This document shows positions 1 to 64,000 of a stretch of 64,000 bases of DNA, in pieces (position 1 is the stretch's first letter; each line of letters starts with the position of its first letter). The DNA is from Roseithermus sacchariphilus (GTDB lineage Bacteria; Bacteroidota; Rhodothermia; Rhodothermales; MEBIC09517): contig CP030158.1 of NCBI GenBank assembly GCA_003285105.1, forward strand, positions 124,001 to 188,000, written 5' to 3'. A program made the position numbers and the translations under genes. The notes beneath the pieces are model-generated. The model searched no databases. It was not told the origin of the DNA and saw only the letters and a program-made list of their open reading frames with translations.

Positions 1-9
1 GTGTGCGCC

Positions 10-1143
10 ATGCCTGCCGACCGTCTCCCTCGCCTCCGTCTCGCCCTCGCCGAGTCTGGCCTGGACGGGCTGGTGTTGATCCCCGGCTCCAACCTGCGTT
101 ACCTCACCGGCTTCACGCCGATGTTGAGCAAGCGCGTCGTGCTGGCCGTCTTCCCCGCAGCGGACCGCCCGCCGGCCCTGGCCCTGCCGCGGCTGGAAGC
201 GCCGGGCGTGCGGGCACACCTCGGAGAGGCCGTGACCTACCACCCCTGGGACGACGCCACCGGCCCCGACGCCGCCGTCGAAGCCGCCCTCCGGCAGGCC
301 GGCCTCACCGGCACGGTGACCCTCGGCGTCGAGTTTGCCGCGATGCGGGTGCAGGACCTGCGGGCGCTGGAGCGGGCCGCGGCGGCGCTGGGGGGGCGCG
401 TGGACGTGCGCGACGCCACGCAGCTCATCGGCCGGATGCGGATGGTCAAGGACGCCGACGAGCTGGCGGCCATGGAGGCCGCCGCCCGGGTCGTGGAGGA
501 AGCGTTGCAGCGCACCATCGAGCAGATCGCCGTGGGCAAGACCGAGCGGGAGCTGGCTGCGTTCTGCGCCAACGCCATCCTGGCGGCCGGCGCGGAGGGG
601 CTCAGCTTCGACGCGTTCGTGGCCACCGGCCCCAACACCGCCAACCCCCACCATGAGCCCGGCGACCGCCCCGTGCAGGCCGGGGACCTGGTCATGATCG
701 ACTGCGGCGCGGTGGTCGGCGGCTATGCCTCGGACATCACGCGGACCGTCGCCGTGGGCGATCCCGGCGAGGACGCCCGCCGGATCTACGACGTCGTCCG
801 CGCCGCCAATGCGGCCGGCAAGCGCGCCGTACACCCCGGCGCCACGGGGGAAGCCATCGACCGGGCCACGCGCGCCGTGATCGAGGAAGCCGGCTACGGC
901 CCGTACTTCGTCCACCGCACCGGGCATGGCCTGGGCATGGAGACGTTCCCCTGCCACGAGTACCCGGACATCGTCCAGGGCAGCACCGACCCGCTGCCGG
1001 TCGGCACCACGTTCACCATCGAGCCCGGCATCTACCTCGAGGGCGTCGGCGGCGTTCGCATCGAAGACGATGTGGTCGTCACGCCGGACGGGCACCGCTC
1101 GCTGACGCACTTCCCGCGGGATCTGATGGTGCTGACGCCGTAG
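10..1143 (+). CDS. M24 family Xaa-Pro aminopeptidase
   Basis: Pita-bread-fold metallopeptidase that removes N-terminal residues preceding proline, acting in the cytoplasm (no signal peptide). A creatinase-like N-terminal domain (about residues 5-150) precedes the catalytic domain. All five ligands of the dinuclear metal site are visible (numbered from the GTG at base 1): Asp234 in MIDCGA, Asp245 in YASDITR, His309 in RTGHGLG, Glu341 in TIEPGIY and Glu355 in RIEDD. About 377 residues, normal for the family. ATG at base 10 is chosen; an in-frame GTG at base 1 would add three residues, and the window edge hides anything further upstream. The dipeptide preference cannot be read from sequence. Confidence 0.9.
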   Translation: MPADRLPRLRLALAESGLDGLVLIPGSNLRYLTGFTPMLSKRVVLAVFPAADRPPALALPRLEAPGVRAHLGEAVTYHPWDDATGPDAAVEAALRQAGLTGTVTLGVEFAAMRVQDLRALERAAAALGGRVDVRDATQLIGRMRMVKDADELAAMEAAARVVEEALQRTIEQIAVGKTERELAAFCANAILAAGAEGLSFDAFVATGPNTANPHHEPGDRPVQAGDLVMIDCGAVVGGYASDITRTVAVGDPGEDARRIYDVVRAANAAGKRAVHPGATGEAIDRATRAVIEEAGYGPYFVHRTGHGLGMETFPCHEYPDIVQGSTDPLPVGTTFTIEPGIYLEGVGGVRIEDDVVVTPDGHRSLTHFPRDLMVLTP

Positions 1144-1218
1144 CGCTCCCTCCGCAACCCTCCAGGCAGCGGCCGTATACGGGATCTCACCACCCTCCCA
1201 CGAGCCCCGGGAAGACCG

Positions 1219-1692
1219 ATGCGCCATCATTTCGAAGCCCCGTGGGGCTCCCGGCTGACGCTGATCACGCTCGTCGTCATGCTGATCCTGGTGGGGGTGT
1301 CGCTGCTCGTCCCGGTCTGGTCGCGCTACCTCCTCCTGGCCATCGTCGTCGCCAGCGCCGCCTTCGCCGTGCGAGGCTATCGCCTGGAAGACGGGATCCT
1401 CTACATTCTCCGCCCGGGCTGGTCCACCCGCATCGACCTGTCCGGGCTGACGCACGTGGTCATCGCCCCGGAGGTGATGCGCTGGTCGCTGCGGCTCTTC
1501 GGCAACGGCGGCCTGTTCAGCTACACCGGCCTCTTCCACAACCGCCGCCTGGGCACCTACCGCGCCTACGTCACGGACCAGCGCCGGACGGTGGTGCTGC
1601 ACTTCCGCGATGCCCGCCCCGTCGTGCTCTCCCCGGACGACCCGGAGGCCTTCGTCCACGCGCTCGAAGCCATGCTGGCCGACCCCGCCTGA
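1219..1692 (+). CDS. Bacterial PH-domain (bPH_5-like) membrane protein
   Basis: Small membrane protein of 157 residues. Two closely spaced hydrophobic helices (about residues 14-31 and 36-51) precede a compact soluble C-terminal domain. That domain has the pattern of the bacterial pleckstrin-homology family bPH_5: an RGYRLEDGILYI strand, a buried arginine-rich segment, then GGLFSYTGLFHNRRLGTYRAYVTD. The function of the family is not established; it is usually drawn as a membrane-associated scaffold. It starts 75 bases after the aminopeptidase gene on the same strand, so it may be co-transcribed, but no shared function is obvious. It converges on the coxE-like gene. Confidence 0.7.
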   Translation: MRHHFEAPWGSRLTLITLVVMLILVGVSLLVPVWSRYLLLAIVVASAAFAVRGYRLEDGILYILRPGWSTRIDLSGLTHVVIAPEVMRWSLRLFGNGGLFSYTGLFHNRRLGTYRAYVTDQRRTVVLHFRDARPVVLSPDDPEAFVHALEAMLADPA

Positions 1693-1721
1693 CCCCACGG
1701 CCTCCCGGCCCTGCCCGCCGC

Positions 1722-2957
1722 TCACCCGTCGAGCGACCAGCCGTACCTCTGCCGCCACGTCTGCCCGGGGCGGCGAGCCACCTGCGTCAGCACGGCACCC
1801 AGTTGCTCCAGCGATTCGAGGTTGTGGACGGGCAGGAAGTCGTCGACGTACGGCAGGGCGGCCCGCATGCCGCGGGTGAGCGGCTCGTAGCCCTCGTAGC
1901 GCAGGAGCGGGTTGAGCCAGAGCACCCGGTAACAGCTGCGCGCCAGACGGGCCATCTCCTGCTCCAGCCGGTCGACGTCGCCCCGGTCACAGCCGTCGCT
2001 GATGATGAGCACGACGCCGCCGCTGCGCAGCACCCGCCGCAGCCACGTGTAGTTGAACACGCGGAGCGCCTCGCCGATGCGCGTGCCGCCGGCCCAGTCG
2101 GTGACCTGCTCCGCCACGTCGTCGATGGCCGCGTCGATGTCGCGACGGCGCAGATGCCGGGTGATGCGGGTCAGGCGGGTGCCGAAGACGAAGCTCTCCA
2201 CGCGCTCCATGCCTTCCGAGACGGCGTGCATGAAGTGCAGCAGCATCCGCGCATACGGTTCCATCGACCCGCTGACGTCGCACAGGATGACGATGGGCCG
2301 GGGCTTGCGCTTCGGGCCCTGGAAGCGCAGATCCACAAACTCTCCGTGGCGGCGCAGGCTCTGCCGGATCGTGCGCCGCAGGTCGAGGTACCGGCCGGGC
2401 TGCCGCGGAGTGCGCCGCCGGACGCGCTGCGGCTCGACGGGCCATTGCATCCGGCGGATGGCCTCCTTCGCCGCGGCGATCTCCTCGGCCGTGAACTCGG
2501 CGAAGTCTTTCTTCCGCAGCACCTCGGCGGCGCTGTAGGACGCCACGACCTCCACCTCGTCGCGCTCCTCGTCCTCCCCCCGCTCGATCGGATCCGGGGG
2601 CGGTGGCCGGTCCTCCGGCTCCGCCAGCGCCTCCTGCACCCGCCGCCGCGCCGCCGGCTCCCGCGCCGCCCCGGCCGAGGGCAGCATCATCTGCAGCAGA
2701 TCGGCCAGCTCGGACGGCGCCCGCCAGAACAGGTGAAAAGCCTGGTCGAACAGCTCTACCTGCCCCGGGTGACGCACGAAGACGCTGAAGAGCGCCTGGT
2801 ACACGTCGTCCCGCCGCCGCACGCCGACGGCCTCGACGGCCCGGATCGCGTCCATCATCTGGCCGGAACCGATGTCCAGCCCGGCCCGCCGCAGCACCCG
2901 CCCGAAGGCGACGATGTGTTCGGCCAGCGCGGTGTCGGGTCGGGCAGGATGGGCCAT
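1722..2957 (-). CDS. coxE: VWA domain protein, CoxE-like
   Basis: Cytoplasmic von Willebrand factor A protein of the CoxE type. In carboxydotrophs, CoxE works with the MoxR ATPase CoxD in maturing the active site of the molybdenum CO dehydrogenase. The N-terminal half is helical with charged linkers. The VWA domain begins near residue 215 and carries a MIDAS motif DVSGS (Asp227, Ser229, Ser231) followed by the conserved Trp-Leu-Asn-Pro segment near the C-terminus. The chosen start (MAHPARPD) gives 411 residues; longer in-frame starts add a low-complexity, unlikely N-terminus. It lies about 120 bases downstream of the MoxR gene on the same strand, and the pair follows the structural genes after a terminator. 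Confidence 0.85.
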   Translation of the reverse strand: MAHPARPDTALAEHIVAFGRVLRRAGLDIGSGQMMDAIRAVEAVGVRRRDDVYQALFSVFVRHPGQVELFDQAFHLFWRAPSELADLLQMMLPSAGAAREPAARRRVQEALAEPEDRPPPPDPIERGEDEERDEVEVVASYSAAEVLRKKDFAEFTAEEIAAAKEAIRRMQWPVEPQRVRRRTPRQPGRYLDLRRTIRQSLRRHGEFVDLRFQGPKRKPRPIVILCDVSGSMEPYARMLLHFMHAVSEGMERVESFVFGTRLTRITRHLRRRDIDAAIDDVAEQVTDWAGGTRIGEALRVFNYTWLRRVLRSGGVVLIISDGCDRGDVDRLEQEMARLARSCYRVLWLNPLLRYEGYEPLTRGMRAALPYVDDFLPVHNLESLEQLGAVLTQVARRPGQTWRQRYGWSLDG

Positions 2958-3077
2958 GGGATGCAAACCGTGGTCGTGTGTCGATGGGCGAGCGTCGAGG
3001 GCGGTGGTGCGAAGGCCGAAGGGCGGATTCACGATGCGGTTTCCCGTCCGCCCTCGTCCTTCCGCCTTCGCCCCTCC

Positions 3078-3977
3078 CTACCTTTCCGCCTTCGCCCGGG
3101 CCAGGATCTGCTCGCCCGTGCGGCCGCGGATGCGGGTGATGTCGTCGTGATACTTCAGCAGCGTGCCGAGGGTGTCATCGACGGTGGCGGGATCGAGGTC
3201 GACGCGCTGGAGCGTCATCAACGCGCGGGACCAGTCCAGCGTCTCGGCAACGCCGGGGAGCTTGTAGAGGTCGGCCTGCCGCAATTCCTGCACGAAGGCC
3301 ACCACCTGCCGGGCCAGCTGCTCGGGGAGGCCGGGGACCTTGTGCCGGACGATGTCGAGTTCCTTCTCGCGCGAGGGGTAGTCGATCCAGTAGTAGAGGC
3401 AGCGCCGCTTGAGCGCGTCATGGATCTCGCGGGTGCGGTTCGAGGTGATGACCACAACGGGCGGCTCCGGGGCGCTGACGGTACCGATCTCGGGGATGGT
3501 GATCTGAAAGTCGGACAGCAGTTCCAGCAGAAACGCCTCGAACTCCTCGTCGGCGCGGTCCAGTTCGTCGATGAGCAAGACGGGGGCCTTGCCGGATTCC
3601 GAGGCACGGACGGCCTGGAGCAGCGGCCGCTCGATGAGGTAGGCGGGGCCGAAGATCTCCTGGATAACGGCCTCCTGGTCTTGCCGGCCGGTGGCCTCGA
3701 CCAGCCGGATCTGGAGCATCTGCCGGGCATAGTTCCACTCGTACACCGCCGTGTGGACGTCCAGCCCCTCGTAGCACTGGAGGCGGATGAGCGGCACGTC
3801 GAGCAGGCGAGCGAGCACCTTGGCGATTTCGGTCTTGCCCACGCCGGCCTCGCCTTCGAGGAAGACGGGGCGCTGCATCTTGAGGGCGAGGAAGAGCGTC
3901 GTGGCCAGGCCCCGCTCGGCCACGTAGTTCTGCGCCTCCAGCGCGGCCAGCACGTCTTCGATGGTGTCGAACTTCAT
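3078..3977 (-). CDS. coxD: MoxR family AAA+ ATPase, CoxD-like
   Basis: AAA+ ATPase of the MoxR/CoxD group, a chaperone-like partner of VWA proteins. Walker A (GEAGVGKTE) lies near residue 48, Walker B is LLIDELDRAD, and a sensor motif is TSNRTREIHDALKRRC. 299 residues from MKFDTIEDV, a typical length; an upstream in-frame ATG would add nine residues. In Oligotropha-type systems CoxD unfolds or reshapes apo-CO dehydrogenase so that sulfur and copper can be inserted. Here it sits immediately upstream of the coxE-like gene and downstream of coxM, separated from coxM by an intrinsic terminator. It may therefore have its own promoter or rely on read-through. Confidence 0.88.
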   Translation of the reverse strand: MKFDTIEDVLAALEAQNYVAERGLATTLFLALKMQRPVFLEGEAGVGKTEIAKVLARLLDVPLIRLQCYEGLDVHTAVYEWNYARQMLQIRLVEATGRQDQEAVIQEIFGPAYLIERPLLQAVRASESGKAPVLLIDELDRADEEFEAFLLELLSDFQITIPEIGTVSAPEPPVVVITSNRTREIHDALKRRCLYYWIDYPSREKELDIVRHKVPGLPEQLARQVVAFVQELRQADLYKLPGVAETLDWSRALMTLQRVDLDPATVDDTLGTLLKYHDDITRIRGRTGEQILARAKAER

Positions 3978-4088
3978 GATCTCCGAGGGCATTCTCCCGG
4001 CCACACCGGCGCGGTGCGGCTCCGGGCGGTACGTCCGGCGCAGGCTCCGGTTCGGACTCCAGGGCGGGCTCCGGCCCGGCCGGCTCGC

Positions 4089-4116
4089 AAAAAAAAGCCC
4101 CCTGCGAGAGGGGGCT
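4089..4116 (-). terminator. Intrinsic terminator after coxM
   Basis: Perfect 8-bp stem (arms AGCCCCCT at 4096-4103 and AGGGGGCT at 4109-4116, 5-base loop). On the minus strand it is followed directly by a run of eight T (4089-4096, one inside the stem). It lies 20 bases past the coxM stop and so separates the hydroxylase structural genes from the coxD/coxE pair. Confidence 0.85.
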
Positions 4117-4136
4117 CGGGGGGTGGGCGGGCGGTG

Positions 4137-5000
4137 CTATGCCGCCCGGGCGGCGGCTTCGCGGAGGGCTCGCGTCGCCATCACCTCGCAGAGGTGCGCG
4201 CGGTACTCGGCGCTGCCGCTGAGGTCGCTCAGCAGCTCATTCGGATCGGCCAGGCCCCGCACGGCCTCGGCGATGACGGCCTCCGTCAGAGGCCGCCCGG
4301 CCAGCCGGCGCTCGACGGCGGTGGCGCGGAAGGCCTTCGGGGCGGCGCCGGTGACGGCCACCCGGGCCGCCCGGCACGTGCCATCGGCCAGGCTCACCTT
4401 CGCCGCAACGCCGACGACCGCGTACCGCGAGGCCGGGTTGGCGAACTTGGCATAGGCCGCTCCCTCGCCGTGCCCGAGCACGGGGATCCGCACCCGCGTG
4501 ATCATCTCGTGCGCGGCCAGTGCCGTGGTGTACATGTCCACGAAGAAGTCGTCCGCGCTCACCGTGCGGGTTCCGTCCCGGCTCGTCATCTCGATCTCCG
4601 CGTCGAGGGCCAGGACGAGGGCCGGGTAGTCCGCGGCCGGGTCGGCATGAGCCAGGCTGCCACCGATGGTGCCCCGGTTGCGCACCTGCGGGTCGCCGAT
4701 GCCGGCGGCGGCCTCGGCCAGCGCCGGGCAGTGCGTGCGCACCAGCTCCGAGGTTTCGACGGCGCGGTGCGTCGTCAGCGCCCCGATGGCGAGGTGCCCC
4801 CCGTCGAGCGTGACGGCCGCGAGGTCCTCCAGGCCGGAGACGTCGATCAACAGCGTCGGGGCGGTCAGGCGGAGCTTCATCGCCGGGATCAGGCTGTGCC
4901 CGCCGGCCAGCAGCCGGGCCTCCCCGTCGTGGCCGGCCAGGAGCGTCAGGGCTTCGTCGACCGACTGGGCCCGTGCGTAATCGAATGCGTAGGTAGACAT
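4137..5000 (-). CDS. coxM: Molybdenum hydroxylase FAD-binding medium subunit (CoxM family)
   Basis: FAD-carrying medium subunit of a CO dehydrogenase/xanthine dehydrogenase-type enzyme. It passes electrons from the Mo and FeS subunits towards the respiratory chain. 287 residues, full length. Both flavin-binding signatures are present: AGGHSLIPAMK near residues 32-42 and TIGGSLAHADPAAD near residues 111-124. The CO_deh_flav C-terminal domain follows. It lies 39 bases downstream of the large-subunit gene on the same strand. No signal peptide, so cytoplasmic. A terminator follows the stop codon. Confidence 0.9.
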   Translation of the reverse strand: MSTYAFDYARAQSVDEALTLLAGHDGEARLLAGGHSLIPAMKLRLTAPTLLIDVSGLEDLAAVTLDGGHLAIGALTTHRAVETSELVRTHCPALAEAAAGIGDPQVRNRGTIGGSLAHADPAADYPALVLALDAEIEMTSRDGTRTVSADDFFVDMYTTALAAHEMITRVRIPVLGHGEGAAYAKFANPASRYAVVGVAAKVSLADGTCRAARVAVTGAAPKAFRATAVERRLAGRPLTEAVIAEAVRGLADPNELLSDLSGSAEYRAHLCEVMATRALREAAARAA

Positions 5001-5039
5001 GGGTCTGGGCGGATGGTCACAAGTCCGTGAGGAGAGCGG

Positions 5040-7436
5040 TCAGGCCTGGCCGTTGCCGCCGGCCGGGGCCGCCGCGGCAGCCGCCCCGTCGCCGCCGGCA
5101 TGCAGCGCCCGCCAGACGCGCTCGGGCGTGAGCGGCATCGGGATGTCCCGGATGCCCCGGTGGTAGAGCGCGTCGACGACGGCGTTGACGACACAGGCCG
5201 TCGAGGCAATCGTGCCGGCTTCTCCGGCGCCCTTGACGCCCAGCGGGTTGTGCGGGCAGGGCGTCACCTGATGGCCGACCTCGAACGACGGCAGATCGTC
5301 CGCCCGGGGCATCGTGTAGTCCATGTAGCTGCCCGTGAGCGGCTGGCCCGTCTCGTCGTAGACGGCCCCCTCGAAGAGCGCCTGCCCGACGCCCTGCGCA
5401 ATGCCGCCGTGGATCTGTCCCTCCACGATCATCGGGTTGATGATGTTGCCCACGTCGTCCACGGCGACGTACCGGAGGATCCTGACGACGCCGGTGTCGG
5501 GGTCGACCTCGACCGTGCAGATGTGCGTGCCGAAGGGGAAGGTGAAGTTCTTCGGATCGTAGAAGGCGTTCTCGTCCAGGCCGGGCTCCACGCCCTCGGG
5601 GTAGTCGTGCGGGACGTAGGCCGTCAGCGCCACGTCGCCGAAGCCGATGGTGCGGTCCGTGCCCTTGACGCGGAAGGTGCCGTCGACGAATTCGACGTCC
5701 TCCTCGGCGGCTTCGAGCTTGTGGGCAGCGATCTTGCGCGCCTTGTCCTTCACCTTGTCCAGCGCCCGCATGATGGCGCTGCCGCCCACGGCGAGGCTGC
5801 GCGAGCCGTAGGTGCCCATCCCGAACGGGACCCGGCTCGTGTCCCCGTGGACCACCTCGACGTTCTCCAGCGGGATGCCCAGTTCGTGCGCCACGATCTG
5901 CGCGAAGGTCGTCTCGTGGCCCTGCCCGTGCGAGTGCGTGCCGGTGAACACCTCGACCTTGCCCGTCGGGTGCACGCGGATGCCGCCGCTCTCGTACAGC
6001 CCGGCCCGCGCCCCGAGTGCCCCGACCACCTGCGACGGGGCGATGCCGCAGGCCTCGATGTAGGACGAGAAGCCGATGCCCAGCAGGCGGCCCTGCTTGC
6101 GGGCCTCGGCCTGCTCGCGGCGGAAGTCCTCATACCCGATCATCTCCAGCGCCTTGTCCAGCGCCCCTTCGTAGTTGCCGCTGTCGTACTGCAGGGCCAC
6201 CGGCGTGTCGTAGGGAAACTCGTCCGGCCGGATGAAATTCTTCCGCCGCAGCTCGGCCGGGTCCATCCCCAGCTCCTTCGCAGCCAGTTCCACGACGCGC
6301 TCGACCAGGAACGTCGCCTCCGGCCGGCCCGCCCCGCGGTAGGCGTCGACCGGCACCGTGTTCGTGAAGACGCCCTTGACGTTGACGTGGATGTGCGGCG
6401 TCCGGTACTGCCCGGCCAGCAGCGTCCCGTAAAGGTACGTCGGCACCGCCGGGGCGAAGGTGGACAGGTAGGCGCCGAGGTTGGCCACGGTCTTCACACG
6501 CAGCGCCACCATGTTGCCCTCGGCATCGAGGCCCAGCTCGGCCGTCGAGACGTGGTCCCGGCCGTGGGCGTCGGTGACGAAGCTCTCGCTGCGCGCGGCC
6601 GTCCATTTCACCGGCCGCTCCAGCTTCTTCGAGGCCCAGGCGCAGATCACCTCCTCCGGGTAGTGGAAGATCTTGCTGCCGAACCCCCCGCCCACGTCCG
6701 GCGAGACGACGCGGACCTTGTGCTCGGGCAGGTCCGGCCAGACGAAAGCGCAAAGCAGCAGCCGAATCAGGTGAGGGTTTTGCGAGCTGGTGTAGAGCGT
6801 CAACTCCTCCCGGGCCGGATCGTAGTGGCCGATGGCGCTGCGGGGCTCGATGGCATTGGGCACGACGCGCTGGTTGACGAGCTCGTAGGTCGTGACGTGG
6901 TGCGCAGCGGCCATGGCCCGGTCGGTGGCGTCCCGGTCGCCCAGTTCCCAGTCGAAGCAGAGGTTGGAGTCGAGGCCGTCGTGCACGATGGGGGCATCCG
7001 GGGCCAGGGCTGCCGTCGCGTCGACGACGGCCGGCAACGGCTCATACTCGATCATCACCTGCTCGGCGGCATCCTGCGCCGTGGCTTTGTCCGTGGCGAT
7101 GACCACCGCCACGCCGTCGCCGACGTGGTGCACCTTCCCGACGGCCAGCGGGTAGTGCGGCGGCTCCTTCATGGCGTCGCCCACGGCCCAGCCGGTGGGG
7201 ATCGACAGGATGCCGTCGTCGACCATGTCCTGCCCGGTGAAGACGGCCAGGACGCCGTCGACCGCCTCGGCGGCGGACGTGTCGATGGCTTTGATGCGAG
7301 CGTGGGCGTGTTCGCTGCGGACGATGCAGGCATAGGTCATGCCGGGCAGGACGATGTCGTCCGTGTAGCGCCCCTTGCCGGTGATGAAGCGCTTGTCCTC
7401 GACCCGCTTGACCGGTGATCCGATGAAGTTCGGCAT
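5040..7436 (-). CDS. coxL: Molybdopterin-binding large subunit, form II CO dehydrogenase-like
   Basis: Catalytic molybdenum-cofactor subunit of the xanthine oxidase family, 798 residues. It begins with the aldehyde oxidase/xanthine dehydrogenase a/b hammerhead domain ([20 protein letters not shown]) and continues with the molybdenum-cofactor-binding domains ([10 protein letters not shown] near residue 240; [17 protein letters not shown] near residue 500). The active-site loop reads AYRGAGR at residues 365-371. That is the form II motif, not the AYxCSFR motif of proven CO dehydrogenases. CO oxidation is therefore unproven, and an aldehyde or N-heterocycle substrate is possible. It sits between coxS and coxM in the order S-L-M, whereas form I operons are usually M-S-L. 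Confidence 0.9.
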
Positions 7437-7487
7437 GATGACAGGGATGGGTTCGGGTGGCTGGGGCGGTACGCGGCAGGCGAGCGC

Positions 7488-7973
7488 TCAGGCTTCGACG
7501 GTGGCCTGCTCGCGCATCTTGCGGGCGGCGTACTGAACGGCACGCACGATGTTATGATAGCCGGTGCACCGGCAGTAATTGCCCTCGAGCGCGTGGCGGA
7601 TCTCCGCCTCGGAGGGATCGGGGTTGTGCTGCAACAGATCGGCCGCGGCCATGATCATCCCCGGGGTGCAGAAGCCACATTGCAGGCCGTGCTCCTCGCG
7701 GAAGCCCTCCTGCAGCGGATGCAGCGCGCCGTCGGCGCTCATCCCCTCGATGGTCGTGACCGAACGGCCGTCGGCCTGAACGGCGAACACCGTGCAGGCC
7801 TTCACCGAGCGGCCATCGAGGTGCACGGTGCACGCCCCGCACTGGCTCGTGTCACACCCGACGTGCGTGCCGGTCAGGCCGAGGTGTTCACGCAGAAAAT
7901 CGACCAGCAGGGTGCGCGGCTCGACGTCGGCTTCGTGCCGCTTCCCGTTGACGGTGATGGAAATGTGGGCCAT
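7488..7973 (-). CDS. coxS: [2Fe-2S] small subunit of the molybdenum hydroxylase (CoxS family)
   Basis: Iron-sulfur electron-transfer subunit carrying two [2Fe-2S] clusters. The N-terminal plant-ferredoxin fold holds CDTSQCGAC plus a further cysteine in VKACTVF. The C-terminal helical domain holds QCGFCTPGM and NYCRCTGY. 161 residues from [11 protein letters not shown], the standard length; an in-frame upstream extension to 8063 has no family resemblance and is rejected. It lies 51 bases upstream of coxL and 109 bases downstream of coxG, on the same strand. Confidence 0.92.
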
Positions 7974-8082
7974 GGGACGCTCCGGGATTCGGGATGGATG
8001 AAAGACATTCGGCAGGCATACTGCCCGGAAAAGCGCTTCCGGCGCGAGCCGACCGCCCGGCACTCAGGCAACCGTGTGGCAC

Positions 8083-8553
8083 TCAGGCAGCGGCCGCGCC
8101 GTCGGCATCGAGGTCTTCGAGGATGCGTTTGCGCAGGTCGTTGAAGCCTTTGTTGATGATGACGCCGGCGCCCGCCTGCACGAGGCGCTGCCCGATCCGC
8201 GCGATCTTGCCGCCCACCTGCGCTTCGCCGGAATAGCGCAGGGTGGTATGGCCGTCATCCTGCGGAATCAGCTCCATCAGCACGTCGGCCTGGACGAAGC
8301 CGCCGGGGCCCTGCCCCTCCATGTGCAGCCGGTAGCTACGGGGCGGGTCGAGGTCGTGCACCCGGAAGGTCGTGGTATAGACGCTCTGCACGGGGCCGAG
8401 GCGGGCCTGCACCACCCCCCGGTACGTATCTTCGCCGAGACGTTCGAAGCGCTCGCACCCCGGGATGGCCGCAACCAGCACGTCCGGGTCCTGCAGCCGG
8501 TCGAACAGCTCTTCGGGGCGGCCGGGCAGCGTGTACTCGCCTTCGAGCTTCAT
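8083..8553 (-). CDS. coxG: CoxG family SRPBCC protein
   Basis: CO dehydrogenase subunit G family, a START/SRPBCC-fold protein that in Oligotropha helps recruit the enzyme to the cytoplasmic membrane. 156 residues. It starts with the family pattern MKLEGEYTLPGRPEELFDRLQDPDVLVAAIPGCERFE, and the C-terminal part (GGKIARIGQRLVQAGAGVIINKGFNDLRKRIL) is typical. It appears to be the first gene of the operon: a promoter-like and palindromic element lies about 120 bases upstream. No strong ribosome-binding site precedes the ATG. Confidence 0.88.
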   Translation of the reverse strand: MKLEGEYTLPGRPEELFDRLQDPDVLVAAIPGCERFERLGEDTYRGVVQARLGPVQSVYTTTFRVHDLDPPRSYRLHMEGQGPGGFVQADVLMELIPQDDGHTTLRYSGEAQVGGKIARIGQRLVQAGAGVIINKGFNDLRKRILEDLDADGAAAA

Positions 8554-8873
8554 GAACGGCGTGTCGGGCGTGAGACGGTCGACGTCGGACTCGCGACGGG
8601 CGGGGCGCGGGGCAAGAGAGGGAGGGCTGCCACCGGCCCGGTGCCGTCACGAGGAGGAGATACGCTTTCTGATTAAAGAATAATTCACTCTTTGTCAAGC
8701 CGATCTCTCCCCGCTCCCACGGCCGCGCCAGCCCGTAAGCGCGGCACCGATCGAGGGCGAGCAGGACCCGATCCGCGCGTGCCGGGTCCCGCCCGAACCG
8801 GTGGGCGGATGCGTGAGGTCCCTTCGCCGTGGTTCGGCAGATCGACCCCCCCAGGGGTGCGGAGATCACCCGC
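8554..8873. other. Intergenic region upstream of the cox-like operon
   Basis: 320 bases without a convincing gene, between coxG (starting leftward) and the 3' end of the response regulator. It holds an AT-rich patch at 8670-8700 with the promoter-like and palindromic element listed separately. The rest is GC-rich sequence in which nothing was recognised. Confidence 0.6.
8670..8698 (-). promoter_or_regulatory. Putative promoter and operator of the cox-like operon
   Basis: On the minus strand, TTGACA (8693-8698) is followed after 17 bases by TAATCA (8670-8675), a perfect -35 with a poor -10. The interval between them is almost entirely a 19-base imperfect palindrome, 8675-8693, whose outer arms are AAAGA and TCTTT (seven of nine paired positions match). 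A repressor bound there would cover the promoter. The patch stands out as AT-rich in GC-rich surroundings. No regulator gene of a known operator-binding family lies next to it. Confidence 0.45.
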
Positions 8874-9242
8874 TCACAGGCCGCATTTGTGCAGCACGTC
8901 GAACAGACGCTGCTGTTCGGGCGGCTTGATGAGATACCCGTTGATGCCGGCGTCGATGGCTTCGCGGACGTGTTCCGGCTCATTCTGGCCGGTGACCATG
9001 ACGATGGGCGTGTGCCGGTACTTCACCCCGGAGCGGATCCGGCGGATGAGTTCCACCCCGCTACACCCGGGCATCACCCAGTCCACCAGCAGCAGATCGA
9101 ACTGGTCCATCAGGAGCAGCTTCAGGGCTTCCCGGGCCTCCGAAGCGATAACCACGTCTTGATAGCCGGCATCCATCAGCATCCGCTGGAGCACCTTGGC
9201 CGATACCGGCTCGTCTTCTACGATGAGGATTTTTCTGGGCAT
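8874..9242 (-). CDS. Single-domain CheY-like response regulator
   Basis: Stand-alone receiver domain of 122 residues from MPRKILIVEDEP. The acidic pocket includes Asp10, the phosphoacceptor is Asp54 (LLLVDWVMPG), Thr84 lies in VMVTGQ and Lys106 in YLIKPP. There is no output domain, so it must act through protein-protein contact. No histidine kinase is adjacent. It lies upstream of the cox-like operon in the same orientation but 320 bases away, and diverges from the BNR-propeller gene. An in-frame extension to 9302 is less likely than the family-typical start chosen. Confidence 0.88.
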   Translation of the reverse strand: MPRKILIVEDEPVSAKVLQRMLMDAGYQDVVIASEAREALKLLLMDQFDLLLVDWVMPGCSGVELIRRIRSGVKYRHTPIVMVTGQNEPEHVREAIDAGINGYLIKPPEQQRLFDVLHKCGL

Positions 9243-9428
9243 GGTCGGTTCAGGGGCATGGCAGAGAATCGCTTCTTCACGTATCGGCCTCAGAGCGTCC
9301 ATCTGAAATCGCCCGGCGGGGCGGTGGCATCCCTGAGACGCGCATGGTATCCTTCCGGCACGAGCACGCCCGGCGTCGCGCTTGCTCCGGGCCTCCGCCC
9401 CTGCACCCCCACCAGCCTCTCATCCCCC

Positions 9429-12400
9429 ATGTGCTTCATCGGTCCCCGCGTTTTTTCGTGCCTCGCCCTCCTGCTCGGGTGTCTGCCGGTCGTGGCCCAG
9501 CCGGGTCACGACCTCCCCGAAGCGACCGTTGACCCGGCGCTCTACGAAGGACTCGCCTACCGCCTGATCGGCCCGTTCCGCGGAGGTCGATCCACGGCCG
9601 TCGACGGCCTGGCCGGCCGGCCCGGGGTGTACGTCATGGGCACCACCGGCGGAGGCGTCTGGAAGACGGACGACTACGGCCACACCTGGCACAACCTGTC
9701 CGACGGCTTCTTCGGTGGGTCCATCGGCGCCATCGACGTGGCCGACAGCGACCCGGCGGTGATCTACGTCGGAACGGGATCGGCCTGCATCCGGGGCAAC
9801 ACGTCGGCCGGGCACGGCCTGTGGAAAAGCACGGACGGCGGGCGCAGCTGGGCCTTCAGCGGGCTGCCCGAGGCCGGGCAGATCGGCGACGTCGTGGTCC
9901 ATCCCACGAACGCCGACCTCGTCTACGTCGCCGCGCTCGGCCATGCCTTCGGCAAGAACCCGGAGCGCGGCGTCTTTCGCTCGCGCGACGGCGGGGCGAC
10001 CTGGGAGCACGTCCTCGCCATCGACGACTCGACGGGCGTCGTCTCGCTTGCGATGAACCCGCACAACCCGCGCGAGATCTACGCCGGTGCCTGGCGGGCC
10101 GAGCGCAAACCCTGGACGCTCCTCAGCGGCGGCCCGAACGGCGGCGTCTACAAGACCACCGACGGCGGCAACACCTGGACGAAGCTGGCCGGCGGCCTGC
10201 CCACGGGGCTCGTCGGCAAGGTGGGCGTGGCCGTCTCGCCGGCCAACCCGGACCGCGTCTGGGCGCTCATCGAGGCCGAGCCCGACGGCGGCCTCTACCG
10301 ATCGGACGACGCCGGCAAGACCTGGACGCGCATCAACCACGAGAACAAGCTGCGCCAGCGGGCCTGGTACTACACCCACGTCGTGGCCGACCCGCAGGAC
10401 GAGCACACCGTCTACGTCCTCAACGTCGCCTTTCACCGGTCGGTCGACGGGGGCAAGACGTTCGAGGCCATCTCGGTCCCGCACGGGGACACGCACGACC
10501 TGTGGATCGACCCGAACGACCCGAAGACGATGGTCCTGGCCGACGACGGCGGTGCGCAGGTGACGGTCAACGGCGGCAAAACCTGGTCGACCTACTACAA
10601 CCAGCCCACGGCCGAACTCTACGGGGTGGTGGTCGACAACCAGATTCCCTACCGCGTCTACGGCGCGCAGCAGGACAACACGGCGATCAGCCTGCCGGCG
10701 TGGACGAGCAGCAACACGCTGCACCCGAAGAGCACGTGGACCAACCCGGGCGGCTGCGAGACGGGCCCCGTGGCCCTGCACCCGGACCACCCGGAGATCA
10801 CCTGGGGCGGGTGCTACGGCGGCGCCATCAACCGGGTCGATCACCGGACCGGGCAGTACCGCAACGTCATCCTCTACCCGCAGCTCCAGCTCGGCGAGGC
10901 GGGCAAGAACCTCCGCCATCGCTTTCAGTGGGTCGCCCCCATCGTCGTCTCCCCGCACGACCCGAACGTGGTCTACCACGGCTCGCAGTTCGTCAACCGC
11001 ACCACCGACGGCGGGATGACCTGGGAGACGATCAGCCCGGACCTGACGACCAACACGCCCGCACACCAGGACTACAGCGGCGGCCCCATCAACCACGACA
11101 TCACGGGCGTCGAGATCTTCAACACCCTCTTCTCCCTGGCCGTCTCTCCGCACGACCCGGAGGTGATCTGGGCGGGCAGCGACGACGGGCTGATCCACGT
11201 CACCCGCAACGGCGGGGCCGACTGGCGCAACGTCACGCCCCCGGGGATGCCGCGCTTCGGCACGGTCAACAGCATCGAGGTGTCGCCGCACGCCGCGGGC
11301 GAGGTGTTCGTCGCCGTGCAGCGCTACCGGCTGGATGACTTCGCGCCCTACGTCTTCCACACCACCGACTACGGCCGCACCTGGCGCTCGCTGGCGGGCG
11401 GCCTGCCCGAGGGCTATCCGGTGCGCGTCGTCCGGCAGGACCCGGTGGACCCGGACCTGCTCTTCGCCGGCACGGAGTTCGGCCTGTTCGTCTCGTTCGA
11501 CCGAGGGGCGCACTGGCAATCGTTGCAGCTGAACCTGCCGCTGACGCCCGTCACGGACCTCCGCATCGCCCACGACGACCTGATCCTCTCCACGCAGGGC
11601 CGCTCGTTCTGGGTGCTGGACGACGTCACGCCGCTGCGGCAGATCGACGCGCAGGTGGCGGCGGCGGACGTCCACCTGTTTGCCCCGCGTGCGGCGATGC
11701 GGGTGAACGACCGCGGCGGCAGCGACGAGCACGTGCCCGGCCCGAAGGCACGACCCTCCGGCGCCCTCCTCCACTACTACCTCGCCGAACCCGCCGAGGA
11801 GGTGACGATCCAGATCCTCGACGCCGAAGGGCGTATCGCCCGGAGCTTCAGCAGCGACTCCAGCACGGCCCGGCGGGAAGCCACCGCCGTGCTGGACACC
11901 ACCGCCGGCATGCACCGCCTCACGTGGGATCTGCGCTATACGCCGCCTCACCTTCTGGAAGAGGCCGTCGTCTGGGGCTACACGGGTGGCGTCAAGGCCC
12001 CGCCGGGAACCTACGAGGTTCGCCTCATCGCCCGGGGCCAGACCCGGACGCAGCCGCTGACGGTCCGCCCCGACCCCCGCCTGACCGACGTGACGGACGA
12101 GGACTACGCGGCGCAGTTCGCCCTGGCCATGCAGGTGCGCGACGCCATCGACGCCATCCACGACGCGCTGCGCACCATCCGCAGCCTCTATGCGCAGCTC
12201 GACTACGTGACGGAACGGGCCCGGCAGGTTGGGGCGGTGGCGTCGTTCGAGGAACGAGCCGCCTCGCTGCGAGCCCGTCTGCAGGAGATCGAGACGCAGC
12301 TGACACAGACCCGCAACAAGAGCAACCAGGACCCCATCCGCTTTCCTCCGAAGCTGGACAATCAGTTCATCGAGCTGTACAACAACGTGACCGGGCCGGA

Positions 12401-12593
12401 CGGCTACATCGCCGGCGGCGCCGAGGGCCGCCCGACGGCGGGGGCCTACGAGCGCTTCGAGGACCTCTCGGCGCAGTGGACGGCGATCCGGAACCAGTTG
12501 GATACGCTCCTGGCTTCCGACCTGAAGGCCGTCAACGCCGCCTTCGAGCAACTGAACCTCGCTCCGCTGAGCGTACCGCCTCCGCAGGAATGA
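9429..12593 (+). CDS. Secreted BNR/Asp-box beta-propeller protein (VPS10/sortilin-like, glycosyl hydrolase-like)
   Basis: 1054-residue exported protein beginning with a signal peptide (hydrophobic FSCLALLLGCLPVVAQ). Most of it is a two-propeller array of BNR/Asp-box repeats of the S/T-x-D-G-G-x-T-W type, for example KSTDGGRSW, RSRDGGATW, KTTDGGNTW and RSDDAGKTW. The pattern resembles xyloglucanase/sortilin propellers. A C-terminal region (about residue 780 onward) contains an immunoglobulin-like segment (PPGTYEVRLIARG) and helical stretches. Close relatives are common in Bacteroidota, Acidobacteriota and Gemmatimonadota and are generally uncharacterised. No catalytic acid/base pair could be assigned, so hydrolase activity is not claimed. 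The M23 gene follows after 78 bases on the same strand. Confidence 0.82.
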   Translation: MCFIGPRVFSCLALLLGCLPVVAQPGHDLPEATVDPALYEGLAYRLIGPFRGGRSTAVDGLAGRPGVYVMGTTGGGVWKTDDYGHTWHNLSDGFFGGSIGAIDVADSDPAVIYVGTGSACIRGNTSAGHGLWKSTDGGRSWAFSGLPEAGQIGDVVVHPTNADLVYVAALGHAFGKNPERGVFRSRDGGATWEHVLAIDDSTGVVSLAMNPHNPREIYAGAWRAERKPWTLLSGGPNGGVYKTTDGGNTWTKLAGGLPTGLVGKVGVAVSPANPDRVWALIEAEPDGGLYRSDDAGKTWTRINHENKLRQRAWYYTHVVADPQDEHTVYVLNVAFHRSVDGGKTFEAISVPHGDTHDLWIDPNDPKTMVLADDGGAQVTVNGGKTWSTYYNQPTAELYGVVVDNQIPYRVYGAQQDNTAISLPAWTSSNTLHPKSTWTNPGGCETGPVALHPDHPEITWGGCYGGAINRVDHRTGQYRNVILYPQLQLGEAGKNLRHRFQWVAPIVVSPHDPNVVYHGSQFVNRTTDGGMTWETISPDLTTNTPAHQDYSGGPINHDITGVEIFNTLFSLAVSPHDPEVIWAGSDDGLIHVTRNGGADWRNVTPPGMPRFGTVNSIEVSPHAAGEVFVAVQRYRLDDFAPYVFHTTDYGRTWRSLAGGLPEGYPVRVVRQDPVDPDLLFAGTEFGLFVSFDRGAHWQSLQLNLPLTPVTDLRIAHDDLILSTQGRSFWVLDDVTPLRQIDAQVAAADVHLFAPRAAMRVNDRGGSDEHVPGPKARPSGALLHYYLAEPAEEVTIQILDAEGRIARSFSSDSSTARREATAVLDTTAGMHRLTWDLRYTPPHLLEEAVVWGYTGGVKAPPGTYEVRLIARGQTRTQPLTVRPDPRLTDVTDEDYAAQFALAMQVRDAIDAIHDALRTIRSLYAQLDYVTERARQVGAVASFEERAASLRARLQEIETQLTQTRNKSNQDPIRFPPKLDNQFIELYNNVTGPDGYIAGGAEGRPTAGAYERFEDLSAQWTAIRNQLDTLLASDLKAVNAAFEQLNLAPLSVPPPQE

Positions 12594-12671
12594 CCGGACC
12601 GGGATGCGGCATGGCATGGCTCTTGTTCGGGGATCGGACGAGCCCCTGCCACGAGCCGTGCTCCGCCGCCG

Positions 12672-13760
12672 ATGCGAACGCTCTACTTCCTGTCCGTCCT
12701 GCTGGCTGCCGTTCTCCGGGTCCATGACCCGTCGGCAGAACGGGCGAACTGCATACAGGACGTCGTCTGCGTCACGGCCGAGCGCCACGAGCAGGGCGTC
12801 GTCTTCGTGGTGGACAACCGGACGGCCGAGCCCCTGGGGGTCGTGATCGACGCCGCGCTGGAGGGCCTGGCGGCGGACGTGCCGCTGCCTCATACGGCGA
12901 TCTACCCGCCCGGCCGGAGCCGGGCCTTCGCTGCACGGGCCCGCGGAGGCGGCCGGTGGCGCTACGGCTATCGCTTCGCCTACCTGCCCGTCCACGACAC
13001 CGAGCGGACGTGCCACACGCCATCGTTCTGCGTGGTGCGGGAGCAGGCGCTGACCTCCATCCGGTATTACGTGGAGAACCACGGCCCGGCGGTGCTCTCG
13101 GTCCACTTCGAGATGCGGCCGGCCAACGTGCGCATGAGCACGTCCTTTCCCTACGTGGGGGCGTTCCAGCCCGGCCGCACGCTGGCCTTCGAGGGCACCG
13201 TCACCGACCCGCTGAAGCCCTGGGACACGTCGTACCGCACCCGCTGGTCACCGGGCGACGTGTCGCAGGTGCCGGACCTGGCGTACGCCTACGCCCTCCC
13301 GTTCGCCCCCGGCTCCGCCTACACCGTCGTGCAGGGCTATCACGGCCGGTTCAGCCACCAGCACACCTACGCGCTCGACTTCGACCTGCCCCGCGGCACC
13401 CCCGTCCACGCTGCGCGCGACGGCGTCGTGGTGGCCGTCGAGGAACGCTTCGGCGACGGCGCCCCCGAGGAGCGCTTCCGGGACCGGGCCAACTACGTCC
13501 ACATCCAGCACGCCGACGGCACCGTGGCCTATTACGTCCACCTCGAACGCGGAGGCGCGCTCGTCCACGTGGGCGACTGGGTTCGCCGGGGGCAGCGCAT
13601 CGGCCTCTCGGGCAACAGCGGCTATTCGGCCGGTCCGCACCTGCACTTCGAGGTCGTCCGGCTGACGCGGGACGTCCGGCCCGCAGGCCTCCCGGTGCGC
13701 TTCCGGATCGGCCCCCGCACGACCGAGCTGCGCGAAGGGGAGCAATACCGGGCCGACTGA
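12672..13760 (+). CDS. M23 family metallopeptidase (LytM-like)
   Basis: Exported zinc endopeptidase of 362 residues; the family normally cleaves peptidoglycan cross-bridges in the periplasm. A short signal-like N-terminus (MRTLYFLSVLLAAVL) is followed by a cysteine-containing beta-rich region and the M23 domain from about residue 215. Zinc-site candidates are His229/His231 and Asp236 in SHQHTYALDFD, plus His323 and His325 in GPHLHFEV. The fold-typical GTPVHAARDGVV and RRGQRIGLSGNSGYSAGPHLHF segments are intact. The last codons and stop form one copy of the 28-base direct repeat that recurs 13.8 kb downstream. Confidence 0.88.
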   Translation: MRTLYFLSVLLAAVLRVHDPSAERANCIQDVVCVTAERHEQGVVFVVDNRTAEPLGVVIDAALEGLAADVPLPHTAIYPPGRSRAFAARARGGGRWRYGYRFAYLPVHDTERTCHTPSFCVVREQALTSIRYYVENHGPAVLSVHFEMRPANVRMSTSFPYVGAFQPGRTLAFEGTVTDPLKPWDTSYRTRWSPGDVSQVPDLAYAYALPFAPGSAYTVVQGYHGRFSHQHTYALDFDLPRGTPVHAARDGVVVAVEERFGDGAPEERFRDRANYVHIQHADGTVAYYVHLERGGALVHVGDWVRRGQRIGLSGNSGYSAGPHLHFEVVRLTRDVRPAGLPVRFRIGPRTTELREGEQYRAD

Positions 13761-13773
13761 CGCCCGCACGAGG
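13746..13773. repeat. Left 28-base direct repeat of a putative inserted block
   Basis: The 28 bases spanning the last codons and stop of the M23 gene (starting TACCGGGCCG, ending GCACGAGG) recur exactly at 27584-27611. With two mismatches the match extends six bases upstream (13740-13773 versus 27578-27611). The two copies flank a 13.8-kb run of six genes. Confidence 0.8.
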
Positions 13774-13784
13774 GCGACCGGAGC

Positions 13785-15077
13785 TTACGCCCGGGGTCCG
13801 TCCAGCAATGCCGCGGTCACTTCGTCCACCGACCGGCAGCCGGCCAGCCCCATGGTCAGATCCACGTCCGCGACGACGTTGCGGAGAACGGTCTGCACCC
13901 CGGCCTGCCCGGCGACGGCGAGGCCGTAGACGAACGGCCGTCCCAGGCAGACGGCCGCCGCGCCGAGGGCCAGCGCTTTGAACACGTCCGCCCCGCTCCG
14001 GATGCCGCTGTCGAGCAGCACCGGCACCTGCCCTTCCACCGCCGCGACGATACCGGGCAGCGCCTCGATGGACGAGATGGCCCCGTCCACCTGGCGTCCA
14101 CCGTGGTTGGAGACGATGATTCCGCTTATCCCATGAGCGACGGCCTGCCGGGCATCGTCCGGGTGAAGGATGCCTTTGAGGAGAATGGGCAACGCCGTCA
14201 GGCTGCGTAGCCAGGCCAGGTCATCCCACGTGAGCGAGGGACGCGCATAGATGCGGGTGAAGAGCTGCACCGCGGCGCGTGCCCGGCCGGAACGTAGCGC
14301 ATCGAGCGTCGACCCCGGATAGGCCCGGGCCTGCGCCACGGCAGCGCGGAGGACGGCCGCGTTCAAGCGTGGTGTCTCCTCCGGCGGGACCTGCGACGTT
14401 TCATCGAGCAGCCGCTGGAATACGGGATCGCTCGTGTACTGGGCAAGGCCCTTGCCATGCAGGAAAGGCAGATAGGCCCGATCCAGGTCACGCACCCGCC
14501 AGCCGAGCAGCGTCGTGTCCAGCGTGAGCACGAGGGCGTCACACCCGCAGGCCTCGGCACGGCGCACGAAGCTCTCGACGAGTGCGTTCTCGGTGCTCCA
14601 GTAGAGTTGGAACCAGCGGGGGCCGTCGCCCATCGCCGCCGCGCAAGCTTCCATCGGGACAGAGGCCTGGCTGGAGAAGATCATCGGGAGGCCCGCATCG
14701 GCAGCAGCCCGGGCCACGGCGAGGTCCGCCTCCGGGTGGGCCAGCTCCAGCACACCGACGGGTGCGAGCAGCAGCGGGGCCGGCAGGGTCCGCCCGAAGA
14801 GGGTAACGCGCAGATCCCGATCGGACACGTCCCGCAACATCCGCGGCACGATCCGCCAGCGCTCGAAGCCGGCCCGGTTCGCCTCCATGGTATGCTCCTG
14901 ACCCGCCCCGCCGGCGATGTAGGCAAACGCCTCGGGCGAGAGCGTCCGGCGGGCCGCCTCCTCCAGCCGCTGCGGATCGGCCGGAACGGCGGGCCGGCGG
15001 CCGCGGAGCCCAGCCAGATAGACCGCCCGCTGCCGCAACGGTCCCGGTCCGGGCGATGTCGGTTCGGATGGTGGCAT
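13785..15077 (-). CDS. FMN-dependent alpha-hydroxy-acid oxidase/dehydrogenase
   Basis: TIM-barrel flavoenzyme of the lactate/glycolate/mandelate oxidoreductase family, oxidising an (S)-2-hydroxy acid to the 2-oxo acid. 430 residues from [10 protein letters not shown] (an upstream ATG at 15110 would add 11). Visible signatures are the N-terminal [35 protein letters not shown], the barrel lysine in [12 protein letters not shown], the catalytic His/Arg motif [11 protein letters not shown] and the phosphate-binding [18 protein letters not shown]. The exact substrate is not readable. It is the first gene inside the block bounded by the 28-base repeats and converges on the M23 gene. Confidence 0.88.
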
Positions 15078-15176
15078 ACAGGGCGAGGTGGAGAATAGTA
15101 CGTCGCCCAAGAGTAGGCAGCGGGATCGTCAATGTCCAACCTCGGCCCGCTGCACCTCTCAGCCCCGCCCCGCGGC

Positions 15177-18100
15177 TCATTTCAGCAGCATCAGCGGCCG
15201 CGTCTCGGTGTATGATCCAGCTTGCAGTCGGTACAGATAGGGGCCACTCGGCAAGGAGCGGGCGTCGAAGCGAACCGCATAGCGCCCCGGCATGTGATAG
15301 GCATCGACCAGGGTGAGCACCTGGCGCCCCAGCACGTCGTACACCGTCAAAGTCACAGGGCCTGCCTCCGCCACCTCGTATGGAATCGTGGTGACAGGGT
15401 TGAAGGGGTTGGGGTAGTTTTGGTGGAGCGCAAACGTGCCGGGCAGGTCACCATCTCCAGGATCCACAGCAACTCCTGTCGCCGCCTTTAGAAAGGCAGC
15501 AGGGTTGTAATAGTTATCCGCGATAAAACCGCTCCCATTATCCTCAGGGTAAGTTGATGCGGGCCACATGGCAGCTTCATGAGCCAGGCGGAGGGTTCCA
15601 CTGTCTTCGTCAACAGCAACCATGGTCCCTTTGCGTATCTCGAAGTGCAGGTGCGCCGGCATGGTATCAGATTCGGCACATGAGGTCCCAACGGTCTTGC
15701 CCACCGTTCCAATAGGATCGCCTTTCTTCACGGCTCGCCCTATCGGAAGATTCAGCGTGGCCTGCAGATGCCCGTAGAAGGACGTGATGTATTCCTCGGA
15801 CACAGTCTTGTGTGCCAGGATGAGCGTCCGGCCGTACGCACAGCCGTTGAACAACACGATGCCGTCGGCGATGGCATAGACGGTGCTGCCCTCATCGGTG
15901 TCACCCCCCGTCGTCAGATTCCAGTCCTCGCCGGGATGATAGTCCGGGGCGCCATCTCCGTTGAAATCATCATAATGGGAAGTCGGGCTGTCTGAAAGCC
16001 CGTCGTACCATCCCAGATTCAGATAGCGGTTCCGGTTGAACGCAGTCGCGACGTACCATTCATTGGGATCCGCCGTGAAATCGCCATTATCGTTGAAGCG
16101 TATCTTCGGGTAATCGAAGGTGGAGAATGCATCGATGGTGAGCAGTTCCAGGTTGTCGCCCGCAGCACCGCCAATCGGCATCCTGAACGAGGTTGCTACC
16201 GGAACGGCCGCAGCGGTAACTGCTTCGGGGGCGACGACCTCGAAAAGAAGCTCGCCGGACGGGTGTCCATCTGGATTGATTACCTCCACCGACCACATCG
16301 CTGGCGTCGTTGTGAAGACGGGGCTGATGGTGATTCGGGTGCTGCTCTGAGAAACGATGGTTCTTTCCGGAAAGACCTCAGCGGTGCTGTAGTCGCGCAG
16401 GGTTACGGTAGCCCCGGCCGCAAACTCACGCCCATGCAGGGTGAACGGCTGAGGACTGTTCGCACCGATGACCGGATTCGGCTCCACCCGTGTGATCACA
16501 GGAACCGGTTCGGGCGTGCTGTCCACGATCACGTCCTGCGCCGCCATCACGTCGCTCACCCCGTCGGCCGAGGCCGTCGCCAGCCCCTGCAGAATCGTCC
16601 CCTCCGGTGTCCGCGAATACACCTCGAACGAATAGAACACCGTCCGGCTCTGCCCCGGCGGCAGCTCCCCCAGCACCCACGTGGCCGTCTCGCCCCCGTC
16701 ACATCTACCGCCGGGGCAGCCGGCTCCCGTGCCGCTGAAGCTGTAGGAACTCAGGTAGCCCGGCAGCAGGCTGCGCAGCGTCACGTTCGTGCGCGTGGTG
16801 CTGCCCGGGTTGGTCACCGTCAGCGCATAGCTGACCCGCTCACTCGGCCGCACCGGGTCCGGATTCGCCTTCATCGCCAAGGCCAGTTCCTGGTTTTCCA
16901 ACACACTCATCACCTTGGATCGAGCAAGCTGTCCGGAACCAACGCTGTTGCTTAACACGGCATGCATAACGAGGTTACGAACTACCTCAGGTGGAGCCTC
17001 CAGCGTCAGTGTACGATGACCGCTCTCGTTCGGAGCCAGCGTACCCAGGTCCCACGTCACCTCGTCCCCATCGACCACCCCCTCCCCGCTGGCCGCCACC
17101 ACACGCACCCCCGCCGGCACTACCGTGCGCAGCGCCGCCCCCGAGACGCTGCTAGCCCCCGCGTTGGCATAGCTCAGCCGGTACACCAGCCGCTCCCCAG
17201 CCGCCACCGGACTCCGGTCCGCCGCCGCGCTCAACTGCAGCGTCGGCGTGCTCGTCACCACGACATCCTGCGCCGCCGTCACGTCGCTGACCCCATCGGC
17301 CGAGGCCGTCGCCAGCCCCCGCAGAATCGTCCCCTCTGCCGTCCGTGAGTACACCTCGAACGAGTAGAACACCGTCCGGCTCTGCCCCGGCGGCAGCTCC
17401 CCCAGCAGCCACGTGGCCGTCTCGCCCGCGTCACATCTCCCGCCGGGGCAGTCGGCTCCCGTGCCGCTGAAGCTGTAGGAACTCAGGTAGCCCGGCAGCA
17501 GGCTGCGCAGCGTCACGTTCGTGCGCGTGGTGCTGCCCGGATTGGTCACCGTCAGCGCATAGCTGACCCGCTCGCCCGGCCGCACTGGATCCGGGCCCGC
17601 CGTCAGGTCGAGTTGCAACTCAGCGTCTCTGCGGACGACCGTTGCTATCGTACCATGCGCCGTAGTCTGGAGCCCGGCCGCATCCCGCAGTTCGGCACGC
17701 ATGGAAAATATCTGCCCATCCCCTGCCGCGGGGCTCACTTCCACGACAAGCGTTTGCTGCCCCCGTTCGCTCGGCGCCAGCGTACCCAGGTCCCACGTCA
17801 CCTCGTCCCCATCGACCACCCCCTCCCCGCTGGCCGCCACCACACGCACCCCCGCCGGCACTACCGTGCGCAGCGCCGGCCCCGAGACGCTGCTAGCCCC
17901 CGCGTTGGCATAGCTCAGCCGGTACACCAGCCGCTCCCCAGCCGCCACCGGACTCCGGTCCGCCGCCGCGCTCAACTGCAGCGTCGGCGTGCTCGTCACC
18001 ACGACATCCTGCGCCGCCGTCACGTCGCTGACCCCATCGGCCGAGGCCGTCGCCAGCCCCCGCAGAATCGTCCCCTCTGCCGTCCGTGAGTACACCTCGA

Positions 18101-19322
18101 ACGAGTAGAACACCGTCCGGCTCTGCCCCGGCGGCAGCTCCCCCAGCAGCCACGTGGCCGTCTCGCCCGCGTCACATCTCCCGCCGGGGCAGTCGGCTCC
18201 CGTGCCGCTGAAGCTGTAGGAACTCAGGTAGCCCGGCAGCAGGCTGCGCAGCGTCACGTTCGTGCGCGTGGTGCTGCTCGGGTTGGTCACCGTCAGCGTG
18301 TAGTTGGCCCGCTCGCCCGGCCGCACCGGGTCCGGACCCGCCGCCATCGTCAGGCTGAGGGGAGCATCCGACGGCGTCGCATCGTCCGTCGAAAGAGCCC
18401 GGAACTGATCGAATAGCTCGGCCCAGACCACCGGATCGCTGGTAGCACAAGAGTGAGTAATATTAAGTCCATCTTCAAGAAGAGAGCAATTGTCGGGGTC
18501 AACATTTACCTGTACTGCTTCCCGTGCCAATTCACCGGGGTGAACCACGTTGTCCATATTTTGCGTCCATGCGGATACAATCCCATCACCATATTGCTCG
18601 AATCCCCATACCTTCTTTCCCGTGTCAACAATGGATGTATATGAAACTGAAAATGGCAGTGGATATTGTTGCGTATTATTCAATCTGACCATAGCCTCAC
18701 TATCCGCCCTCATCTCGTCCACGGCTATACTTGATGAATTAATGTTTCTGATCTCGCAAAGGCGAAATCGAGCCGTAGCCGAACAAACTGTCGCCCATTC
18801 TGCCCCTAGGTGCGGTGTACTGACCGTGATCAAGTTCACTACATCATCGGCATAGGCTACAGGCATCCCATCCCGAACCGCCAGCTCTTGCAGATAGCTT
18901 CGCGCGGCCAATCCGCCCATGCTGTGCCCGACCAATATGACCTTGCCTTTACCGGTCACCTCAAGCACCCGATCGATTACAGCGGCAACTTGTCCGCCCT
19001 GCTCGCTCAGGGTCAGGTTCTGAGATGGGAATTCGGCCCTCCAGTCCGACATATTCATCGTGTAGAAGTCGGCGTCTGGATCCTCAGTCATGCCGATGAC
19101 TGCTCCATCATCCGGCTCGTACGTGGGCGCTTCCCCCCACGTCCACCCCTGACCCACCAGATAATCCCGCAGGTCACCCCACGCATCATCCGCATTCGAA
19201 GTCAGGCCGTGGATGAAGATGACCGGGTAGTCTGGTTTGGGAAGGTCCTGGCCGAACGCGGCCGGCGTGATGCCCCACGAACCAACTGTGAGGGCAATTA
19301 GAGCAGCTATCGTTCTCATCAT
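15177..19322 (-). CDS. Secreted lipase/DUF11/TIG/M23 protein with T9SS sorting domain
   Basis: 1381-residue modular exported protein. Order: signal peptide (to about residue 24); alpha/beta-hydrolase (oxyanion FIHGLTSN, nucleophile Ser134 in GHSMGG, candidate Asp in YGDGIVS and His in NITHSCA); five DUF11-like modules alternating in type A-B-A-B-A (about 310-940); a TIG/IPT-like module; an M23 peptidase domain with YHPGEDW and MPAHLHFEIR (His near 1220); and a T9SS type A sorting domain over the last 85 residues (NYPNPFNPVTTIPYEV to the terminal MLLK). Both catalytic sites look intact. Start: tandem ATGs at 19322/19319; an in-frame GTG at 19334 is an alternative. Two DUF11 A-B pairs are nearly identical at DNA level. 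Substrate unknown. Confidence 0.88.
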   Translation of the reverse strand: MMRTIAALIALTVGSWGITPAAFGQDLPKPDYPVIFIHGLTSNADDAWGDLRDYLVGQGWTWGEAPTYEPDDGAVIGMTEDPDADFYTMNMSDWRAEFPSQNLTLSEQGGQVAAVIDRVLEVTGKGKVILVGHSMGGLAARSYLQELAVRDGMPVAYADDVVNLITVSTPHLGAEWATVCSATARFRLCEIRNINSSSIAVDEMRADSEAMVRLNNTQQYPLPFSVSYTSIVDTGKKVWGFEQYGDGIVSAWTQNMDNVVHPGELAREAVQVNVDPDNCSLLEDGLNITHSCATSDPVVWAELFDQFRALSTDDATPSDAPLSLTMAAGPDPVRPGERANYTLTVTNPSSTTRTNVTLRSLLPGYLSSYSFSGTGADCPGGRCDAGETATWLLGELPPGQSRTVFYSFEVYSRTAEGTILRGLATASADGVSDVTAAQDVVVTSTPTLQLSAAADRSPVAAGERLVYRLSYANAGASSVSGPALRTVVPAGVRVVAASGEGVVDGDEVTWDLGTLAPSERGQQTLVVEVSPAAGDGQIFSMRAELRDAAGLQTTAHGTIATVVRRDAELQLDLTAGPDPVRPGERVSYALTVTNPGSTTRTNVTLRSLLPGYLSSYSFSGTGADCPGGRCDAGETATWLLGELPPGQSRTVFYSFEVYSRTAEGTILRGLATASADGVSDVTAAQDVVVTSTPTLQLSAAADRSPVAAGERLVYRLSYANAGASSVSGAALRTVVPAGVRVVAASGEGVVDGDEVTWDLGTLAPNESGHRTLTLEAPPEVVRNLVMHAVLSNSVGSGQLARSKVMSVLENQELALAMKANPDPVRPSERVSYALTVTNPGSTTRTNVTLRSLLPGYLSSYSFSGTGAGCPGGRCDGGETATWVLGELPPGQSRTVFYSFEVYSRTPEGTILQGLATASADGVSDVMAAQDVIVDSTPEPVPVITRVEPNPVIGANSPQPFTLHGREFAAGATVTLRDYSTAEVFPERTIVSQSSTRITISPVFTTTPAMWSVEVINPDGHPSGELLFEVVAPEAVTAAAVPVATSFRMPIGGAAGDNLELLTIDAFSTFDYPKIRFNDNGDFTADPNEWYVATAFNRNRYLNLGWYDGLSDSPTSHYDDFNGDGAPDYHPGEDWNLTTGGDTDEGSTVYAIADGIVLFNGCAYGRTLILAHKTVSEEYITSFYGHLQATLNLPIGRAVKKGDPIGTVGKTVGTSCAESDTMPAHLHFEIRKGTMVAVDEDSGTLRLAHEAAMWPASTYPEDNGSGFIADNYYNPAAFLKAATGVAVDPGDGDLPGTFALHQNYPNPFNPVTTIPYEVAEAGPVTLTVYDVLGRQVLTLVDAYHMPGRYAVRFDARSLPSGPYLYRLQAGSYTETRPLMLLK
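17037..18283 (-). repeat. Two near-identical ~500-base DUF11-encoding repeats
   Basis: Bases 17037-17542 and 17778-18283, offset 741, agree almost base for base; by eye only one or two substitutions are seen (near 17139/17880). They encode the same B-then-A DUF11 pair. A third, more diverged A module lies at about 16530-16850. The near identity implies recent duplication or ongoing gene conversion inside the gene. Confidence 0.85.
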
Positions 19323-19346
19323 GAACCTGCGCACAGATGCTTGTTC

Positions 19347-19829
19347 CTACCAAAAAAGGTGGCCGAGCGTCACATCGAATATCTCTGCCAACACAACACC
19401 GACCGCAGCCAGGAGGCCAAATAGAATGAGCAGAGCCGGGATCGACGCAATCGCCCATTTGATCATGAACACGATCATCGAGCCGATCGGCATACTGAAA
19501 TCCGCCACCCGAACCGGTTCGGCCGGCCGCCCCTGGTACCACCGGTAGAACACACTCCGGATACCGGGTACGTCTTCCGCCCGCAGCCACTGCTCATGCT
19601 GGGGTGAGTACACCCAGTCCAGCGGCGTAACTTTGCCGCTCTCCGCTCGTGCTCGCAGCACCTGTAAGGCGATCTCTTCGAGGTGGCCCTCACGTCCATG
19701 AAGGACATAGCTCTCATTGGAGGGGAGCTCAGGGAGATGCTCTTTGAGTGCTGCCTGCCGCTGTTCCTTCTCCGATGTCCCCAGAGCCTGTTTGGCTGGA
19801 GACGATGCCGATGCATACGAAGCACGCAT
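19347..19829 (-). CDS. Small membrane protein with GYF-like segment
   Basis: 160-residue protein of unknown function. A charged N-terminal half contains a short globular segment (VTPLDWVYSPQHEQWLRAEDVPGI) resembling the GYF_2-type domain found before membrane helices in bacterial proteins. A long hydrophobic stretch follows (about residues 115-150, MIVFMIKWAIASIPALLILF onward) that could form one or two helices. It lies 25 bases upstream of the lipase/M23 gene on the same strand and is probably co-transcribed. Its base composition is lower in GC than the flanks of the window. The start is uncertain. Confidence 0.55.
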   Translation of the reverse strand: MRASYASASSPAKQALGTSEKEQRQAALKEHLPELPSNESYVLHGREGHLEEIALQVLRARAESGKVTPLDWVYSPQHEQWLRAEDVPGIRSVFYRWYQGRPAEPVRVADFSMPIGSMIVFMIKWAIASIPALLILFGLLAAVGVVLAEIFDVTLGHLFW

Positions 19830-19885
19830 ACCTGTATCAGATTATCTGCAAAGGAGTGGCATTCACCATCTGATGGCGTCGCCAT

Positions 19886-20647
19886 TCAGGGCGTCAGTTT
19901 GAACAGCAACACCGCCCGCATGAACCAGCCATTGAGACCGAGATCCGGCGGATTTGCCCGGAAGCCTGATGCCGGCAGTTCGCTCCGGCGGCTCATGTCG
20001 GTCCCATCAATCACGTGATAGGACCAGTCGCCCACCGCCGCCATGAGCCTGTAGCCCCCCTCCACGCGCACCTGCACGTCGTCGCCAAACTGCAGCCCGA
20101 CCATTGGCTCGGCCCCGACCCGAAACCCGGACACATCGATCGTAGAACCGGCTTCATAGCGTTCCCCGTCCGGTGCGATCAGGTAAATGTCGCCGCTGGT
20201 CGAGCCGACGTGTCCCAGTTCGCCCCAGAGATATCCCAGCAGCACCTGCAGCCCTGCCGAGACGCTGATGTCACTTTCGAGCACAAAGGCGCCGCCCAGG
20301 CTCCCTTCCAGCATCCGCATGTTCTCGCTGAAGATGACGCCCAGTCCTAACTGCGGCTGAATGGGAGGGTCTATCGGAGCCCTGCTGCTCACCACGAGGC
20401 CCAGCCCAAACGTGCGGCTGCGGTTCTCGCTCGTGTACTGAACCAGACTGGGCAGCGGACTGCGATCCGCTTCCGAGGTTAGCCGGACGCTTGCGCCTTC
20501 GGTGGCGACGAGCCACGGCACGTAGGAAACATATCCACCGACGTGAATCCGTGAACTCGACGCGGTCGCCGTTCCCTGCTGTGCGCGCCCTGTCTCCGGC
20601 GCGAGGATGACGACCATGAGCATGAGAACCCACTGCCTTGTTTTCAT
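19886..20647 (-). CDS. Putative outer-membrane beta-barrel protein
   Basis: 253 residues with a clear signal peptide (MKTRQWVLMLMVVILAPETGRAQ). The mature part has alternating hydrophobic and polar residues (IHVGGYVSYVPWLV, SRTFGLGLVVSS, FRVGAEPMVGLQFGDDVQVRVEGGYRLMA) and ends in FMRAVLLFKLTP, as in small outer-membrane barrels of Bacteroidota. No named family was recognised. It lies 56 bases upstream of the small membrane protein and 122 bases downstream of the TPR/TonB gene, all on the same strand. Confidence 0.6.
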   Translation of the reverse strand: MKTRQWVLMLMVVILAPETGRAQQGTATASSSRIHVGGYVSYVPWLVATEGASVRLTSEADRSPLPSLVQYTSENRSRTFGLGLVVSSRAPIDPPIQPQLGLGVIFSENMRMLEGSLGGAFVLESDISVSAGLQVLLGYLWGELGHVGSTSGDIYLIAPDGERYEAGSTIDVSGFRVGAEPMVGLQFGDDVQVRVEGGYRLMAAVGDWSYHVIDGTDMSRRSELPASGFRANPPDLGLNGWFMRAVLLFKLTP

Positions 20648-20769
20648 ACGTAGAGGTGCTATGCAACGTTGGACACGGAGGCTGGAGTGAGCCCATCGAT
20701 GGGGTAACCCCTCACCATGAGCCTAGTAGAAGCAGAATACCATACCCTCGGCAGGCCATGGCCAAGCCC

Positions 20770-22794
20770 CTACAACCTGAAGGTGATCGGCAGACTCATC
20801 TTCACCGGCACCACCTGGCCTTTGTCTTTACCAGGCTTGAACCGTGCCTGCTTCACCAGCCGAACGGCTTCTTCATCACACCCCGCCCCAATGCCCCTCA
20901 CAACGACTGGGTCAATGGCTCGACCGGTTTCGTCAACCACAAACTGGACGATCACGCGTCCTTCAATGCCGGCTTTCCTGGCGATCTCGGGATAGCGTAG
21001 CTGGCGCTCCAGGGCCTGCAGTCCTCCGATCAGTTCCGGCATCTCCTCAACACGCACGAAAACCTCTGGCTCCTGCGCCTTAGAAGACACCCCGCGCATC
21101 GCGACCGGCTCCACGCGGATGGCACGGTGCGAGTCGGCTGGCCGTGTGCTCGGTGGGTCTTGGACTGCCGAGCCCTCGGGGAGGCGCCGGTCAGTATCCC
21201 GGTCTTTTCCCGATGGCTCGCCCGGGTAGGGGGGGACGGATACCGCTGGCGTCGACTCAGAGAACGCCGGAAGCGATGTAGGGTCAGCGACCTGAGCGGC
21301 GACATCGATCGTGGCCAGGATCTGATTGGTAAACGTACCGGCAATGCGATCTATCAGGGCTTTGGCCAACGCATCGGTTTCCTGCAACTCCGTTCGTGCG
21401 TTCCGTAGCCGAATGACCTCCTGCGGGACGGAGACGTTTCGGGCGTTCAAGTCGTGCTGTGCCTGTACCCTATCGCCCAGGTACTCGATATGGTCGCCGA
21501 TCTCTTCCGCGATGGCATGGTTAACCACTACCTCTCCTGTCTGCACATCGACTACCCGAATGGCACCGGACAGTTTGATCGTCACGCCTGCCTCGTACTT
21601 GTTCGCCGTCGCGGTATGTTCAGAGGTCTCCTTCCGCGTTTTCTTCCGCCCCTCGTCGTCGACATACGGCACCGAGTAGGTGTATTTATAGCGGAAGGTG
21701 ACCGGTGTTCGCTCCAACCGGTCGTGATCCACGTAAACCTGGTTCAGTTTGCCGTAGATGATGTAATCGACGCCTTCAAGATGCGGCTGGGGAGCACTGA
21801 CGTCCGCCAACCAGGACTCACTGATCTGCTGTTCTCGAAGAAGCACTGACAGCTGCTCCCGGTCCATCAATCGCACAAAAGGGCTGGCTTGTTGCAGAGT
21901 CTTCGTTTTGATGTTCTCAAAGATATAGTCCCCCAGATCCATACCCAGTCCCAGATCGCGACCGGTCGTATTCTCCAAGCGCTCAAAAGCCACGTTCAGC
22001 GTTGCGCAGGCTTTCGCTGCCGCCTGTTTTTCCTGCAGAATACTGCTCGTATTTCCTAGTTCACGCGCTTTAACATAGTCATCGTATGCATTCCGACAAT
22101 ATCCTGTCTCAAGGAAATAATCTCCCAGCCCCTCATAAATCGCTGCAGCCTGCTGCAAAGCATCTCGGTACGTTGAGATGTGCTCTAGAGCCTCCTGGTA
22201 GGTGTCAGCAGCCAGGCGATATTGGCCCGATTCAGCTGCAACCTGCGCCATCCTATAATAGGATTCTGCAATTTTCTGCTTTGAGTCCCTGAACGGGTTG
22301 GTTAACTCAAGTGCAGCTTCGTAGGCTTTTATGGCCTGTTGATAGCGTCCATCTGAGAAGAGGCCCTCTGCCCTTGTGTAGTGCTGCTCAGCTGCACCTG
22401 ACCGAACACTTGCTATGGCCTCTTCCACATTGATCGGTACGAACTGGAGTGCATTGTGACGACGAAGACGCTCAAGATAGCGCTGCAACTGCTCGTATTC
22501 TTTGAGTGCCGTCTCCAGATTCCCTTGATCACGGTACCCCTCAGCGAGGCTTAATTTTTCCTTGTAGGCCGGATGTGCTACCACCGCAAGTCTGGAAGCG
22601 GCTTCTGCGTGGCCGGGCTTCTTATTGAGTGCAGCAAGGTAGTACAGCGCCGCTCGATAGAGTTGTCTTGCCTCCTTAGCCTCGTCACCCTGCTTGATCG
22701 TGTTCTGAACACCACTGCACCCCACCGAGGTCGACAACGCAAGAATCGTGACGAATGCAACCCAGCGATTCCGGGCATGAAACCGAGATCTCAT
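20770..22794 (-). CDS. Lipoprotein with TPR, CsgG-like and TonB C-terminal domains
   Basis: 674 residues. A lipoprotein signal peptide ends at Cys26 (LSTSVGC). A TPR-like helical array (about 30-270) includes repeats such as HYTRAEGLFSDGRYQQAIKAYEAALEL. A CsgG/curli-assembly-like domain follows (about 270-530: VAFERLENTTGRDLGLGMDLGDYIFENI, VDYIIYGKLNQV). After a proline-rich linker the last 80 residues form a TonB-type C-terminal domain (RYPEIARKAGIEGRVIVQFVVDETG, then EEAVRLVKQARFKPGKDKG). A TonB domain on a lipid-anchored protein is unusual, since TonB is normally held by an inner-membrane helix. Role unknown; envelope assembly or signalling is a guess. Confidence 0.78.
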   Translation of the reverse strand: MRSRFHARNRWVAFVTILALSTSVGCSGVQNTIKQGDEAKEARQLYRAALYYLAALNKKPGHAEAASRLAVVAHPAYKEKLSLAEGYRDQGNLETALKEYEQLQRYLERLRRHNALQFVPINVEEAIASVRSGAAEQHYTRAEGLFSDGRYQQAIKAYEAALELTNPFRDSKQKIAESYYRMAQVAAESGQYRLAADTYQEALEHISTYRDALQQAAAIYEGLGDYFLETGYCRNAYDDYVKARELGNTSSILQEKQAAAKACATLNVAFERLENTTGRDLGLGMDLGDYIFENIKTKTLQQASPFVRLMDREQLSVLLREQQISESWLADVSAPQPHLEGVDYIIYGKLNQVYVDHDRLERTPVTFRYKYTYSVPYVDDEGRKKTRKETSEHTATANKYEAGVTIKLSGAIRVVDVQTGEVVVNHAIAEEIGDHIEYLGDRVQAQHDLNARNVSVPQEVIRLRNARTELQETDALAKALIDRIAGTFTNQILATIDVAAQVADPTSLPAFSESTPAVSVPPYPGEPSGKDRDTDRRLPEGSAVQDPPSTRPADSHRAIRVEPVAMRGVSSKAQEPEVFVRVEEMPELIGGLQALERQLRYPEIARKAGIEGRVIVQFVVDETGRAIDPVVVRGIGAGCDEEAVRLVKQARFKPGKDKGQVVPVKMSLPITFRL

Positions 22795-23280
22795 AGCATA
22801 CCTCTGGGACTGGAAATGAGTGGAGCACGCAACGAAGCATTGCGCCCTGTATCCCTACCCCGCACATTCTACTACGTCCTTACCACATCTCCGGCGTCAA
22901 ACTAATCCAGGACCATGCTTCTGATTTCTTTGATACCAACCACGCAACCGAGATGTGCAGCATCCATCCCGGCCAATTCGTTCATGCATCATCTATCCTG
23001 GATTCACACGCCTTCTGTCCCGTGTGAAGACACACTGGACGCACTCAAATGGGGTCTATAGTCCACCTGCTTCGATGGTGCCCATTCCTTGCTCACCTGA
23101 CCTCCAAAGCCACTGATCATGGCTTCAATTGAAGGCCCGTCATTGCTTCCGCTACACAGGCTGCCGCCGTGCCCTATAAATGCGTTAGCCAAACGCGAAA
23201 TTGAATCTGGCATTCAGTACCCGTAAAGGGCAGCAGTACCGCAGCTCTTCCCCTGATCCATCAACGACCCCAGCAATGTA
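22795..23280. other. 486-base region without a supported gene
   Basis: Lies between the 3' end of the hybrid sensor gene and the start of the TPR/TonB lipoprotein gene. GC content is visibly lower than in the flanks. A 69-codon frame on the minus strand (23004-23213) has no recognisable motif and is not called. The region presumably carries the promoter of the lipoprotein gene, but no confident -35/-10 pair was identified. Confidence 0.5.
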
Positions 23281-26200
23281 CTATTCGTCCCGGCTCCACG
23301 CGTCAGATTCCCGGTATGCGGAGGGCGAAACGCCGAATTCTTTCCGAAACTGCTTCGAGAAGTAATCCACATCCCGGAATCCAACGGCCCGCGCCACCTC
23401 AGCCACGGCGCCAGCACCGGTCTTCTTGCGTAGCAGTTGAGCGGCCCGCTGCAGGCGCATCTTCCGCACGAGAACCCCGGGGGACATGCCGGCGATGCGG
23501 TTCAGTTTGCGCGTCAGCTGGCTGCGGCTCAGGCCCATCTCATCCGCGAAGAAATCCACGGTGAAGTTGGCGTCGCCTATGTGCGCCTCCACCACCGCCT
23601 GCGCCTCATTCAAAAACACTGCGTCGTCCGCATCGATCTCGATGTCGTTCGGCTGCACCACCACCGTGTGGCTGTACTGCTCGCGCCATGCCTGACGGCT
23701 CTGGACCATCCTGCGGAGTCGTGCCTTCAGTTCGCCCATGTCAAAGGGCTTGCGCATGTAATCCTCTGCACCGGCAGCCAGGCCCTCGGCCGCATCGGCC
23801 GCACCGACGCGCGCGGTCAACAAGAGAACGGGAATGAGCCGAAGGGCATCGTCCTGTTTCAAGGTACGGACCAGATCCAGCCCATCTGCTTCCGGCATCA
23901 TCACGTCGCTCACGATCGCGGAAGGCCGTACCTGACGCGCCAGATCCAGCGCCTCGCGGCCGTCTTGTGCCTCTACGACGGTCCACTCGGCCTGGAGATG
24001 CCGCCGCAGATACGCCCGCATGTCCGGATTGTCCTCCACGAGCAGCACGACCGGCCGCGCACCATCGGACTGCACTGCGCCGTCGCCCTCCGGCTCCACA
24101 CCCTCATCAGCCGTCTCTGCCCGCGCCGCGCTTTCCTGCCGGCCGTACACCGGCGGAACGTGATCCTTCCTCCCAGACGGGGAGGGCTCCTTCCCGTTGT
24201 TGCTCCCGCCCGGTTGCCAGCGTGGTATCTGCACCGTGAACGTACTGCCAAACCCAACGGTGCTCTCTACCCGCACCTCACCCCCATGCAACCCGACGAG
24301 GTCTTTCACCAGTGACAGCCCGATGCCGAGGCCTTCGTGAGGAAGCCGGGACGGGTCCTCCACCTGATGAAATCGATCGAAGATGTGGGGCAGTTCATGG
24401 TCTGGGATGCCTTTTCCGGTATCTCGCACCCGAAGAACCACCTGCCCGGCATCCCCTTCAAGCTCTACCTGCACCTTCCCACCGGCCGGCGTAAACTTGA
24501 TCGCATTCGTGAGCAGGTTGACGAGAATCTTTTCCAGCTTGTCTGGATCGGCATGCGCAGGCAAGGGCGAAGAGGTGACATGAAACGATAGATGCACTCC
24601 CCGCCGCTCCGCCAGCGGAACGCATCCCTCTACGACTTCCCCTACGAACCCGGCCAGATCGACCCTGCTGGCCGACAGCAGCAGCCGTCCTGATTCGAGA
24701 CGCGCCAGATCGAGCAATTGATCGACCAGGTGCTCGAGACGACGGGTGTTACGGCAAACGACTTCGAGTTGAGATCTCGCTTCTTCGGACAACGTCCCCG
24801 CTCGCTCTGCCAGTAGATCGTCGACGAGGGCGTAAATCAGGGTTATCGGTGTACGGAACTCATGCGACAGGTTCGTGAAGAAGCGGCTTTTGAACCGGTC
24901 GATCTCCTGTAACCGCTGTGCCTGCTCCGCCAGCTGGCGGGACTGGGCCACAGTCCGTTCCTGCTCCTTTCGCAGCGCCCTGGCCGTCTCACGCGCTTCC
25001 CGCCACTTCTTCCGGTAGGAAACCATGAATGCAAAGATCCCCCCGGCCAGCAACGCCCCCAGGACCCGCAGCCACCACAACTCGTACCAGGAGGCCGAAA
25101 CTCGGAACCGGTAGCTCGCCCCGGCTTCATTCCAGATACCGTCGTTGTTGGCTGCGACGACGCGAAACGTGTACGTGCCCGGGGGCAGGTTGGTGTAGGT
25201 GGCGAAGCGCCGTCTATCCGCCTCTATCCAGTCGCGGTCGTATCCCTCCAGCCGGTATCGATATCGGTTCTTCTCGGAGGCCACATAGCTGAGAGCCGCA
25301 TAGTGTATTTCCACCATTCGGGCATCAGGGGCGATGCTGGCCGTTCCATCCAGGGCAAGCGCCTCTCCATCCGCCATCACCCGTTTGATGCGAACCGGCG
25401 GAGGTCGCTCGTTGAGGCTGAATGTCGACGGGTCGATGATGGCAGGCCCTTTGATCGTGGGAAACCACAACGTCCCATCCTGCATCTTCCATCCGCCGGG
25501 ACTGCCCGAGCTGCACTCTGCGCTCGGCATGCCGTCCGTCTCGGTCAGCACGAGCGCATCCAGACGCGCGCGGGTTCCGGCGGCGATCCCGTCAAGATCG
25601 GAACGAGCCATGCGATAGATGCCCTGATCCGAACTCATCCAGACGAAGCCCAGATCATCCTCCAGGATACGCCAGATGCCTTCGCCGGGCAGGCCATGGT
25701 CGCGGGTATACACGAAAAAACGCTCCTCCTCAAACCGATGTAGCCCTCCTCCATAGGTGCCAAAGAAGAGGACCCCTCTCGCATCCTCATACACCGACAC
25801 GAAGTGCTCACTCATCAGGCCATCGTCCAGGGTGTAGCGCCGCCAGGCCCCCTGCCGGCGTCGATAGAGTCCCCGGCGCGTCCCTATCCACAGATCCCCA
25901 TTCGACGCCTCATGGGCGAAGCGTGCTTCGACCACGTCTGAAAACCGTGCCTCCCTCACCAGCTCCCCTTCCTCCATCCTCCACACGCCCCGTCCGACCA
26001 CCCACAGGGTCCCGTCCCGGTCTTCCTCCAGGTCATAGGGCACCCACTCGGATCCCAGCGAAAGAGACTCCACGACCCCGTTCTGCAGGCGACTCAACCC
26101 GCTCAGCGTTCCTACCCAGAGCCCTCCCGCCCGATCGACATACAGGGAGCGGACATCGTTGCTGACAAGGCCGTGCTCGGTCGTCCAGTGCTGCCAGACT

Positions 26201-27438
26201 CCGTCCCGACGCTCGTACAGGCCGTCCCCCCATGTCCCGGCCCAGACGGTACCGTCATCGTGCTGATACAGCGGGAAAAGAATAGCCCCTCCCGGGCCTT
26301 TGTCAAGCGTCCGAACCCGGCGCGGCCTCAGACTGGCAAGGCCCACATCCGTAGCGATCCACAGGGTGCCCTCGGCATCCTGGATCACGTCCACGATGAC
26401 GTCGTTGCCGATGCGTTCGGACAGGGCCACGCTTTGCACGGTATCTCCACGGATTCTCGCCAGCCCGGACCCGTTCCTGCTGGCTGCCACCCATAGGCCC
26501 CCCTGCGTATCCTCCAGAGCAGGCCAGACACGCGCCCACGGCAGGCGCTCACCCGGCCGGTAGTGGGTCCACTCCCCGTGCTGCCACCGCAGCAACCCAT
26601 CATCCACCGTCCCGACCCAGAACGCGCCCTGCCGGTCGACCAGGAGGCGGTTCAGAGGGCTCGAGGATCCTGTATCGAACGGGGTCAGACGCCCCTGATA
26701 CAACCGCAACAACCTGTCACAACTGACCCACAGCGCCCCATCCGGTCCTTCATACACTCCGGGACGCGCATGCACTCCGTGATTCGCGCAGCGGGGGACC
26801 GGTTGGATCGCCTCTGCTCGGAAGGCCCCGTCCGTCCACCGGGCCAGCCCCCTGCTGGTCAACACCCAGAGCGTTCCCTGCCGATCGCGATGCACCACCC
26901 GGATGGTATCGGCGGGCAGTCCGTCCTCCCTCGTATAGCGACGGCCCTGTAACCCCTGAAAACGCAGCAGTCCCGTCTCCGTACCGATCCAGAGGACGGC
27001 GTCCGCATCTTCATACCAGGATTCCACCCGCCCGGGATCGTGGCCCCGCTCGTCGGTCACGGGTTCGAAGACGCCGTCCGCGTAGCGCGCCATCTCACCG
27101 TTATCCGTAGTCAACCAGAGGCGGCCGGATCGGTCTTCGTAGATCGCCGAAGCAAAGCTGGTCGTCCATCCCGGGATGTCCTCGCGCCTGAAAACGTCAA
27201 AAACATGCCCGTCGAAGCGGACCACCCCGCCTCCGGTTGCCAGCCACAGGTACCCGTCCTGGCTCTGATGGACATCCATGATGTGGTTGACCGGCAGCCC
27301 CTCGGCCGTCGTCCACAACCGGACGAGGTAGGCATCTTCCAGCATGCCCCCCGGACCCTCTTGCGCCCGGACGAGCCGTGCCCCGCTCCCTGACCCCGCT
27401 ACCAGCAACAGGGATATGAGAACGAGACACGTGCGCAT
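23281..27438 (-). CDS. Hybrid two-component system sensor/AraC regulator (HTCS)
   Basis: One-protein signalling system of the Bacteroidota type, 1385 residues. Order: signal peptide; periplasmic two-component propeller repeats (about 30-700; many G-x-LWVGT / LWIAT units); Y_Y_Y domain (YRYRLEGYDRDWIEADRRRFATYTNLPPG begins it); one transmembrane helix near 790; HisKA with the phosphorylated His in NLSHEFRTPITL; HATPase_c (DTGKGIPDHELPHIFDRF, GLGIGLSLVKDLV); receiver domain with Asp in IVSDVMMP; C-terminal AraC-type HTH (GLSRSQLTRKLNRIAGMSPG, VGFRDVDYFSKQFRKEFGVSPSAYR). The start is set at the signal peptide (27438). Such proteins usually control neighbouring polysaccharide-use genes, but no susC/susD pair is in the window. 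Confidence 0.93.
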   Translation of the reverse strand: MRTCLVLISLLLVAGSGSGARLVRAQEGPGGMLEDAYLVRLWTTAEGLPVNHIMDVHQSQDGYLWLATGGGVVRFDGHVFDVFRREDIPGWTTSFASAIYEDRSGRLWLTTDNGEMARYADGVFEPVTDERGHDPGRVESWYEDADAVLWIGTETGLLRFQGLQGRRYTREDGLPADTIRVVHRDRQGTLWVLTSRGLARWTDGAFRAEAIQPVPRCANHGVHARPGVYEGPDGALWVSCDRLLRLYQGRLTPFDTGSSSPLNRLLVDRQGAFWVGTVDDGLLRWQHGEWTHYRPGERLPWARVWPALEDTQGGLWVAASRNGSGLARIRGDTVQSVALSERIGNDVIVDVIQDAEGTLWIATDVGLASLRPRRVRTLDKGPGGAILFPLYQHDDGTVWAGTWGDGLYERRDGVWQHWTTEHGLVSNDVRSLYVDRAGGLWVGTLSGLSRLQNGVVESLSLGSEWVPYDLEEDRDGTLWVVGRGVWRMEEGELVREARFSDVVEARFAHEASNGDLWIGTRRGLYRRRQGAWRRYTLDDGLMSEHFVSVYEDARGVLFFGTYGGGLHRFEEERFFVYTRDHGLPGEGIWRILEDDLGFVWMSSDQGIYRMARSDLDGIAAGTRARLDALVLTETDGMPSAECSSGSPGGWKMQDGTLWFPTIKGPAIIDPSTFSLNERPPPVRIKRVMADGEALALDGTASIAPDARMVEIHYAALSYVASEKNRYRYRLEGYDRDWIEADRRRFATYTNLPPGTYTFRVVAANNDGIWNEAGASYRFRVSASWYELWWLRVLGALLAGGIFAFMVSYRKKWREARETARALRKEQERTVAQSRQLAEQAQRLQEIDRFKSRFFTNLSHEFRTPITLIYALVDDLLAERAGTLSEEARSQLEVVCRNTRRLEHLVDQLLDLARLESGRLLLSASRVDLAGFVGEVVEGCVPLAERRGVHLSFHVTSSPLPAHADPDKLEKILVNLLTNAIKFTPAGGKVQVELEGDAGQVVLRVRDTGKGIPDHELPHIFDRFHQVEDPSRLPHEGLGIGLSLVKDLVGLHGGEVRVESTVGFGSTFTVQIPRWQPGGSNNGKEPSPSGRKDHVPPVYGRQESAARAETADEGVEPEGDGAVQSDGARPVVLLVEDNPDMRAYLRRHLQAEWTVVEAQDGREALDLARQVRPSAIVSDVMMPEADGLDLVRTLKQDDALRLIPVLLLTARVGAADAAEGLAAGAEDYMRKPFDMGELKARLRRMVQSRQAWREQYSHTVVVQPNDIEIDADDAVFLNEAQAVVEAHIGDANFTVDFFADEMGLSRSQLTRKLNRIAGMSPGVLVRKMRLQRAAQLLRKKTGAGAVAEVARAVGFRDVDYFSKQFRKEFGVSPSAYRESDAWSRDE

Positions 27439-27471
27439 GGTTGCTTTCCCACGTCGATACCACCACCTCAA

Positions 27472-27491
27472 CTGGCTATGTAGATAGCCAG
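27472..27491. promoter_or_regulatory. 20-base perfect inverted repeat upstream of the HTCS gene
   Basis: CTGGCTAT, a 4-base spacer GTAG, then ATAGCCAG: two perfect 8-base arms, 34 bases upstream of the HTCS start codon. There is no T-run, so a terminator is unlikely. It could be an operator (possibly autoregulatory) or a 5'-leader hairpin. Confidence 0.5.
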
Positions 27492-27583
27492 AACACCTCT
27501 TTGCCTGATCAGGTTATGGCGCAGCGAGGGGTGCGTTTCTTTTACCTTCAGAAGCGTCGCTGCAGCGCGCCGCTCGCGAGCGG

Positions 27584-27611
27584 TACCGGGCCGACTGACG
27601 CCCGCACGAGG
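27584..27611. repeat. Right 28-base direct repeat of a putative inserted block
   Basis: Exact second copy of 13746-13773, here in a non-coding gap between the HTCS gene and the acyl-CoA ligase. Read in the M23 gene frame it still spells Glu-Arg-Tyr-Arg-Ala-Asp-stop, that is, the tail of the M23 gene without the rest of it. Confidence 0.8.
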
Positions 27612-27637
27612 CGGGGTCAGGGCATCGGCTCGCCGGC

Positions 27638-29209
27638 TCACGCCATCGCCTCGCGCTCGCGCCGGACCAGCTCGCGGCGCAGGATCTTGCCGGAGGCCGA
27701 CTTCGGGATCTGGTCGATGAAGGCGACACGGCGCACCTTCTTGTGGGGTGCCACACGCTCGGCCACGTAGTCCATCAGCTCCGCTTCGGTGGCGGACTGC
27801 CCGGGCTTGAGCTGCACGAAGGCCTTCGGCACCTCCCCGGCTTCCTCATCGGGGCTGGGGATGACGGCGGCATCGGCCACGGCGGGATGGGACTGCAGGA
27901 TCGCCTCCAGCTCGGCCGGCGCCACCTGGAAGCCCTTGTACTTGATCAGCTCCTTGACGCGATCGACGATGCGGAGCTGCCCGTCGGCATCGACCTGCGC
28001 GATGTCCCCCGTGTGCAGCCAGCCCTCGGCGTCGAGGGTGCGGCGGGTGGCGGCTTCGTTGTTCAGGTAGCCCTGCATCACCTGCGGCCCGCGAATCCAC
28101 AGCTCGCCCGGCTCCCCCTCGGCCACGTCGTCCCCGGTCGCCGGATCGACCAGGCGGAACTCGGTGTTCGGCACGGCCAGCCCCACGGTGGTCATCGTCA
28201 GCCGGGCCGCATCGCGGGGCATGAAGTGCGTCACGGGGCTCGTCTCGGTCATCCCGTAGCCCTGCTTCACGACGCAGCCGAGCCGCTCGCTGCACGCCCG
28301 CGCCACCGGCTCCGGCAGCGGCGCCGCCCCGGAGGTGATCGTCTCGACCGAGGACAGGTCGTAGGCATCCACCAGCGGATGCCGGGCCAGCGCCAGGATG
28401 ATCGGCGGGACGAGAAAGAGCGTCCGGACCCGGTGCTCCTGGATCAGCCGGAGGAACAGCTCCAGCTCAAACTTCGGCATCGTGACCACCGTCGCCCCCT
28501 GGTGCAGGGCCATGCTGAGGATGACCGTCATCCCGTAGATGTGGAAGAACGGCAGGATGCCGATGGTCGTCTCGTCCGGCTCCAGGCCCTCGACGGCCTC
28601 GGTCTGCAGGATGTTGGCGACGAGGTTGCGGTGCGTCAACATCACCCCCTTGGGCAACCCCGTCGTGCCGCTCGAATACGGCAGCACCACCAGGTCCCGC
28701 CGCGGATCGATCTCGACGTGGGGCGCCATGACGCCGGGGCGGAACAGGTCCGTGAACGGCGTGGCGCCCTCGGCCTGGCCGAAGACGAAGACCTCCTCCA
28801 GCCCGGCCCTCCCGGCGGCCTCCCGCGCCTTGTCCAGAAACGGCGGGACGGTGATGAGGTAGCGCGCGCCGGCGTCCTTCAGCTGATGGGTCAGCTCGTC
28901 GGCCGTGTAGAGGGGGTTGATCGTCGTGTTGATGCCTCCGACGGCGGCGACGGCAAAAAAGATGATGGCGTACTCGGGCAGGTTCGGGCTGTAGATGGCG
29001 AACACGTCGCCCTTGCCGAAGCCGCGCTGATGCAGCCCGGCCACCACCTGCTGCACCGCCCCGGCGAGCTGTCCGTAGGTCAGCGTCCGCCCGCTCGGCC
29101 CGTCGATCAACGCCGGCTTGCTGGGGTGCTTCATCGCCTCGTGCAACACGAAGTCGGGAAGCGTCAGATCGGGAATCTCGACGTCGGGATACGGGCTGCG
29201 ATAGATCAT
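27638..29209 (-). CDS. Acyl-CoA synthetase / 4-coumarate-CoA ligase-like AMP-binding enzyme
   Basis: ANL-superfamily adenylating enzyme that activates a carboxylic acid as acyl-AMP and transfers it to CoA. 523 residues from MIYRSPYPDVEIPD; the longer in-frame extension is not family-like. Motifs: P-loop LPYSSGTTGLPKGVMLTH, GYGMTETSP, the GELWIRGPQVMQGYLN / GWLHTGDI series, the hinge region DRVKELIKYKGFQVAPAELE and the C-terminal catalytic lysine in SASGKILRREL. The overall pattern is closest to 4-coumarate/medium-chain acyl-CoA ligases; the substrate is not determined. Confidence 0.88.
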   Translation of the reverse strand: MIYRSPYPDVEIPDLTLPDFVLHEAMKHPSKPALIDGPSGRTLTYGQLAGAVQQVVAGLHQRGFGKGDVFAIYSPNLPEYAIIFFAVAAVGGINTTINPLYTADELTHQLKDAGARYLITVPPFLDKAREAAGRAGLEEVFVFGQAEGATPFTDLFRPGVMAPHVEIDPRRDLVVLPYSSGTTGLPKGVMLTHRNLVANILQTEAVEGLEPDETTIGILPFFHIYGMTVILSMALHQGATVVTMPKFELELFLRLIQEHRVRTLFLVPPIILALARHPLVDAYDLSSVETITSGAAPLPEPVARACSERLGCVVKQGYGMTETSPVTHFMPRDAARLTMTTVGLAVPNTEFRLVDPATGDDVAEGEPGELWIRGPQVMQGYLNNEAATRRTLDAEGWLHTGDIAQVDADGQLRIVDRVKELIKYKGFQVAPAELEAILQSHPAVADAAVIPSPDEEAGEVPKAFVQLKPGQSATEAELMDYVAERVAPHKKVRRVAFIDQIPKSASGKILRRELVRREREAMA

Positions 29210-29590
29210 GGCGGCGCGGGCATGGAGCGAAAAACGGGAAGCGCTTCCGAGGCACTTCATCGGATATTCACGGGGTTCAGTATAGACGGCGTGGATCGGC
29301 TTATCAAGGGCTCGTGGGTCTTTCCCGGTCCGCCGCACGTCGTTTCGGGGCCTGGCGCGTCCGGCCACGGCGCTCCCGGCAAAGGCTCCCGCCAAAGGCC
29401 CCCGACAAAGAATGAGCCCGGATCCCCACCACAAGATCCGGGCTCAGAGGTGCAACAACCAGAAATGAAACCCACCGCTTTGTTGCACCCGTCATCATAC
29501 GGCACCGCCGGCCCGGTGCCTATCAGCAGGTGCATGGAATCCGTGTAAGGCGTTTGCTGATGCGCGCCCGATGCGGGGTGGCCCCGGGGG
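29210..29590. other. Gap between acyl-CoA ligase and aldo/keto reductase with two hairpins
   Basis: 381 bases without a supported gene. It contains two adjacent strong inverted repeats (29413-29446 and 29449-29489), the first listed as a terminator. The part next to the ligase presumably carries its promoter; no clear consensus was seen. Confidence 0.55.
29413..29446 (-). terminator. Terminator-like hairpin downstream of the aldo/keto reductase
   Basis: Perfect 12-bp stem (TGAGCCCGGATC at 29413-29424 and its complement at 29435-29446) with a 10-base loop, followed on the minus strand by TTCTTTGTC. It lies 145 bases past the reductase stop. The T-run is weak, so processing or REP-like roles are possible. 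Confidence 0.6.
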
Positions 29591-30565
29591 CTACTGCGAC
29601 CAGGCCGTCGGCTCGCGGTCCCACCGGTGTGCCCGGAGCAGTGCGTGCACCTCCGGCGGCAGCGGGCCTTTGTCGCTGGCCGCCAGGTTCGCCTCCACGT
29701 GCCGGAGCTTACGCATCCCCGGGATGATGGTGCTCACCGTCTCGTTGTTCAGGATGAACCGCAGCGCCATCTCGGGCATGGACAGCCCCGCCGCCGCGGC
29801 GATGGGCTTGAGCGCGTCGGCGCGCTCGACGCTGCTGTGCAGGTTCTCCGGGACGAAGTACGTGTTGCGCCAGTCGCCCTCGGGCCACGTCGAATCCTTC
29901 GTCAGCGTCCCGGTCAGCGTGCCCTCGTCGAAAGGCACGCGTGCGATGACCGCCACATCCATCTCCCGGCAGGCCGGAAACAGCTCGTCCTCCGGGTTCT
30001 GGTCGAAGATGTTGTAGATGACCTGCACGGCGTCGATGAGCCCGCTGCGGACGGTTCGGACGCCGTTCCAGGGCTCCCAGCGGTTGATACTGATCCCGAC
30101 GGCGCGAAACAGCCCCTGGCGCCGCAATGCGTCCATCTTGCCGACCCAGCGGTCGTCGTCGAGCCAGTGATCCTCCCACACGTGGAACTGCATCAGGTCG
30201 AAGGCTTCGAGGCCGGCGTTCTCCAGGCTGCTGTGGACGTAGCGCTCGATGTGGTCCGGGGGGTAGCAGTCGTCCAGGGTGAACTCCCGGCGGCTGGGCC
30301 ACGTGAAGTTCTTCGGGGGGATCTTCGTGGCGGTGTAGAGACGCCGGCCGGGGTTGGCGCGGACGAGCCGGCCGAGCAGGGCCTCGCTGTGGCCTTCGCC
30401 GTAGCCCCAGGCGGTGTCGAAGAAGGTGCAGCCCAGGTCCACGGCCCGCTGGAGGCTGCGGAGGGATTCTTCGTCGTCCGAGCCGGTCCAGCCGGCCATG
30501 CCCCACATGCCGTAGCCGATCTCGCTGACGGGCCATCCGGTGCGTCCGAAACGTCGATAGTTCAT
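29591..30565 (-). CDS. Aldo/keto reductase
   Basis: NAD(P)H-dependent TIM-barrel oxidoreductase of 324 residues from MNYRRFGRTGWPVSEIGYG. The catalytic tetrad is visible: Asp and Tyr in FDTAWGYGEGHSE, Lys in TATKIPPKN and His in LMQFHVWED. The C-terminal cofactor motif STIIPGMRKLRHVEANLAA is typical of the voltage-gated-channel-beta-like/YajO-type branch. Substrate unknown; an aldehyde or sugar-derived carbonyl is likely. It lies 69 bases downstream of the SDR gene on the same strand, so the two may form a small redox operon. Confidence 0.88.
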   Translation of the reverse strand: MNYRRFGRTGWPVSEIGYGMWGMAGWTGSDDEESLRSLQRAVDLGCTFFDTAWGYGEGHSEALLGRLVRANPGRRLYTATKIPPKNFTWPSRREFTLDDCYPPDHIERYVHSSLENAGLEAFDLMQFHVWEDHWLDDDRWVGKMDALRRQGLFRAVGISINRWEPWNGVRTVRSGLIDAVQVIYNIFDQNPEDELFPACREMDVAVIARVPFDEGTLTGTLTKDSTWPEGDWRNTYFVPENLHSSVERADALKPIAAAAGLSMPEMALRFILNNETVSTIIPGMRKLRHVEANLAASDKGPLPPEVHALLRAHRWDREPTAWSQ

Positions 30566-30634
30566 GGTGCAGGAAACGGGTGAGGAGGGAACATACACGG
30601 GAGAACGCGGCCGGCAGGCGGCCAGCGCCCTCCC

Positions 30635-31453
30635 TCAAATGAAGAAATCCAGGACGGGTTCTACGTCGGGGTTGACGGCGTAGCGGTCGAAGTCCGTGAC
30701 GCCGGCCTGGCGGAGCACGTCCTCATCGATGAAGAAGTGGCCGGTGCAGGTGGCACTCTCCTGTGTGAGGATCCAGTAGGCCGCGTCGGCGACGATCTCG
30801 GGCGTGCGGGAGGCCTGGATCATCTCTTCGCCGCCGAGCAGGTTGCGCACCGCGGCCGTGGCGATGGTCGTGCGGGGCCAGAGCGCATTGACGGCGATGC
30901 CGTCGTTGCGGAACTCCTCAGCCATCCCCAGCACACACATGCTCATGCCGTATTTCGCCATCGTGTAGGCCACGTGCGGGGCGAACCACCGGGGTTGCAT
31001 GTTGAGCGGTGGCGAGAGGTTCAGGATGTGCGCGTTGGGGCGTTCCTTCAGGTGCGGGTAGCAGAGCTTCGAGCACAGGAACGTGCCGCGGACGTTGACC
31101 TGGTGCATCAGATCGAACCGTTTCATCGGGGTCTGCGGCGTCCGGGCGAGAAAGATGGCGCTGGCGTTGTTGACCAGGATGTCGATGCCGCCGAAGGTTT
31201 CCACCGCCCGATCCACGGCGGCCTGTACCTGATCCTCGAAGCGGACGTCGACCTGCACCGGCAGCGCCCGTCCGCCGGCGGCCTCGACCTCTTCGGCGGC
31301 AGTGTAGATGGTGCCGGGCAATTGCGGGTGCGGCTCGGTCGTCTTGGCGGCGATGACGACGTTGGCGCCGTCGCGCGCAGCGCGCAGCGCGATGGCCTTG
31401 CCGATGCCCCGACTGGCACCGGTGATGAACAGGGTACGGTCGCGGAGGGTCAT
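30635..31453 (-). CDS. SDR family oxidoreductase (HSDL2-like)
   Basis: Rossmann-fold short-chain dehydrogenase of 272 residues. Nucleotide-binding TGASRGIGKAIA lies near residues 11-22, NNAS near 104, the catalytic Ser is in NLSPPLN, and Tyr/Lys are in YTMAKYG. The PxxMKRFDLMHQVNVRGTFL and LNLSPPLNMQPRWF segments match the hydroxysteroid-dehydrogenase-like 2 (HSDL2) branch, often linked to fatty-acid or sterol metabolism. The start at 31453 (MTLRDRTLFITGASRG) is preferred over a longer in-frame reading. It diverges from the amidase gene. Confidence 0.88.
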   Translation of the reverse strand: MTLRDRTLFITGASRGIGKAIALRAARDGANVVIAAKTTEPHPQLPGTIYTAAEEVEAAGGRALPVQVDVRFEDQVQAAVDRAVETFGGIDILVNNASAIFLARTPQTPMKRFDLMHQVNVRGTFLCSKLCYPHLKERPNAHILNLSPPLNMQPRWFAPHVAYTMAKYGMSMCVLGMAEEFRNDGIAVNALWPRTTIATAAVRNLLGGEEMIQASRTPEIVADAAYWILTQESATCTGHFFIDEDVLRQAGVTDFDRYAVNPDVEPVLDFFI

Positions 31454-31592
31454 GGGTCGCAGCGGGTTCGTGGCGAAAAACGGAGGGACGACCCGCATCG
31501 GACGACGCAACAGGGAAACCTGATCCGCCGTTCGCCCTTCAATCGACGCCGGCCCCGGCCGCCCGTGCTCCCCCCGAACCGTACCGACCGAC

Positions 31593-33026
31593 ATGCTCTG
31601 GCAACGCACGGCCCTCGAACTGGGCGCCCTCATCCGCCGCCGGGAAGTCCGTGCCGTGGAGGTACTGGAAGCCATCCTGGAGCGGGTGGATGCCGTCAAC
31701 CCGGTGCTCAACGCCATCGTGACGCTCGACGTCGAGGGCGCACGGGCGGCGGCCGAGGCGGCCGATGCCGCCGTCCGGCGGGGCGAGGCCGTCGGGCCGC
31801 TGCACGGGGTGCCGGTGACGATCAAGGATCTGACGGAGACGAAAGGGCTGCGCACGACCTACGGCTCGTCCTTCTTTGCCGACTACATCCCCACCGAAGA
31901 CGCCATCCTCGTCGAGCGGCTGCGGGCGGCCGGCTGCCCGGTGCTGGGCAAGACGAACACCCCCGAGTTCGGCGGGCGGTTCGACACCGAGAACGCCGTC
32001 TTCGGCGCGACGCGCAACCCGTGGCACCGCGCCCACAGCCCCGGCGGCTCGTCCGGCGGGGCGGCGGCGCAGGTCGCTGCCGGCATGGGCCCGCTGGCCC
32101 AGGGCAACGACGGCGGCGGCTCGATCCGCGTGCCGGCCGCCTGCTGCGGCGTCTTCGGGCTGAAGCCCCAGTACGGGCGCATCCCCTTCTGGCCCCGGCA
32201 GGACAGCTGGATCGCCCACGTCCACGAAGGGCCCATCGCCCGCTCCGTGCGCGACGCCGCCGCGATGCTGGACGTCATGGCCGGCCCCGACCTGCGCGAC
32301 CCCCGGTGCCTGCCGGCGCCACCGGGCTCGTTCCTGGCCGCCTGCGACGGCGAGATCCGCGGCCTGCGGATCGCCTGGAGCCCGACCCCCGGCTACGGCG
32401 ACGTCGAGCCGGCCGTCCGGGCGTGCTGCGAGGCGGCCCTCTCCGCCTTCGAAGACCTCGGCGCCCACGTGGAGGACGTCCGACTCGACCTCTCGGACGC
32501 CGAGCGGGTGTACGTGGGCACCATCCTGCCCCGCCTCAAGGCCCAGTTCGACCGCGACCTGCCCGGCGGCTATGCCGAAAAGATCGACCCCGGCATGGCT
32601 GCCTTCCTGCCGATGGTCGAGGCCATGACGATGCTGGAAGTGGTCGAGGCCGAGTTCGGCCTCTACGCGCTGTGGGATCGCCTGGCCGCGCTCTTCCGGC
32701 GGTATGATCTGCTGCTGCTCCCGACGATGGCCACGCCGGCCCACCGATCCGGCCAGTTCGGCCCCGAGGCGATCAACGGCCGGCCGGTCGACACGCCGCT
32801 GACGCCGCTCTTCACCTACCCGTTCAACCTGACCGGCCAGCCCGCCGCCAGCGTACCCGCTGGCTTCACCGAGGGCGGGCTGCCCGTCGGCCTGCAACTC
32901 GTCGCCCGGCGGTTCGACGAAGCCACGCTGCTCCGCGCAGCGGCCCGGTTCGAAGAAGCCCGCCCGTGGGCCCACCGCTGGCCGGACCTCCCCCCGGCCG
33001 CCAACCCGGCTCCGGCGACGAACTGA
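31593..33026 (+). CDS. Amidase (amidase-signature family)
   Basis: Amide hydrolase of 477 residues using a Ser-cisSer-Lys triad. The Lys is in VTIKDLTETKG, the cis-Ser in GNDGGGSIRVPA and the nucleophilic Ser in HSPGGSSGGAAA. The glycine/serine signature from SPGGSS through GVFGLKP is intact, and the C-terminal TGQPAASVPAGFTEGGLPVGLQLVARRFDEATLL is typical. No GatB or GatC neighbours, so a stand-alone amidase is more likely than a tRNA amidotransferase subunit. No signal peptide. Substrate unknown. It diverges from the SDR gene across 139 bases and is followed after 51 bases by the DUF5916 gene. Confidence 0.88.
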   Translation: MLWQRTALELGALIRRREVRAVEVLEAILERVDAVNPVLNAIVTLDVEGARAAAEAADAAVRRGEAVGPLHGVPVTIKDLTETKGLRTTYGSSFFADYIPTEDAILVERLRAAGCPVLGKTNTPEFGGRFDTENAVFGATRNPWHRAHSPGGSSGGAAAQVAAGMGPLAQGNDGGGSIRVPAACCGVFGLKPQYGRIPFWPRQDSWIAHVHEGPIARSVRDAAAMLDVMAGPDLRDPRCLPAPPGSFLAACDGEIRGLRIAWSPTPGYGDVEPAVRACCEAALSAFEDLGAHVEDVRLDLSDAERVYVGTILPRLKAQFDRDLPGGYAEKIDPGMAAFLPMVEAMTMLEVVEAEFGLYALWDRLAALFRRYDLLLLPTMATPAHRSGQFGPEAINGRPVDTPLTPLFTYPFNLTGQPAASVPAGFTEGGLPVGLQLVARRFDEATLLRAAARFEEARPWAHRWPDLPPAANPAPATN

Positions 33027-33077
33027 TCGGGAACGCACCGGCGCGTCCCCCTGCCCTCCCCCCTGTTTCCGTCCCCC

Positions 33078-35267
33078 ATGCTGCCGCTCGCTTTCCTGCT
33101 CCTGCTGCTGCAATCCTCCCCCGACGCGCCCCCCGCCGGGGCACGCCCCACGCTGCAGGCCGTGCCCGTCCCCGACACCGCCCGCCTCGTGCTCGACGGC
33201 CGCCTCGACGAGCCCTTCTGGGAGACCGCCCCGGCCGCCGAGGCCTTCCGCCAGCAGGAGCCCCTCGAAGGCGCCGCCCCCACCGAGCGCACCGTCGTGC
33301 GCGTGGCCTTCGACGAAAACCACCTCTACATCGGCGCCGTCCTCTACGACGCCGAGCCCGACGGCATCCTCGCCTACCAGCGCCGCCGCGATGCCTCGCT
33401 GCGCACCGACGACCGCTTCATGTGGATCCTCGACACCTACGACGACGGCCGCAGCGCCTATTTCTTCGAGATCAACCCGGCCGGCCTCATGGGCGACGGG
33501 CTGCTCACCACCGGCCAGGGCGGCACCCTCAACAAGGACTGGGACGGCATCTGGGAAGCGCGCGTCGCCCACGGCCCCTACGGCTGGTCCGCCGAGATCC
33601 GCATCCCCTTTCGCACCCTCAACTTCGACCCCGCCCGCACGACCTGGGGCATCAACTTCCAGCGCACCATCCGCCGCAGGAACGAGGAGCTGGTCTGGAG
33701 CGGCCATCGCCGCAACCAGGGCCTGTTCCGCCCGCAGAACGCCGGCGCGCTCGTGGGGCTGCAAGGCCTCTCGCAGGGCCTCGGCCTGGAGGCCACGCCC
33801 TACACCCTGGCCGAGGCGGCCACCACCTGGCAGCCCGACGGCGCCGACACCGACCCCACCCTCGACGCCGGCTTCGACCTCACCTACAGCCTCACCCCCA
33901 ACCTCCGCGCCTCGCTCACGGTCAACACCGACTTCGCCGAGACCGAGGTGGACCAGCGCCGCGTCAACCTGACGCGCTTTCCGCTGCGCTTCCCCGAGCA
34001 GCGTGACTTCTTCCTCGAAGGCTCCAGCGTGTTCACCTTCGCCCCGGCCAGCGGCGTGGACCCTTACTTCAGCCGCCGCATCGGGCTGGAGGAAGGGCGG
34101 CCCATCCCCATCGTGGCGGGCGGCCGCCTGGCCGGGCAGGTCGGGCGGTTCGATGTCGGCTTCTTGCAGGTGCGCACCGGGCGCTCGGGCACCGTGCCCC
34201 CGGAGGATTTCACCGTGGCCCGCGCGAAGGCGCACATCCTCTCCGAGAGCACCGCCGGCTTCATCTACACCCGCCGCGCCACCCACGGCGGCCCCCCCGG
34301 CCTGCGCGACCGCCACACCCTGGGCCTCGACCTGGAGCTGGGCACGTCCACCTTCCGGGGCGACCGCAACGTGCAGTTCCAGGCCTTCTTCATCGCCCAC
34401 ACCGCCGCCTTCGACACCGCCGCCACCTCCTTCTTCGACCGCACCACGCGCGGCATCCGCCTGGCTTACCCCAATGAGCCCTTTGGCGGGCACGTCTCCT
34501 ACCGCGAGTTCGGCAGCGCCTACGACCCGGCCGTCGGGTTCAACGCACGCAACGGCTTCCGCCGCCTCCAGCCCTCGCTCTCCTACGTCTGGCTGCTGGG
34601 CCGCCACCCCGTGCTGCGCGCCTACGAGATCGGCCTGCGCCACGAGTTCCTGACCGACCTCGACCTCGTGCCGCTGACGGTGAACACCTCCGTGACCCCC
34701 GCCGAGGTGCGCTTCGAGAGCGGCGCCCGGGCGGCCCTCCGCCTGGGGCACGACTACGAGCGCCTGCGCCAGGGCTTCGACATCCTGCGCGACGGGCGGT
34801 TCGTGGTGCCCGCCGGCGGCTACCACACCTACGAGGCCGAGATGGATGTGCGCACCCCTCCGCAGCACCGCCTCTCGGTGGGTGGCGAGGCCGGCTACGG
34901 TGGCTTCTGGACGGGCACGCGGGCCGCCTTCGAGTTCGACGCCACCCTCCGTCCCGTGCCCGGCCTCAGCCTGTCCGCCGCGTGGGAGCACACCCGCGCG
35001 CACCTGCCCGAAGGCCGCTTCCGCACCCACCTCGTCCGCGCCGTGGCCGGCTTCGATCCGTCGCCCTGGACGTCGGTCAGCGCCAACGTGCAGTACGACA
35101 ACCTGAGCCGCATCGTGGGGGCCTACGCACGCCTGCGCTGGGTCGTGCGCCCCGGCAGCGACCTCTATCTCGTCTACACCCACAACTGGCTCGACGACCC
35201 GCTGGGGCGCTTCCGCTCGCTCACGAGCCAGGCCGCCCTCAAGGCCACCTACACCCACCGCTTCTGA
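33078..35267 (+). CDS. DUF5916 outer-membrane protein with CBM9-like N-terminal domain
   Basis: 729-residue exported protein: signal peptide (MLPLAFLLLLLQSSP), a carbohydrate-binding family 9-like sandwich (about 30-220: LDGRLDEPFWETAPAAEAFRQQEP, VRVAFDENHLYIGAVLYD, DDRFMWILDTYDDGRSAYFFEINPAG), then the DUF5916 region. That region is a long beta-barrel-like domain with RFPLRFPEQRDFFLEGSSVF and a C-terminal LYLVYTHNW segment. The family is widespread in Bacteroidota, Acidobacteriota and Gemmatimonadota and has no proven function; surface binding or transport of a glycan or peptide is inferred. Base composition is extremely GC-rich, which produces long spurious antisense frames. Confidence 0.85.
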   Translation: MLPLAFLLLLLQSSPDAPPAGARPTLQAVPVPDTARLVLDGRLDEPFWETAPAAEAFRQQEPLEGAAPTERTVVRVAFDENHLYIGAVLYDAEPDGILAYQRRRDASLRTDDRFMWILDTYDDGRSAYFFEINPAGLMGDGLLTTGQGGTLNKDWDGIWEARVAHGPYGWSAEIRIPFRTLNFDPARTTWGINFQRTIRRRNEELVWSGHRRNQGLFRPQNAGALVGLQGLSQGLGLEATPYTLAEAATTWQPDGADTDPTLDAGFDLTYSLTPNLRASLTVNTDFAETEVDQRRVNLTRFPLRFPEQRDFFLEGSSVFTFAPASGVDPYFSRRIGLEEGRPIPIVAGGRLAGQVGRFDVGFLQVRTGRSGTVPPEDFTVARAKAHILSESTAGFIYTRRATHGGPPGLRDRHTLGLDLELGTSTFRGDRNVQFQAFFIAHTAAFDTAATSFFDRTTRGIRLAYPNEPFGGHVSYREFGSAYDPAVGFNARNGFRRLQPSLSYVWLLGRHPVLRAYEIGLRHEFLTDLDLVPLTVNTSVTPAEVRFESGARAALRLGHDYERLRQGFDILRDGRFVVPAGGYHTYEAEMDVRTPPQHRLSVGGEAGYGGFWTGTRAAFEFDATLRPVPGLSLSAAWEHTRAHLPEGRFRTHLVRAVAGFDPSPWTSVSANVQYDNLSRIVGAYARLRWVVRPGSDLYLVYTHNWLDDPLGRFRSLTSQAALKATYTHRF

Positions 35268-35346
35268 GCCGCCGCCCCCCCCGAACGTTGACAGGGATAG
35301 GTTTCACAGAAAGTGGCTATTGAGACCCACAGAGCCCTTTCGATCC

Positions 35347-35375
35347 GTCATCCCCAACTCGGATTGGGGATCCAG
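35347..35375 (+). repeat. REP-like palindromic element, copy 1
   Basis: GTCATCCCC, a short loop, GGGGATCCAG then AAAAAGG. The stem ATCCCCAA/TTGGGGAT is 8 bp (35350-35357 and 35364-35371). It lies in the 246-base gap between convergent genes. A second copy of the same design lies at 52801-52871. Confidence 0.65.
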
Positions 35376-35513
35376 AAAAAGGAGCCTATGGACGGGCGTT
35401 CCGCCTTCTCGGAAACCGGAGGCTTCCGCAGGGACTGACGATGTCCTTTTCCTGAACGTGGTTTATGAATACCTACCCTTGTCAGCCCCCGAACGGGGGC
35501 CTCGCCGGGCCGC

Positions 35514-36554
35514 TCACGCCCCGATCCGGTAGCTCGCCTTGCCGGGGATCTGCGTGCGGAAGCTCAGCAGCAACGGCCCGCAGGTGACGTAGAGCGTCCG
35601 CAGATCCTCCCCGCCGAAGGTGCAGTTGGTGACGGTATCCACCGGCGTCTCAGCATAGTCGACCAGCACCCCCTGCGGGGTGAAGACGTGGATGCCGGGG
35701 CGGGTATCGAGGGTTTCGCTGGTGTCACGCCGCGCATGCAGGCCGGCGGCGACGTAGAGGTTGCCCTGCGCGTCGACGGCCATCCCGTCGCCGCTGCGGC
35801 CGGGGTAGAAGTCGTAGAGCACCCGCGGGCGATGCAGGCTGCCGCCGGCCGCCCGGTCGTAGGCCCGGAGGTGCCGGTTACGGCCCTCGGCTCCATCGGC
35901 CTCGATCAGATAGAACGTCTGCTCGTCGGGCGAGAGGGCCACGCCGTTGGGGTTGTGCACGTCCGGCTCGGCCAGGAGGCGGTGGAGCGTGCCGTCCGGG
36001 TCGAGCCGATAGACGGCACGGGGGTTCGACGTCGGCGGCCCCTGGGTGCCGCGCGAGGAGACGTAGATCTGCCCGTTGGCGGCGAGGCAGAGGTCGTTCG
36101 GCGCCTGGAGCGGCTGGCCGTCGTAGCGATCGGCGAGCACCGTGACGCGGCCCGTCGACGGGTCGAGGCGGGTGATGCGGCCGGCCGTGCCCTCGCAGAC
36201 GAGCAGGTCGCCCCCGGGCGTGAAACACAGCCCGTTGGCGCCGTGGCTGTCTTCGCGAAAGACCGTGTGCCGCTGCGTGGCCGGGTCCCAGACGAGGATC
36301 TGGTTGGCCGGGATGTTGGTGAAGAACACGCGCCCGTCCGGCCCCACGGCAGGGCCCTCGGTGAATGCCGGTCCGGTGGTGATCTCCGCAAGCACCCGCC
36401 GGTCGCCCAGGAACCGCCCGGCCTCGAGGGCCGCGTAGGGATTCCCGGTGGCGGCCGGAGCCGCCTTTTCCGGCCCGGCGCGCCCACAGGCGGCAAGTAG
36501 ACCGGCGGCACCGGCAGCAAAGGTCTGGAGAAAGCGGCGGCGGGTAGCGGGCAT
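35514..36554 (-). CDS. SMP-30/gluconolactonase-like beta-propeller lipoprotein
   Basis: 346 residues. The N-terminus combines a twin-arginine-like motif (RRRFLQTF) with a lipobox ending LLAACG, so export by Tat and lipid anchoring are both predicted. The mature part is a six-bladed SMP-30/LRE propeller: GPAFTEGPAVGPDGRVFFTNIPANQILVW, EDSHGANGLCFTPGGDLLVCEG, APNDLCLAANGQIYVSS, NPNGVALSPDEQTFYLIE and GDGMAVDAQGNLYVAA. These supply the usual Glu/Asn/Asp metal-site positions. Family members hydrolyse sugar lactones; the substrate here is unknown. The start at 36554 is set by the Tat signal. Confidence 0.85.
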   Translation of the reverse strand: MPATRRRFLQTFAAGAAGLLAACGRAGPEKAAPAATGNPYAALEAGRFLGDRRVLAEITTGPAFTEGPAVGPDGRVFFTNIPANQILVWDPATQRHTVFREDSHGANGLCFTPGGDLLVCEGTAGRITRLDPSTGRVTVLADRYDGQPLQAPNDLCLAANGQIYVSSRGTQGPPTSNPRAVYRLDPDGTLHRLLAEPDVHNPNGVALSPDEQTFYLIEADGAEGRNRHLRAYDRAAGGSLHRPRVLYDFYPGRSGDGMAVDAQGNLYVAAGLHARRDTSETLDTRPGIHVFTPQGVLVDYAETPVDTVTNCTFGGEDLRTLYVTCGPLLLSFRTQIPGKASYRIGA

Positions 36555-36807
36555 GATACGCACTGCAAGACGAGAAGGACGCGGCTTCAGCATACAGCAG
36601 AGGCGGAAAAAAGAGAAGCCCCCTCACCGGGTGCAGAAAGCGCTCCCCGAAGGCGGACACGATGAAGAAATGATAAGCAAAGTGCTTCCGGCGGCGGATG
36701 GGACGAGGCGATCCGGCCGCCCCGTTCGTATAGCCGGTGAGCCCGGCCCCCGGCGGCACACGGCCCCGGCGTGCGGCCCGGCCCGACGAAGCCCGTGAGG
36801 TGCCCCC

Positions 36808-37299
36808 ATGGAACGGAACGAGCCGATGGAACCGAAGGACACCCTCCACATAGACCGCCGCAAGCGCATCGCGCTGGTGGCTCACGACCACAAGAAGCGC
36901 GACCTGCTCGAATGGGCGCGCTACAACCGCGAGGTGCTGACCCGGCACGAGATCTACGCCACCGGCACGACCGGCAAGCTGCTGGCGGAGGCCCTGCCGG
37001 AGGCCACGATCATCCGCCTGCAGAGCGGCCCGCTGGGCGGCGATCAGCAGATCGGCGGCAAGATCGCCGAGGGCCTGATCGACCTGCTGATCTTCTTCTG
37101 GGACCCGCTGATGCCGCAACCCCACGACCCCGACGTGAAGGCGCTGCTCCGCGTTGCCGTCGTGTGGAACATCCCCATCGCCTGCAACCGGGCGACGGCG
37201 GACTACCTCATCTCCTCGCCGCTGCTGACGAGCGCCTACGAGCGGCTGCTGCCGTCCTACGAGGCCCACCTGGAACGCACGGTCGGAGACGAGGCCTGA
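36808..37299 (+). CDS. mgsA: Methylglyoxal synthase
   Basis: Converts dihydroxyacetone phosphate to methylglyoxal and phosphate, a bypass that relieves sugar-phosphate stress. 163 residues, typical. Signatures: RIALVAHDHKKRDLLEWA near the N-terminus, ATGTTGKLL, the phosphate-binding SGPLGGDQQIGGKIAEG, FFWDPLMPQPHDPDVKALLR with the catalytic aspartate region, and IPIACNRATADYL. ATG at 36808 is taken; an internal ATG six codons later is also possible. It is a single-gene unit converging on the homogentisate dioxygenase gene. Confidence 0.95.
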   Translation: MERNEPMEPKDTLHIDRRKRIALVAHDHKKRDLLEWARYNREVLTRHEIYATGTTGKLLAEALPEATIIRLQSGPLGGDQQIGGKIAEGLIDLLIFFWDPLMPQPHDPDVKALLRVAVVWNIPIACNRATADYLISSPLLTSAYERLLPSYEAHLERTVGDEA

Positions 37300-37334
37300 G
37301 CCCGGCCGAGGCTACGTCCCGGCTGTCTGCCCCG

Positions 37335-38522
37335 CTATGCCCCGTTGGCCGGCAGCGCGTGCCGCTCGGGCTGCCAGGAGTAGGCGTAGTCCTCGTCCTC
37401 GATGCCGAGAGCGGCCTGCGTCAGGTGCAGCGGACGGAAGGTGTCGACCATGACGGCCAGCTCCTCGGTCTTCTCCTTGCCGATGGAGCCCTCGTAGGCG
37501 CCCGGATGCGGCCCGTGCGGAATCCCGCCCGGATGCAGCGTGAACGAGGCCCGCTCGATGCCCCGCCGGCTCATGAAGTCGCCCTCGGCGTAGAAGAGCA
37601 CCTCGTCCGAGTCGATGTTCGAGTGGTTGTAGGGCGCCGGGATCGCCTCCGGGTGGTAGTCGAACAGCCGCGGCACGAACGAGCACACCACGAAGTTGTG
37701 CGCCTCGAACATCTGGTGCACCGGCGGCGGCTGGTGGATACGCCCGGTGATGGGCTCGAAGTCGTGGATGGAGAGGGCGTACGGGTACATGTAGCCGTCC
37801 CACCCGACCACGTCGAAGGGGTGGTAGCGCATCACGTAGCGGTGCAGGTAGCCGTGCTTCTGGATGCGCACCTCGAACTCCCCGCGCTCGTCGTGGGTCA
37901 CCAGCTCGGTCGGCGGGCGGATGTCGCGCTCGCAGTAGGGGCTGTGTTCCAGCAGTTGCCCGAAAGCGTTGCGGTACTTCTTCGGGAAGCGGATCTCGGA
38001 CGAGGCCTCGATGACGAGCAGGCGGGGCGGCTCCGGCCCGTCGAACGTCCACCGGTGCGTCAGCGTGCGGGGCACGTGCACGTAGTCGCCCTGCGTGAAG
38101 CGAACCGTGCCGAGCATCGTCTCGAGCGTGCCCTCGCCCTCGTGGACGAACACCAGCTCGTCGCACGAGGCGTTCTTGTAGAAGAAGGTCATCGGCTCCG
38201 TGGGCCGGGCCAGCGCCAGGCGGACGTCGGCGTTGCCCAGGAGCACCTGCCGTCCCGTCAGCCAGTCGCCCCCGGGCTCGATCGCCGCGCCGCGCAGATG
38301 GCGGTGGCGCAGGAAGTCGCGGTCGGCATACTCGACCCGGTAGGGAACCGGCGCCTCGATGCGCTCGACGAGCGTGGGCGGGTGGAGGTGATAGGCGATC
38401 GACGAGATCCCGCTGAAGCCCTCGGCGCCCACCACCTCTTCGTGGTAGAGCGTGCCGTCGGGCTTGCGAAACTGCGTGTGCCGCTTCCGCGGAATCTGTC
38501 CGAGGCGGGTGTAGTAGGGCAT
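37335..38522 (-). CDS. hmgA: Homogentisate 1,2-dioxygenase
   Basis: Non-haem Fe(II) ring-cleaving enzyme of tyrosine/phenylalanine breakdown, opening homogentisate to maleylacetoacetate. 395 residues, slightly shorter than the proteobacterial form (about 430). The cupin-type iron-binding region is clear: NHSNIDSDEVLFYAEGDFMSRRGIE followed by SFTLHPGGIPHGPHPGAYEGS, with the conserved histidines and glutamate. It is the last gene of a three-gene minus-strand operon, 96 bases after hppD. Fumarylacetoacetate hydrolase and maleylacetoacetate isomerase are not in the window. Confidence 0.92.
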   Translation of the reverse strand: MPYYTRLGQIPRKRHTQFRKPDGTLYHEEVVGAEGFSGISSIAYHLHPPTLVERIEAPVPYRVEYADRDFLRHRHLRGAAIEPGGDWLTGRQVLLGNADVRLALARPTEPMTFFYKNASCDELVFVHEGEGTLETMLGTVRFTQGDYVHVPRTLTHRWTFDGPEPPRLLVIEASSEIRFPKKYRNAFGQLLEHSPYCERDIRPPTELVTHDERGEFEVRIQKHGYLHRYVMRYHPFDVVGWDGYMYPYALSIHDFEPITGRIHQPPPVHQMFEAHNFVVCSFVPRLFDYHPEAIPAPYNHSNIDSDEVLFYAEGDFMSRRGIERASFTLHPGGIPHGPHPGAYEGSIGKEKTEELAVMVDTFRPLHLTQAALGIEDEDYAYSWQPERHALPANGA

Positions 38523-38618
38523 GGCGGTGAATCGTTCGAAGTTCGAGGGAAGACGGGGCGGAGGAAGATCGATGGGCGAGGAGCGAAAAACCGGTCGGCC
38601 AGGCGCCCTTCGCCCTGC

Positions 38619-39746
38619 TCACAGATTTCCCCGGAGGGCCTGTTCGCGTTCGATGGCTTCGAAGAGGGCCTTGAAGTTGCCCGCCCCGAAGCTGCGGGCG
38701 CCCTTGCGCTGGATGATCTCGTAGAAGACCGTCGGGCGATCCTGCACGGGCTTCGTAAAGATCTGCAGCAGGTAGCCGTCCGGGTCGCGGTCGACCAGGA
38801 TGCCCAGCTCGGCCAGGGCGTCCAGCGGCTCGTCGATGCGGCCGACGCGCTCCTGCAGCACGTCGTAGTAGGTGGTGGGGACGTGGAGGAACTCGACGCC
38901 GCGCCGGCGCAGCTCGGTGACGGTATGCAGGATGTCGTCCGTCGCCATCGCCACGTGCTGCACACCGGGCCCGCGGTAGTACTCCAGGTATTCCTCGATC
39001 TGGCTCTTCTTGCGGCCCGGCGCGGGCTCGTTGATCGGGAATTTGATGCGCTCGTTGCCGTTGGCCATCACCTTCGACATCAGCGCCGAGTACTCGGTCG
39101 AGATCGTCTTGTCGTCGAACGAGATCAGATTCTTGAAGCCCATCACGTCGGCATAGAATCGCACATAGGCCTCCATCTCGCCGAGGTTGACGTTCCCGAC
39201 GCAGTGATCGACGTACTTCAGCCCGACCGGCGCGGCCCCGGCATAGGGGTTGTCCCAGGCGACGAAGCCGGGCATGAACAGGCCGTCGTAGTGCCGGCGT
39301 TCGATGAAGCTGTGGATGGTGTCGCCGTAGGTGGCGATGGCCGCGCGGACGATGCGGCCGTGCTCGTCTTCCAGCACTTCGGGCTCGTACACGGGGGTAG
39401 CCCCGCGCCGGACGGTTTCCTCGAACGCGGCGCGGGCATCGTCGACCCACAGGGCAATGTCCCGCACGCCGTCGCCGTGGCGCAGGACGTGCCGGGCCAC
39501 GAAGCTGTCCGGCGTGAGCGGCGCCGTCAGGAGGAAGCGGATCTTGCCCTGACGCAGGAGGTAGCTCGTCGTCTCGCGGGAGCCCGTCTCCAGCCCCCGG
39601 TAGCCGACGATCTCGAAGCCGAAGGCCGTCCGGTAGAAGTGGGCGGCCTGTCTGGCATTGCCGACGTAAAACTCGATGTAGTCCGTCCCGTTGATCGGCA
39701 GGAAGTCCTGTTCCGCCGTCGGGGCAGCGTGTACGTGCGGTTCCAT
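38619..39746 (-). CDS. hppD: 4-hydroxyphenylpyruvate dioxygenase
   Basis: Fe(II) dioxygenase converting 4-hydroxyphenylpyruvate to homogentisate, the substrate of the next enzyme in the operon. 375 residues with two vicinal-oxygen-chelate halves. The iron ligands lie in the C-terminal half: His in VDHCVGNV, His in [12 protein letters not shown] and Glu in [11 protein letters not shown], close to the [14 protein letters not shown] terminal helix. It lies 96 bases upstream of hmgA and 46 bases downstream of an unrecognised gene, all minus strand. Confidence 0.95.
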
Positions 39747-39792
39747 CGGATCGGTCGGTTGATGTGGGTGGATAGGAGGGTGTCGCCGGGCG

Positions 39793-40794
39793 TCACGGCA
39801 GCCAGCCGAGGCGGCGAAGCGCCCGGACGGGTTCGGCGAAGCTGCAACTGCCGAAGGCGGTCGCGGCGTGGGTGCGGGCGTCCCGGATCTGCTCCAGCCC
39901 GGCGTGCAGGTCGTCCCAGGTGAGGCCGTCGTCGTCGAAGCGCAGGGCCTCGGGTTCGTCGGCCTCGAGGATCCGGCGGATCCGTGCCGGGCCGATGGGG
40001 TGCACGCGTGCCAGGACGGCCGCGCCGAGGACGTTGAGGAAGCCGTGTGCCGGGACGCCCAGCACGGCGTCCCAGTGCCGGAGCGGGTGATGCAACCCGG
40101 CCGTCGCCTTGAAGCGCACGCCCGCCCGGCGGCATGCCGCCAGGAAGGAGGCCACGAAGTCCGCCGAGGGGATCGCCTCGGGCCGGAGGCCGCCGCAGCG
40201 CAGCTTGAGGCCCACGTGGAGCCGGGGCAGGTCGAAGGCCGGAAGCGCTTCCGAGAGCGCTTCGACGAGCGCCTGTTGCCGTTCGGAACGCGGCACTTCG
40301 AGGAAGAGGGCCGTCAGCGGAACGGTCCCCGGCGCCGCGTGGTCGATGGCCTCCCACAGGCCCTGCAACACGGCCTGCACGTCGGCCACCTGCCGGAGAC
40401 GCTCCGGCAGCCGCACCTCCAGCGCCTCGACCCGCACCTCCGCGTCGAAGCACTGCTGAAACGCCGCGAGGGCCTCCAGGTCGCCGGCGAGGTGCGCGGC
40501 GAAGGTGTCCGGTGCGGCTCCGTGACCGGCGAGCACCGACAGGCGCAGCGGCGCCCCCGGCATCAACACCCCCGGCAGCGCACCGAGGTCGTCCAGCCGG
40601 GCCACCGGGAGGACGAGCCGACCCAGTATCCAGGCGTGGGGGCCGGTCTGATGCGCCAGGTAGCGGCGGACGGTCTCCTCCAGCGGCCGCCGGGCCGGGG
40701 GAAACAGCGCGGCGTAATCGACCACCCCGTGCAGCAGCGCGTGCAGCGAGGCCGGAACGGCCACCGTGGCCGGCATGGAGGGCTGGGAAGGCAT
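39793..40794 (-). CDS. Conserved-looking protein of unknown function in the tyrosine catabolic operon
   Basis: 333 residues, no signal peptide or membrane helix, so cytoplasmic. I do not recognise the family. Segments look like a folded, possibly TIM-barrel-like enzyme: [59 protein letters not shown] and [14 protein letters not shown], with conserved-looking Lys, Arg, Cys and paired His residues. The spacing (46 bases before hppD, then hmgA) suggests one transcription unit and a role in 4-hydroxyphenylpyruvate or homogentisate metabolism. The genes for the last two pathway steps are missing here, so a replacement or accessory role is possible but unproven. Confidence 0.7.
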
Positions 40795-40979
40795 GGCGCG
40801 CGTGCAGGTCGGTGTATCATCGGTACCGCCACCCGGCGGCGTGCGTTCCCCGGCCGCATCGGCCCCCGCAGCCTCATCCCGCAGGCCTCATCCCGCACAG
40901 CCCGCACGTGTCCGGGCGGCGGTAGAGCAGGCCTGCGTCAGGCCCGGCTCGTCGACAGCGCGAGTGCTGGGAGTACCGC

Positions 40980-41270
40980 TCACGAGTCAAGCACTTGATC
41001 ATCCGGCCCTGGCGGCATGTCCGGCGCGCGATCGAGCAGGGCGCGCAGCAACACCTCGGCGGATGTGCCTTCGTCAGCGGCCCGCGCCTCTGCCCGGCGA
41101 GCCCGCGTGCGGAGGTACGCCCGCTGGAGATTCGCGTCGAATGCTACTGCTTTGTCGGCGGCCCCCAGCAGCATGAACGGATTCATGAAGATCCCTTCCT
41201 GCTCCGCCAACGCACGAATGCGTTCGTGCAGATACTTCGGTAAAGGAACGGTCAGCGCACCCCTGGGTCT
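40980..41270 (-). pseudogene. Decayed ribbon-helix-helix antitoxin-like gene
   Basis: The frame is open from an upstream TGA at 41271-41273 and reads LTVPLPKYLHERIRALAEQEGI, then FMNPFMLLGAADKAVAF. This is the pattern of RHH/CopG-type antitoxins (beta strand LTVPLPKYLHERI, then two helices). About 20 residues of the DNA-binding fold lie upstream of the first possible TTG at 41210, and there is no ATG, GTG or TTG at the expected position, only CTG at 41255. The gene has therefore probably lost its start, or uses CTG. No toxin partner follows; an intact VapBC pair lies just upstream. Confidence 0.5.
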
Positions 41271-41357
41271 TCAGCCTATTTGGTCGGTGGGTAAGCGGTC
41301 ACCCCCGGACTGATTTCTGCCAACGGCATCGCCAGCCCGACCGTGCTTCCTGGCCGG

Positions 41358-41777
41358 CTACCCGCTCACCAGCGGAATGCCGAGGCTCGTAGCAGCATCC
41401 CTGAGTGCCTGGTCCAGCGTTGCCAACGGTAATCCTTCCTGCCGCGCCACATCCAGGTAAAGTGCATCATACACCGTCAACTGGTAAGCCCGAGCTACCG
41501 CCATGATCGCTGCAAACGTCCGTTCCGGAGAAGATACCGCCACCGTGACGGGTAGGGTCAATAGCATCGCCAGGAACGCGTCGGCATCGGTCGTGGTGAT
41601 GCGTCCCCGGCGCTCGGCTGTGCGAAGCGCGTTCGCAACCTCTGACGGCCAGATGGCCGGCACGAGGCTCTCGGCACCGGCGCGTATCTGGTCATACACG
41701 CCTTCCGTGAAGGGCGTCGCTTCGTCCTCGAAACACCAGGCCACCGTCAGCGACGCATCCAGCACGAAGTCCGGCAT
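41358..41777 (-). CDS. vapC: PIN-domain ribonuclease toxin (VapC family)
   Basis: Type II toxin of 139 residues, expected to cleave RNA using Mg2+ when not bound by its antitoxin. The acidic PIN site is visible: Asp in FVLDASLTVAWCFEDE, Glu in WPSEVANALRTAERRGRI, Asp in VYDALYLDVARQEG and Asp in LATLDQALRDAA. The ATG overlaps the antitoxin stop by one base (TGATG), so the pair is translationally coupled. Stand-alone PIN proteins exist, but the coupled small gene makes a toxin-antitoxin module likely. Confidence 0.88.
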   Translation of the reverse strand: MPDFVLDASLTVAWCFEDEATPFTEGVYDQIRAGAESLVPAIWPSEVANALRTAERRGRITTTDADAFLAMLLTLPVTVAVSSPERTFAAIMAVARAYQLTVYDALYLDVARQEGLPLATLDQALRDAATSLGIPLVSG

Positions 41778-42019
41778 CAGCGACGTCCTTCGTTGATCAA
41801 CTCCCGCAGGGTCAGATCATCACCCAGGGTGATCCTCTTGCGCCGTCTGCGCCAGGCATCCATGGCCCGGACCGTCTCCTGTCGGGGTACGGACGATGAG
41901 GGAGCCTCAAACTGGTCAAGCACCGCCAGCACCTGCTTCGCGATCTGCTGTTGTGTGGCCTCGGGTAACGATTCCAACCCCTGCAATCGGTCGATCGTCT
42001 GCTGAAGAAGCCGAGTCAT
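41777..42019 (-). CDS. vapB: VapB-like antitoxin
   Basis: 80-residue protein from MTRLLQQTIDRLQ (an ATG five codons earlier is possible). The N-terminal helical segment (LPEATQQQIAKQVLAVLDQFE) is followed by a charged middle and a C-terminal tail (LGDDLTLRELINEGRR) of the sort that wraps around PIN toxins. Its stop overlaps the vapC start as TGATG. No clear operator palindrome was seen upstream. The antitoxin call rests mainly on size and position. Confidence 0.75.
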   Translation of the reverse strand: MTRLLQQTIDRLQGLESLPEATQQQIAKQVLAVLDQFEAPSSSVPRQETVRAMDAWRRRRKRITLGDDLTLRELINEGRR

Positions 42020-42090
42020 GATGCCATCCCTCACGGTCAGTGATCCAGTAAATGTTGCTACGTCGCGTGACGATGGCAGGTTGCCGCTAG

Positions 42091-42271
42091 ATTGCCCCCG
42101 AGCGCACGGCGGCCCCGCCGGTCGAAGCGGACGGGGCCACCTGCGCCTGCGCGATCACCGCCTGCGCGACCAGCGCCTGCGCGATCGGTCTGGACCCGGT
42201 TACTTCAGCAGCACCGCCCGCTGCGTGGCCGCGAACTGCTCCCCGACGGCCCGCACCAGGTACAACCCGCT
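42091..42271. repeat. Partial duplication of the T9SS gene 3' end and its downstream sequence (copy A)
   Basis: Matches 42991-43141 base for base apart from one substitution near 42097 and a 30-base insertion at about 42151-42180. The insertion consists of two extra copies of a 15-base CGCCTGCGCGAyCAs unit. It includes the last coding stretch of the sorting domain and about 110 bases beyond the stop. Confidence 0.85.
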
Positions 42272-42285
42272 GGGCGCGTCCGAAT
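42200..42285 (-). pseudogene. Remnant of a T9SS C-terminal sorting domain
   Basis: On the minus strand this reads SGLYLVRAVGEQFAATQ then RAVLLK-stop, identical to the end of the 863-residue T9SS protein encoded at 43070-45661. No start and no body of a gene precede it, since the upstream neighbour is the separate lipoprotein gene. It is therefore a leftover 3' fragment produced by duplication or by deletion between two tandem T9SS genes. Confidence 0.8.
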
Positions 42286-42318
42286 CACGAATCACGAACG
42301 CTTGACGCAGCACTAGCG

Positions 42319-42918
42319 TCAGTTGCAGCTGTTCCGGAAGATGTCTTCGGTAATATTGGCGGCGTTGAGCGTGACGCCGTCAAACGAGCAGGTGAGGCTG
42401 CCACTGTTACACGTCGCGCTGATCGACCCGTTGAACGAGATCGTCGCATCCTGCGTCGAGACGTTGGTCGTGACGGTCTGCGCGAAGTTGTTGTAGTTGA
42501 CGACGCACTCGGCTGTCAGCTGGCCGTTCATCGTAACCTCGTAGGTGATCGACGTGAAGTCCGACGCGAACGACCCGTCGCCTTCGTAGGTGAGGGTGCC
42601 GTTGAGATCGTTGCAGTCGTTGAACGTCATCGACAGGTCGAACGCGAAGCCACCGGACGAGACGCTGGTCTGGTCGCCCTGGACGTCCACCGTACCACCC
42701 TGCGGGCACTCGATGATCTCCTGCGAGCCTTCACTTTTTCCGACACTGAACGGGTTGAACGCCACCGCCAGCGCACTGGATAAGCGGTTGAACATGGCGC
42801 TGAGTTCGACCGTGGCTTCGCTGTCCAACTCGTCGTCATTGCTATCACAGGCAACAAACGTCGAACTGCCGAGCAACAGAAGGATGAGGGCAAGTACAGA
42901 AATACGAGTCGTTTTCAT
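42319..42918 (-). CDS. Putative lipoprotein of unknown function
   Basis: 199 residues from MKTTRISVLALILLLLG. A lipoprotein signal ends at the cysteine of FVAC, followed by an acidic DSNDDELDSE tether typical of surface-exported Bacteroidota lipoproteins. The mature domain is Thr/Ser/Asn-rich and beta-like (GGFAFDLSMTFNDCNDLNGTLTYEG, YEVTMNGQLTAECVVNYNN, ATISFNGSISATC) with several cysteines that may pair. No family recognised. It is enclosed by the two copies of the duplicated T9SS 3' end. Its codon usage is less GC-rich than neighbouring genes. Confidence 0.65.
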   Translation of the reverse strand: MKTTRISVLALILLLLGSSTFVACDSNDDELDSEATVELSAMFNRLSSALAVAFNPFSVGKSEGSQEIIECPQGGTVDVQGDQTSVSSGGFAFDLSMTFNDCNDLNGTLTYEGDGSFASDFTSITYEVTMNGQLTAECVVNYNNFAQTVTTNVSTQDATISFNGSISATCNSGSLTCSFDGVTLNAANITEDIFRNSCN

Positions 42919-42990
42919 GGATATCTCCAAACAGAAAAAGAATGAGTAGGATGGCCAGGCGGGTAAGACACAATAAAGTACTGCGTTTGG

Positions 42991-43141
42991 ATTGCCACCG
43001 AGCGCACGGCGGCCCCGCCGGTCGAAGCGGACGGGGCCACCTGCGCCTGCGCGATCGGTCTGGACCCGGTTACTTCAGCAGCACCGCCCGCTGCGTGGCC
43101 GCGAACTGCTCCCCGACGGCCCGCACCAGGTACAACCCGCT
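42991..43141. repeat. 3' end and downstream sequence of the T9SS gene (copy B of the duplication)
   Basis: Intact counterpart of 42091-42271, here attached to the complete T9SS gene. Together the two copies form direct repeats around the lipoprotein gene. Confidence 0.85.
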
Positions 43142-45661
43142 CGGCCACCCGGCCGCGTCGAGCGTGAAGCGGTGTTGCTGCGCCGCCAGCATACCCTCGT
43201 GCAGCGTGGCGACCCGGCGCCCCAGCATGTCGTAGACGGCCACGGTCACCTCCTGCGCCTGCGGCAGCGCCAGCGTGAAGCTCGCCTGCGGGTTGAACGG
43301 GTTGGGGTAGACCGCGGAAAGGACATACCCGTCTGGAAGTTCGTCTCCCCTGTTCTTCTCAATCGACGTAGATATCACTACAAAGGGGCGGTCTTGTGTG
43401 GAGTTCGAGGCAGCAACCGACACGTCATCTATCCGCCAGCCATCCCCCTCGTTACTACCGGTATACTCGTCGTAGTGCTGGAATCGGATCACGAATTGGC
43501 CTGTCGTTAAGTCCACCTCTTTCTCCTGCGCCAAGCTGTCTACATTGAACTGCAAACGACTCCACGTTCGCCACAAAGCAGGGTCGAAATCTGCTACTTT
43601 GGTGAAGCTGGCTCCACCGTCGTCGCTGAAGAAAAGCCCGTCCTCCGGGTGCGTCTCGTCGCCGAGATTAACTACCCAGAAACTCAGGACGATGTCCTCC
43701 ACTACGGCTTCGTCTTCTTCGAGAAGGTTGAGGTGAAGGTCGAGTGCATTGGTCGTCGGCACCCGCGCCCGCCGGTTGAACTCCAGCGTATAGATGTTGC
43801 CCGACTCCCGACCCGTGTTCTGACGAATCTCTACCAGCCCGTTGTACCCGGCCGTCTCCTCTTGCGCCAGCGACTCATCGCCCGGTCGCGCCCGTACCCA
43901 TGCCGGGTCGAGCACCTCGTCCCGATCCTCAAACCCGTCCTCGAAGGGAAGCCCCGCGTAGACCGTCCCCGGATCACGCACAACTACATCGTCGAGGTTG
44001 AACCCGTCCACCTCGTTACTACCGTTGTACTCGTCGTAGTGCTGGAATCGGATCACGAACTGCTCGCTCAAACTCAACCCGGCGGCAGCGGCAAGCCCGT
44101 CCACGTCGACCGCCGGGAAGCGGCCCCAGTAGCCCGCGCCCCACTCGGCATGCTGGAAGTCGAGCACCTTCGTGAAGCTGGCTCCACCGTCGTCGCTGAA
44201 GAAAAGCCCGTCCTCCGGGTGCGTCTCGTCACCCCGATTGTAGAGCCAGAATGACAACTCCACGTTCGTCTCACCGGCCAGGTTGAGGTGAAGATCGAGT
44301 GCATTGGTCGTCGGCACCCGCGCCCGCCGGTTGAACTCCAGCGTGTAGATGTTGCCCGACTCCCGACCCGTGTTTCTAACAAGCTCGACGAATGAATTAT
44401 GGCCAGGCGTATTGACGAGAGAGCGAGGTAGCGTTTCGTCGCCCGGTCGCGCCCGTACCCATGCCGGGTCGAGCACCTCGTCCCGATCCTCAAACCCGTC
44501 CTCGAAGGGAAGCCCCGCGTAGACCGTCCCCGGATCACGCACAACTACATCGTCGAGGTTGAACCCGTCCACCTCGTTACTACCGTTGTACTCGTCGTAG
44601 TGCTGGAATCGGATCACGAACTGCTCGCTCAAACTCAACCCGGCGGCAGCGGCAAGCCCGTCCACGTCGACCGCCGGGAAGCGGCCCCAGTAGCCCGCGC
44701 CCCACTCGGCATGCTGGAAGTCGAGCACCTTCGTGAAGCTGGCTCCACCGTCGTCGCTGAAGAAAAGCCCGTCCTCCGGGTGCGTCTCGTCACCCCGATT
44801 GTAGAGCCAGAATGACAACTCCACGTTCGTCTCACCGGCCAGGTTGAGGTGAAGATCGAGTGCATTGGTCGTCGGCACCCGCGCCCGCCGGTTGAACTCC
44901 AGCGTATAGATGTTGCCCGACTCCCGACCCGTGTTCTGACGAATCTCTACCAGCCCGTTGTACCCGGCCGTCTCCTCTTGCGCCAGCGACTCATCGCCCG
45001 GTCGCGCCCGTACCCATGCCGGGTCGAGCACCTCGTCCCGATCCTCAAACCCGTCCTCGAAGGGAAGCCCCGCGTAGACCGTCCCCGGATCACGCACAAC
45101 TACATCGTCGAGGTTGAACCCGTCCACCTCGTTACTACCGTTGTACTCGTCGTAGTGCTGGAATCGGATCACGAACTGCTCGCTCAAACTCAACCCGGCG
45201 GCAGCGGCAAGCCCGTCCACGTCGACCGCCGGGAAGCGGCCCCAGTAGCCCGCGCCCCACTCGGCATGCTGGAAGTCGAGCACCTTCGTGAAGCTGGCTC
45301 CACCGTCGTCGCTGAAGAAAAGCCCGTCCTCCGGGTGCGTCTCGTCACCCCGATTGTAGAGCCAGAATGACAACTCCACGTTCGTCTCACCGGCCAGGTT
45401 GAGCGACAGGTCCAACCTGTTGGTGAACGGCTGTCTAGCGCTCCGGTTGAACTCCAGCGTGTAGATGTTGCCTGACGCCCGGCCCGTGTTCTCCCTGAGT
45501 TCAATAATGCCGACTTCAGAATCGGGAATAGCGGTCCACTCACTCTTCAACGCGCCACCCTCGAAATCATCGAAAAAGATAACGGTCTGCGCCCAGGCTG
45601 CGCTGCCTACCAGCGCCCAGACCGACAGACAAACAGACCACCGTAGAATCAACGTACGCAT
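43070..45661 (-). CDS. Secreted repeat protein with T9SS sorting domain
   Basis: 863 residues from MRTLILRWSVCLSVWALVGSAAWAQ (signal peptide). The body is four tandem modules of about 186 residues. Each contains an EDGFEDRDEVLDPAWVRARPGDE-type opening, a TGRESGNIYTLEFNRRAR strand, VELSFWLYNRGDETHPEDGLFFSDDGG and a QFVIRFQHYDEYNGSNEVDGFNLDDV segment. The pattern resembles MAM/LamG-like jelly-roll domains with Asp-box-like SDDGGASFTKV motifs. The first module is N-terminally shortened and the last is diverged. The last 80 residues are a T9SS type A sorting domain (SAVYPNPFNPQASFTLALPQ to LLK). Cell-surface adhesion or glycan binding is inferred from family; no catalytic site is visible. Confidence 0.85.
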   Translation of the reverse strand: MRTLILRWSVCLSVWALVGSAAWAQTVIFFDDFEGGALKSEWTAIPDSEVGIIELRENTGRASGNIYTLEFNRSARQPFTNRLDLSLNLAGETNVELSFWLYNRGDETHPEDGLFFSDDGGASFTKVLDFQHAEWGAGYWGRFPAVDVDGLAAAAGLSLSEQFVIRFQHYDEYNGSNEVDGFNLDDVVVRDPGTVYAGLPFEDGFEDRDEVLDPAWVRARPGDESLAQEETAGYNGLVEIRQNTGRESGNIYTLEFNRRARVPTTNALDLHLNLAGETNVELSFWLYNRGDETHPEDGLFFSDDGGASFTKVLDFQHAEWGAGYWGRFPAVDVDGLAAAAGLSLSEQFVIRFQHYDEYNGSNEVDGFNLDDVVVRDPGTVYAGLPFEDGFEDRDEVLDPAWVRARPGDETLPRSLVNTPGHNSFVELVRNTGRESGNIYTLEFNRRARVPTTNALDLHLNLAGETNVELSFWLYNRGDETHPEDGLFFSDDGGASFTKVLDFQHAEWGAGYWGRFPAVDVDGLAAAAGLSLSEQFVIRFQHYDEYNGSNEVDGFNLDDVVVRDPGTVYAGLPFEDGFEDRDEVLDPAWVRARPGDESLAQEETAGYNGLVEIRQNTGRESGNIYTLEFNRRARVPTTNALDLHLNLLEEDEAVVEDIVLSFWVVNLGDETHPEDGLFFSDDGGASFTKVADFDPALWRTWSRLQFNVDSLAQEKEVDLTTGQFVIRFQHYDEYTGSNEGDGWRIDDVSVAASNSTQDRPFVVISTSIEKNRGDELPDGYVLSAVYPNPFNPQASFTLALPQAQEVTVAVYDMLGRRVATLHEGMLAAQQHRFTLDAAGWPSGLYLVRAVGEQFAATQRAVLLK
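43881..45403 (-). repeat. Near-identical tandem repeats within the T9SS gene
   Basis: Three units at 43881-44344, 44442-44905 and 44997-45403 (offsets 561 and 555) appear base-for-base identical over 407-464 bases. The 130 bases before unit 1 (from about 43748) match those before unit 3 (from about 44864) but not unit 2. This gives a longer 1116-base period and points to duplication of a two-unit block or gene conversion. Confidence 0.88.
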
Positions 45662-46201
45662 CGCGGCACCTGTGAGTAAGAGGATGAAGGAAAACGATCC
45701 ACTGCGGAACTCCGCTGACACGCACGCTGCATTTTTCCTGCTACCTGTGCCGCTCCGGCCAAGAACATGCGGCGTATCCCGAACCGAAGCACGATACCTC
45801 TGGCTCCCATTTCCTCCACCCGCTCATCCAAAGACCTGCTCCATAAGACACCTATGCCGCGCATCCACTCGCACCGAGGCACCCCATGTCGCCAGCGCGG
45901 TGAACGAAGCCCCAGGAAGCACGGTGACGGCTGACTGCCGTCGAGACGGTACCGAAGGGAAACCGGTATGGCGCCAACCTGTTCGATGCCGCATCCGCGG
46001 ACCCGTATCGACCGGCGTCCTGCTGATCAAAGCCAGCGCTGGTCTTTCACCGTCTCCACAGGCATGGCCGAACGATCGTTCGGCTATGGTCAATCCGACC
46101 GACAGCGTGGCATAGACACCGCTTTTGCACAGGTCCCACAAGCACGAGGCACCTTCCTCGCACAGCGAGCGTCCTGCGATCGCTAACCCGAATTCGTTAT
46201 C
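45662..46201. other. 540-base intergenic region with a strong palindrome
   Basis: Divergent region between the T9SS gene and hrpB. No frame with a recognisable product. It contains the near-perfect 26-base palindrome listed separately, 114 bases before the hrpB start. Promoters for both genes must lie here, but no consensus pair could be fixed. Confidence 0.55.
46063..46088. promoter_or_regulatory. 26-base near-perfect palindrome upstream of hrpB
   Basis: The core GCCGAACGATCGTTCGGC (46067-46084) is a perfect 18-base palindrome with no loop. It extends to CAT...ATG with one mismatched pair per arm. The absence of a loop argues against a terminator and for a dimeric DNA-binding-protein site. 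Confidence 0.5.
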
Positions 46202-48700
46202 GTGAACCTCCCCATCGACGCCGTCCTGCCGGAGCTGCGGGCCGCGCTGCGGGCCTGCACGCGGGCCGTGGTGCAGGCCCCGCCGGGCGCGGGGAAGACG
46301 ACGCGGATCCCGCTCGCGTTGCGGGACGAGCCGTGGCTCGCCGGCCAGCGGATCGTGCTGCTGGAGCCACGCCGGCTGGCGGCCCGGGCGGCGGCCCGGC
46401 GGATGGCCCACCTCCTCGGCGAACCCGTCGGGGAGACGGTCGGCTACCGGATCCGGCTCGACCACGTCGTCGGCCCCCGCACCCGCATCGAGGTCGTCAC
46501 CGAGGGCATCCTGACCCGCCTGCTCCAGGACGACCCCGGCCTCGACGGCATCGGGCTGATCCTCTTCGACGAGTTCCACGAGCGCAGCCTGCACGCCGAC
46601 CTGGGCCTGGCGCTGTGCCTGCACGCCCAGGCGCTGCTGCGGCCGGACCTGCGACTGCTGGTCATGTCGGCCACGCTGGACGGCGCGCGCGTGGCCCGGC
46701 TGCTGGACGACGCGCCGCAGGTCGTGAGCGAGGGGCGGTCGTACCCGGTGCAGACTCATTATCTGCGCCACCGGCCGGAGGGGCGCCTCGAAGCCACCGT
46801 GGCCGCAGCCGTCCACCGGGCCCTGCACGAGACTGAGGGGGACGTGCTGGTGTTCCTCCCCGGCGCCGGCGAGATCCGCCGCACGGCGGCCCGCCTGGCC
46901 GAGGGCGGGCTTCCGCCCGAGGTGCAGGTGCGGCCGCTCTACGGAAACCTCCCCCCGGCCGACCAGCAGGCCGCCATCGAGCCGAGCCCGCCGGGGCGGC
47001 GCAAGGTGGTCCTCGCCACGGCCATCGCCGAGTCCAGCCTGACCATCGAGGGCGTGCACGTCGTCATCGACAGCGGGCTGGCGCGGGAGCCGCAGTTCTC
47101 GCCCCGGACCGGCATGACGCGCCTGGTGACGCGGCGGGTGTCCCTCGCCTCGGCCGATCAGCGGCGCGGGCGGGCTGGACGGCTCGGGCCGGGTGTCTGC
47201 TACCGCCTCTGGCCGGCGTCGGACCAGCCGCACCTGGCGGCGCATCCTCGCCCCGAGATCCTCCAGGCCGACCTGGCCCCGCTGGCGCTGGAACTGGCCC
47301 TCTGGGGCGCCGACGCGGAGGAGCTGCGCTGGCTCGACCCGCCGCCGGCCGCCGCGCTGCAACAGGCCCGGACGCTCCTGCACGACCTCGGGGCGCTCGA
47401 CGCCGCCGGCCGCATCACCCCGCACGGGCGGCGCATGGCCCGCATCGGCGCCCATCCCCGCCTGGCCCATATGCTCTTCGAGGGCCGGCGGCTGGGCCAC
47501 GGCCGCCTGGCCTGCCGCCTCGCCGCCCTCCTCAGCGAACGCGACGTGCTCCGGTCCGACGCCGGCCTGCCGGAGATCGACGTGCGCCTCCGGCTGGACC
47601 TGCTGCGCCAGGCCGAACGCGGCTCCGTGCCGGCCCGTTACCAGGGCTACCCCGTGGCCCGCAGCACCGTGCGTCGCGTGCTGCAACTGGCCCGCCAGTG
47701 GGAACGGCGACTCCGGCCGGACGAACCGCGCATCGACCCGGAAGCGGCGGGGCTGGTGCTGGCCTTCGCCTATCCGGATCGCATTGCGCTGCAGGAACGC
47801 CCCGGGCGCTTCCGGCTGCGCAACGGGCACCGGGCCGTCGTGGACGGCCCGCAACGGCTCTCCGAAGCCGACGTGCTCGTGGCCGCCAGCCTCGACGGGG
47901 ACCGGCGCGAGAGCCGTCTCTTCCTCGCCGCTCCGCTCACCCGCGCGGACCTGGCCCACCACTTCGCCCATGCCATCGAAACCATCGACCGCATCGCGTG
48001 GGACGCAGCCGCCGGGCGCGTCACGGCTCGGCGGCAAGAGCGCCTCGGCGCGCTCATCCTGCAAGACGGCCCGCTGCCCGACCCCGACCCGGAGGCGGTC
48101 CGCACCGCGCTCCTCGACGGCCTCGCCGACGCCGGGCTCGCGGCGCTCCCCTGGACGCCCGCCGCCCGTTCCTGGCAACAACGCATCCTGTTCCTCCGCC
48201 CCTTCGACCCCTCCCTGCCCGACGTCTCGGACGCGCACCTGCTCACCTCCCTCTCCGACTGGCTCGGCCCCTACCTGACGGGCATGAAGCGGCTGGAGGA
48301 TCTGCAGCGGCTCGACCTGAGCCGGATCCTCCAGGATATGCTGACCTGGGAGCAGCGCCAACGCCTCGACACCCAGGCACCCACCCACCTGACGGTGCCC
48401 AGCGGCTCCCGCATCCGCCTCGACTACAGCGACCCCGAAGCCCCCGTCCTTGCCGTCCGCCTGCAGGAGCTCTTCGGCCTGACCGAGACGCCGCGCATCG
48501 CCGGCGGCCGCGTCCCGCTGACGATCCACCTGCTCTCCCCCGCCCACCGGCCGGTTCAGATCACCCGCGACCTCGCCGGCTTCTGGGCCTCAACGTACTT
48601 CGAGGTCAAAAAGGAGCTGATGGGCCGCTACCCCAGGCACTACTGGCCCGACGATCCCCTTTCGGCCACGCCTACCCACCGCGCCAGACCCCGCCGTTGA
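46202..48700 (+). CDS. hrpB: ATP-dependent RNA helicase HrpB
   Basis: DEAH-box superfamily 2 helicase of 832 residues, the expected length for HrpB. Walker A is PPGAGKTTRIP near residue 27, motif II is FDEFHERSLHADL, motif III is MSATLDGARV and motif VI is QRRGRAGRLGPG. The HA2-like helical domain and the HrpB-specific C-terminus (LTVPSGSRIRLDYSDPEAPVLAVRLQELFG, PLTIHLLSPAHRPVQITRDLAGFW, YPRHYWPDDP) are present. GTG start at 46202 gives MNLPIDAVLPELRAAL, matching the family N-terminus. The cellular role of HrpB is poorly defined in general. Confidence 0.95.
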   Translation: MNLPIDAVLPELRAALRACTRAVVQAPPGAGKTTRIPLALRDEPWLAGQRIVLLEPRRLAARAAARRMAHLLGEPVGETVGYRIRLDHVVGPRTRIEVVTEGILTRLLQDDPGLDGIGLILFDEFHERSLHADLGLALCLHAQALLRPDLRLLVMSATLDGARVARLLDDAPQVVSEGRSYPVQTHYLRHRPEGRLEATVAAAVHRALHETEGDVLVFLPGAGEIRRTAARLAEGGLPPEVQVRPLYGNLPPADQQAAIEPSPPGRRKVVLATAIAESSLTIEGVHVVIDSGLAREPQFSPRTGMTRLVTRRVSLASADQRRGRAGRLGPGVCYRLWPASDQPHLAAHPRPEILQADLAPLALELALWGADAEELRWLDPPPAAALQQARTLLHDLGALDAAGRITPHGRRMARIGAHPRLAHMLFEGRRLGHGRLACRLAALLSERDVLRSDAGLPEIDVRLRLDLLRQAERGSVPARYQGYPVARSTVRRVLQLARQWERRLRPDEPRIDPEAAGLVLAFAYPDRIALQERPGRFRLRNGHRAVVDGPQRLSEADVLVAASLDGDRRESRLFLAAPLTRADLAHHFAHAIETIDRIAWDAAAGRVTARRQERLGALILQDGPLPDPDPEAVRTALLDGLADAGLAALPWTPAARSWQQRILFLRPFDPSLPDVSDAHLLTSLSDWLGPYLTGMKRLEDLQRLDLSRILQDMLTWEQRQRLDTQAPTHLTVPSGSRIRLDYSDPEAPVLAVRLQELFGLTETPRIAGGRVPLTIHLLSPAHRPVQITRDLAGFWASTYFEVKKELMGRYPRHYWPDDPLSATPTHRARPRR

Positions 48701-48835
48701 TCCCCCCGTCGCCGGACGCCCTATCGTAGACCGTCCTGTCGGAGCGGCACCACCTTTCTGCTGAAACTTTTTAAAATCTGATAGATACAAAAAAGGTACG
48801 TCGCCCCGTCCCAACGAACCACCGCCTCCCCGACC

Positions 48836-49048
48836 ATGAAGGTAACCGTGCTGGATCCGGTTGAACCGCTCACCCCCGTCGAAGTGTGTCGGAAGGCGGA
48901 TGTCCCCATGGACTGGCTACAACGCATGCTGGACCGGGGCAAGATCTCCCACACCCGGACGAGCTGGCTCCGGCTGATCAAGAGCAGCGACCTGGAAGAG
49001 ATCCGGGCGATGTACGCGGCGTACATGGACAAACGCAAAACCCGCTAG
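48836..49048 (+). CDS. Small helix-turn-helix (excisionase-like) protein
   Basis: 70 residues. LTPVEVCRKADVPMDWLQRMLDRGKISHTRTSWLRLIKSSDLEEI has the layout of MerR/excisionase-type winged-helix domains: helix-turn-helix, then a short wing, then a helix with a conserved Asp-Leu. It lies 135 bases after hrpB, downstream of an AT-rich stretch (48765-48795) that could be a promoter. No integrase, phage or plasmid genes are adjacent, so a role as a phage excisionase is not implied; it may be a small transcription factor or a fragment of a larger one. Confidence 0.6.
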   Translation: MKVTVLDPVEPLTPVEVCRKADVPMDWLQRMLDRGKISHTRTSWLRLIKSSDLEEIRAMYAAYMDKRKTR

Positions 49049-49102
49049 CGCGGAACCCGTGCCAGCGGGCGAGAGGCGCCAGGTCCCGTCCGCACCCGTC
49101 GT

Positions 49103-52100
49103 TCAGAGCCCCCCGTGGCCGGCGGGCGAGGGGTCCGGCTCCTGCAGCGTCGTCAGGAAGGCCACCACGTCCCGCAGTTCGCGGCGCGTCAGCACCCCGC
49201 CCATCGGCGGCATGGCCGAGGGAACCGTCTGGCGCTCGGCGATGGCCGACGTTTCGATGCGCTGCGGCTCGCCGTTCCCGGCGCGCAGCACCAGGTACGT
49301 ATCGGTTTCTTCCAGCAGCGTGCCGCTGGTCAGCGTCCCGTCCTGGAGCCGGAGCGACACCATGCCGTAGCCCGGTGCGATCCGCGCACTCGGCGCGACG
49401 AGCGACTCCATCAACTGCTCGCGCGAGAGGCGAGCTCCGATCCCCGACAGCGGCGGCCCGACGTCGCCCCCCCAGGCGCCGATGGCATGGCACCGCACGC
49501 ACTGGGCGCCCTGGTGCCGGAAGAACAACTCGCGTCCCCGGTCGGGGTCTCCGCCATAGAGTGCGACTCGGTAGGCGGCCAGGGCATCTCCGCCGGGCTG
49601 CGCCGCCTCGTAGGCGGCCAGACGGCTCTTGAGGGCGTCCGACGAACTCGAGGCGACGGCCTCGACCACATCCAGCTGGATCTCGGGGGGCAGCGTCCCG
49701 GCCTCCAGGCGCTCCAGCAGATCTCCCAGCACCTCGTGCGCGGCCGGCGTGTCGTACTCCGCCAGGGTGGCAAGAGCGGCCTGCTGCTCCTGCACCGACC
49801 GCCGGCCGATCACGGAGGCCAGCAGACGCACCTGCTCCTCGGCCGGCAGCGGCAGGCCGGGCACCAGCTCCAGCGCGCGCATACGGACGCGCCGGTCGCG
49901 ATCCGCCAGGGCGGCCTGAACGGCCTCGACGGTGCGGGCGTCGCCGGTGGCCTGCAGGGCGTCCAGCGCGGCCCGGCGCACGTCCGGGTTGCGATCGGAC
50001 CGTACCAGGGACAGCAGCGTCGGCGCGGCGGGTTCGTAGCGCAGGCGCCCGGCCGCTTCGGCGGCGGCGACCTGGATGGCCGGCTGCCCGCCGGTGAGCA
50101 GCGGCTCCAGGATGGGGCCGAGGGCGTTCCGGGCCAGCGCCGGGTCGCGCGAGACCGGCCCGCGGTACCGCCCGTCGACCCGGTCCAGCACGGACGGGCG
50201 CGGCCAGACGCCGAGGATGGCCAGGGCTTCGGCACGCATGGCCTCGGGGGCATCCCGGCGGGCGGCGAAGCGCGCAACACGCTCGGCCGCCTCCGCCGTG
50301 CCCACGCGCAGGTTGGCATTCAGCGCCCGGCGCAGCAGCGCCTCATTCGTGAAGCGGTCCTCCTCCAGCACCTCGGCCAGCGCCGGCAGCGCCGCCTCGA
50401 TCGAGAGGTCGTCGTTGATGGCCCGCGCGGCTTCGGTGACGACGTAGGGATCCGCATCGTGCAGGAACTGCGCTACGCCGGGATGCCGCATGCGGCGCAG
50501 CGCCACCACCGCCGCGATGCGCAGGGCGCGGGACGGATGCCCCGCCAGCGCCACGAGCGGCTCCGCCTCGCCGATGCGCGCCAGCGCAATGGCCCCGCCG
50601 TGCCGCAGGTAGGTGTCCACGTCGTCGTTGGCCTCGAGCATGTCCAGGATGGGCTGGACGGCGCCGCGGTACCGCATCCGCCCGAGGGCTTCCGCCGCAA
50701 AGAGCCGGGCCCGGGGGTAGTCATCGTCCAGCAAGGGCAGCACGGCCTCGGCCGCCGCGCGGTAGCGGACGTCTCCCAGGACCTTCGCGGTCTGCGCCCG
50801 GATCTCCGGGTCGGCGTCGTTGAGGAACGGCACGAGATCGTCACCCACGTCGATGCCCTGCCGGATGAGCTGTCCGAGGCCCCAGAGGCCGTGCAGGCGG
50901 GCCAGCTGGTGCTCCGTCTGGCGCACCGCCGCCAGCAGCGGCTCCGTGCCGAAGTCGTCGCGGCCGGCCAGCTCGAACTGCGCCTTCTGCCGCACCCGCA
51001 GGTCCGGATGCTGCAACAGACCCAGCAGCTCGTCGCCGGTGCGGCCGGCGAAGTCCTCGGCGAGCAGCGCCTTCGTCTCGAGCCGCAGGTCGGAGGTAGC
51101 GGCACCGGGCACGTCCAGCTTCCAGATCCGGCCGATGTCCTTCGTCCCCCAGCCCTCCAGCCAGTCCGTCATGTACAGCGCTCCGTCCGGGCCGAAGTCG
51201 ATGCCGACGGCCAGGATGCCGCGCGTCACTTCCTCTTCGCCCGCAAACCGGAAGCCTGCCCCCTCCGGTTCGAGCCGGAAGGCAAAGACCCGGGAGCGTG
51301 CCGACGAGCCGGTGAACTCCGCCACGAAGAAGCGGTCCTGCCAGTCGGCGCTGAGCGCCGTGCCGGGGTTGTAGGCCATCCCGGCCGGGCCGCTGTGGTA
51401 GTTGGCGATGGGCGGCAGGAAGTACGCCGCCTGCCCCTCGAAGCGCGGCGTGTACATCTGCTCGTCCATCCACACCTTGTACGTGTTGTTGTCGGGATCG
51501 GTGTACTTGCCGAACTGCCAGTTCGTCCGCCAGCCGCTGTCCGATCCGTTGATGAGATAGACCACGCGCTCCTGCTCGCCCGGATGGTCGCCGTCGTTGT
51601 CGACGCTGATGAGGTTGCCGTAGGCGTCGAAGACGAACTCATGCGTGTTCCGCACGCCGGCGGCGAACACCTCGAAGTCGCTCCCGTCCGGATTGGCCCG
51701 GAGGATGGCGCCCTGGTTCGGATAGGCCCACTGACGCCCGCTCGGATCGGTCACGTTCAGGCCGATGTCTCCGATGGACCAGTAGATCCGGCCGTCCGGG
51801 CCAACCGTGAGGCCGGACATGCCGTGGCCGCTGAATCCGATGTGCACGGCATAGCCGCTGCTGATGGACGTCTTCGTGTCCGCCGCGCCGTCGCCATCGG
51901 TATCGCGGAGCCGCCACAGATCCGGGGCGACGCCGAGGAACACGTCCCCTCCGAAGGGCAACACGGCCCCGGCCACGTCGGTGACCTCGGTATGGAAGTC
52001 CTCGATGAACAGCTGAGCCTGATCCGCCACGCCATCCCCCGAGACATCCTCGATGCGGAAGACCTGTTCCTTCTCCACGGCCAGGTCGCGCCAGTCGTGC

Positions 52101-52546
52101 AGGCTGTCCCCGTTGAGATCGGCCAGCCAGGCATTGGAGTCGCTCCGCTCGGGAGCAAACGTCCGGTGCAGAAAGGCCCGGCGGTCTTCGACGGTCTCGA
52201 AGGCGATGGACTCGGTCATCCAGTGGGGGTAGCCGCGGATGTCGAATTCCGAGTGTTTCTGCCGGTTGGTGCGGGTGATGTAGGCCCGTCCGAGGTCATC
52301 GATGGCCAGGGCGATGGGATCGGGGGCCAGCGAGTCGACGGCCCAGAGGGAAAGCGCCAGCCCGTCGGCGATCTGGACGTCCACCGTCTGCCGGATCGAG
52401 TCCGCCATGCGAGCGGCCCGGTCCGGGTCCATGCGCTTGATCGTGGGGTCAGGCGACTGCGGTCCGCACCCGGCCAGCACGGCCAGCAGACCCAGCACGG
52501 CGCCGCTGCGAAGCACGACGGCGAGAGAGCGAGAGGGGATCGACAT
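49103..52546 (-). CDS. Cytochrome c / HEAT-repeat dehydrogenase-like lipoprotein (PVC-type)
   Basis: 1147 residues. A lipoprotein signal ends in the cysteine of VLAGCG. A six-bladed glucose/sorbosone-dehydrogenase-like propeller covers about residues 40-480 (GHGMSGLTVGPDGRIYWSIGD, GVRNTHEFVFDAYGNL, NYHSGPAGMAYNPGTAL, VGIDFGPDGALYMTDWLEGWG). A long series of HEAT/PBS-lyase repeats runs from about 500 to 970. The C-terminal c-type cytochrome domain has the haem site CVRCH, the axial Met probably in MPPMGG. The architecture is common in Planctomycetota and several Bacteroidota as putative membrane-bound dehydrogenases. Substrate unknown; haem attachment places it outside the cytoplasm. Confidence 0.88.
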   Translation of the reverse strand: MSIPSRSLAVVLRSGAVLGLLAVLAGCGPQSPDPTIKRMDPDRAARMADSIRQTVDVQIADGLALSLWAVDSLAPDPIALAIDDLGRAYITRTNRQKHSEFDIRGYPHWMTESIAFETVEDRRAFLHRTFAPERSDSNAWLADLNGDSLHDWRDLAVEKEQVFRIEDVSGDGVADQAQLFIEDFHTEVTDVAGAVLPFGGDVFLGVAPDLWRLRDTDGDGAADTKTSISSGYAVHIGFSGHGMSGLTVGPDGRIYWSIGDIGLNVTDPSGRQWAYPNQGAILRANPDGSDFEVFAAGVRNTHEFVFDAYGNLISVDNDGDHPGEQERVVYLINGSDSGWRTNWQFGKYTDPDNNTYKVWMDEQMYTPRFEGQAAYFLPPIANYHSGPAGMAYNPGTALSADWQDRFFVAEFTGSSARSRVFAFRLEPEGAGFRFAGEEEVTRGILAVGIDFGPDGALYMTDWLEGWGTKDIGRIWKLDVPGAATSDLRLETKALLAEDFAGRTGDELLGLLQHPDLRVRQKAQFELAGRDDFGTEPLLAAVRQTEHQLARLHGLWGLGQLIRQGIDVGDDLVPFLNDADPEIRAQTAKVLGDVRYRAAAEAVLPLLDDDYPRARLFAAEALGRMRYRGAVQPILDMLEANDDVDTYLRHGGAIALARIGEAEPLVALAGHPSRALRIAAVVALRRMRHPGVAQFLHDADPYVVTEAARAINDDLSIEAALPALAEVLEEDRFTNEALLRRALNANLRVGTAEAAERVARFAARRDAPEAMRAEALAILGVWPRPSVLDRVDGRYRGPVSRDPALARNALGPILEPLLTGGQPAIQVAAAEAAGRLRYEPAAPTLLSLVRSDRNPDVRRAALDALQATGDARTVEAVQAALADRDRRVRMRALELVPGLPLPAEEQVRLLASVIGRRSVQEQQAALATLAEYDTPAAHEVLGDLLERLEAGTLPPEIQLDVVEAVASSSSDALKSRLAAYEAAQPGGDALAAYRVALYGGDPDRGRELFFRHQGAQCVRCHAIGAWGGDVGPPLSGIGARLSREQLMESLVAPSARIAPGYGMVSLRLQDGTLTSGTLLEETDTYLVLRAGNGEPQRIETSAIAERQTVPSAMPPMGGVLTRRELRDVVAFLTTLQEPDPSPAGHGGL

Positions 52547-52970
52547 ACCGGATACGCATCGGTGCAGAGGGGCTCGCCACGACCTTTCCGGGCGAGCAAA
52601 TCAGCGCATACGATAGGGACTGACCACGTCGGAGGCAAGCGAAGCAGGGAACGGGGCGAAGGGCCCGCGATGGCGGCGGGGACGACTCCCCACGCAAACG
52701 ACCGTCCCCATTTGCCCTCCTTACCCGGATCGCTAACGACGGCTCTAGCTACCTGACCCGTTTAGCGCATACGCTTTGAGCACTCGAAGTCGTGTGGGTT
52801 CGTCATCCCCGACGCCGATCGGGGATCCAGAAAAAAGGCTCGTGCGTCCTGGATTCCCGCCTGCGCGGGAAGGACGGCGAGGACACAAAGAGCGATTTCT
52901 TACGTGTTTTCGAGCACGTTTGCATGTTTCTCGAACGGATCAGGGAGCCAGGCGGCAGCTCGCGCAGGCC
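52547..52970. other. 424-base gap with a REP-like element
   Basis: Lies between the start of the cytochrome/HEAT gene and the 3' end of the GNAT gene. It holds the REP-like element at 52801-52871 and presumably the promoter of the dehydrogenase-like gene. No supported gene. Confidence 0.55.
52801..52871 (+). repeat. REP-like palindromic element, copy 2
   Basis: Starts CGTCATCCCC and ends its first hairpin GGGGATCCAG (stem ATCCCCGA/TCGGGGAT, 52805-52812 and 52819-52826), then AAAAAAGG. A second hairpin TTCCCGC/GCGGGAA follows (52854-52860 and 52865-52871). The first half matches the element at 35347. Confidence 0.65.
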
Positions 52971-53459
52971 TCACAGCTTTTTTTCGAACCGCAGGCGATA
53001 GTCTTTATAGGCGGTATTGTAATCGGCGCGGGTGACGCGGAAGCCTTCCTGAAGGCCCAGCACGGTCATGCCCGGATGCTTGTTGGGGAAGGTGTCGTAG
53101 GCGAAGCGGACATAGCCGCTGCGGCGGGCGTGCTCGACCATGACGTGCAGCAGGTGCCGGGCCACGCCACGCCGCCGGTGGTCCGGCAGCACGCCCCCCT
53201 TGGCGCTGTAGAAGACGAATCGGCTCTCGCGATAGCCGATCTTGAACCCCACCGGCCGCTCGTCGATGTAGGCCAGCAGCATCAACAGATCGTCGCGGTC
53301 GAAGGTGTTGATGACGCGCTGTTCCTTGAAGATCGTCAGGTTCAGCCGCTGAATGACGTCCAGCATCCCCTGTCCCACCGCGACGATGCGGGCCGGCGAG
53401 ACCGGCTCGACGAGCGGCACGGCGGGCGGCTCGGGCGATGTGGACCGGGGGAAGACCAT
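52971..53459 (-). CDS. GNAT family N-acetyltransferase
   Basis: 162 residues. The acetyl-CoA-binding motif A is GVLPDHRRRGVARHLLHVMVEHAR (about residues 90-113), preceded by the LLMLLAYIDERPVGFKIGYRES strands and followed by VRFAYDTFPNKHPGMTVLGLQEGFRV. This order is normal for the fold. Acceptor unknown; small molecule or protein amine. It lies 14 bases downstream of the helicase gene on the same strand and is likely co-transcribed. Confidence 0.82.
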   Translation of the reverse strand: MVFPRSTSPEPPAVPLVEPVSPARIVAVGQGMLDVIQRLNLTIFKEQRVINTFDRDDLLMLLAYIDERPVGFKIGYRESRFVFYSAKGGVLPDHRRRGVARHLLHVMVEHARRSGYVRFAYDTFPNKHPGMTVLGLQEGFRVTRADYNTAYKDYRLRFEKKL

Positions 53460-53473
53460 GCGGGCACGCCGGG

Positions 53474-55549
53474 TTAAAAGGGAAGGCCGTCGTCGATCTC
53501 GTCGCCGCGAGTGCCGTCGGACGCCCCGGGGAGCGCCTCGGGGGGCGCGGCGTCGGGCAGCGCGGGAGGCCCCTCCTCCACCAGCGTCCAGGGTTCGAGC
53601 AACCGCTCCGGCACGCCGTCGATGAACCGGGAGGGTCGCGTCAGGTATTCGCCCTGGTACCGCTGATAGCGCAGCATCGGGTAGGTGATGAACAGGCGCT
53701 CCTCGGCCCGGGTGACGGCAACGTACAACAGACGCAACTCTTCATCCAGCGCGTCCGGGTCTTTCAGCGCATAGCCGGAGGGCAGCACCCCGTCCAGGGC
53801 GTGGATCACGAACACCGTGTTGAACTCGAGCCCCTTGGCGGAGTGGATGGTCGAGAGCACGAGCGGCGGCTCGTCGTCGGCCCGGGCCTCGGCCTCCAGG
53901 GCCGTCAGCTCCACCGGATCGAGGGCGAGCGAAGCCAGGAAGGCGGCGCGGTCTCCGGCGTGCTCCGCCAGCGCCAGGAAATGCTCCAGGTCCTGCAGGC
54001 GCCGCGGATAGTCCTCGTAGTAGACCCGCCGGCAGATCGGCTCGTAGTAGGCCACGAGCCGCTCGACCTGCGCGGGCAGCGGCACGCCGGGCTGCCGCGC
54101 AGCCCGGAGCGTCTCGAACAGCGCCTTGAGCGCCTCGACGTAGCGCGGGGCAAACGGCCGCTCTTCGAGCCGGAACGGGTCGTCGCGCGCCGCGGTGAGC
54201 CACGCGATCAGGTCTGCCGCCGTCTTCGGCCCGATGCCTTCCAGCAGCTGGAGGATGCGGTTCCAGGCGACGGCGTCCTGCGGGTTCTCCAGCACGCGCA
54301 GGTGGGCGACGAGGTCCTTGATGTGGGCCGCCTCGCTGAGCTTGAGGCCGCCGTACTTCACGAAGGGGATGTTGCGCCGGTTCAGTTCCACCTCCAGTTC
54401 GTAGGCATTGGCGCTGCTGCGAAACAGCACGGCGATCCGGCGCAGCGGCACGCCCTGCTCGCGCAGTTCCAGCACGACCTGCGCGACGAAGCGGGCCTCG
54501 TAGCGCGCATCCGGGGCCGGAACGAGGGCCGGCGGCTCGCCCCCGCGGACGTCGGTGAACAGGTGCTTCTCGTACTTCCGCGTGGCCCGCCCCAGCACGT
54601 GGTTGGCCAGGTCGAGAATGGGCTGGGTGGAGCGGTAGTTGTGTTCCAGTTTGAGGACCCGGGTACCGGGGAAGCGCTCGGGGAAGGCGAAGATGTTGCG
54701 GAAGTCGGCCCCGCGGAAGCGGTAGATGCTCTGGGCATCGTCCCCCACGGCCATGACGTTGCCGTGCACGTGCGCGAACTGCGTCACGAGCGCGGCCTGC
54801 AGGCGGTTGGTGTCCTGGTACTCGTCGACCAGCACGTGCCGGCAGCGGGCGCTGACCTGGTCGCGGACGTCCGGGTGGCGTTCGAACAGCGTCAGGGTGC
54901 GGTGCAGCAGGTCGTCGTAGTCGAGCAGGCCGTGGCGTTGCTTGTAGTCGGCGTAGTCCTGCTGCAGGGCGTCGAGCGTATCGCGGTAGGCTTCGAACTG
55001 CGGGTAGCTTTCGGCCAGGATCTCTTCGAGGGCGAGGCCGCGGTTGGTGGCGGCGGAGAAGATCGCCTGGAGGGTGCGCTTGCGGGGAAACCGCCGGGCC
55101 GCCCGGTGGAGCCCCCGCGCCGTACGGAGCACGTCCAGCACGTCGGCGGCGTCGGCGGCATCCAGGATGGTAAAGTGCGCGGGCAAGCCCAGGCGGGGGG
55201 CGTGCTGGCGGAGGATCGCCAGGCAGAAGGCATGAAAGGTGCCACCCTGGACGCGGCTGCACCGGCCGTCCAGCAGCGCAGCCGCCCGCGTGAGCATCTC
55301 CCGCGCCGCCCGCCGCGTGAACGTCAGCAGCACGATCTGCTCCGGCGGCGTGCCCGTCTCCACCAGATAGGCGAGCCGGTAGATCAGCGTACGCGTCTTG
55401 CCCGTCCCCGCACCGGCCACGACCAGCACGGGGCCGCCGGGCGCCGTGGCCGCCGCATGTTGCTGCGGATTCAGGTCACCGGCATAGTCGAGCGTCAGCG
55501 GCGAGGGAGCCGCCGAGGGATCGGGCTTGAGAACGAAGCGACGCGCCAT
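53474..55549 (-). CDS. UvrD/Rep/PcrA-family DNA helicase
   Basis: Superfamily 1A 3'-5' DNA helicase of 691 residues acting in repair or replication restart. Motifs in order: Q-motif and Walker A (LNPQQHAAATAPGGPVLVVAGAGTGKTR as context, GAGTGKT core), LTFTRRAAREML, DEYQDTNRLQ (motif II), VGDDAQSIYRFRGAD (III), LEHNYRSTQPIL (IV), TIHSAKGLEFNTVFV (V) and YVAVTRAEERLFI (VI). The acidic tail (DGTRGDEIDDGLPF) is typical of Bacteroidota members. UvrD, PcrA and Rep cannot be separated from this alone. It diverges from parA. Confidence 0.92.
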   Translation of the reverse strand: MARRFVLKPDPSAAPSPLTLDYAGDLNPQQHAAATAPGGPVLVVAGAGTGKTRTLIYRLAYLVETGTPPEQIVLLTFTRRAAREMLTRAAALLDGRCSRVQGGTFHAFCLAILRQHAPRLGLPAHFTILDAADAADVLDVLRTARGLHRAARRFPRKRTLQAIFSAATNRGLALEEILAESYPQFEAYRDTLDALQQDYADYKQRHGLLDYDDLLHRTLTLFERHPDVRDQVSARCRHVLVDEYQDTNRLQAALVTQFAHVHGNVMAVGDDAQSIYRFRGADFRNIFAFPERFPGTRVLKLEHNYRSTQPILDLANHVLGRATRKYEKHLFTDVRGGEPPALVPAPDARYEARFVAQVVLELREQGVPLRRIAVLFRSSANAYELEVELNRRNIPFVKYGGLKLSEAAHIKDLVAHLRVLENPQDAVAWNRILQLLEGIGPKTAADLIAWLTAARDDPFRLEERPFAPRYVEALKALFETLRAARQPGVPLPAQVERLVAYYEPICRRVYYEDYPRRLQDLEHFLALAEHAGDRAAFLASLALDPVELTALEAEARADDEPPLVLSTIHSAKGLEFNTVFVIHALDGVLPSGYALKDPDALDEELRLLYVAVTRAEERLFITYPMLRYQRYQGEYLTRPSRFIDGVPERLLEPWTLVEEGPPALPDAAPPEALPGASDGTRGDEIDDGLPF

Positions 55550-55910
55550 ACGGCAGAGCAGGACCTGCGGCTGCGACAGGAACCGATCGGCGGGCGTGCA
55601 GCCGACGCCGGCCGCCGGGGGGCAGATGCGTGAAACGGACCCGTTCGGGCGGTTTCCACGGGCCTCTGGAACCCGGAGGGGCCTCCGGTGATCCTATGCC
55701 GCCCTTCGATCGGAGCCGGGCTGCGGGTCATCCGTTTTTCGAACCGGGCAACTGGCTTGGGGGTCGGATTCTTCATACATTGAACCGACCCGTTCCAGGG
55801 CTTCTTGAGCCGCGGTGTCGAGCCCCTGGTTGCCGTGCTCCACCCGTTCCGCCTGCCCGCGCACCGGCGCGCCCTCCCGACCGCACCTTCCGTCAAGATC
55901 CACGTTTCCG
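55550..55910. other. Divergent gap between the UvrD-type helicase and parA
   Basis: 361 bases without a supported gene. A Bacteroidota-like promoter candidate on the plus strand is TTG at 55757-55759 and TACATTGA at 55776-55783 (consensus TAnnTTTG), 16 bases apart; this is weak evidence. No parS site was recognised. Confidence 0.4.
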
Positions 55911-56795
55911 ATGGGAAAAGTCATAGCCGTAGCGAACCAGAAAGGTGGTGTAGGCAAGACCACGACGGCGGTGAACCTGGCCGCCTCCTTCGCGGCCACG
56001 GAACACCCGACGTTGCTCATCGACATCGACCCCCAGGCCAACTGCACCTCGGGCATCGGCATTGACCAGCGCACGGTGACGTCTTCGACCTACGAGGTCC
56101 TCATCGGAGAGATTCCGCTCGAGGAAGCCGTGCTCCCGACGGAAATGCCGTTCCTGGATCTGGTCCCCAGCCACATCAACCTGGTCGGAGCCGAGATCGA
56201 GATGATCGACGTGCTCGAACGGGAGCGCATCCTCAAGAAAGCCATTGCCCGGGCGCGCAAGAAGTACGACTTCATCGTGATGGACTGCCCGCCCTCGCTG
56301 GGCCTGCTGACGCTGAACTCCCTCACCGCGGCGGACTCGGTGCTGGTGCCGGTACAGGCGGAATACTTCGCCCTGGAAGGCCTCGGGCAGCTGCTCAACA
56401 CGATCAAGATCGTCCGGCAGCACCTGAACCCGGACCTGGACCTGGAGGGGGTGCTGCTGACCATGTTCGACACGCGCCTGCGCCTGTCGAACCAGGTGGC
56501 GGAGGAGGTCCGGCGGTACTTTGGCGACAAGGTGTTCAAGACCATCGTGCAGCGCAACGTGCGGCTGTCCGAAGCGCCGAGCTTTGGCAAGCCGGTGCTG
56601 CTCTACGACGCCACCAGCGTCGGCTCACGCAACTACATCGCGCTGGCGCGCGAGATCTTGCGAAACAACCAGCGGTACCTGAAACCGGAAGCCGGCTCAG
56701 AGCAGGCCGGAGCGCCTGCGGGCAGCCCGAACGGCCACCCCTCGCGGCCGTACCCCCGGGAGTCGTCGGCGGCCGCCAACGGGTTTGCCCTGTAA
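55911..56795 (+). CDS. parA: ParA/Soj chromosome partitioning ATPase
   Basis: Deviant Walker-A ATPase that drives chromosome (origin) segregation with ParB. 294 residues from [20 protein letters not shown], with the signature lysines Lys11 and Lys16 in KGGVGKTT. Other motifs: [35 protein letters not shown] and [18 protein letters not shown]. An in-frame upstream extension from 55815 lacks family resemblance. parB follows 92 bases downstream, the usual chromosomal arrangement. Confidence 0.95.
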
Positions 56796-56887
56796 CCTGG
56801 CCCCGGCCGGCGCATCACCACGGCGCATCACCACGGCGCGCCTCCGGCCCCCCCCTCGCACCCGCACAGAGACGAAGAAGGTCGACC

Positions 56888-57853
56888 ATGTCCATCAAGA
56901 AAGCAGCCCTGGGCCGCGGCCTGAATGCCCTCCTGCCCTCGCAGCAGACGCCCGTGGAACCCACCGAAGAGGCCCCTTCGACCGATCTGCCGAAGAGCCG
57001 CCTCTATCACTTCGAGGACCGGATCCGACTGCTCGGGCGGGTGGCGGACATCGAGGTCGAGCACATCCGGCCCAACCCGTATCAGCCCCGTCGCGACTTC
57101 GACGAGGCGGCGCTGGACGAGCTGGCCGCGTCCATCACGCAGCTCGGCATCATCCAGCCCATCACCGTGCGTGGCATGGAGAACGGCCGCTTCGAGGTGA
57201 TCTCCGGCGAACGCCGCCTGCGGGCCGCGCGCCGTGCCGGCCTCAAGCGCATCCCCGCCTACGTCCGCGATGCCGACTCGGAGGCCATGCTGGAGATGGC
57301 CCTCGTGGAGAACGTCCAGCGCGAGGAACTGAACCCGATCGAGGTGGCCCTCGGCTACCAGCGGCTGATCGAGGAATGCGGGCTGACGCAGGAGCAGGTG
57401 GCCCAGAAGGTGGGAAAGAACCGGACGACCGTGGCCAACGCGCTGCGCCTGCTCCGGCTGCCCCCCCGCATCCAGGCCAGCCTGCGCGACGGCTCCCTCT
57501 CGGCCGGGCATGCCCGCGCCCTGCTCGGCCTCGACAGCGAGCAGGAGCAGCTCGAGGTGCTCCAGGAGATCGAGCAGCGCGGCCTCTCGGTCCGGGACGT
57601 CGAGGAGCTGGTGCGGAAACGGCAGCAGCCGGCCACCCCGCCGCCGGCCGAGCCGCCGGCCCCGAAGGCGCACGAGGCCATCCCGGAACGCGACCGCCTG
57701 CAACTCGATGCCTACACGGCGCAGCTCCGGGCCCGGCTCAGCACCAAGGTCCAGATCAAACACAAGCCCGGCAGCGGCGGACGCATCGAGATCGCTTACT
57801 ATTCGGACGAGGATCTCGAGCGGATCATGGACCTGCTGAACGGCGGGGGATGA
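56888..57853 (+). CDS. parB: ParB/Spo0J partition protein
   Basis: CTP-dependent DNA clamp that loads at parS and works with ParA. 321 residues: N-terminal KKAALGRGLNALLP, the ParB/sulfiredoxin nuclease-like domain (IRPNPYQPRRDFDEAALDELAASI, ISGERRLRAARRAG), the helix-turn-helix region (LTQEQVAQKVGKNRTTVANALRLLRLP, AGHARALLGL) and a C-terminal dimerisation domain (LSTKVQIKHKPGSGGRIEIAYYSDEDLERIMDLL). Its stop codon overlaps the start of the DUF5683 gene (ATGA). Confidence 0.95.
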   Translation: MSIKKAALGRGLNALLPSQQTPVEPTEEAPSTDLPKSRLYHFEDRIRLLGRVADIEVEHIRPNPYQPRRDFDEAALDELAASITQLGIIQPITVRGMENGRFEVISGERRLRAARRAGLKRIPAYVRDADSEAMLEMALVENVQREELNPIEVALGYQRLIEECGLTQEQVAQKVGKNRTTVANALRLLRLPPRIQASLRDGSLSAGHARALLGLDSEQEQLEVLQEIEQRGLSVRDVEELVRKRQQPATPPPAEPPAPKAHEAIPERDRLQLDAYTAQLRARLSTKVQIKHKPGSGGRIEIAYYSDEDLERIMDLLNGGG

Positions 57854-58509
57854 GACGGCCGGCCGGCGGCGTACGTGAGGTATCCTGGAGCGCCTTCGCC
57901 GCGCTGACAGGGGCACGGCGGTCCCTGATCCTGCTCGTCCTGCTGACCCTCCTCCCGGGGAGTCTCCTTCCGCATCCGGCCCGGGCTCAGACCGCCACGG
58001 ATGCCCCCTCCGACGCGGGCGAGGCCCGCACGAACGCATCCGGTCCGTCCCCGCGCAAGGCGCTGCTGCGCGCCGCCCTCCTGCCCGGATGGGGACAGAT
58101 CTACAACCGCCAGTTCTACAAACTGCCCTTCGTCTACGGCGGCCTCGGAGGCCTGGTGGCCGGGGTGGTCTACATGAACGACCGCTACCTGCTCTACCGC
58201 CACGCCTACCTCTACGCCCGCAACCCGGAAGCCTATCCTCAATACGCCGACGAGGCCGCCCCCTTCCAACGCATCATCGAATCGGGGCAGGAGGACCTGC
58301 TGCGGCGCCAGCGCGAAAACTTCCAGCGCAACCGTGACCTTTTCGTGCTTGGCGTCGGCTTGTACTATGGATTGACCGTCCTCGACGCCTTCGTGAGTGC
58401 CCACCTGCGTGATTTCGACGTGAGTGAGGACCTGACGGTCCACCTGCGCGCCACCGCGCCCCCCGGGGAAGCGGCCCGGCTCGCACCGGCACTCACATGG
58501 CGTTTTTAG
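57850..58509 (+). CDS. DUF5683 membrane protein
   Basis: 219 residues with an N-terminal signal or anchor (SLILLVLLTLLPGSLLPHPARAQ). The family-typical segment is KALLRAALLPGWGQIYNRQFYKLPFVYGGLGGLVAGVVYMNDRYLLYRHAYL, followed by RENFQRNRDLFVLGVGLYYGLTVLDAFVSAHL. Two or three membrane-associated helices are likely. The ATG overlaps the parB stop as ATGA, so translation is coupled. DUF5683 genes follow parAB in many Bacteroidota, which suggests an envelope link to chromosome segregation or cell division; the function is unproven. Confidence 0.88.
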   Translation: MRRPAGGVREVSWSAFAALTGARRSLILLVLLTLLPGSLLPHPARAQTATDAPSDAGEARTNASGPSPRKALLRAALLPGWGQIYNRQFYKLPFVYGGLGGLVAGVVYMNDRYLLYRHAYLYARNPEAYPQYADEAAPFQRIIESGQEDLLRRQRENFQRNRDLFVLGVGLYYGLTVLDAFVSAHLRDFDVSEDLTVHLRATAPPGEAARLAPALTWRF

Positions 58510-58676
58510 CCCACTTTCGGCGAGTTATTCACACGCCACCCACCCACCCGGCGAACCTAATTCCACGACCGTATCGTACGAAATCGCTCGTATCGGCGCG
58601 CGTTCCCGTCCCGATCCACCCTCGCCCCGGTACCCGCCAGGATGCGGGCGCTCGTGCACACGACCCTGAGGTGCTC

Positions 58677-59963
58677 ATGCCTGATTTCGTTGATCGTCCC
58701 GACGCAGCCCTCCCGGAGGACTTGCCGACGTCTACCCTTCCGTCTCTGTTCGACAAGTGCATCCGCTTCTTCGAGCCGGACGGCGACTATGCCACGGTCA
58801 AGGGGGCCGATCTCTACCCCTACTTCCGCCCCCTGGAGCGTAACGAAGGCACGCGGGCCATCATCAACGGCCGCGAGGTCATCATGGCCGGCTCCAACAA
58901 CTACCTGGGGCTCACCTCTGACCCGCGCGTCAAGCAGGCCGCCATCGAGGCCATCGAGAACTACGGCACCGGGTGCACCGGAAGCCGCTTCCTCAACGGG
59001 ACGCTGGACCTGCACCTGCAGCTGGAGGAACGCCTGGCCGCGTTCATGAACAAGGAGAGCTGCGTGCTCTTCTCGACCGGCTACATGACCAACCAGGGCG
59101 TCATCCAGGCCGTGACGACGAAGGGGGACTTCGTCTTCTCGGACAAGGACAACCACGCCTGCATCGTGGCCGGTACGCAGGTCAGCCTGGCCGAGACGGT
59201 GCGCTATCGCCACAACGACCTGGACCACCTGCGGCTGCTGCTGGAACGCGTCCACCGCGAGCACCCGCAGGCCGGGAAGCTCATCGTCACCGACGGCGTC
59301 TTCTCGATGAGCGGCGTCATCGCCCGGGTGCCGGAGCTGGTCGCCCTGGCCGAGGAGTTCGGCGCGGCGCTCATGCTGGACGACGCGCACGCCATCGGCG
59401 CCATCGGCCCCGGCGGCCGCGGCTCGGCCGCCCACTTCGGCCTGGCGGACCGGGCGCATCTGATCACCGGCACCTTCTCGAAGAGCTTCGCGTCGCTCGG
59501 CGGCTTCTGCGTGGGCGACCACGACGTGATCGAGTACATCCGCCACAAAGCCTCCGCGCACATCTTCAGCGCCTCCATGCCGCCGGCCAACGTGGCGACG
59601 GTGCTCAAATGCCTTGACATCCTCGAGACCGAGACGTGGCGCATCGAGCGGCTATGGCAGATCTCGAACTACATGCGCGAAGGCTTCCGCAGCCTCGGCT
59701 TCGACGTCTGGAACAGCGAGGCGCCCATCATCCCCGTCGTCATCGGAGACATGATGACGTGCTTCCAGTTCTGGAAGGACCTGCTCGACGCCGGCGTCTT
59801 CGTCAACGCCGTCGTCCCGCCGGCCGTCCCGCCCGGCCAGGCCCTGATGCGCACCTCGTACATGGCCACCCACAGCGACGAAGAGCTGGACTTCATCCTG
59901 GAGGCCTTCGAGCGCATCGGACGCCGCCACGGCATCATCGGCCGCAACGGCCGGGCGCACTGA
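58677..59963 (+). CDS. spt: Serine palmitoyltransferase-like alpha-oxoamine synthase
   Basis: PLP-dependent class II fold enzyme of 428 residues that condenses an amino acid with an acyl-CoA. The N-terminal LFDKCIRFFEPDGDYATVKGADLYPYFRPLE region is typical of bacterial serine palmitoyltransferases, the first step of sphingolipid synthesis. Motifs: NNYLGLTSDPRVK, GTGCTGSRFLNGTLDLHLQLEERLA, the PLP-pairing LDDAHAIGAIGPGGRG and the Schiff-base Lys269 in TGTFSKSFASLGG. 2-amino-3-ketobutyrate CoA ligase and AONS are close relatives and not fully excluded. The start at 58677 (MPDFVDRPD) is chosen because the upstream in-frame extension reads like non-coding sequence. Confidence 0.8.
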   Translation: MPDFVDRPDAALPEDLPTSTLPSLFDKCIRFFEPDGDYATVKGADLYPYFRPLERNEGTRAIINGREVIMAGSNNYLGLTSDPRVKQAAIEAIENYGTGCTGSRFLNGTLDLHLQLEERLAAFMNKESCVLFSTGYMTNQGVIQAVTTKGDFVFSDKDNHACIVAGTQVSLAETVRYRHNDLDHLRLLLERVHREHPQAGKLIVTDGVFSMSGVIARVPELVALAEEFGAALMLDDAHAIGAIGPGGRGSAAHFGLADRAHLITGTFSKSFASLGGFCVGDHDVIEYIRHKASAHIFSASMPPANVATVLKCLDILETETWRIERLWQISNYMREGFRSLGFDVWNSEAPIIPVVIGDMMTCFQFWKDLLDAGVFVNAVVPPAVPPGQALMRTSYMATHSDEELDFILEAFERIGRRHGIIGRNGRAH

Positions 59964-59991
59964 GCGCCCGCCACGCCTCGGCACACCACAG

Positions 59992-60029
59992 AAACAGGGC
60001 CGCCCGCGTACCTGCCGGCGGCCCTGTTT
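59992..60029 (+). terminator. Strong hairpin terminator after the serine palmitoyltransferase-like gene
   Basis: Perfect 13-bp stem (AAACAGGGCCGCC at 59992-60004, complement at 60017-60029) with a 12-base loop, 29 bases past the stop. It ends in TTT and is followed by three tandem 11-base TGCGTCTTTAC-like units (60029-60061). The symmetrical A/T ends could let it act in both directions, also serving the minus-strand gene at 60096. Confidence 0.8.
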
Positions 60030-60095
60030 GCGTCTTTACTGCGTCTTTACTGCGTCTTTCCGTGTGCCGTTTGCGCCCCTCTTCGGGATCGGGCC

Positions 60096-60479
60096 TCACA
60101 CGTCCGGCTCCAGCGCCGACGAGTCCTCCAGATCCCCGATCTGCTCGATCAGGGAATCGTCCTCCTCGTCTTCATCCCGGCGCGCCGGTGCGGGCAGCGA
60201 CCCCTCCTGGAGGAGCGACAGATCGGCCAGCTCGTACTGGGCGCCCCGGTAATGCATGCGCGTCTGCACCACGGCCCCGCTGCGGATCAGCTCACGGGCG
60301 GTGTTGTAGGCACACATCTCGAACCCTTTGCCCGGCTTGAAGAAGTTGGCGTTCTTGCGCTCCGCATTGACGATGAGCACGTAGCCGCCGGCCAGCTTCC
60401 GCACGGCGTGCTTGTACCACTTCTCCCGCGTCACAGACGGACTGGTGCGTAGGGATCGATCCTCGAAGTCGGATTCCAT
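60096..60479 (-). CDS. Hypothetical protein with acidic tail
   Basis: 127 residues of unknown function; no signal peptide or membrane helix. The N-terminal two thirds are basic and look folded (REKWYKHAVRKLAGGYVLIVNAERKNANFF, then FEMCAYNTARELIRSGAVVQTRMHYRGAQYEL). The C-terminus is strongly acidic (RRDEDEEDDSLIEQIGDLEDSSA). ATG at 60479 is chosen because GAGGTG lies a few bases upstream; two earlier in-frame ATGs lack such a site. It diverges from the deoxyhypusine-synthase-like gene across 284 bases. Confidence 0.65.
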   Translation of the reverse strand: MESDFEDRSLRTSPSVTREKWYKHAVRKLAGGYVLIVNAERKNANFFKPGKGFEMCAYNTARELIRSGAVVQTRMHYRGAQYELADLSLLQEGSLPAPARRDEDEEDDSLIEQIGDLEDSSALEPDV

Positions 60480-60617
60480 GGCGTCACCTCGCATCGGGTT
60501 GTTTCGGGGCGTCAACCTCAGATTCACGGAACGGTTTCCCGCCCGACCATTAAAATCAACGCGCCGAACGCAGCGGCTCCGGCCGGCCTCGCCAGGCCGC
60601 GATCACCCGGCCGATCG

Positions 60618-60665
60618 GCACGCCGATCCGCAGGCTGCTCTGCACGCCGATCCGCCCGCTGCTCT
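60618..60665. repeat. Tandem 24-base repeat, two copies
   Basis: GCACGCCGATCCGC followed by a two-base variant and GCTGCTCT, at 60618-60641 and 60642-60665, differing at two positions. It lies about 100 bases before the deoxyhypusine-synthase-like start codon and could be a pair of regulator sites or chance slippage. Confidence 0.6.
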
Positions 60666-60763
60666 TTCACGACCGGCACGAAACATTTTCGCCCGGCCGG
60701 CGGTCTGAGCGCCGCTTTTTCCGGCCCCCTCGCCCCGCACCTGCGACCATCCAGACAGGGACC

Positions 60764-61804
60764 ATGCACGCACCGCGCATCTCGGACTTCATCCGGCACC
60801 ACTTCCGCCACTTCAACGCCGCCGCGCTGGCCGACGCGGCAGAGGCGTACGTGCGGCACCTGGAGGCCGGCGGCACCATGATGATCACGCTGGCCGGCGC
60901 CATGAGCACGGCCGAACTGGGCCTGTCGCTGGCCGAGATGATCCGGCAGGACAAGGTCCACATCATCTCCTGCACCGGCGCCAACCTGGAAGAAGACGTC
61001 TTCAACCTCGTGGCGCACACGCACTACGAGCGCATCCCCCACTACCGGTACCTGACGGCGGCCGAGGAGGAAGCGCTCCTGGAACGCGGCATGAACCGCG
61101 TCACGGACACCTGCATCCCCGAAGAGGAAGCCATGCGCCGCATCGAGCGGGCCGTGCTGAAAGAATGGCAGGCCGCAGACGCCGCCGGCGAACGCTACTT
61201 CCCCCACGAGTTCCTGTACCGCCTCCTCCGCAGCGGCGCCCTGGCCGACAGCTATGAGATCGACCCGAAGGACAGCTGGCTCGTCGCCGCCGCCGAGAAG
61301 AACCTCCCGCTCATCGTGCCCGGCTGGGAGGATTCGACGCTCGGCAACATGTACGCGGGGCATTGCCTCCAGGGGCACATCCGCAACGTCCACACCGTCC
61401 GCACCGGCATCGAGTACATGATGATGCTGGCCGACTGGTACCGGAAGACCGCCTACGAGCGCCCCGTCGGCTTCTTCCAGATCGGCGGAGGCATCGCCGG
61501 CGACTTCCCGATCTGCGTCGTCCCCATGCTGGAGCAGGACATGCAGATCGCCGACGTGCCGCGCTGGGCCTACTTCTGCCAGATCAGCGACTCCACGACG
61601 AGCTACGGCTCCTACTCCGGGGCGGTCCCCAACGAGAAGATCACCTGGGGCAAGCTCTCGGCCGATACGCCCTCGTTCATCATCGAGTCCGACGCGACGA
61701 TCGTCGCCCCGCTGGTGTTTGCCTACGTCCTCGAATCCGACGCCGCGGCCGAGGCAACATCCACCACCGTGCCCGAGACGACGGACGCCTCGGCCCTCTC
61801 CTGA
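60764..61804 (+). CDS. Deoxyhypusine synthase-like polyamine enzyme
   Basis: 346 residues of the deoxyhypusine synthase fold, which transfers an aminobutyl group from spermidine using NAD+. Family segments: TMMITLAGAMSTAELGLSLAEMI, HIISCTGANLEEDVFN, LPLIVPGWEDSTLGN, GFFQIGGGIAGDFPICVVPML and YGSYSGAVPNEKITWGKLSADTPSFIIESDATIVAPL. The lysine of WGKL corresponds to the catalytic lysine that forms the imine. Bacteria lack eIF5A, so the acceptor must be different. Bacterial relatives include homospermidine synthases, and the neighbouring arginine decarboxylase and carbamoylputrescine amidase-like genes support a small-molecule polyamine product. The exact reaction is unknown. Confidence 0.85.
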   Translation: MHAPRISDFIRHHFRHFNAAALADAAEAYVRHLEAGGTMMITLAGAMSTAELGLSLAEMIRQDKVHIISCTGANLEEDVFNLVAHTHYERIPHYRYLTAAEEEALLERGMNRVTDTCIPEEEAMRRIERAVLKEWQAADAAGERYFPHEFLYRLLRSGALADSYEIDPKDSWLVAAAEKNLPLIVPGWEDSTLGNMYAGHCLQGHIRNVHTVRTGIEYMMMLADWYRKTAYERPVGFFQIGGGIAGDFPICVVPMLEQDMQIADVPRWAYFCQISDSTTSYGSYSGAVPNEKITWGKLSADTPSFIIESDATIVAPLVFAYVLESDAAAEATSTTVPETTDASALS

Positions 61805-61832
61805 CGCCCTCCACCCTCGCTCCAACCCGGCA

Positions 61833-63818
61833 TTGAACAGCGACGTCAACAGCCCGACTCTCGAAACCGATGCGACCTGGACGACGGCCGATGCGGAAGC
61901 CCTCTACCGCGTCGATGCCTGGTCCGACGGCTACTTTTTCGTCAACGACGCCGGCCACGTGGCCGTCTCGCCCGAGGCAGACCGGTCGCGGGCCATCGAC
62001 CTGAAACGGCTCGTGGACGACCTCCGGCAGGAGGGCCTCACTTTTCCGGTGCTGATCCGGTTCCACGACATCCTGCGCGCGCGCGTGGAGCACCTCAACG
62101 CCGCCTTTGCCCGGGCGATCGAGGAATTCGGCTATGCCAATCGCTACACCAGCGTCTACCCGATCAAAGTCAACCAGCTGCACGAGGTGGTCGAGGAGAT
62201 CCTGGACGCCGGCCGGCCTTACGGCCTGGGGCTGGAGTGCGGGTCCAAGGCCGAGCTGGTCGCCGCGCTGCCGCACCTGGAGTCCGACGACACGCTGCTG
62301 ATCTGCAACGGGTACAAGGACCCCTCCATGTTGCGGCTGATTCTGACGGGGCAGCAACTGGGTAAGTCCGTCATCCCGGTGGTGGAGAAGTTCGGCGAAT
62401 TCGAGGGACTGCTGCGGCTGGCCCGCGAGATGGACGTCCGCCCCCGCTTCGGAGTCCGCATCCACCTCTCCACGCGCGGCGCCGGCAAGTGGGCCGAGTC
62501 CAGCGGCGACCGCTCGAAGTTCGGGGTCACCATCCCGGAACTGGTGCGCATCATCGAACGGCTCAAGGCGGAACGCCTGGAGGACGCCCTGGTCCTGCTG
62601 CACTTCCACCTGGGCAGCCAGATTGCCGACATCCAGCCGCTGAAACAGGCCGTCAAGGAAGTCGCGCAGGTGTACGTCCAGCTGCACGCCCGCGGCATCG
62701 GCGTGCGGTACATCGACGTCGGCGGAGGGCTCGGGGTCAATTACGCCTCGGGCTACAGCGACCACGCGGGCAGCATCAACTACTCACTGCAGGAATACGC
62801 CAACTCGATCGTCTACGCGGTCAAGGAGGTGTGCGACGCGGCCCACGTGCCCGTGCCCGCGCTCGTCTCGGAGAGCGGACGCGCCCTCACGGCGCACCAC
62901 TCGGTCCTCATCGTCGAAGCCCTGCAAGCCTACCGCAAGGACGAGATCCAGCCGGACTTCCGGCCGGCCGAGGCGGACCACCAGGTGATCCACGAGCTCT
63001 ATGCCACGCTGGAACAGGTCCGCGCCTACCGCACCGCCCCGCCGGATCGGCTCCCGGCGCGGCTGCTGGAGGCCTACCACGACGCCGCCGAGAAACGCCA
63101 GGAAAGCAACCTCCTCTTCAGCCTCGGCTACCTCCCCCTGGAGCAAAAAGCCCTCGCCGAAAACCTGTACTGGTCCATCTGCCGCGCCATCCACGAGCAG
63201 GTCGACTTCGACGCGGAGCTGCCCGTCCCGGCCGAACTCCTGGCCCTCGACGATCGGCTGATCGATCAGTACCTGTGCGACTTCTCCGTCTTCCAGTCGA
63301 TGCTGGACCACTGGGCCATCGGGCAGCGCTTCCCCATCATGCCCATCGCCCGCCTCGACGAACCCCCCGACCGCCGCGGCGTGCTGGTCGACCTGACGTG
63401 CGACTCGGACGGGAAGGTCAGCCACTACGTCGATGCGGACGAGGAGAAGGACTTCCTGGAGCTGCACACGCCCCGGCCGGACGAGCCGTACTTCCTGGCG
63501 TTCTTCCTGATGGGCGCCTACCAGGACATCATGGGGGACATGCACAACCTCTTCGGGCGCACCACCGAGGTGCACGTCTACTTCGATGAGGAGGAGCCGA
63601 ACAATTACTACATCGAGAAGACGATCCCGGGGGCGACGGTCGAGGAGATGCTCTCGCTGGTGCAGTACTTCCCCAACGACCTGCACCGGCGCATGAACGG
63701 GCTGATCCGCCGTAAGATCGAGGCGGGCCACCTCCGCCCGAAGGCCGGCATGGAGATCCTGGCCCGCTACGACGCGATGTTCAAGCAGATGACCTACTAC
63801 AACCCGCAGGATGCCTGA
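61833..63818 (+). CDS. speA: Biosynthetic arginine decarboxylase
   Basis: PLP-dependent fold-III enzyme producing agmatine from arginine, the first step of polyamine synthesis. 661 residues, normal for SpeA. Signatures: RFHDILRARVEHLNAAF, PLP-Lys in SVYPIKVNQLHEVVEE, GLECGSKAELVAAL, LHFHLGSQIADIQPLK, YIDVGGGLGVNYASGYSDHAGSINY as context for the phosphate-binding glycine run, ESGRALTAHHSVL, and the C-terminal DSDGKVSHYVD / FLMGAYQDIMGDMHNLFG. No in-frame ATG exists near the expected N-terminus. A TTG at 61833 (L-NSDVNSPTLETDATWTTADAEALYRVD) is the best start, 28 bases after the previous stop. Confidence 0.93.
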   Translation: MNSDVNSPTLETDATWTTADAEALYRVDAWSDGYFFVNDAGHVAVSPEADRSRAIDLKRLVDDLRQEGLTFPVLIRFHDILRARVEHLNAAFARAIEEFGYANRYTSVYPIKVNQLHEVVEEILDAGRPYGLGLECGSKAELVAALPHLESDDTLLICNGYKDPSMLRLILTGQQLGKSVIPVVEKFGEFEGLLRLAREMDVRPRFGVRIHLSTRGAGKWAESSGDRSKFGVTIPELVRIIERLKAERLEDALVLLHFHLGSQIADIQPLKQAVKEVAQVYVQLHARGIGVRYIDVGGGLGVNYASGYSDHAGSINYSLQEYANSIVYAVKEVCDAAHVPVPALVSESGRALTAHHSVLIVEALQAYRKDEIQPDFRPAEADHQVIHELYATLEQVRAYRTAPPDRLPARLLEAYHDAAEKRQESNLLFSLGYLPLEQKALAENLYWSICRAIHEQVDFDAELPVPAELLALDDRLIDQYLCDFSVFQSMLDHWAIGQRFPIMPIARLDEPPDRRGVLVDLTCDSDGKVSHYVDADEEKDFLELHTPRPDEPYFLAFFLMGAYQDIMGDMHNLFGRTTEVHVYFDEEEPNNYYIEKTIPGATVEEMLSLVQYFPNDLHRRMNGLIRRKIEAGHLRPKAGMEILARYDAMFKQMTYYNPQDA

Positions 63819-63835
63819 GCGTCCGGCACCGGCAA

Positions 63836-63863
63836 CCCCTAGCTCACAGCCCCTAGCTCACAG
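63836..63863. repeat. Tandem 14-base repeat between speA and the next gene
   Basis: CCCCTAGCTCACAG occurs twice in direct tandem (63836-63849, 63850-63863), just before the next start codon. Probably replication slippage; it may affect spacing to the downstream gene. Confidence 0.7.
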
Positions 63864-63880
63864 CCAACCGCCGCAACCCC

Positions 63881-64000
63881 ATGGGAGCTCGTCCCGACAC
63901 ACCGCGCTTGCTACACGTCGGTCTGGTGCAGATGCGCTGCTCGCCCGACCCCGCGCAGAACCTCGACCGTGCCCTGGCCCTGACGCGCGAGGCGGCCCGG
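63881..64000 (+). CDS. aguB: Carbon-nitrogen hydrolase, probable N-carbamoylputrescine amidase (partial)
   Basis: Only the first 40 residues are in the window. MGARPDTPRLLHVGLVQMRC followed by SPDPAQNLDRALALTREAAR is the N-terminal strand-helix of the nitrilase superfamily, and the LLHVGLVQMxCSxDPxxNL pattern fits N-carbamoylputrescine amidase (AguB). That enzyme would turn N-carbamoylputrescine into putrescine, downstream of arginine decarboxylase and agmatine deiminase. Position 63 bases after speA supports this. The catalytic Glu-Lys-Cys residues lie beyond the window. Confidence 0.72.
   Translation, partial: MGARPDTPRLLHVGLVQMRCSPDPAQNLDRALALTREAAR

Follow-up and report, generated by a model that had tools for sequence, protein, structure and literature searches.

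A lipase-type hydrolase and an M23 peptidase joined by a DUF11 array in a predicted T9SS cargo protein of Roseithermus sacchariphilus

A single gene of Roseithermus sacchariphilus encodes a protein that begins with a putative signal peptide, continues with a lipase-type alpha/beta hydrolase, an array of five DUF11 modules and an Ig/TIG-like linker, and ends with an M23 peptidase followed by a type A T9SS tail. The gene occupies positions 15177..19334 of the window, by which we mean the whole 64,000-nucleotide stretch analyzed here; all positions given below are those of the window and all features lie on the minus strand. The explanation that we favor, and to which we would give about an even chance, is that this fusion protein is a modular T9SS-exported exo-hydrolase that digests bacterial-envelope material outside the cell, mainly for nutrient release. 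The mechanism of every part is conventional, and exported proteins with more than one enzyme have been described before. The pairing of lipase and M23 was seen in no other genome sampled, but it looks like a further outcome of the domain exchange that is frequent in exported proteins of this type.

Reading frame and catalytic domains

The gene is a single frame that is open throughout and encodes 1385 amino acids when started at the GTG at 19334. Alternative ATG starts are present at 19322 and 19319, and the former, four codons 3′ of the GTG and in frame with it, had been taken as the start in a sequence-only reading of this DNA; the frame is intact with either choice. Apart from the signal peptide and the TIG call, every module was assigned from a profile match above a curated cut-off. 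The domain search that the sequence-only reading had proposed was carried out with Pfam and NCBIfam, and it recovered the hydrolase, the DUF11 array, the M23 peptidase and the T9SS tail on one polypeptide, in agreement with the chimera described there.

The N-terminal domain (residues 30–318; 18381..19247) is predicted, from its Pfam matches, invariant columns and modeled fold, to be a serine hydrolase of the lipase type, with all three triad residues in place. Residues about 32–235 match PGAP1, DUF676, Lipase_2 and Abhydrolase_1 above the curated Pfam cut-offs, and a profile built from nine relatives matched PDB lipases of Burkholderia, Pseudomonas and Bacillus with E-values down to 1e-18. 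Across 35 aligned hydrolases drawn from several phyla, the columns of the nucleophile S138 (in GHSMGG; 18921-18923), the acid D250 (in GDGIVS; 18585-18587) and H294 (in THSCATSDP; 18453-18455) were all invariant. The predicted structure (mean pLDDT 82, pTM 0.87) gave Z scores of 20–23 over about 220 residues against BlEst2 and against lipases of Streptomyces, Pseudomonas and Burkholderia, and the intact serine-hydrolase triad suspected from the letters is thus borne out by both conservation and fold. The fold cannot reveal the specificity of the lipase.

The M23 peptidase with its N-terminal extension (residues 1040–1275; 15510..16217) was assigned from Pfam, motifs, conservation and the predicted fold of the core. 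The Peptidase_M23 match (1.3e-15, above the curated cut-off) covers residues 1142–1233 counted from the ATG. The zinc ligands HxxxD and HxH and both catalytic histidines are present as H1133 (15936-15938), D1137 (15924-15926), H1189 (15768-15770), H1228 (15651-15653) and H1230 (15645-15647). Among the 30 aligned sequences, the last four of these residues are invariant and H1133 is conserved in at least 90%; the alignment drew on a profile search of viral contigs. A separate search of viral contigs with the extended M23 region found nothing closely related to it. While the N-terminal extension was modeled poorly, the core model reached a pLDDT of about 90 and gave Z scores of 13–15 against EnvC, ShyA, LytM and lysostaphin, compared with 10–11 against LasA (3it5), pseudoalterin (6ik4) and beta-lytic protease. 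In predicted fold, the core is therefore closer to the former group than to the latter. The zinc site, which had also been described as intact, is supported by the five residues and by the LytM-like fold. Thus, neither catalytic site has been lost, each being complete at the level of residues and predicted fold, and since the ORF is free of damage as well, the fusion protein seems to be maintained.

Repeat array, composition and related proteins

The DUF11 array (about residues 321–925) is composed of five stretches that match PF01345 above the curated cut-off (1.7e-57), the same number as counted in the sequence-only reading. They are arranged as A1 (18018..18359), B1 (17724..17981), A2 (17277..17618), B2 (16995..17240) and A3 (16566..16886). 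A2-B2 repeats A1-B1 with a period of 741 nt and 97.8% DNA identity over 580 nt; B2 and B1 are 98.8% identical over 257 nt, A3 shows 91–92% DNA identity to A1 and A2, and the codon differences between the A-B copies comprise seven synonymous and eight non-synonymous changes. Judged from these identities, the A-B-A-B-A array is the product of recent internal duplication or has recently been homogenized. The following linker (16241..16559) had been called a TIG module, which the profile searches did not confirm. The linker does look TIG-like by eye, but residues about 926–1031, when searched alone, gave no TIG/IPT match in Pfam at E-values up to 10, and the NCBIfam "choice-of-anchor Z repeat" that covers it is sub-threshold (28.7 vs 30 bits).

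The base composition of the gene is mosaic. The G + C content is 53% in the lipase segment (56% at third positions), 68–72% in the DUF11 array (79–91%) and 58% in the M23 segment (66%), so that the lipase and the array are about 17 points apart. Positions 18401-18800, within the lipase, are the lowest-GC 400 bases of the 64-kb window (0.47 against a mean of 0.673 with an s.d. of 0.053), and the array forms a high-GC block within a lower-GC zone that extends from about 15.2 to 23.4 kb. Such a mosaic would fit assembly from parts of different origin, composition alone being no proof of it.

We searched for the same architecture with the lipase domain in 60 relatives and 394 genomes of the phylum, with the M23 region in 114 genomes of the order, 394 of the phylum and 245 of the class, and with the whole protein in plasmids; the lipase search of genome contigs gave at least 56 loci. 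The samples are partial. Drafts in which genes break off where a contig stops are common among the relatives, and full reading covered the longer candidate ORFs. No second ORF with both a lipase and an M23 domain was present among those examined from the relatives, the order, class and phylum genomes, the lipase matches listed and the plasmids. No description of the lipase-DUF11-M23-T9SS order was found in the openly accessible literature searched, and both results agree with the earlier remark that no described protein with this order was known. Long M23 ORFs in relatives (about 1020–1120 aa; L076, L082 and L083) proved to be a different fusion, APH-M23-aminotransferase III.

Parts of the architecture do recur. 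Like the fusion protein, L072 and L075 from the same order and L138 and L139 from elsewhere start with a PGAP1/Abhydrolase-type lipase and finish with a T9SS tail, but they lack the DUF11 array and the M23 domain. L085 (genome G020, same order) is a Cohesin-CARDB-M23-T9SS tail protein that shares with the fusion protein an M23 domain with an N-terminal extension (32% identity over 148 residues), a beta-sandwich scaffold and the tail; it differs in that Cohesin and CARDB replace DUF11, the lipase is absent and the residues of the first zinc motif have another spacing. L282 also combines M23 with a T9SS tail. Nearest in layout is a protein of G088, from another family of the same order (L280:3-5168), in which a DUF11 A-B-A array, 37–40% identical to that of the fusion protein, is followed by M23, fn3, a protease with the motif HELGHVFGLQH (HExxHxxGxxH) and a T9SS tail. 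In contrast to the fusion protein, the fn3 and protease modules stand after M23, and no lipase was seen in this protein, whose N-terminus is lost at the contig end; a search for the missing front found the repeat on no other contig of that draft and only one weak lipase-like match. The M23 domain of the G088 protein may be inactive because HLD stands where HxH is expected. Furthermore, in L313 and L314 (genomes G050 and G073) a signal peptide leads directly into a DUF11 A-B array, with no lipase between the two, and both ORFs run into contig ends.

In the M23 tree, the domain of the fusion protein had no supported sister group, and that of G088 was nearest by path length, on long branches. Because this placement is unsupported, we do not claim shared ancestry of the DUF11-M23 pairing, which may be one old pairing or two events. 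These architectures are most simply read as a DUF11 scaffold that gains and loses hydrolases and that, in this genome, has a lipase at its front.

Export, neighboring genes and possible function

The N-terminus appears by eye to be a typical signal peptide (residues 1–29; 19248..19334), with RRFMMR followed by a hydrophobic stretch and probable cleavage near AFG-QD. The C-terminal sorting domain (residues 1302–1385; 15180..15431) exceeded the cut-offs of both TIGR04183, the NCBIfam T9SS type A tail (30.2 bits vs 23), and PF18962, Por_Secre_tail (27.6 vs 27 bits; 3.7e-6). The host genome, a single contig of 4.81 Mb, also encodes the translocon SprA (TIGR04189, 1995 bits vs a cut-off of 200), and the T9SS signal noted earlier is substantiated by the tail and SprA together. 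As the genome encodes 104 T9SS tails, the tail on the fusion protein is nothing special. We infer from these features that the fusion protein is exported by the T9SS. Because the T9SS carries cargo past the outer membrane, the M23 domain would hardly be able to reach the cell's own wall. Since such export would place both enzymes outside the cell, an external substrate is the likeliest, and bacterial-envelope material is the most natural one.

Two small genes lie upstream on the same strand, as judged from ORFs and spacing. A 160-aa predicted membrane protein (19347..19829) is encoded 12 nt upstream of the fusion gene and, after a further gap of 56 nt, a 253-aa protein with a signal peptide, by eye probably an outer-membrane barrel (19886..20647). 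Both genes possibly share a transcript with the fusion gene, and an immunity or partner role is possible for them. Neither product matched a family in Pfam, NCBIfam or PADLOC, and no immunity partner was recognized at the locus with these three resources. A role in anti-phage defense was dropped; it had been raised by a single weak PADLOC match to the hydrolase part.

Under the explanation that we favor, the protein would be exported by Sec, pass through the T9SS and then either stay on the cell surface or be released. As a stalk, the DUF11 array would keep the two enzymes apart. The lipase would cut lipid esters in envelope material outside the cell and the M23 domain would cut peptidoglycan peptides in the same kind of material, such as dead or dying neighbors and biofilm debris. 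A LytM-like M23 core together with a lipase, as modeled, fits digestion of the bacterial envelope. In this scheme, module shuffling would have set the lipase ahead of a DUF11 scaffold, relatives carrying other hydrolases on like scaffolds. Several points count against this explanation: no wall-binding domain was recognized, the fold does not reveal what the lipase acts on, extracellular M23 domains can also cleave proteins, certain M23 domains are inactive, and the joining of the two enzymes may carry no functional meaning.

The strongest competitor, which we consider unlikely but still deserving about half the weight of the favored explanation, is that the protein is a chance product of such shuffling, in which digestive enzymes unrelated to each other came to use a single export tail and act on separate substrates with no joint envelope target. 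The occurrence of the lipase and M23 pair in only one of the genomes sampled, the joining of the same modules to other hydrolases in relatives and the difference in G + C content between the lipase and the array all speak for it, whereas the apparent maintenance of the protein, with both sites and the ORF undamaged, speaks against it.

A weapon against live neighboring bacteria, surface-displayed or released, whose lipase opens the outer membrane and whose M23 domain cuts peptidoglycan, is improbable. It would account for an intact lipase and a LytM-like M23 domain on one exported protein, and T6SS WHIX effectors offer a precedent with two envelope-directed domains, M23 included (PMC12135965). 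However, that precedent uses another secretion route, the lipase and M23 pair has no phylogenetic spread in the genomes sampled, and neither an immunity partner nor a domain for delivery or wall binding was recognized. Feeding on debris needs fewer assumptions than a weapon because neither a wall-binding domain nor an immunity partner was recognized. Slightly less probable again is the strong form of this idea, that a single T9SS-displayed protein strips outer-membrane lipid and cuts peptidoglycan and thereby breaches the whole Gram-negative envelope in predation or competition. The sequence-only reading had suggested attack on another cell's envelope. The architecture, the intact sites and the envelope as the most natural external substrate are in line with that suggestion, but a joint attack exceeds the evidence, because relatives put DUF11, CARDB, cohesin, fn3 and the T9SS tail on different hydrolases, because the lipase and the array differ strongly in G + C content, and because no immunity partner or wall-binding domain was recognized; scavenging explains the observations equally well. 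Its other suggestion, processing of a lipidated peptide, found no support.

Some M23 domains outside cells cut proteins, and pseudoalterin and LasA, both secreted M23 proteases, are among the fold matches. Both score lower than the LytM/EnvC/lysostaphin group, and an enzyme that degrades proteins and lipids outside the cell, its M23 domain cutting proteins such as elastin or collagen instead of peptidoglycan, is also a poor candidate.

Should both domains work extracellularly, the fusion protein would be a natural two-enzyme protein for bacterial-envelope digestion, and it would suggest that scaffolds of DUF11, CARDB or cohesin serve in this order for the exchange of catalytic modules from which T9SS cargo is built. 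Work on lytic enzymes, on T9SS cargo and on scavenging by bacteria could then profit from it.

Comparison with known systems

Family I bacterial lipases in the PDB resemble the hydrolase domain of the fusion protein in predicted fold and active-site residues, and LytM/lysostaphin-type M23 endopeptidases resemble its M23 domain in the same two respects. Unlike the fusion protein, both kinds of enzyme stand alone or have other partners, and they have no T9SS tail. A lysostaphin-type bacteriolysin combines M23 with a cell-wall-binding domain such as SH3b; the fusion protein has the M23 domain, and Pfam and NCBIfam scans recognized no cell-wall-binding domain (e.g., SH3b) in it. T6SS WHIX effectors carry two toxic domains on one exported protein and need an own immunity protein for each of them (PMC12135965). 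They differ from the fusion protein in this requirement, in their secretion route and in the absence of a lipase partner from the accessible part of that source, and they resemble it in having two envelope-directed domains per exported protein, one of which is M23 in some effectors.

Genes and base composition around the lipase-DUF11-M23 gene

A separate second M23 protein, similar to the MepM/ShyA endopeptidases, is encoded at 12672-13760 (plus strand), 1.4 kb downstream of the lipase-DUF11-M23 gene (15177-19334, minus strand) and on the opposite strand. Upstream of the latter, a single protein (20770-22794, minus strand) combines TPR repeats with a stretch weakly resembling CsgG and with a TonB C-terminal domain. 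The product of 23281-27471 (minus strand) is a two-component regulator of the hybrid type, a single polypeptide that includes a propeller sensor, a kinase, a receiver and an AraC-type output; such regulators are ordinary in Bacteroidota.

The GC content was mostly 0.51-0.63 at 15200-23400, compared with 0.67 window-wide. This lower-GC zone spans the lipase-DUF11-M23 gene and the three genes upstream of it, and within the zone the DUF11 array forms a high-GC block. The zone is possibly acquired DNA, although the 64-kb window contains no tRNA gene.

M23 fusion proteins in relatives

In G088, a draft genome from the same order, the protein encoded at L280:3-5168 (contig C92) has the order DUF11-M23-fn3-HELGHVFGLQH protease-T9SS tail, and its M23 domain carries HLD where HxH is expected. 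A XerC/D-like recombinase gene adjoins this locus, and the contig break falls within a perfect repeat of the DUF11 array.

Several relatives (loci L076, L082 and L083) encode fusions of APH phosphotransferase, M23 and aminotransferase III (1020-1120 aa), which are probably of the PRK06148 type; PRK06148 itself matched the M23 domain of the lipase-DUF11-M23 protein weakly.
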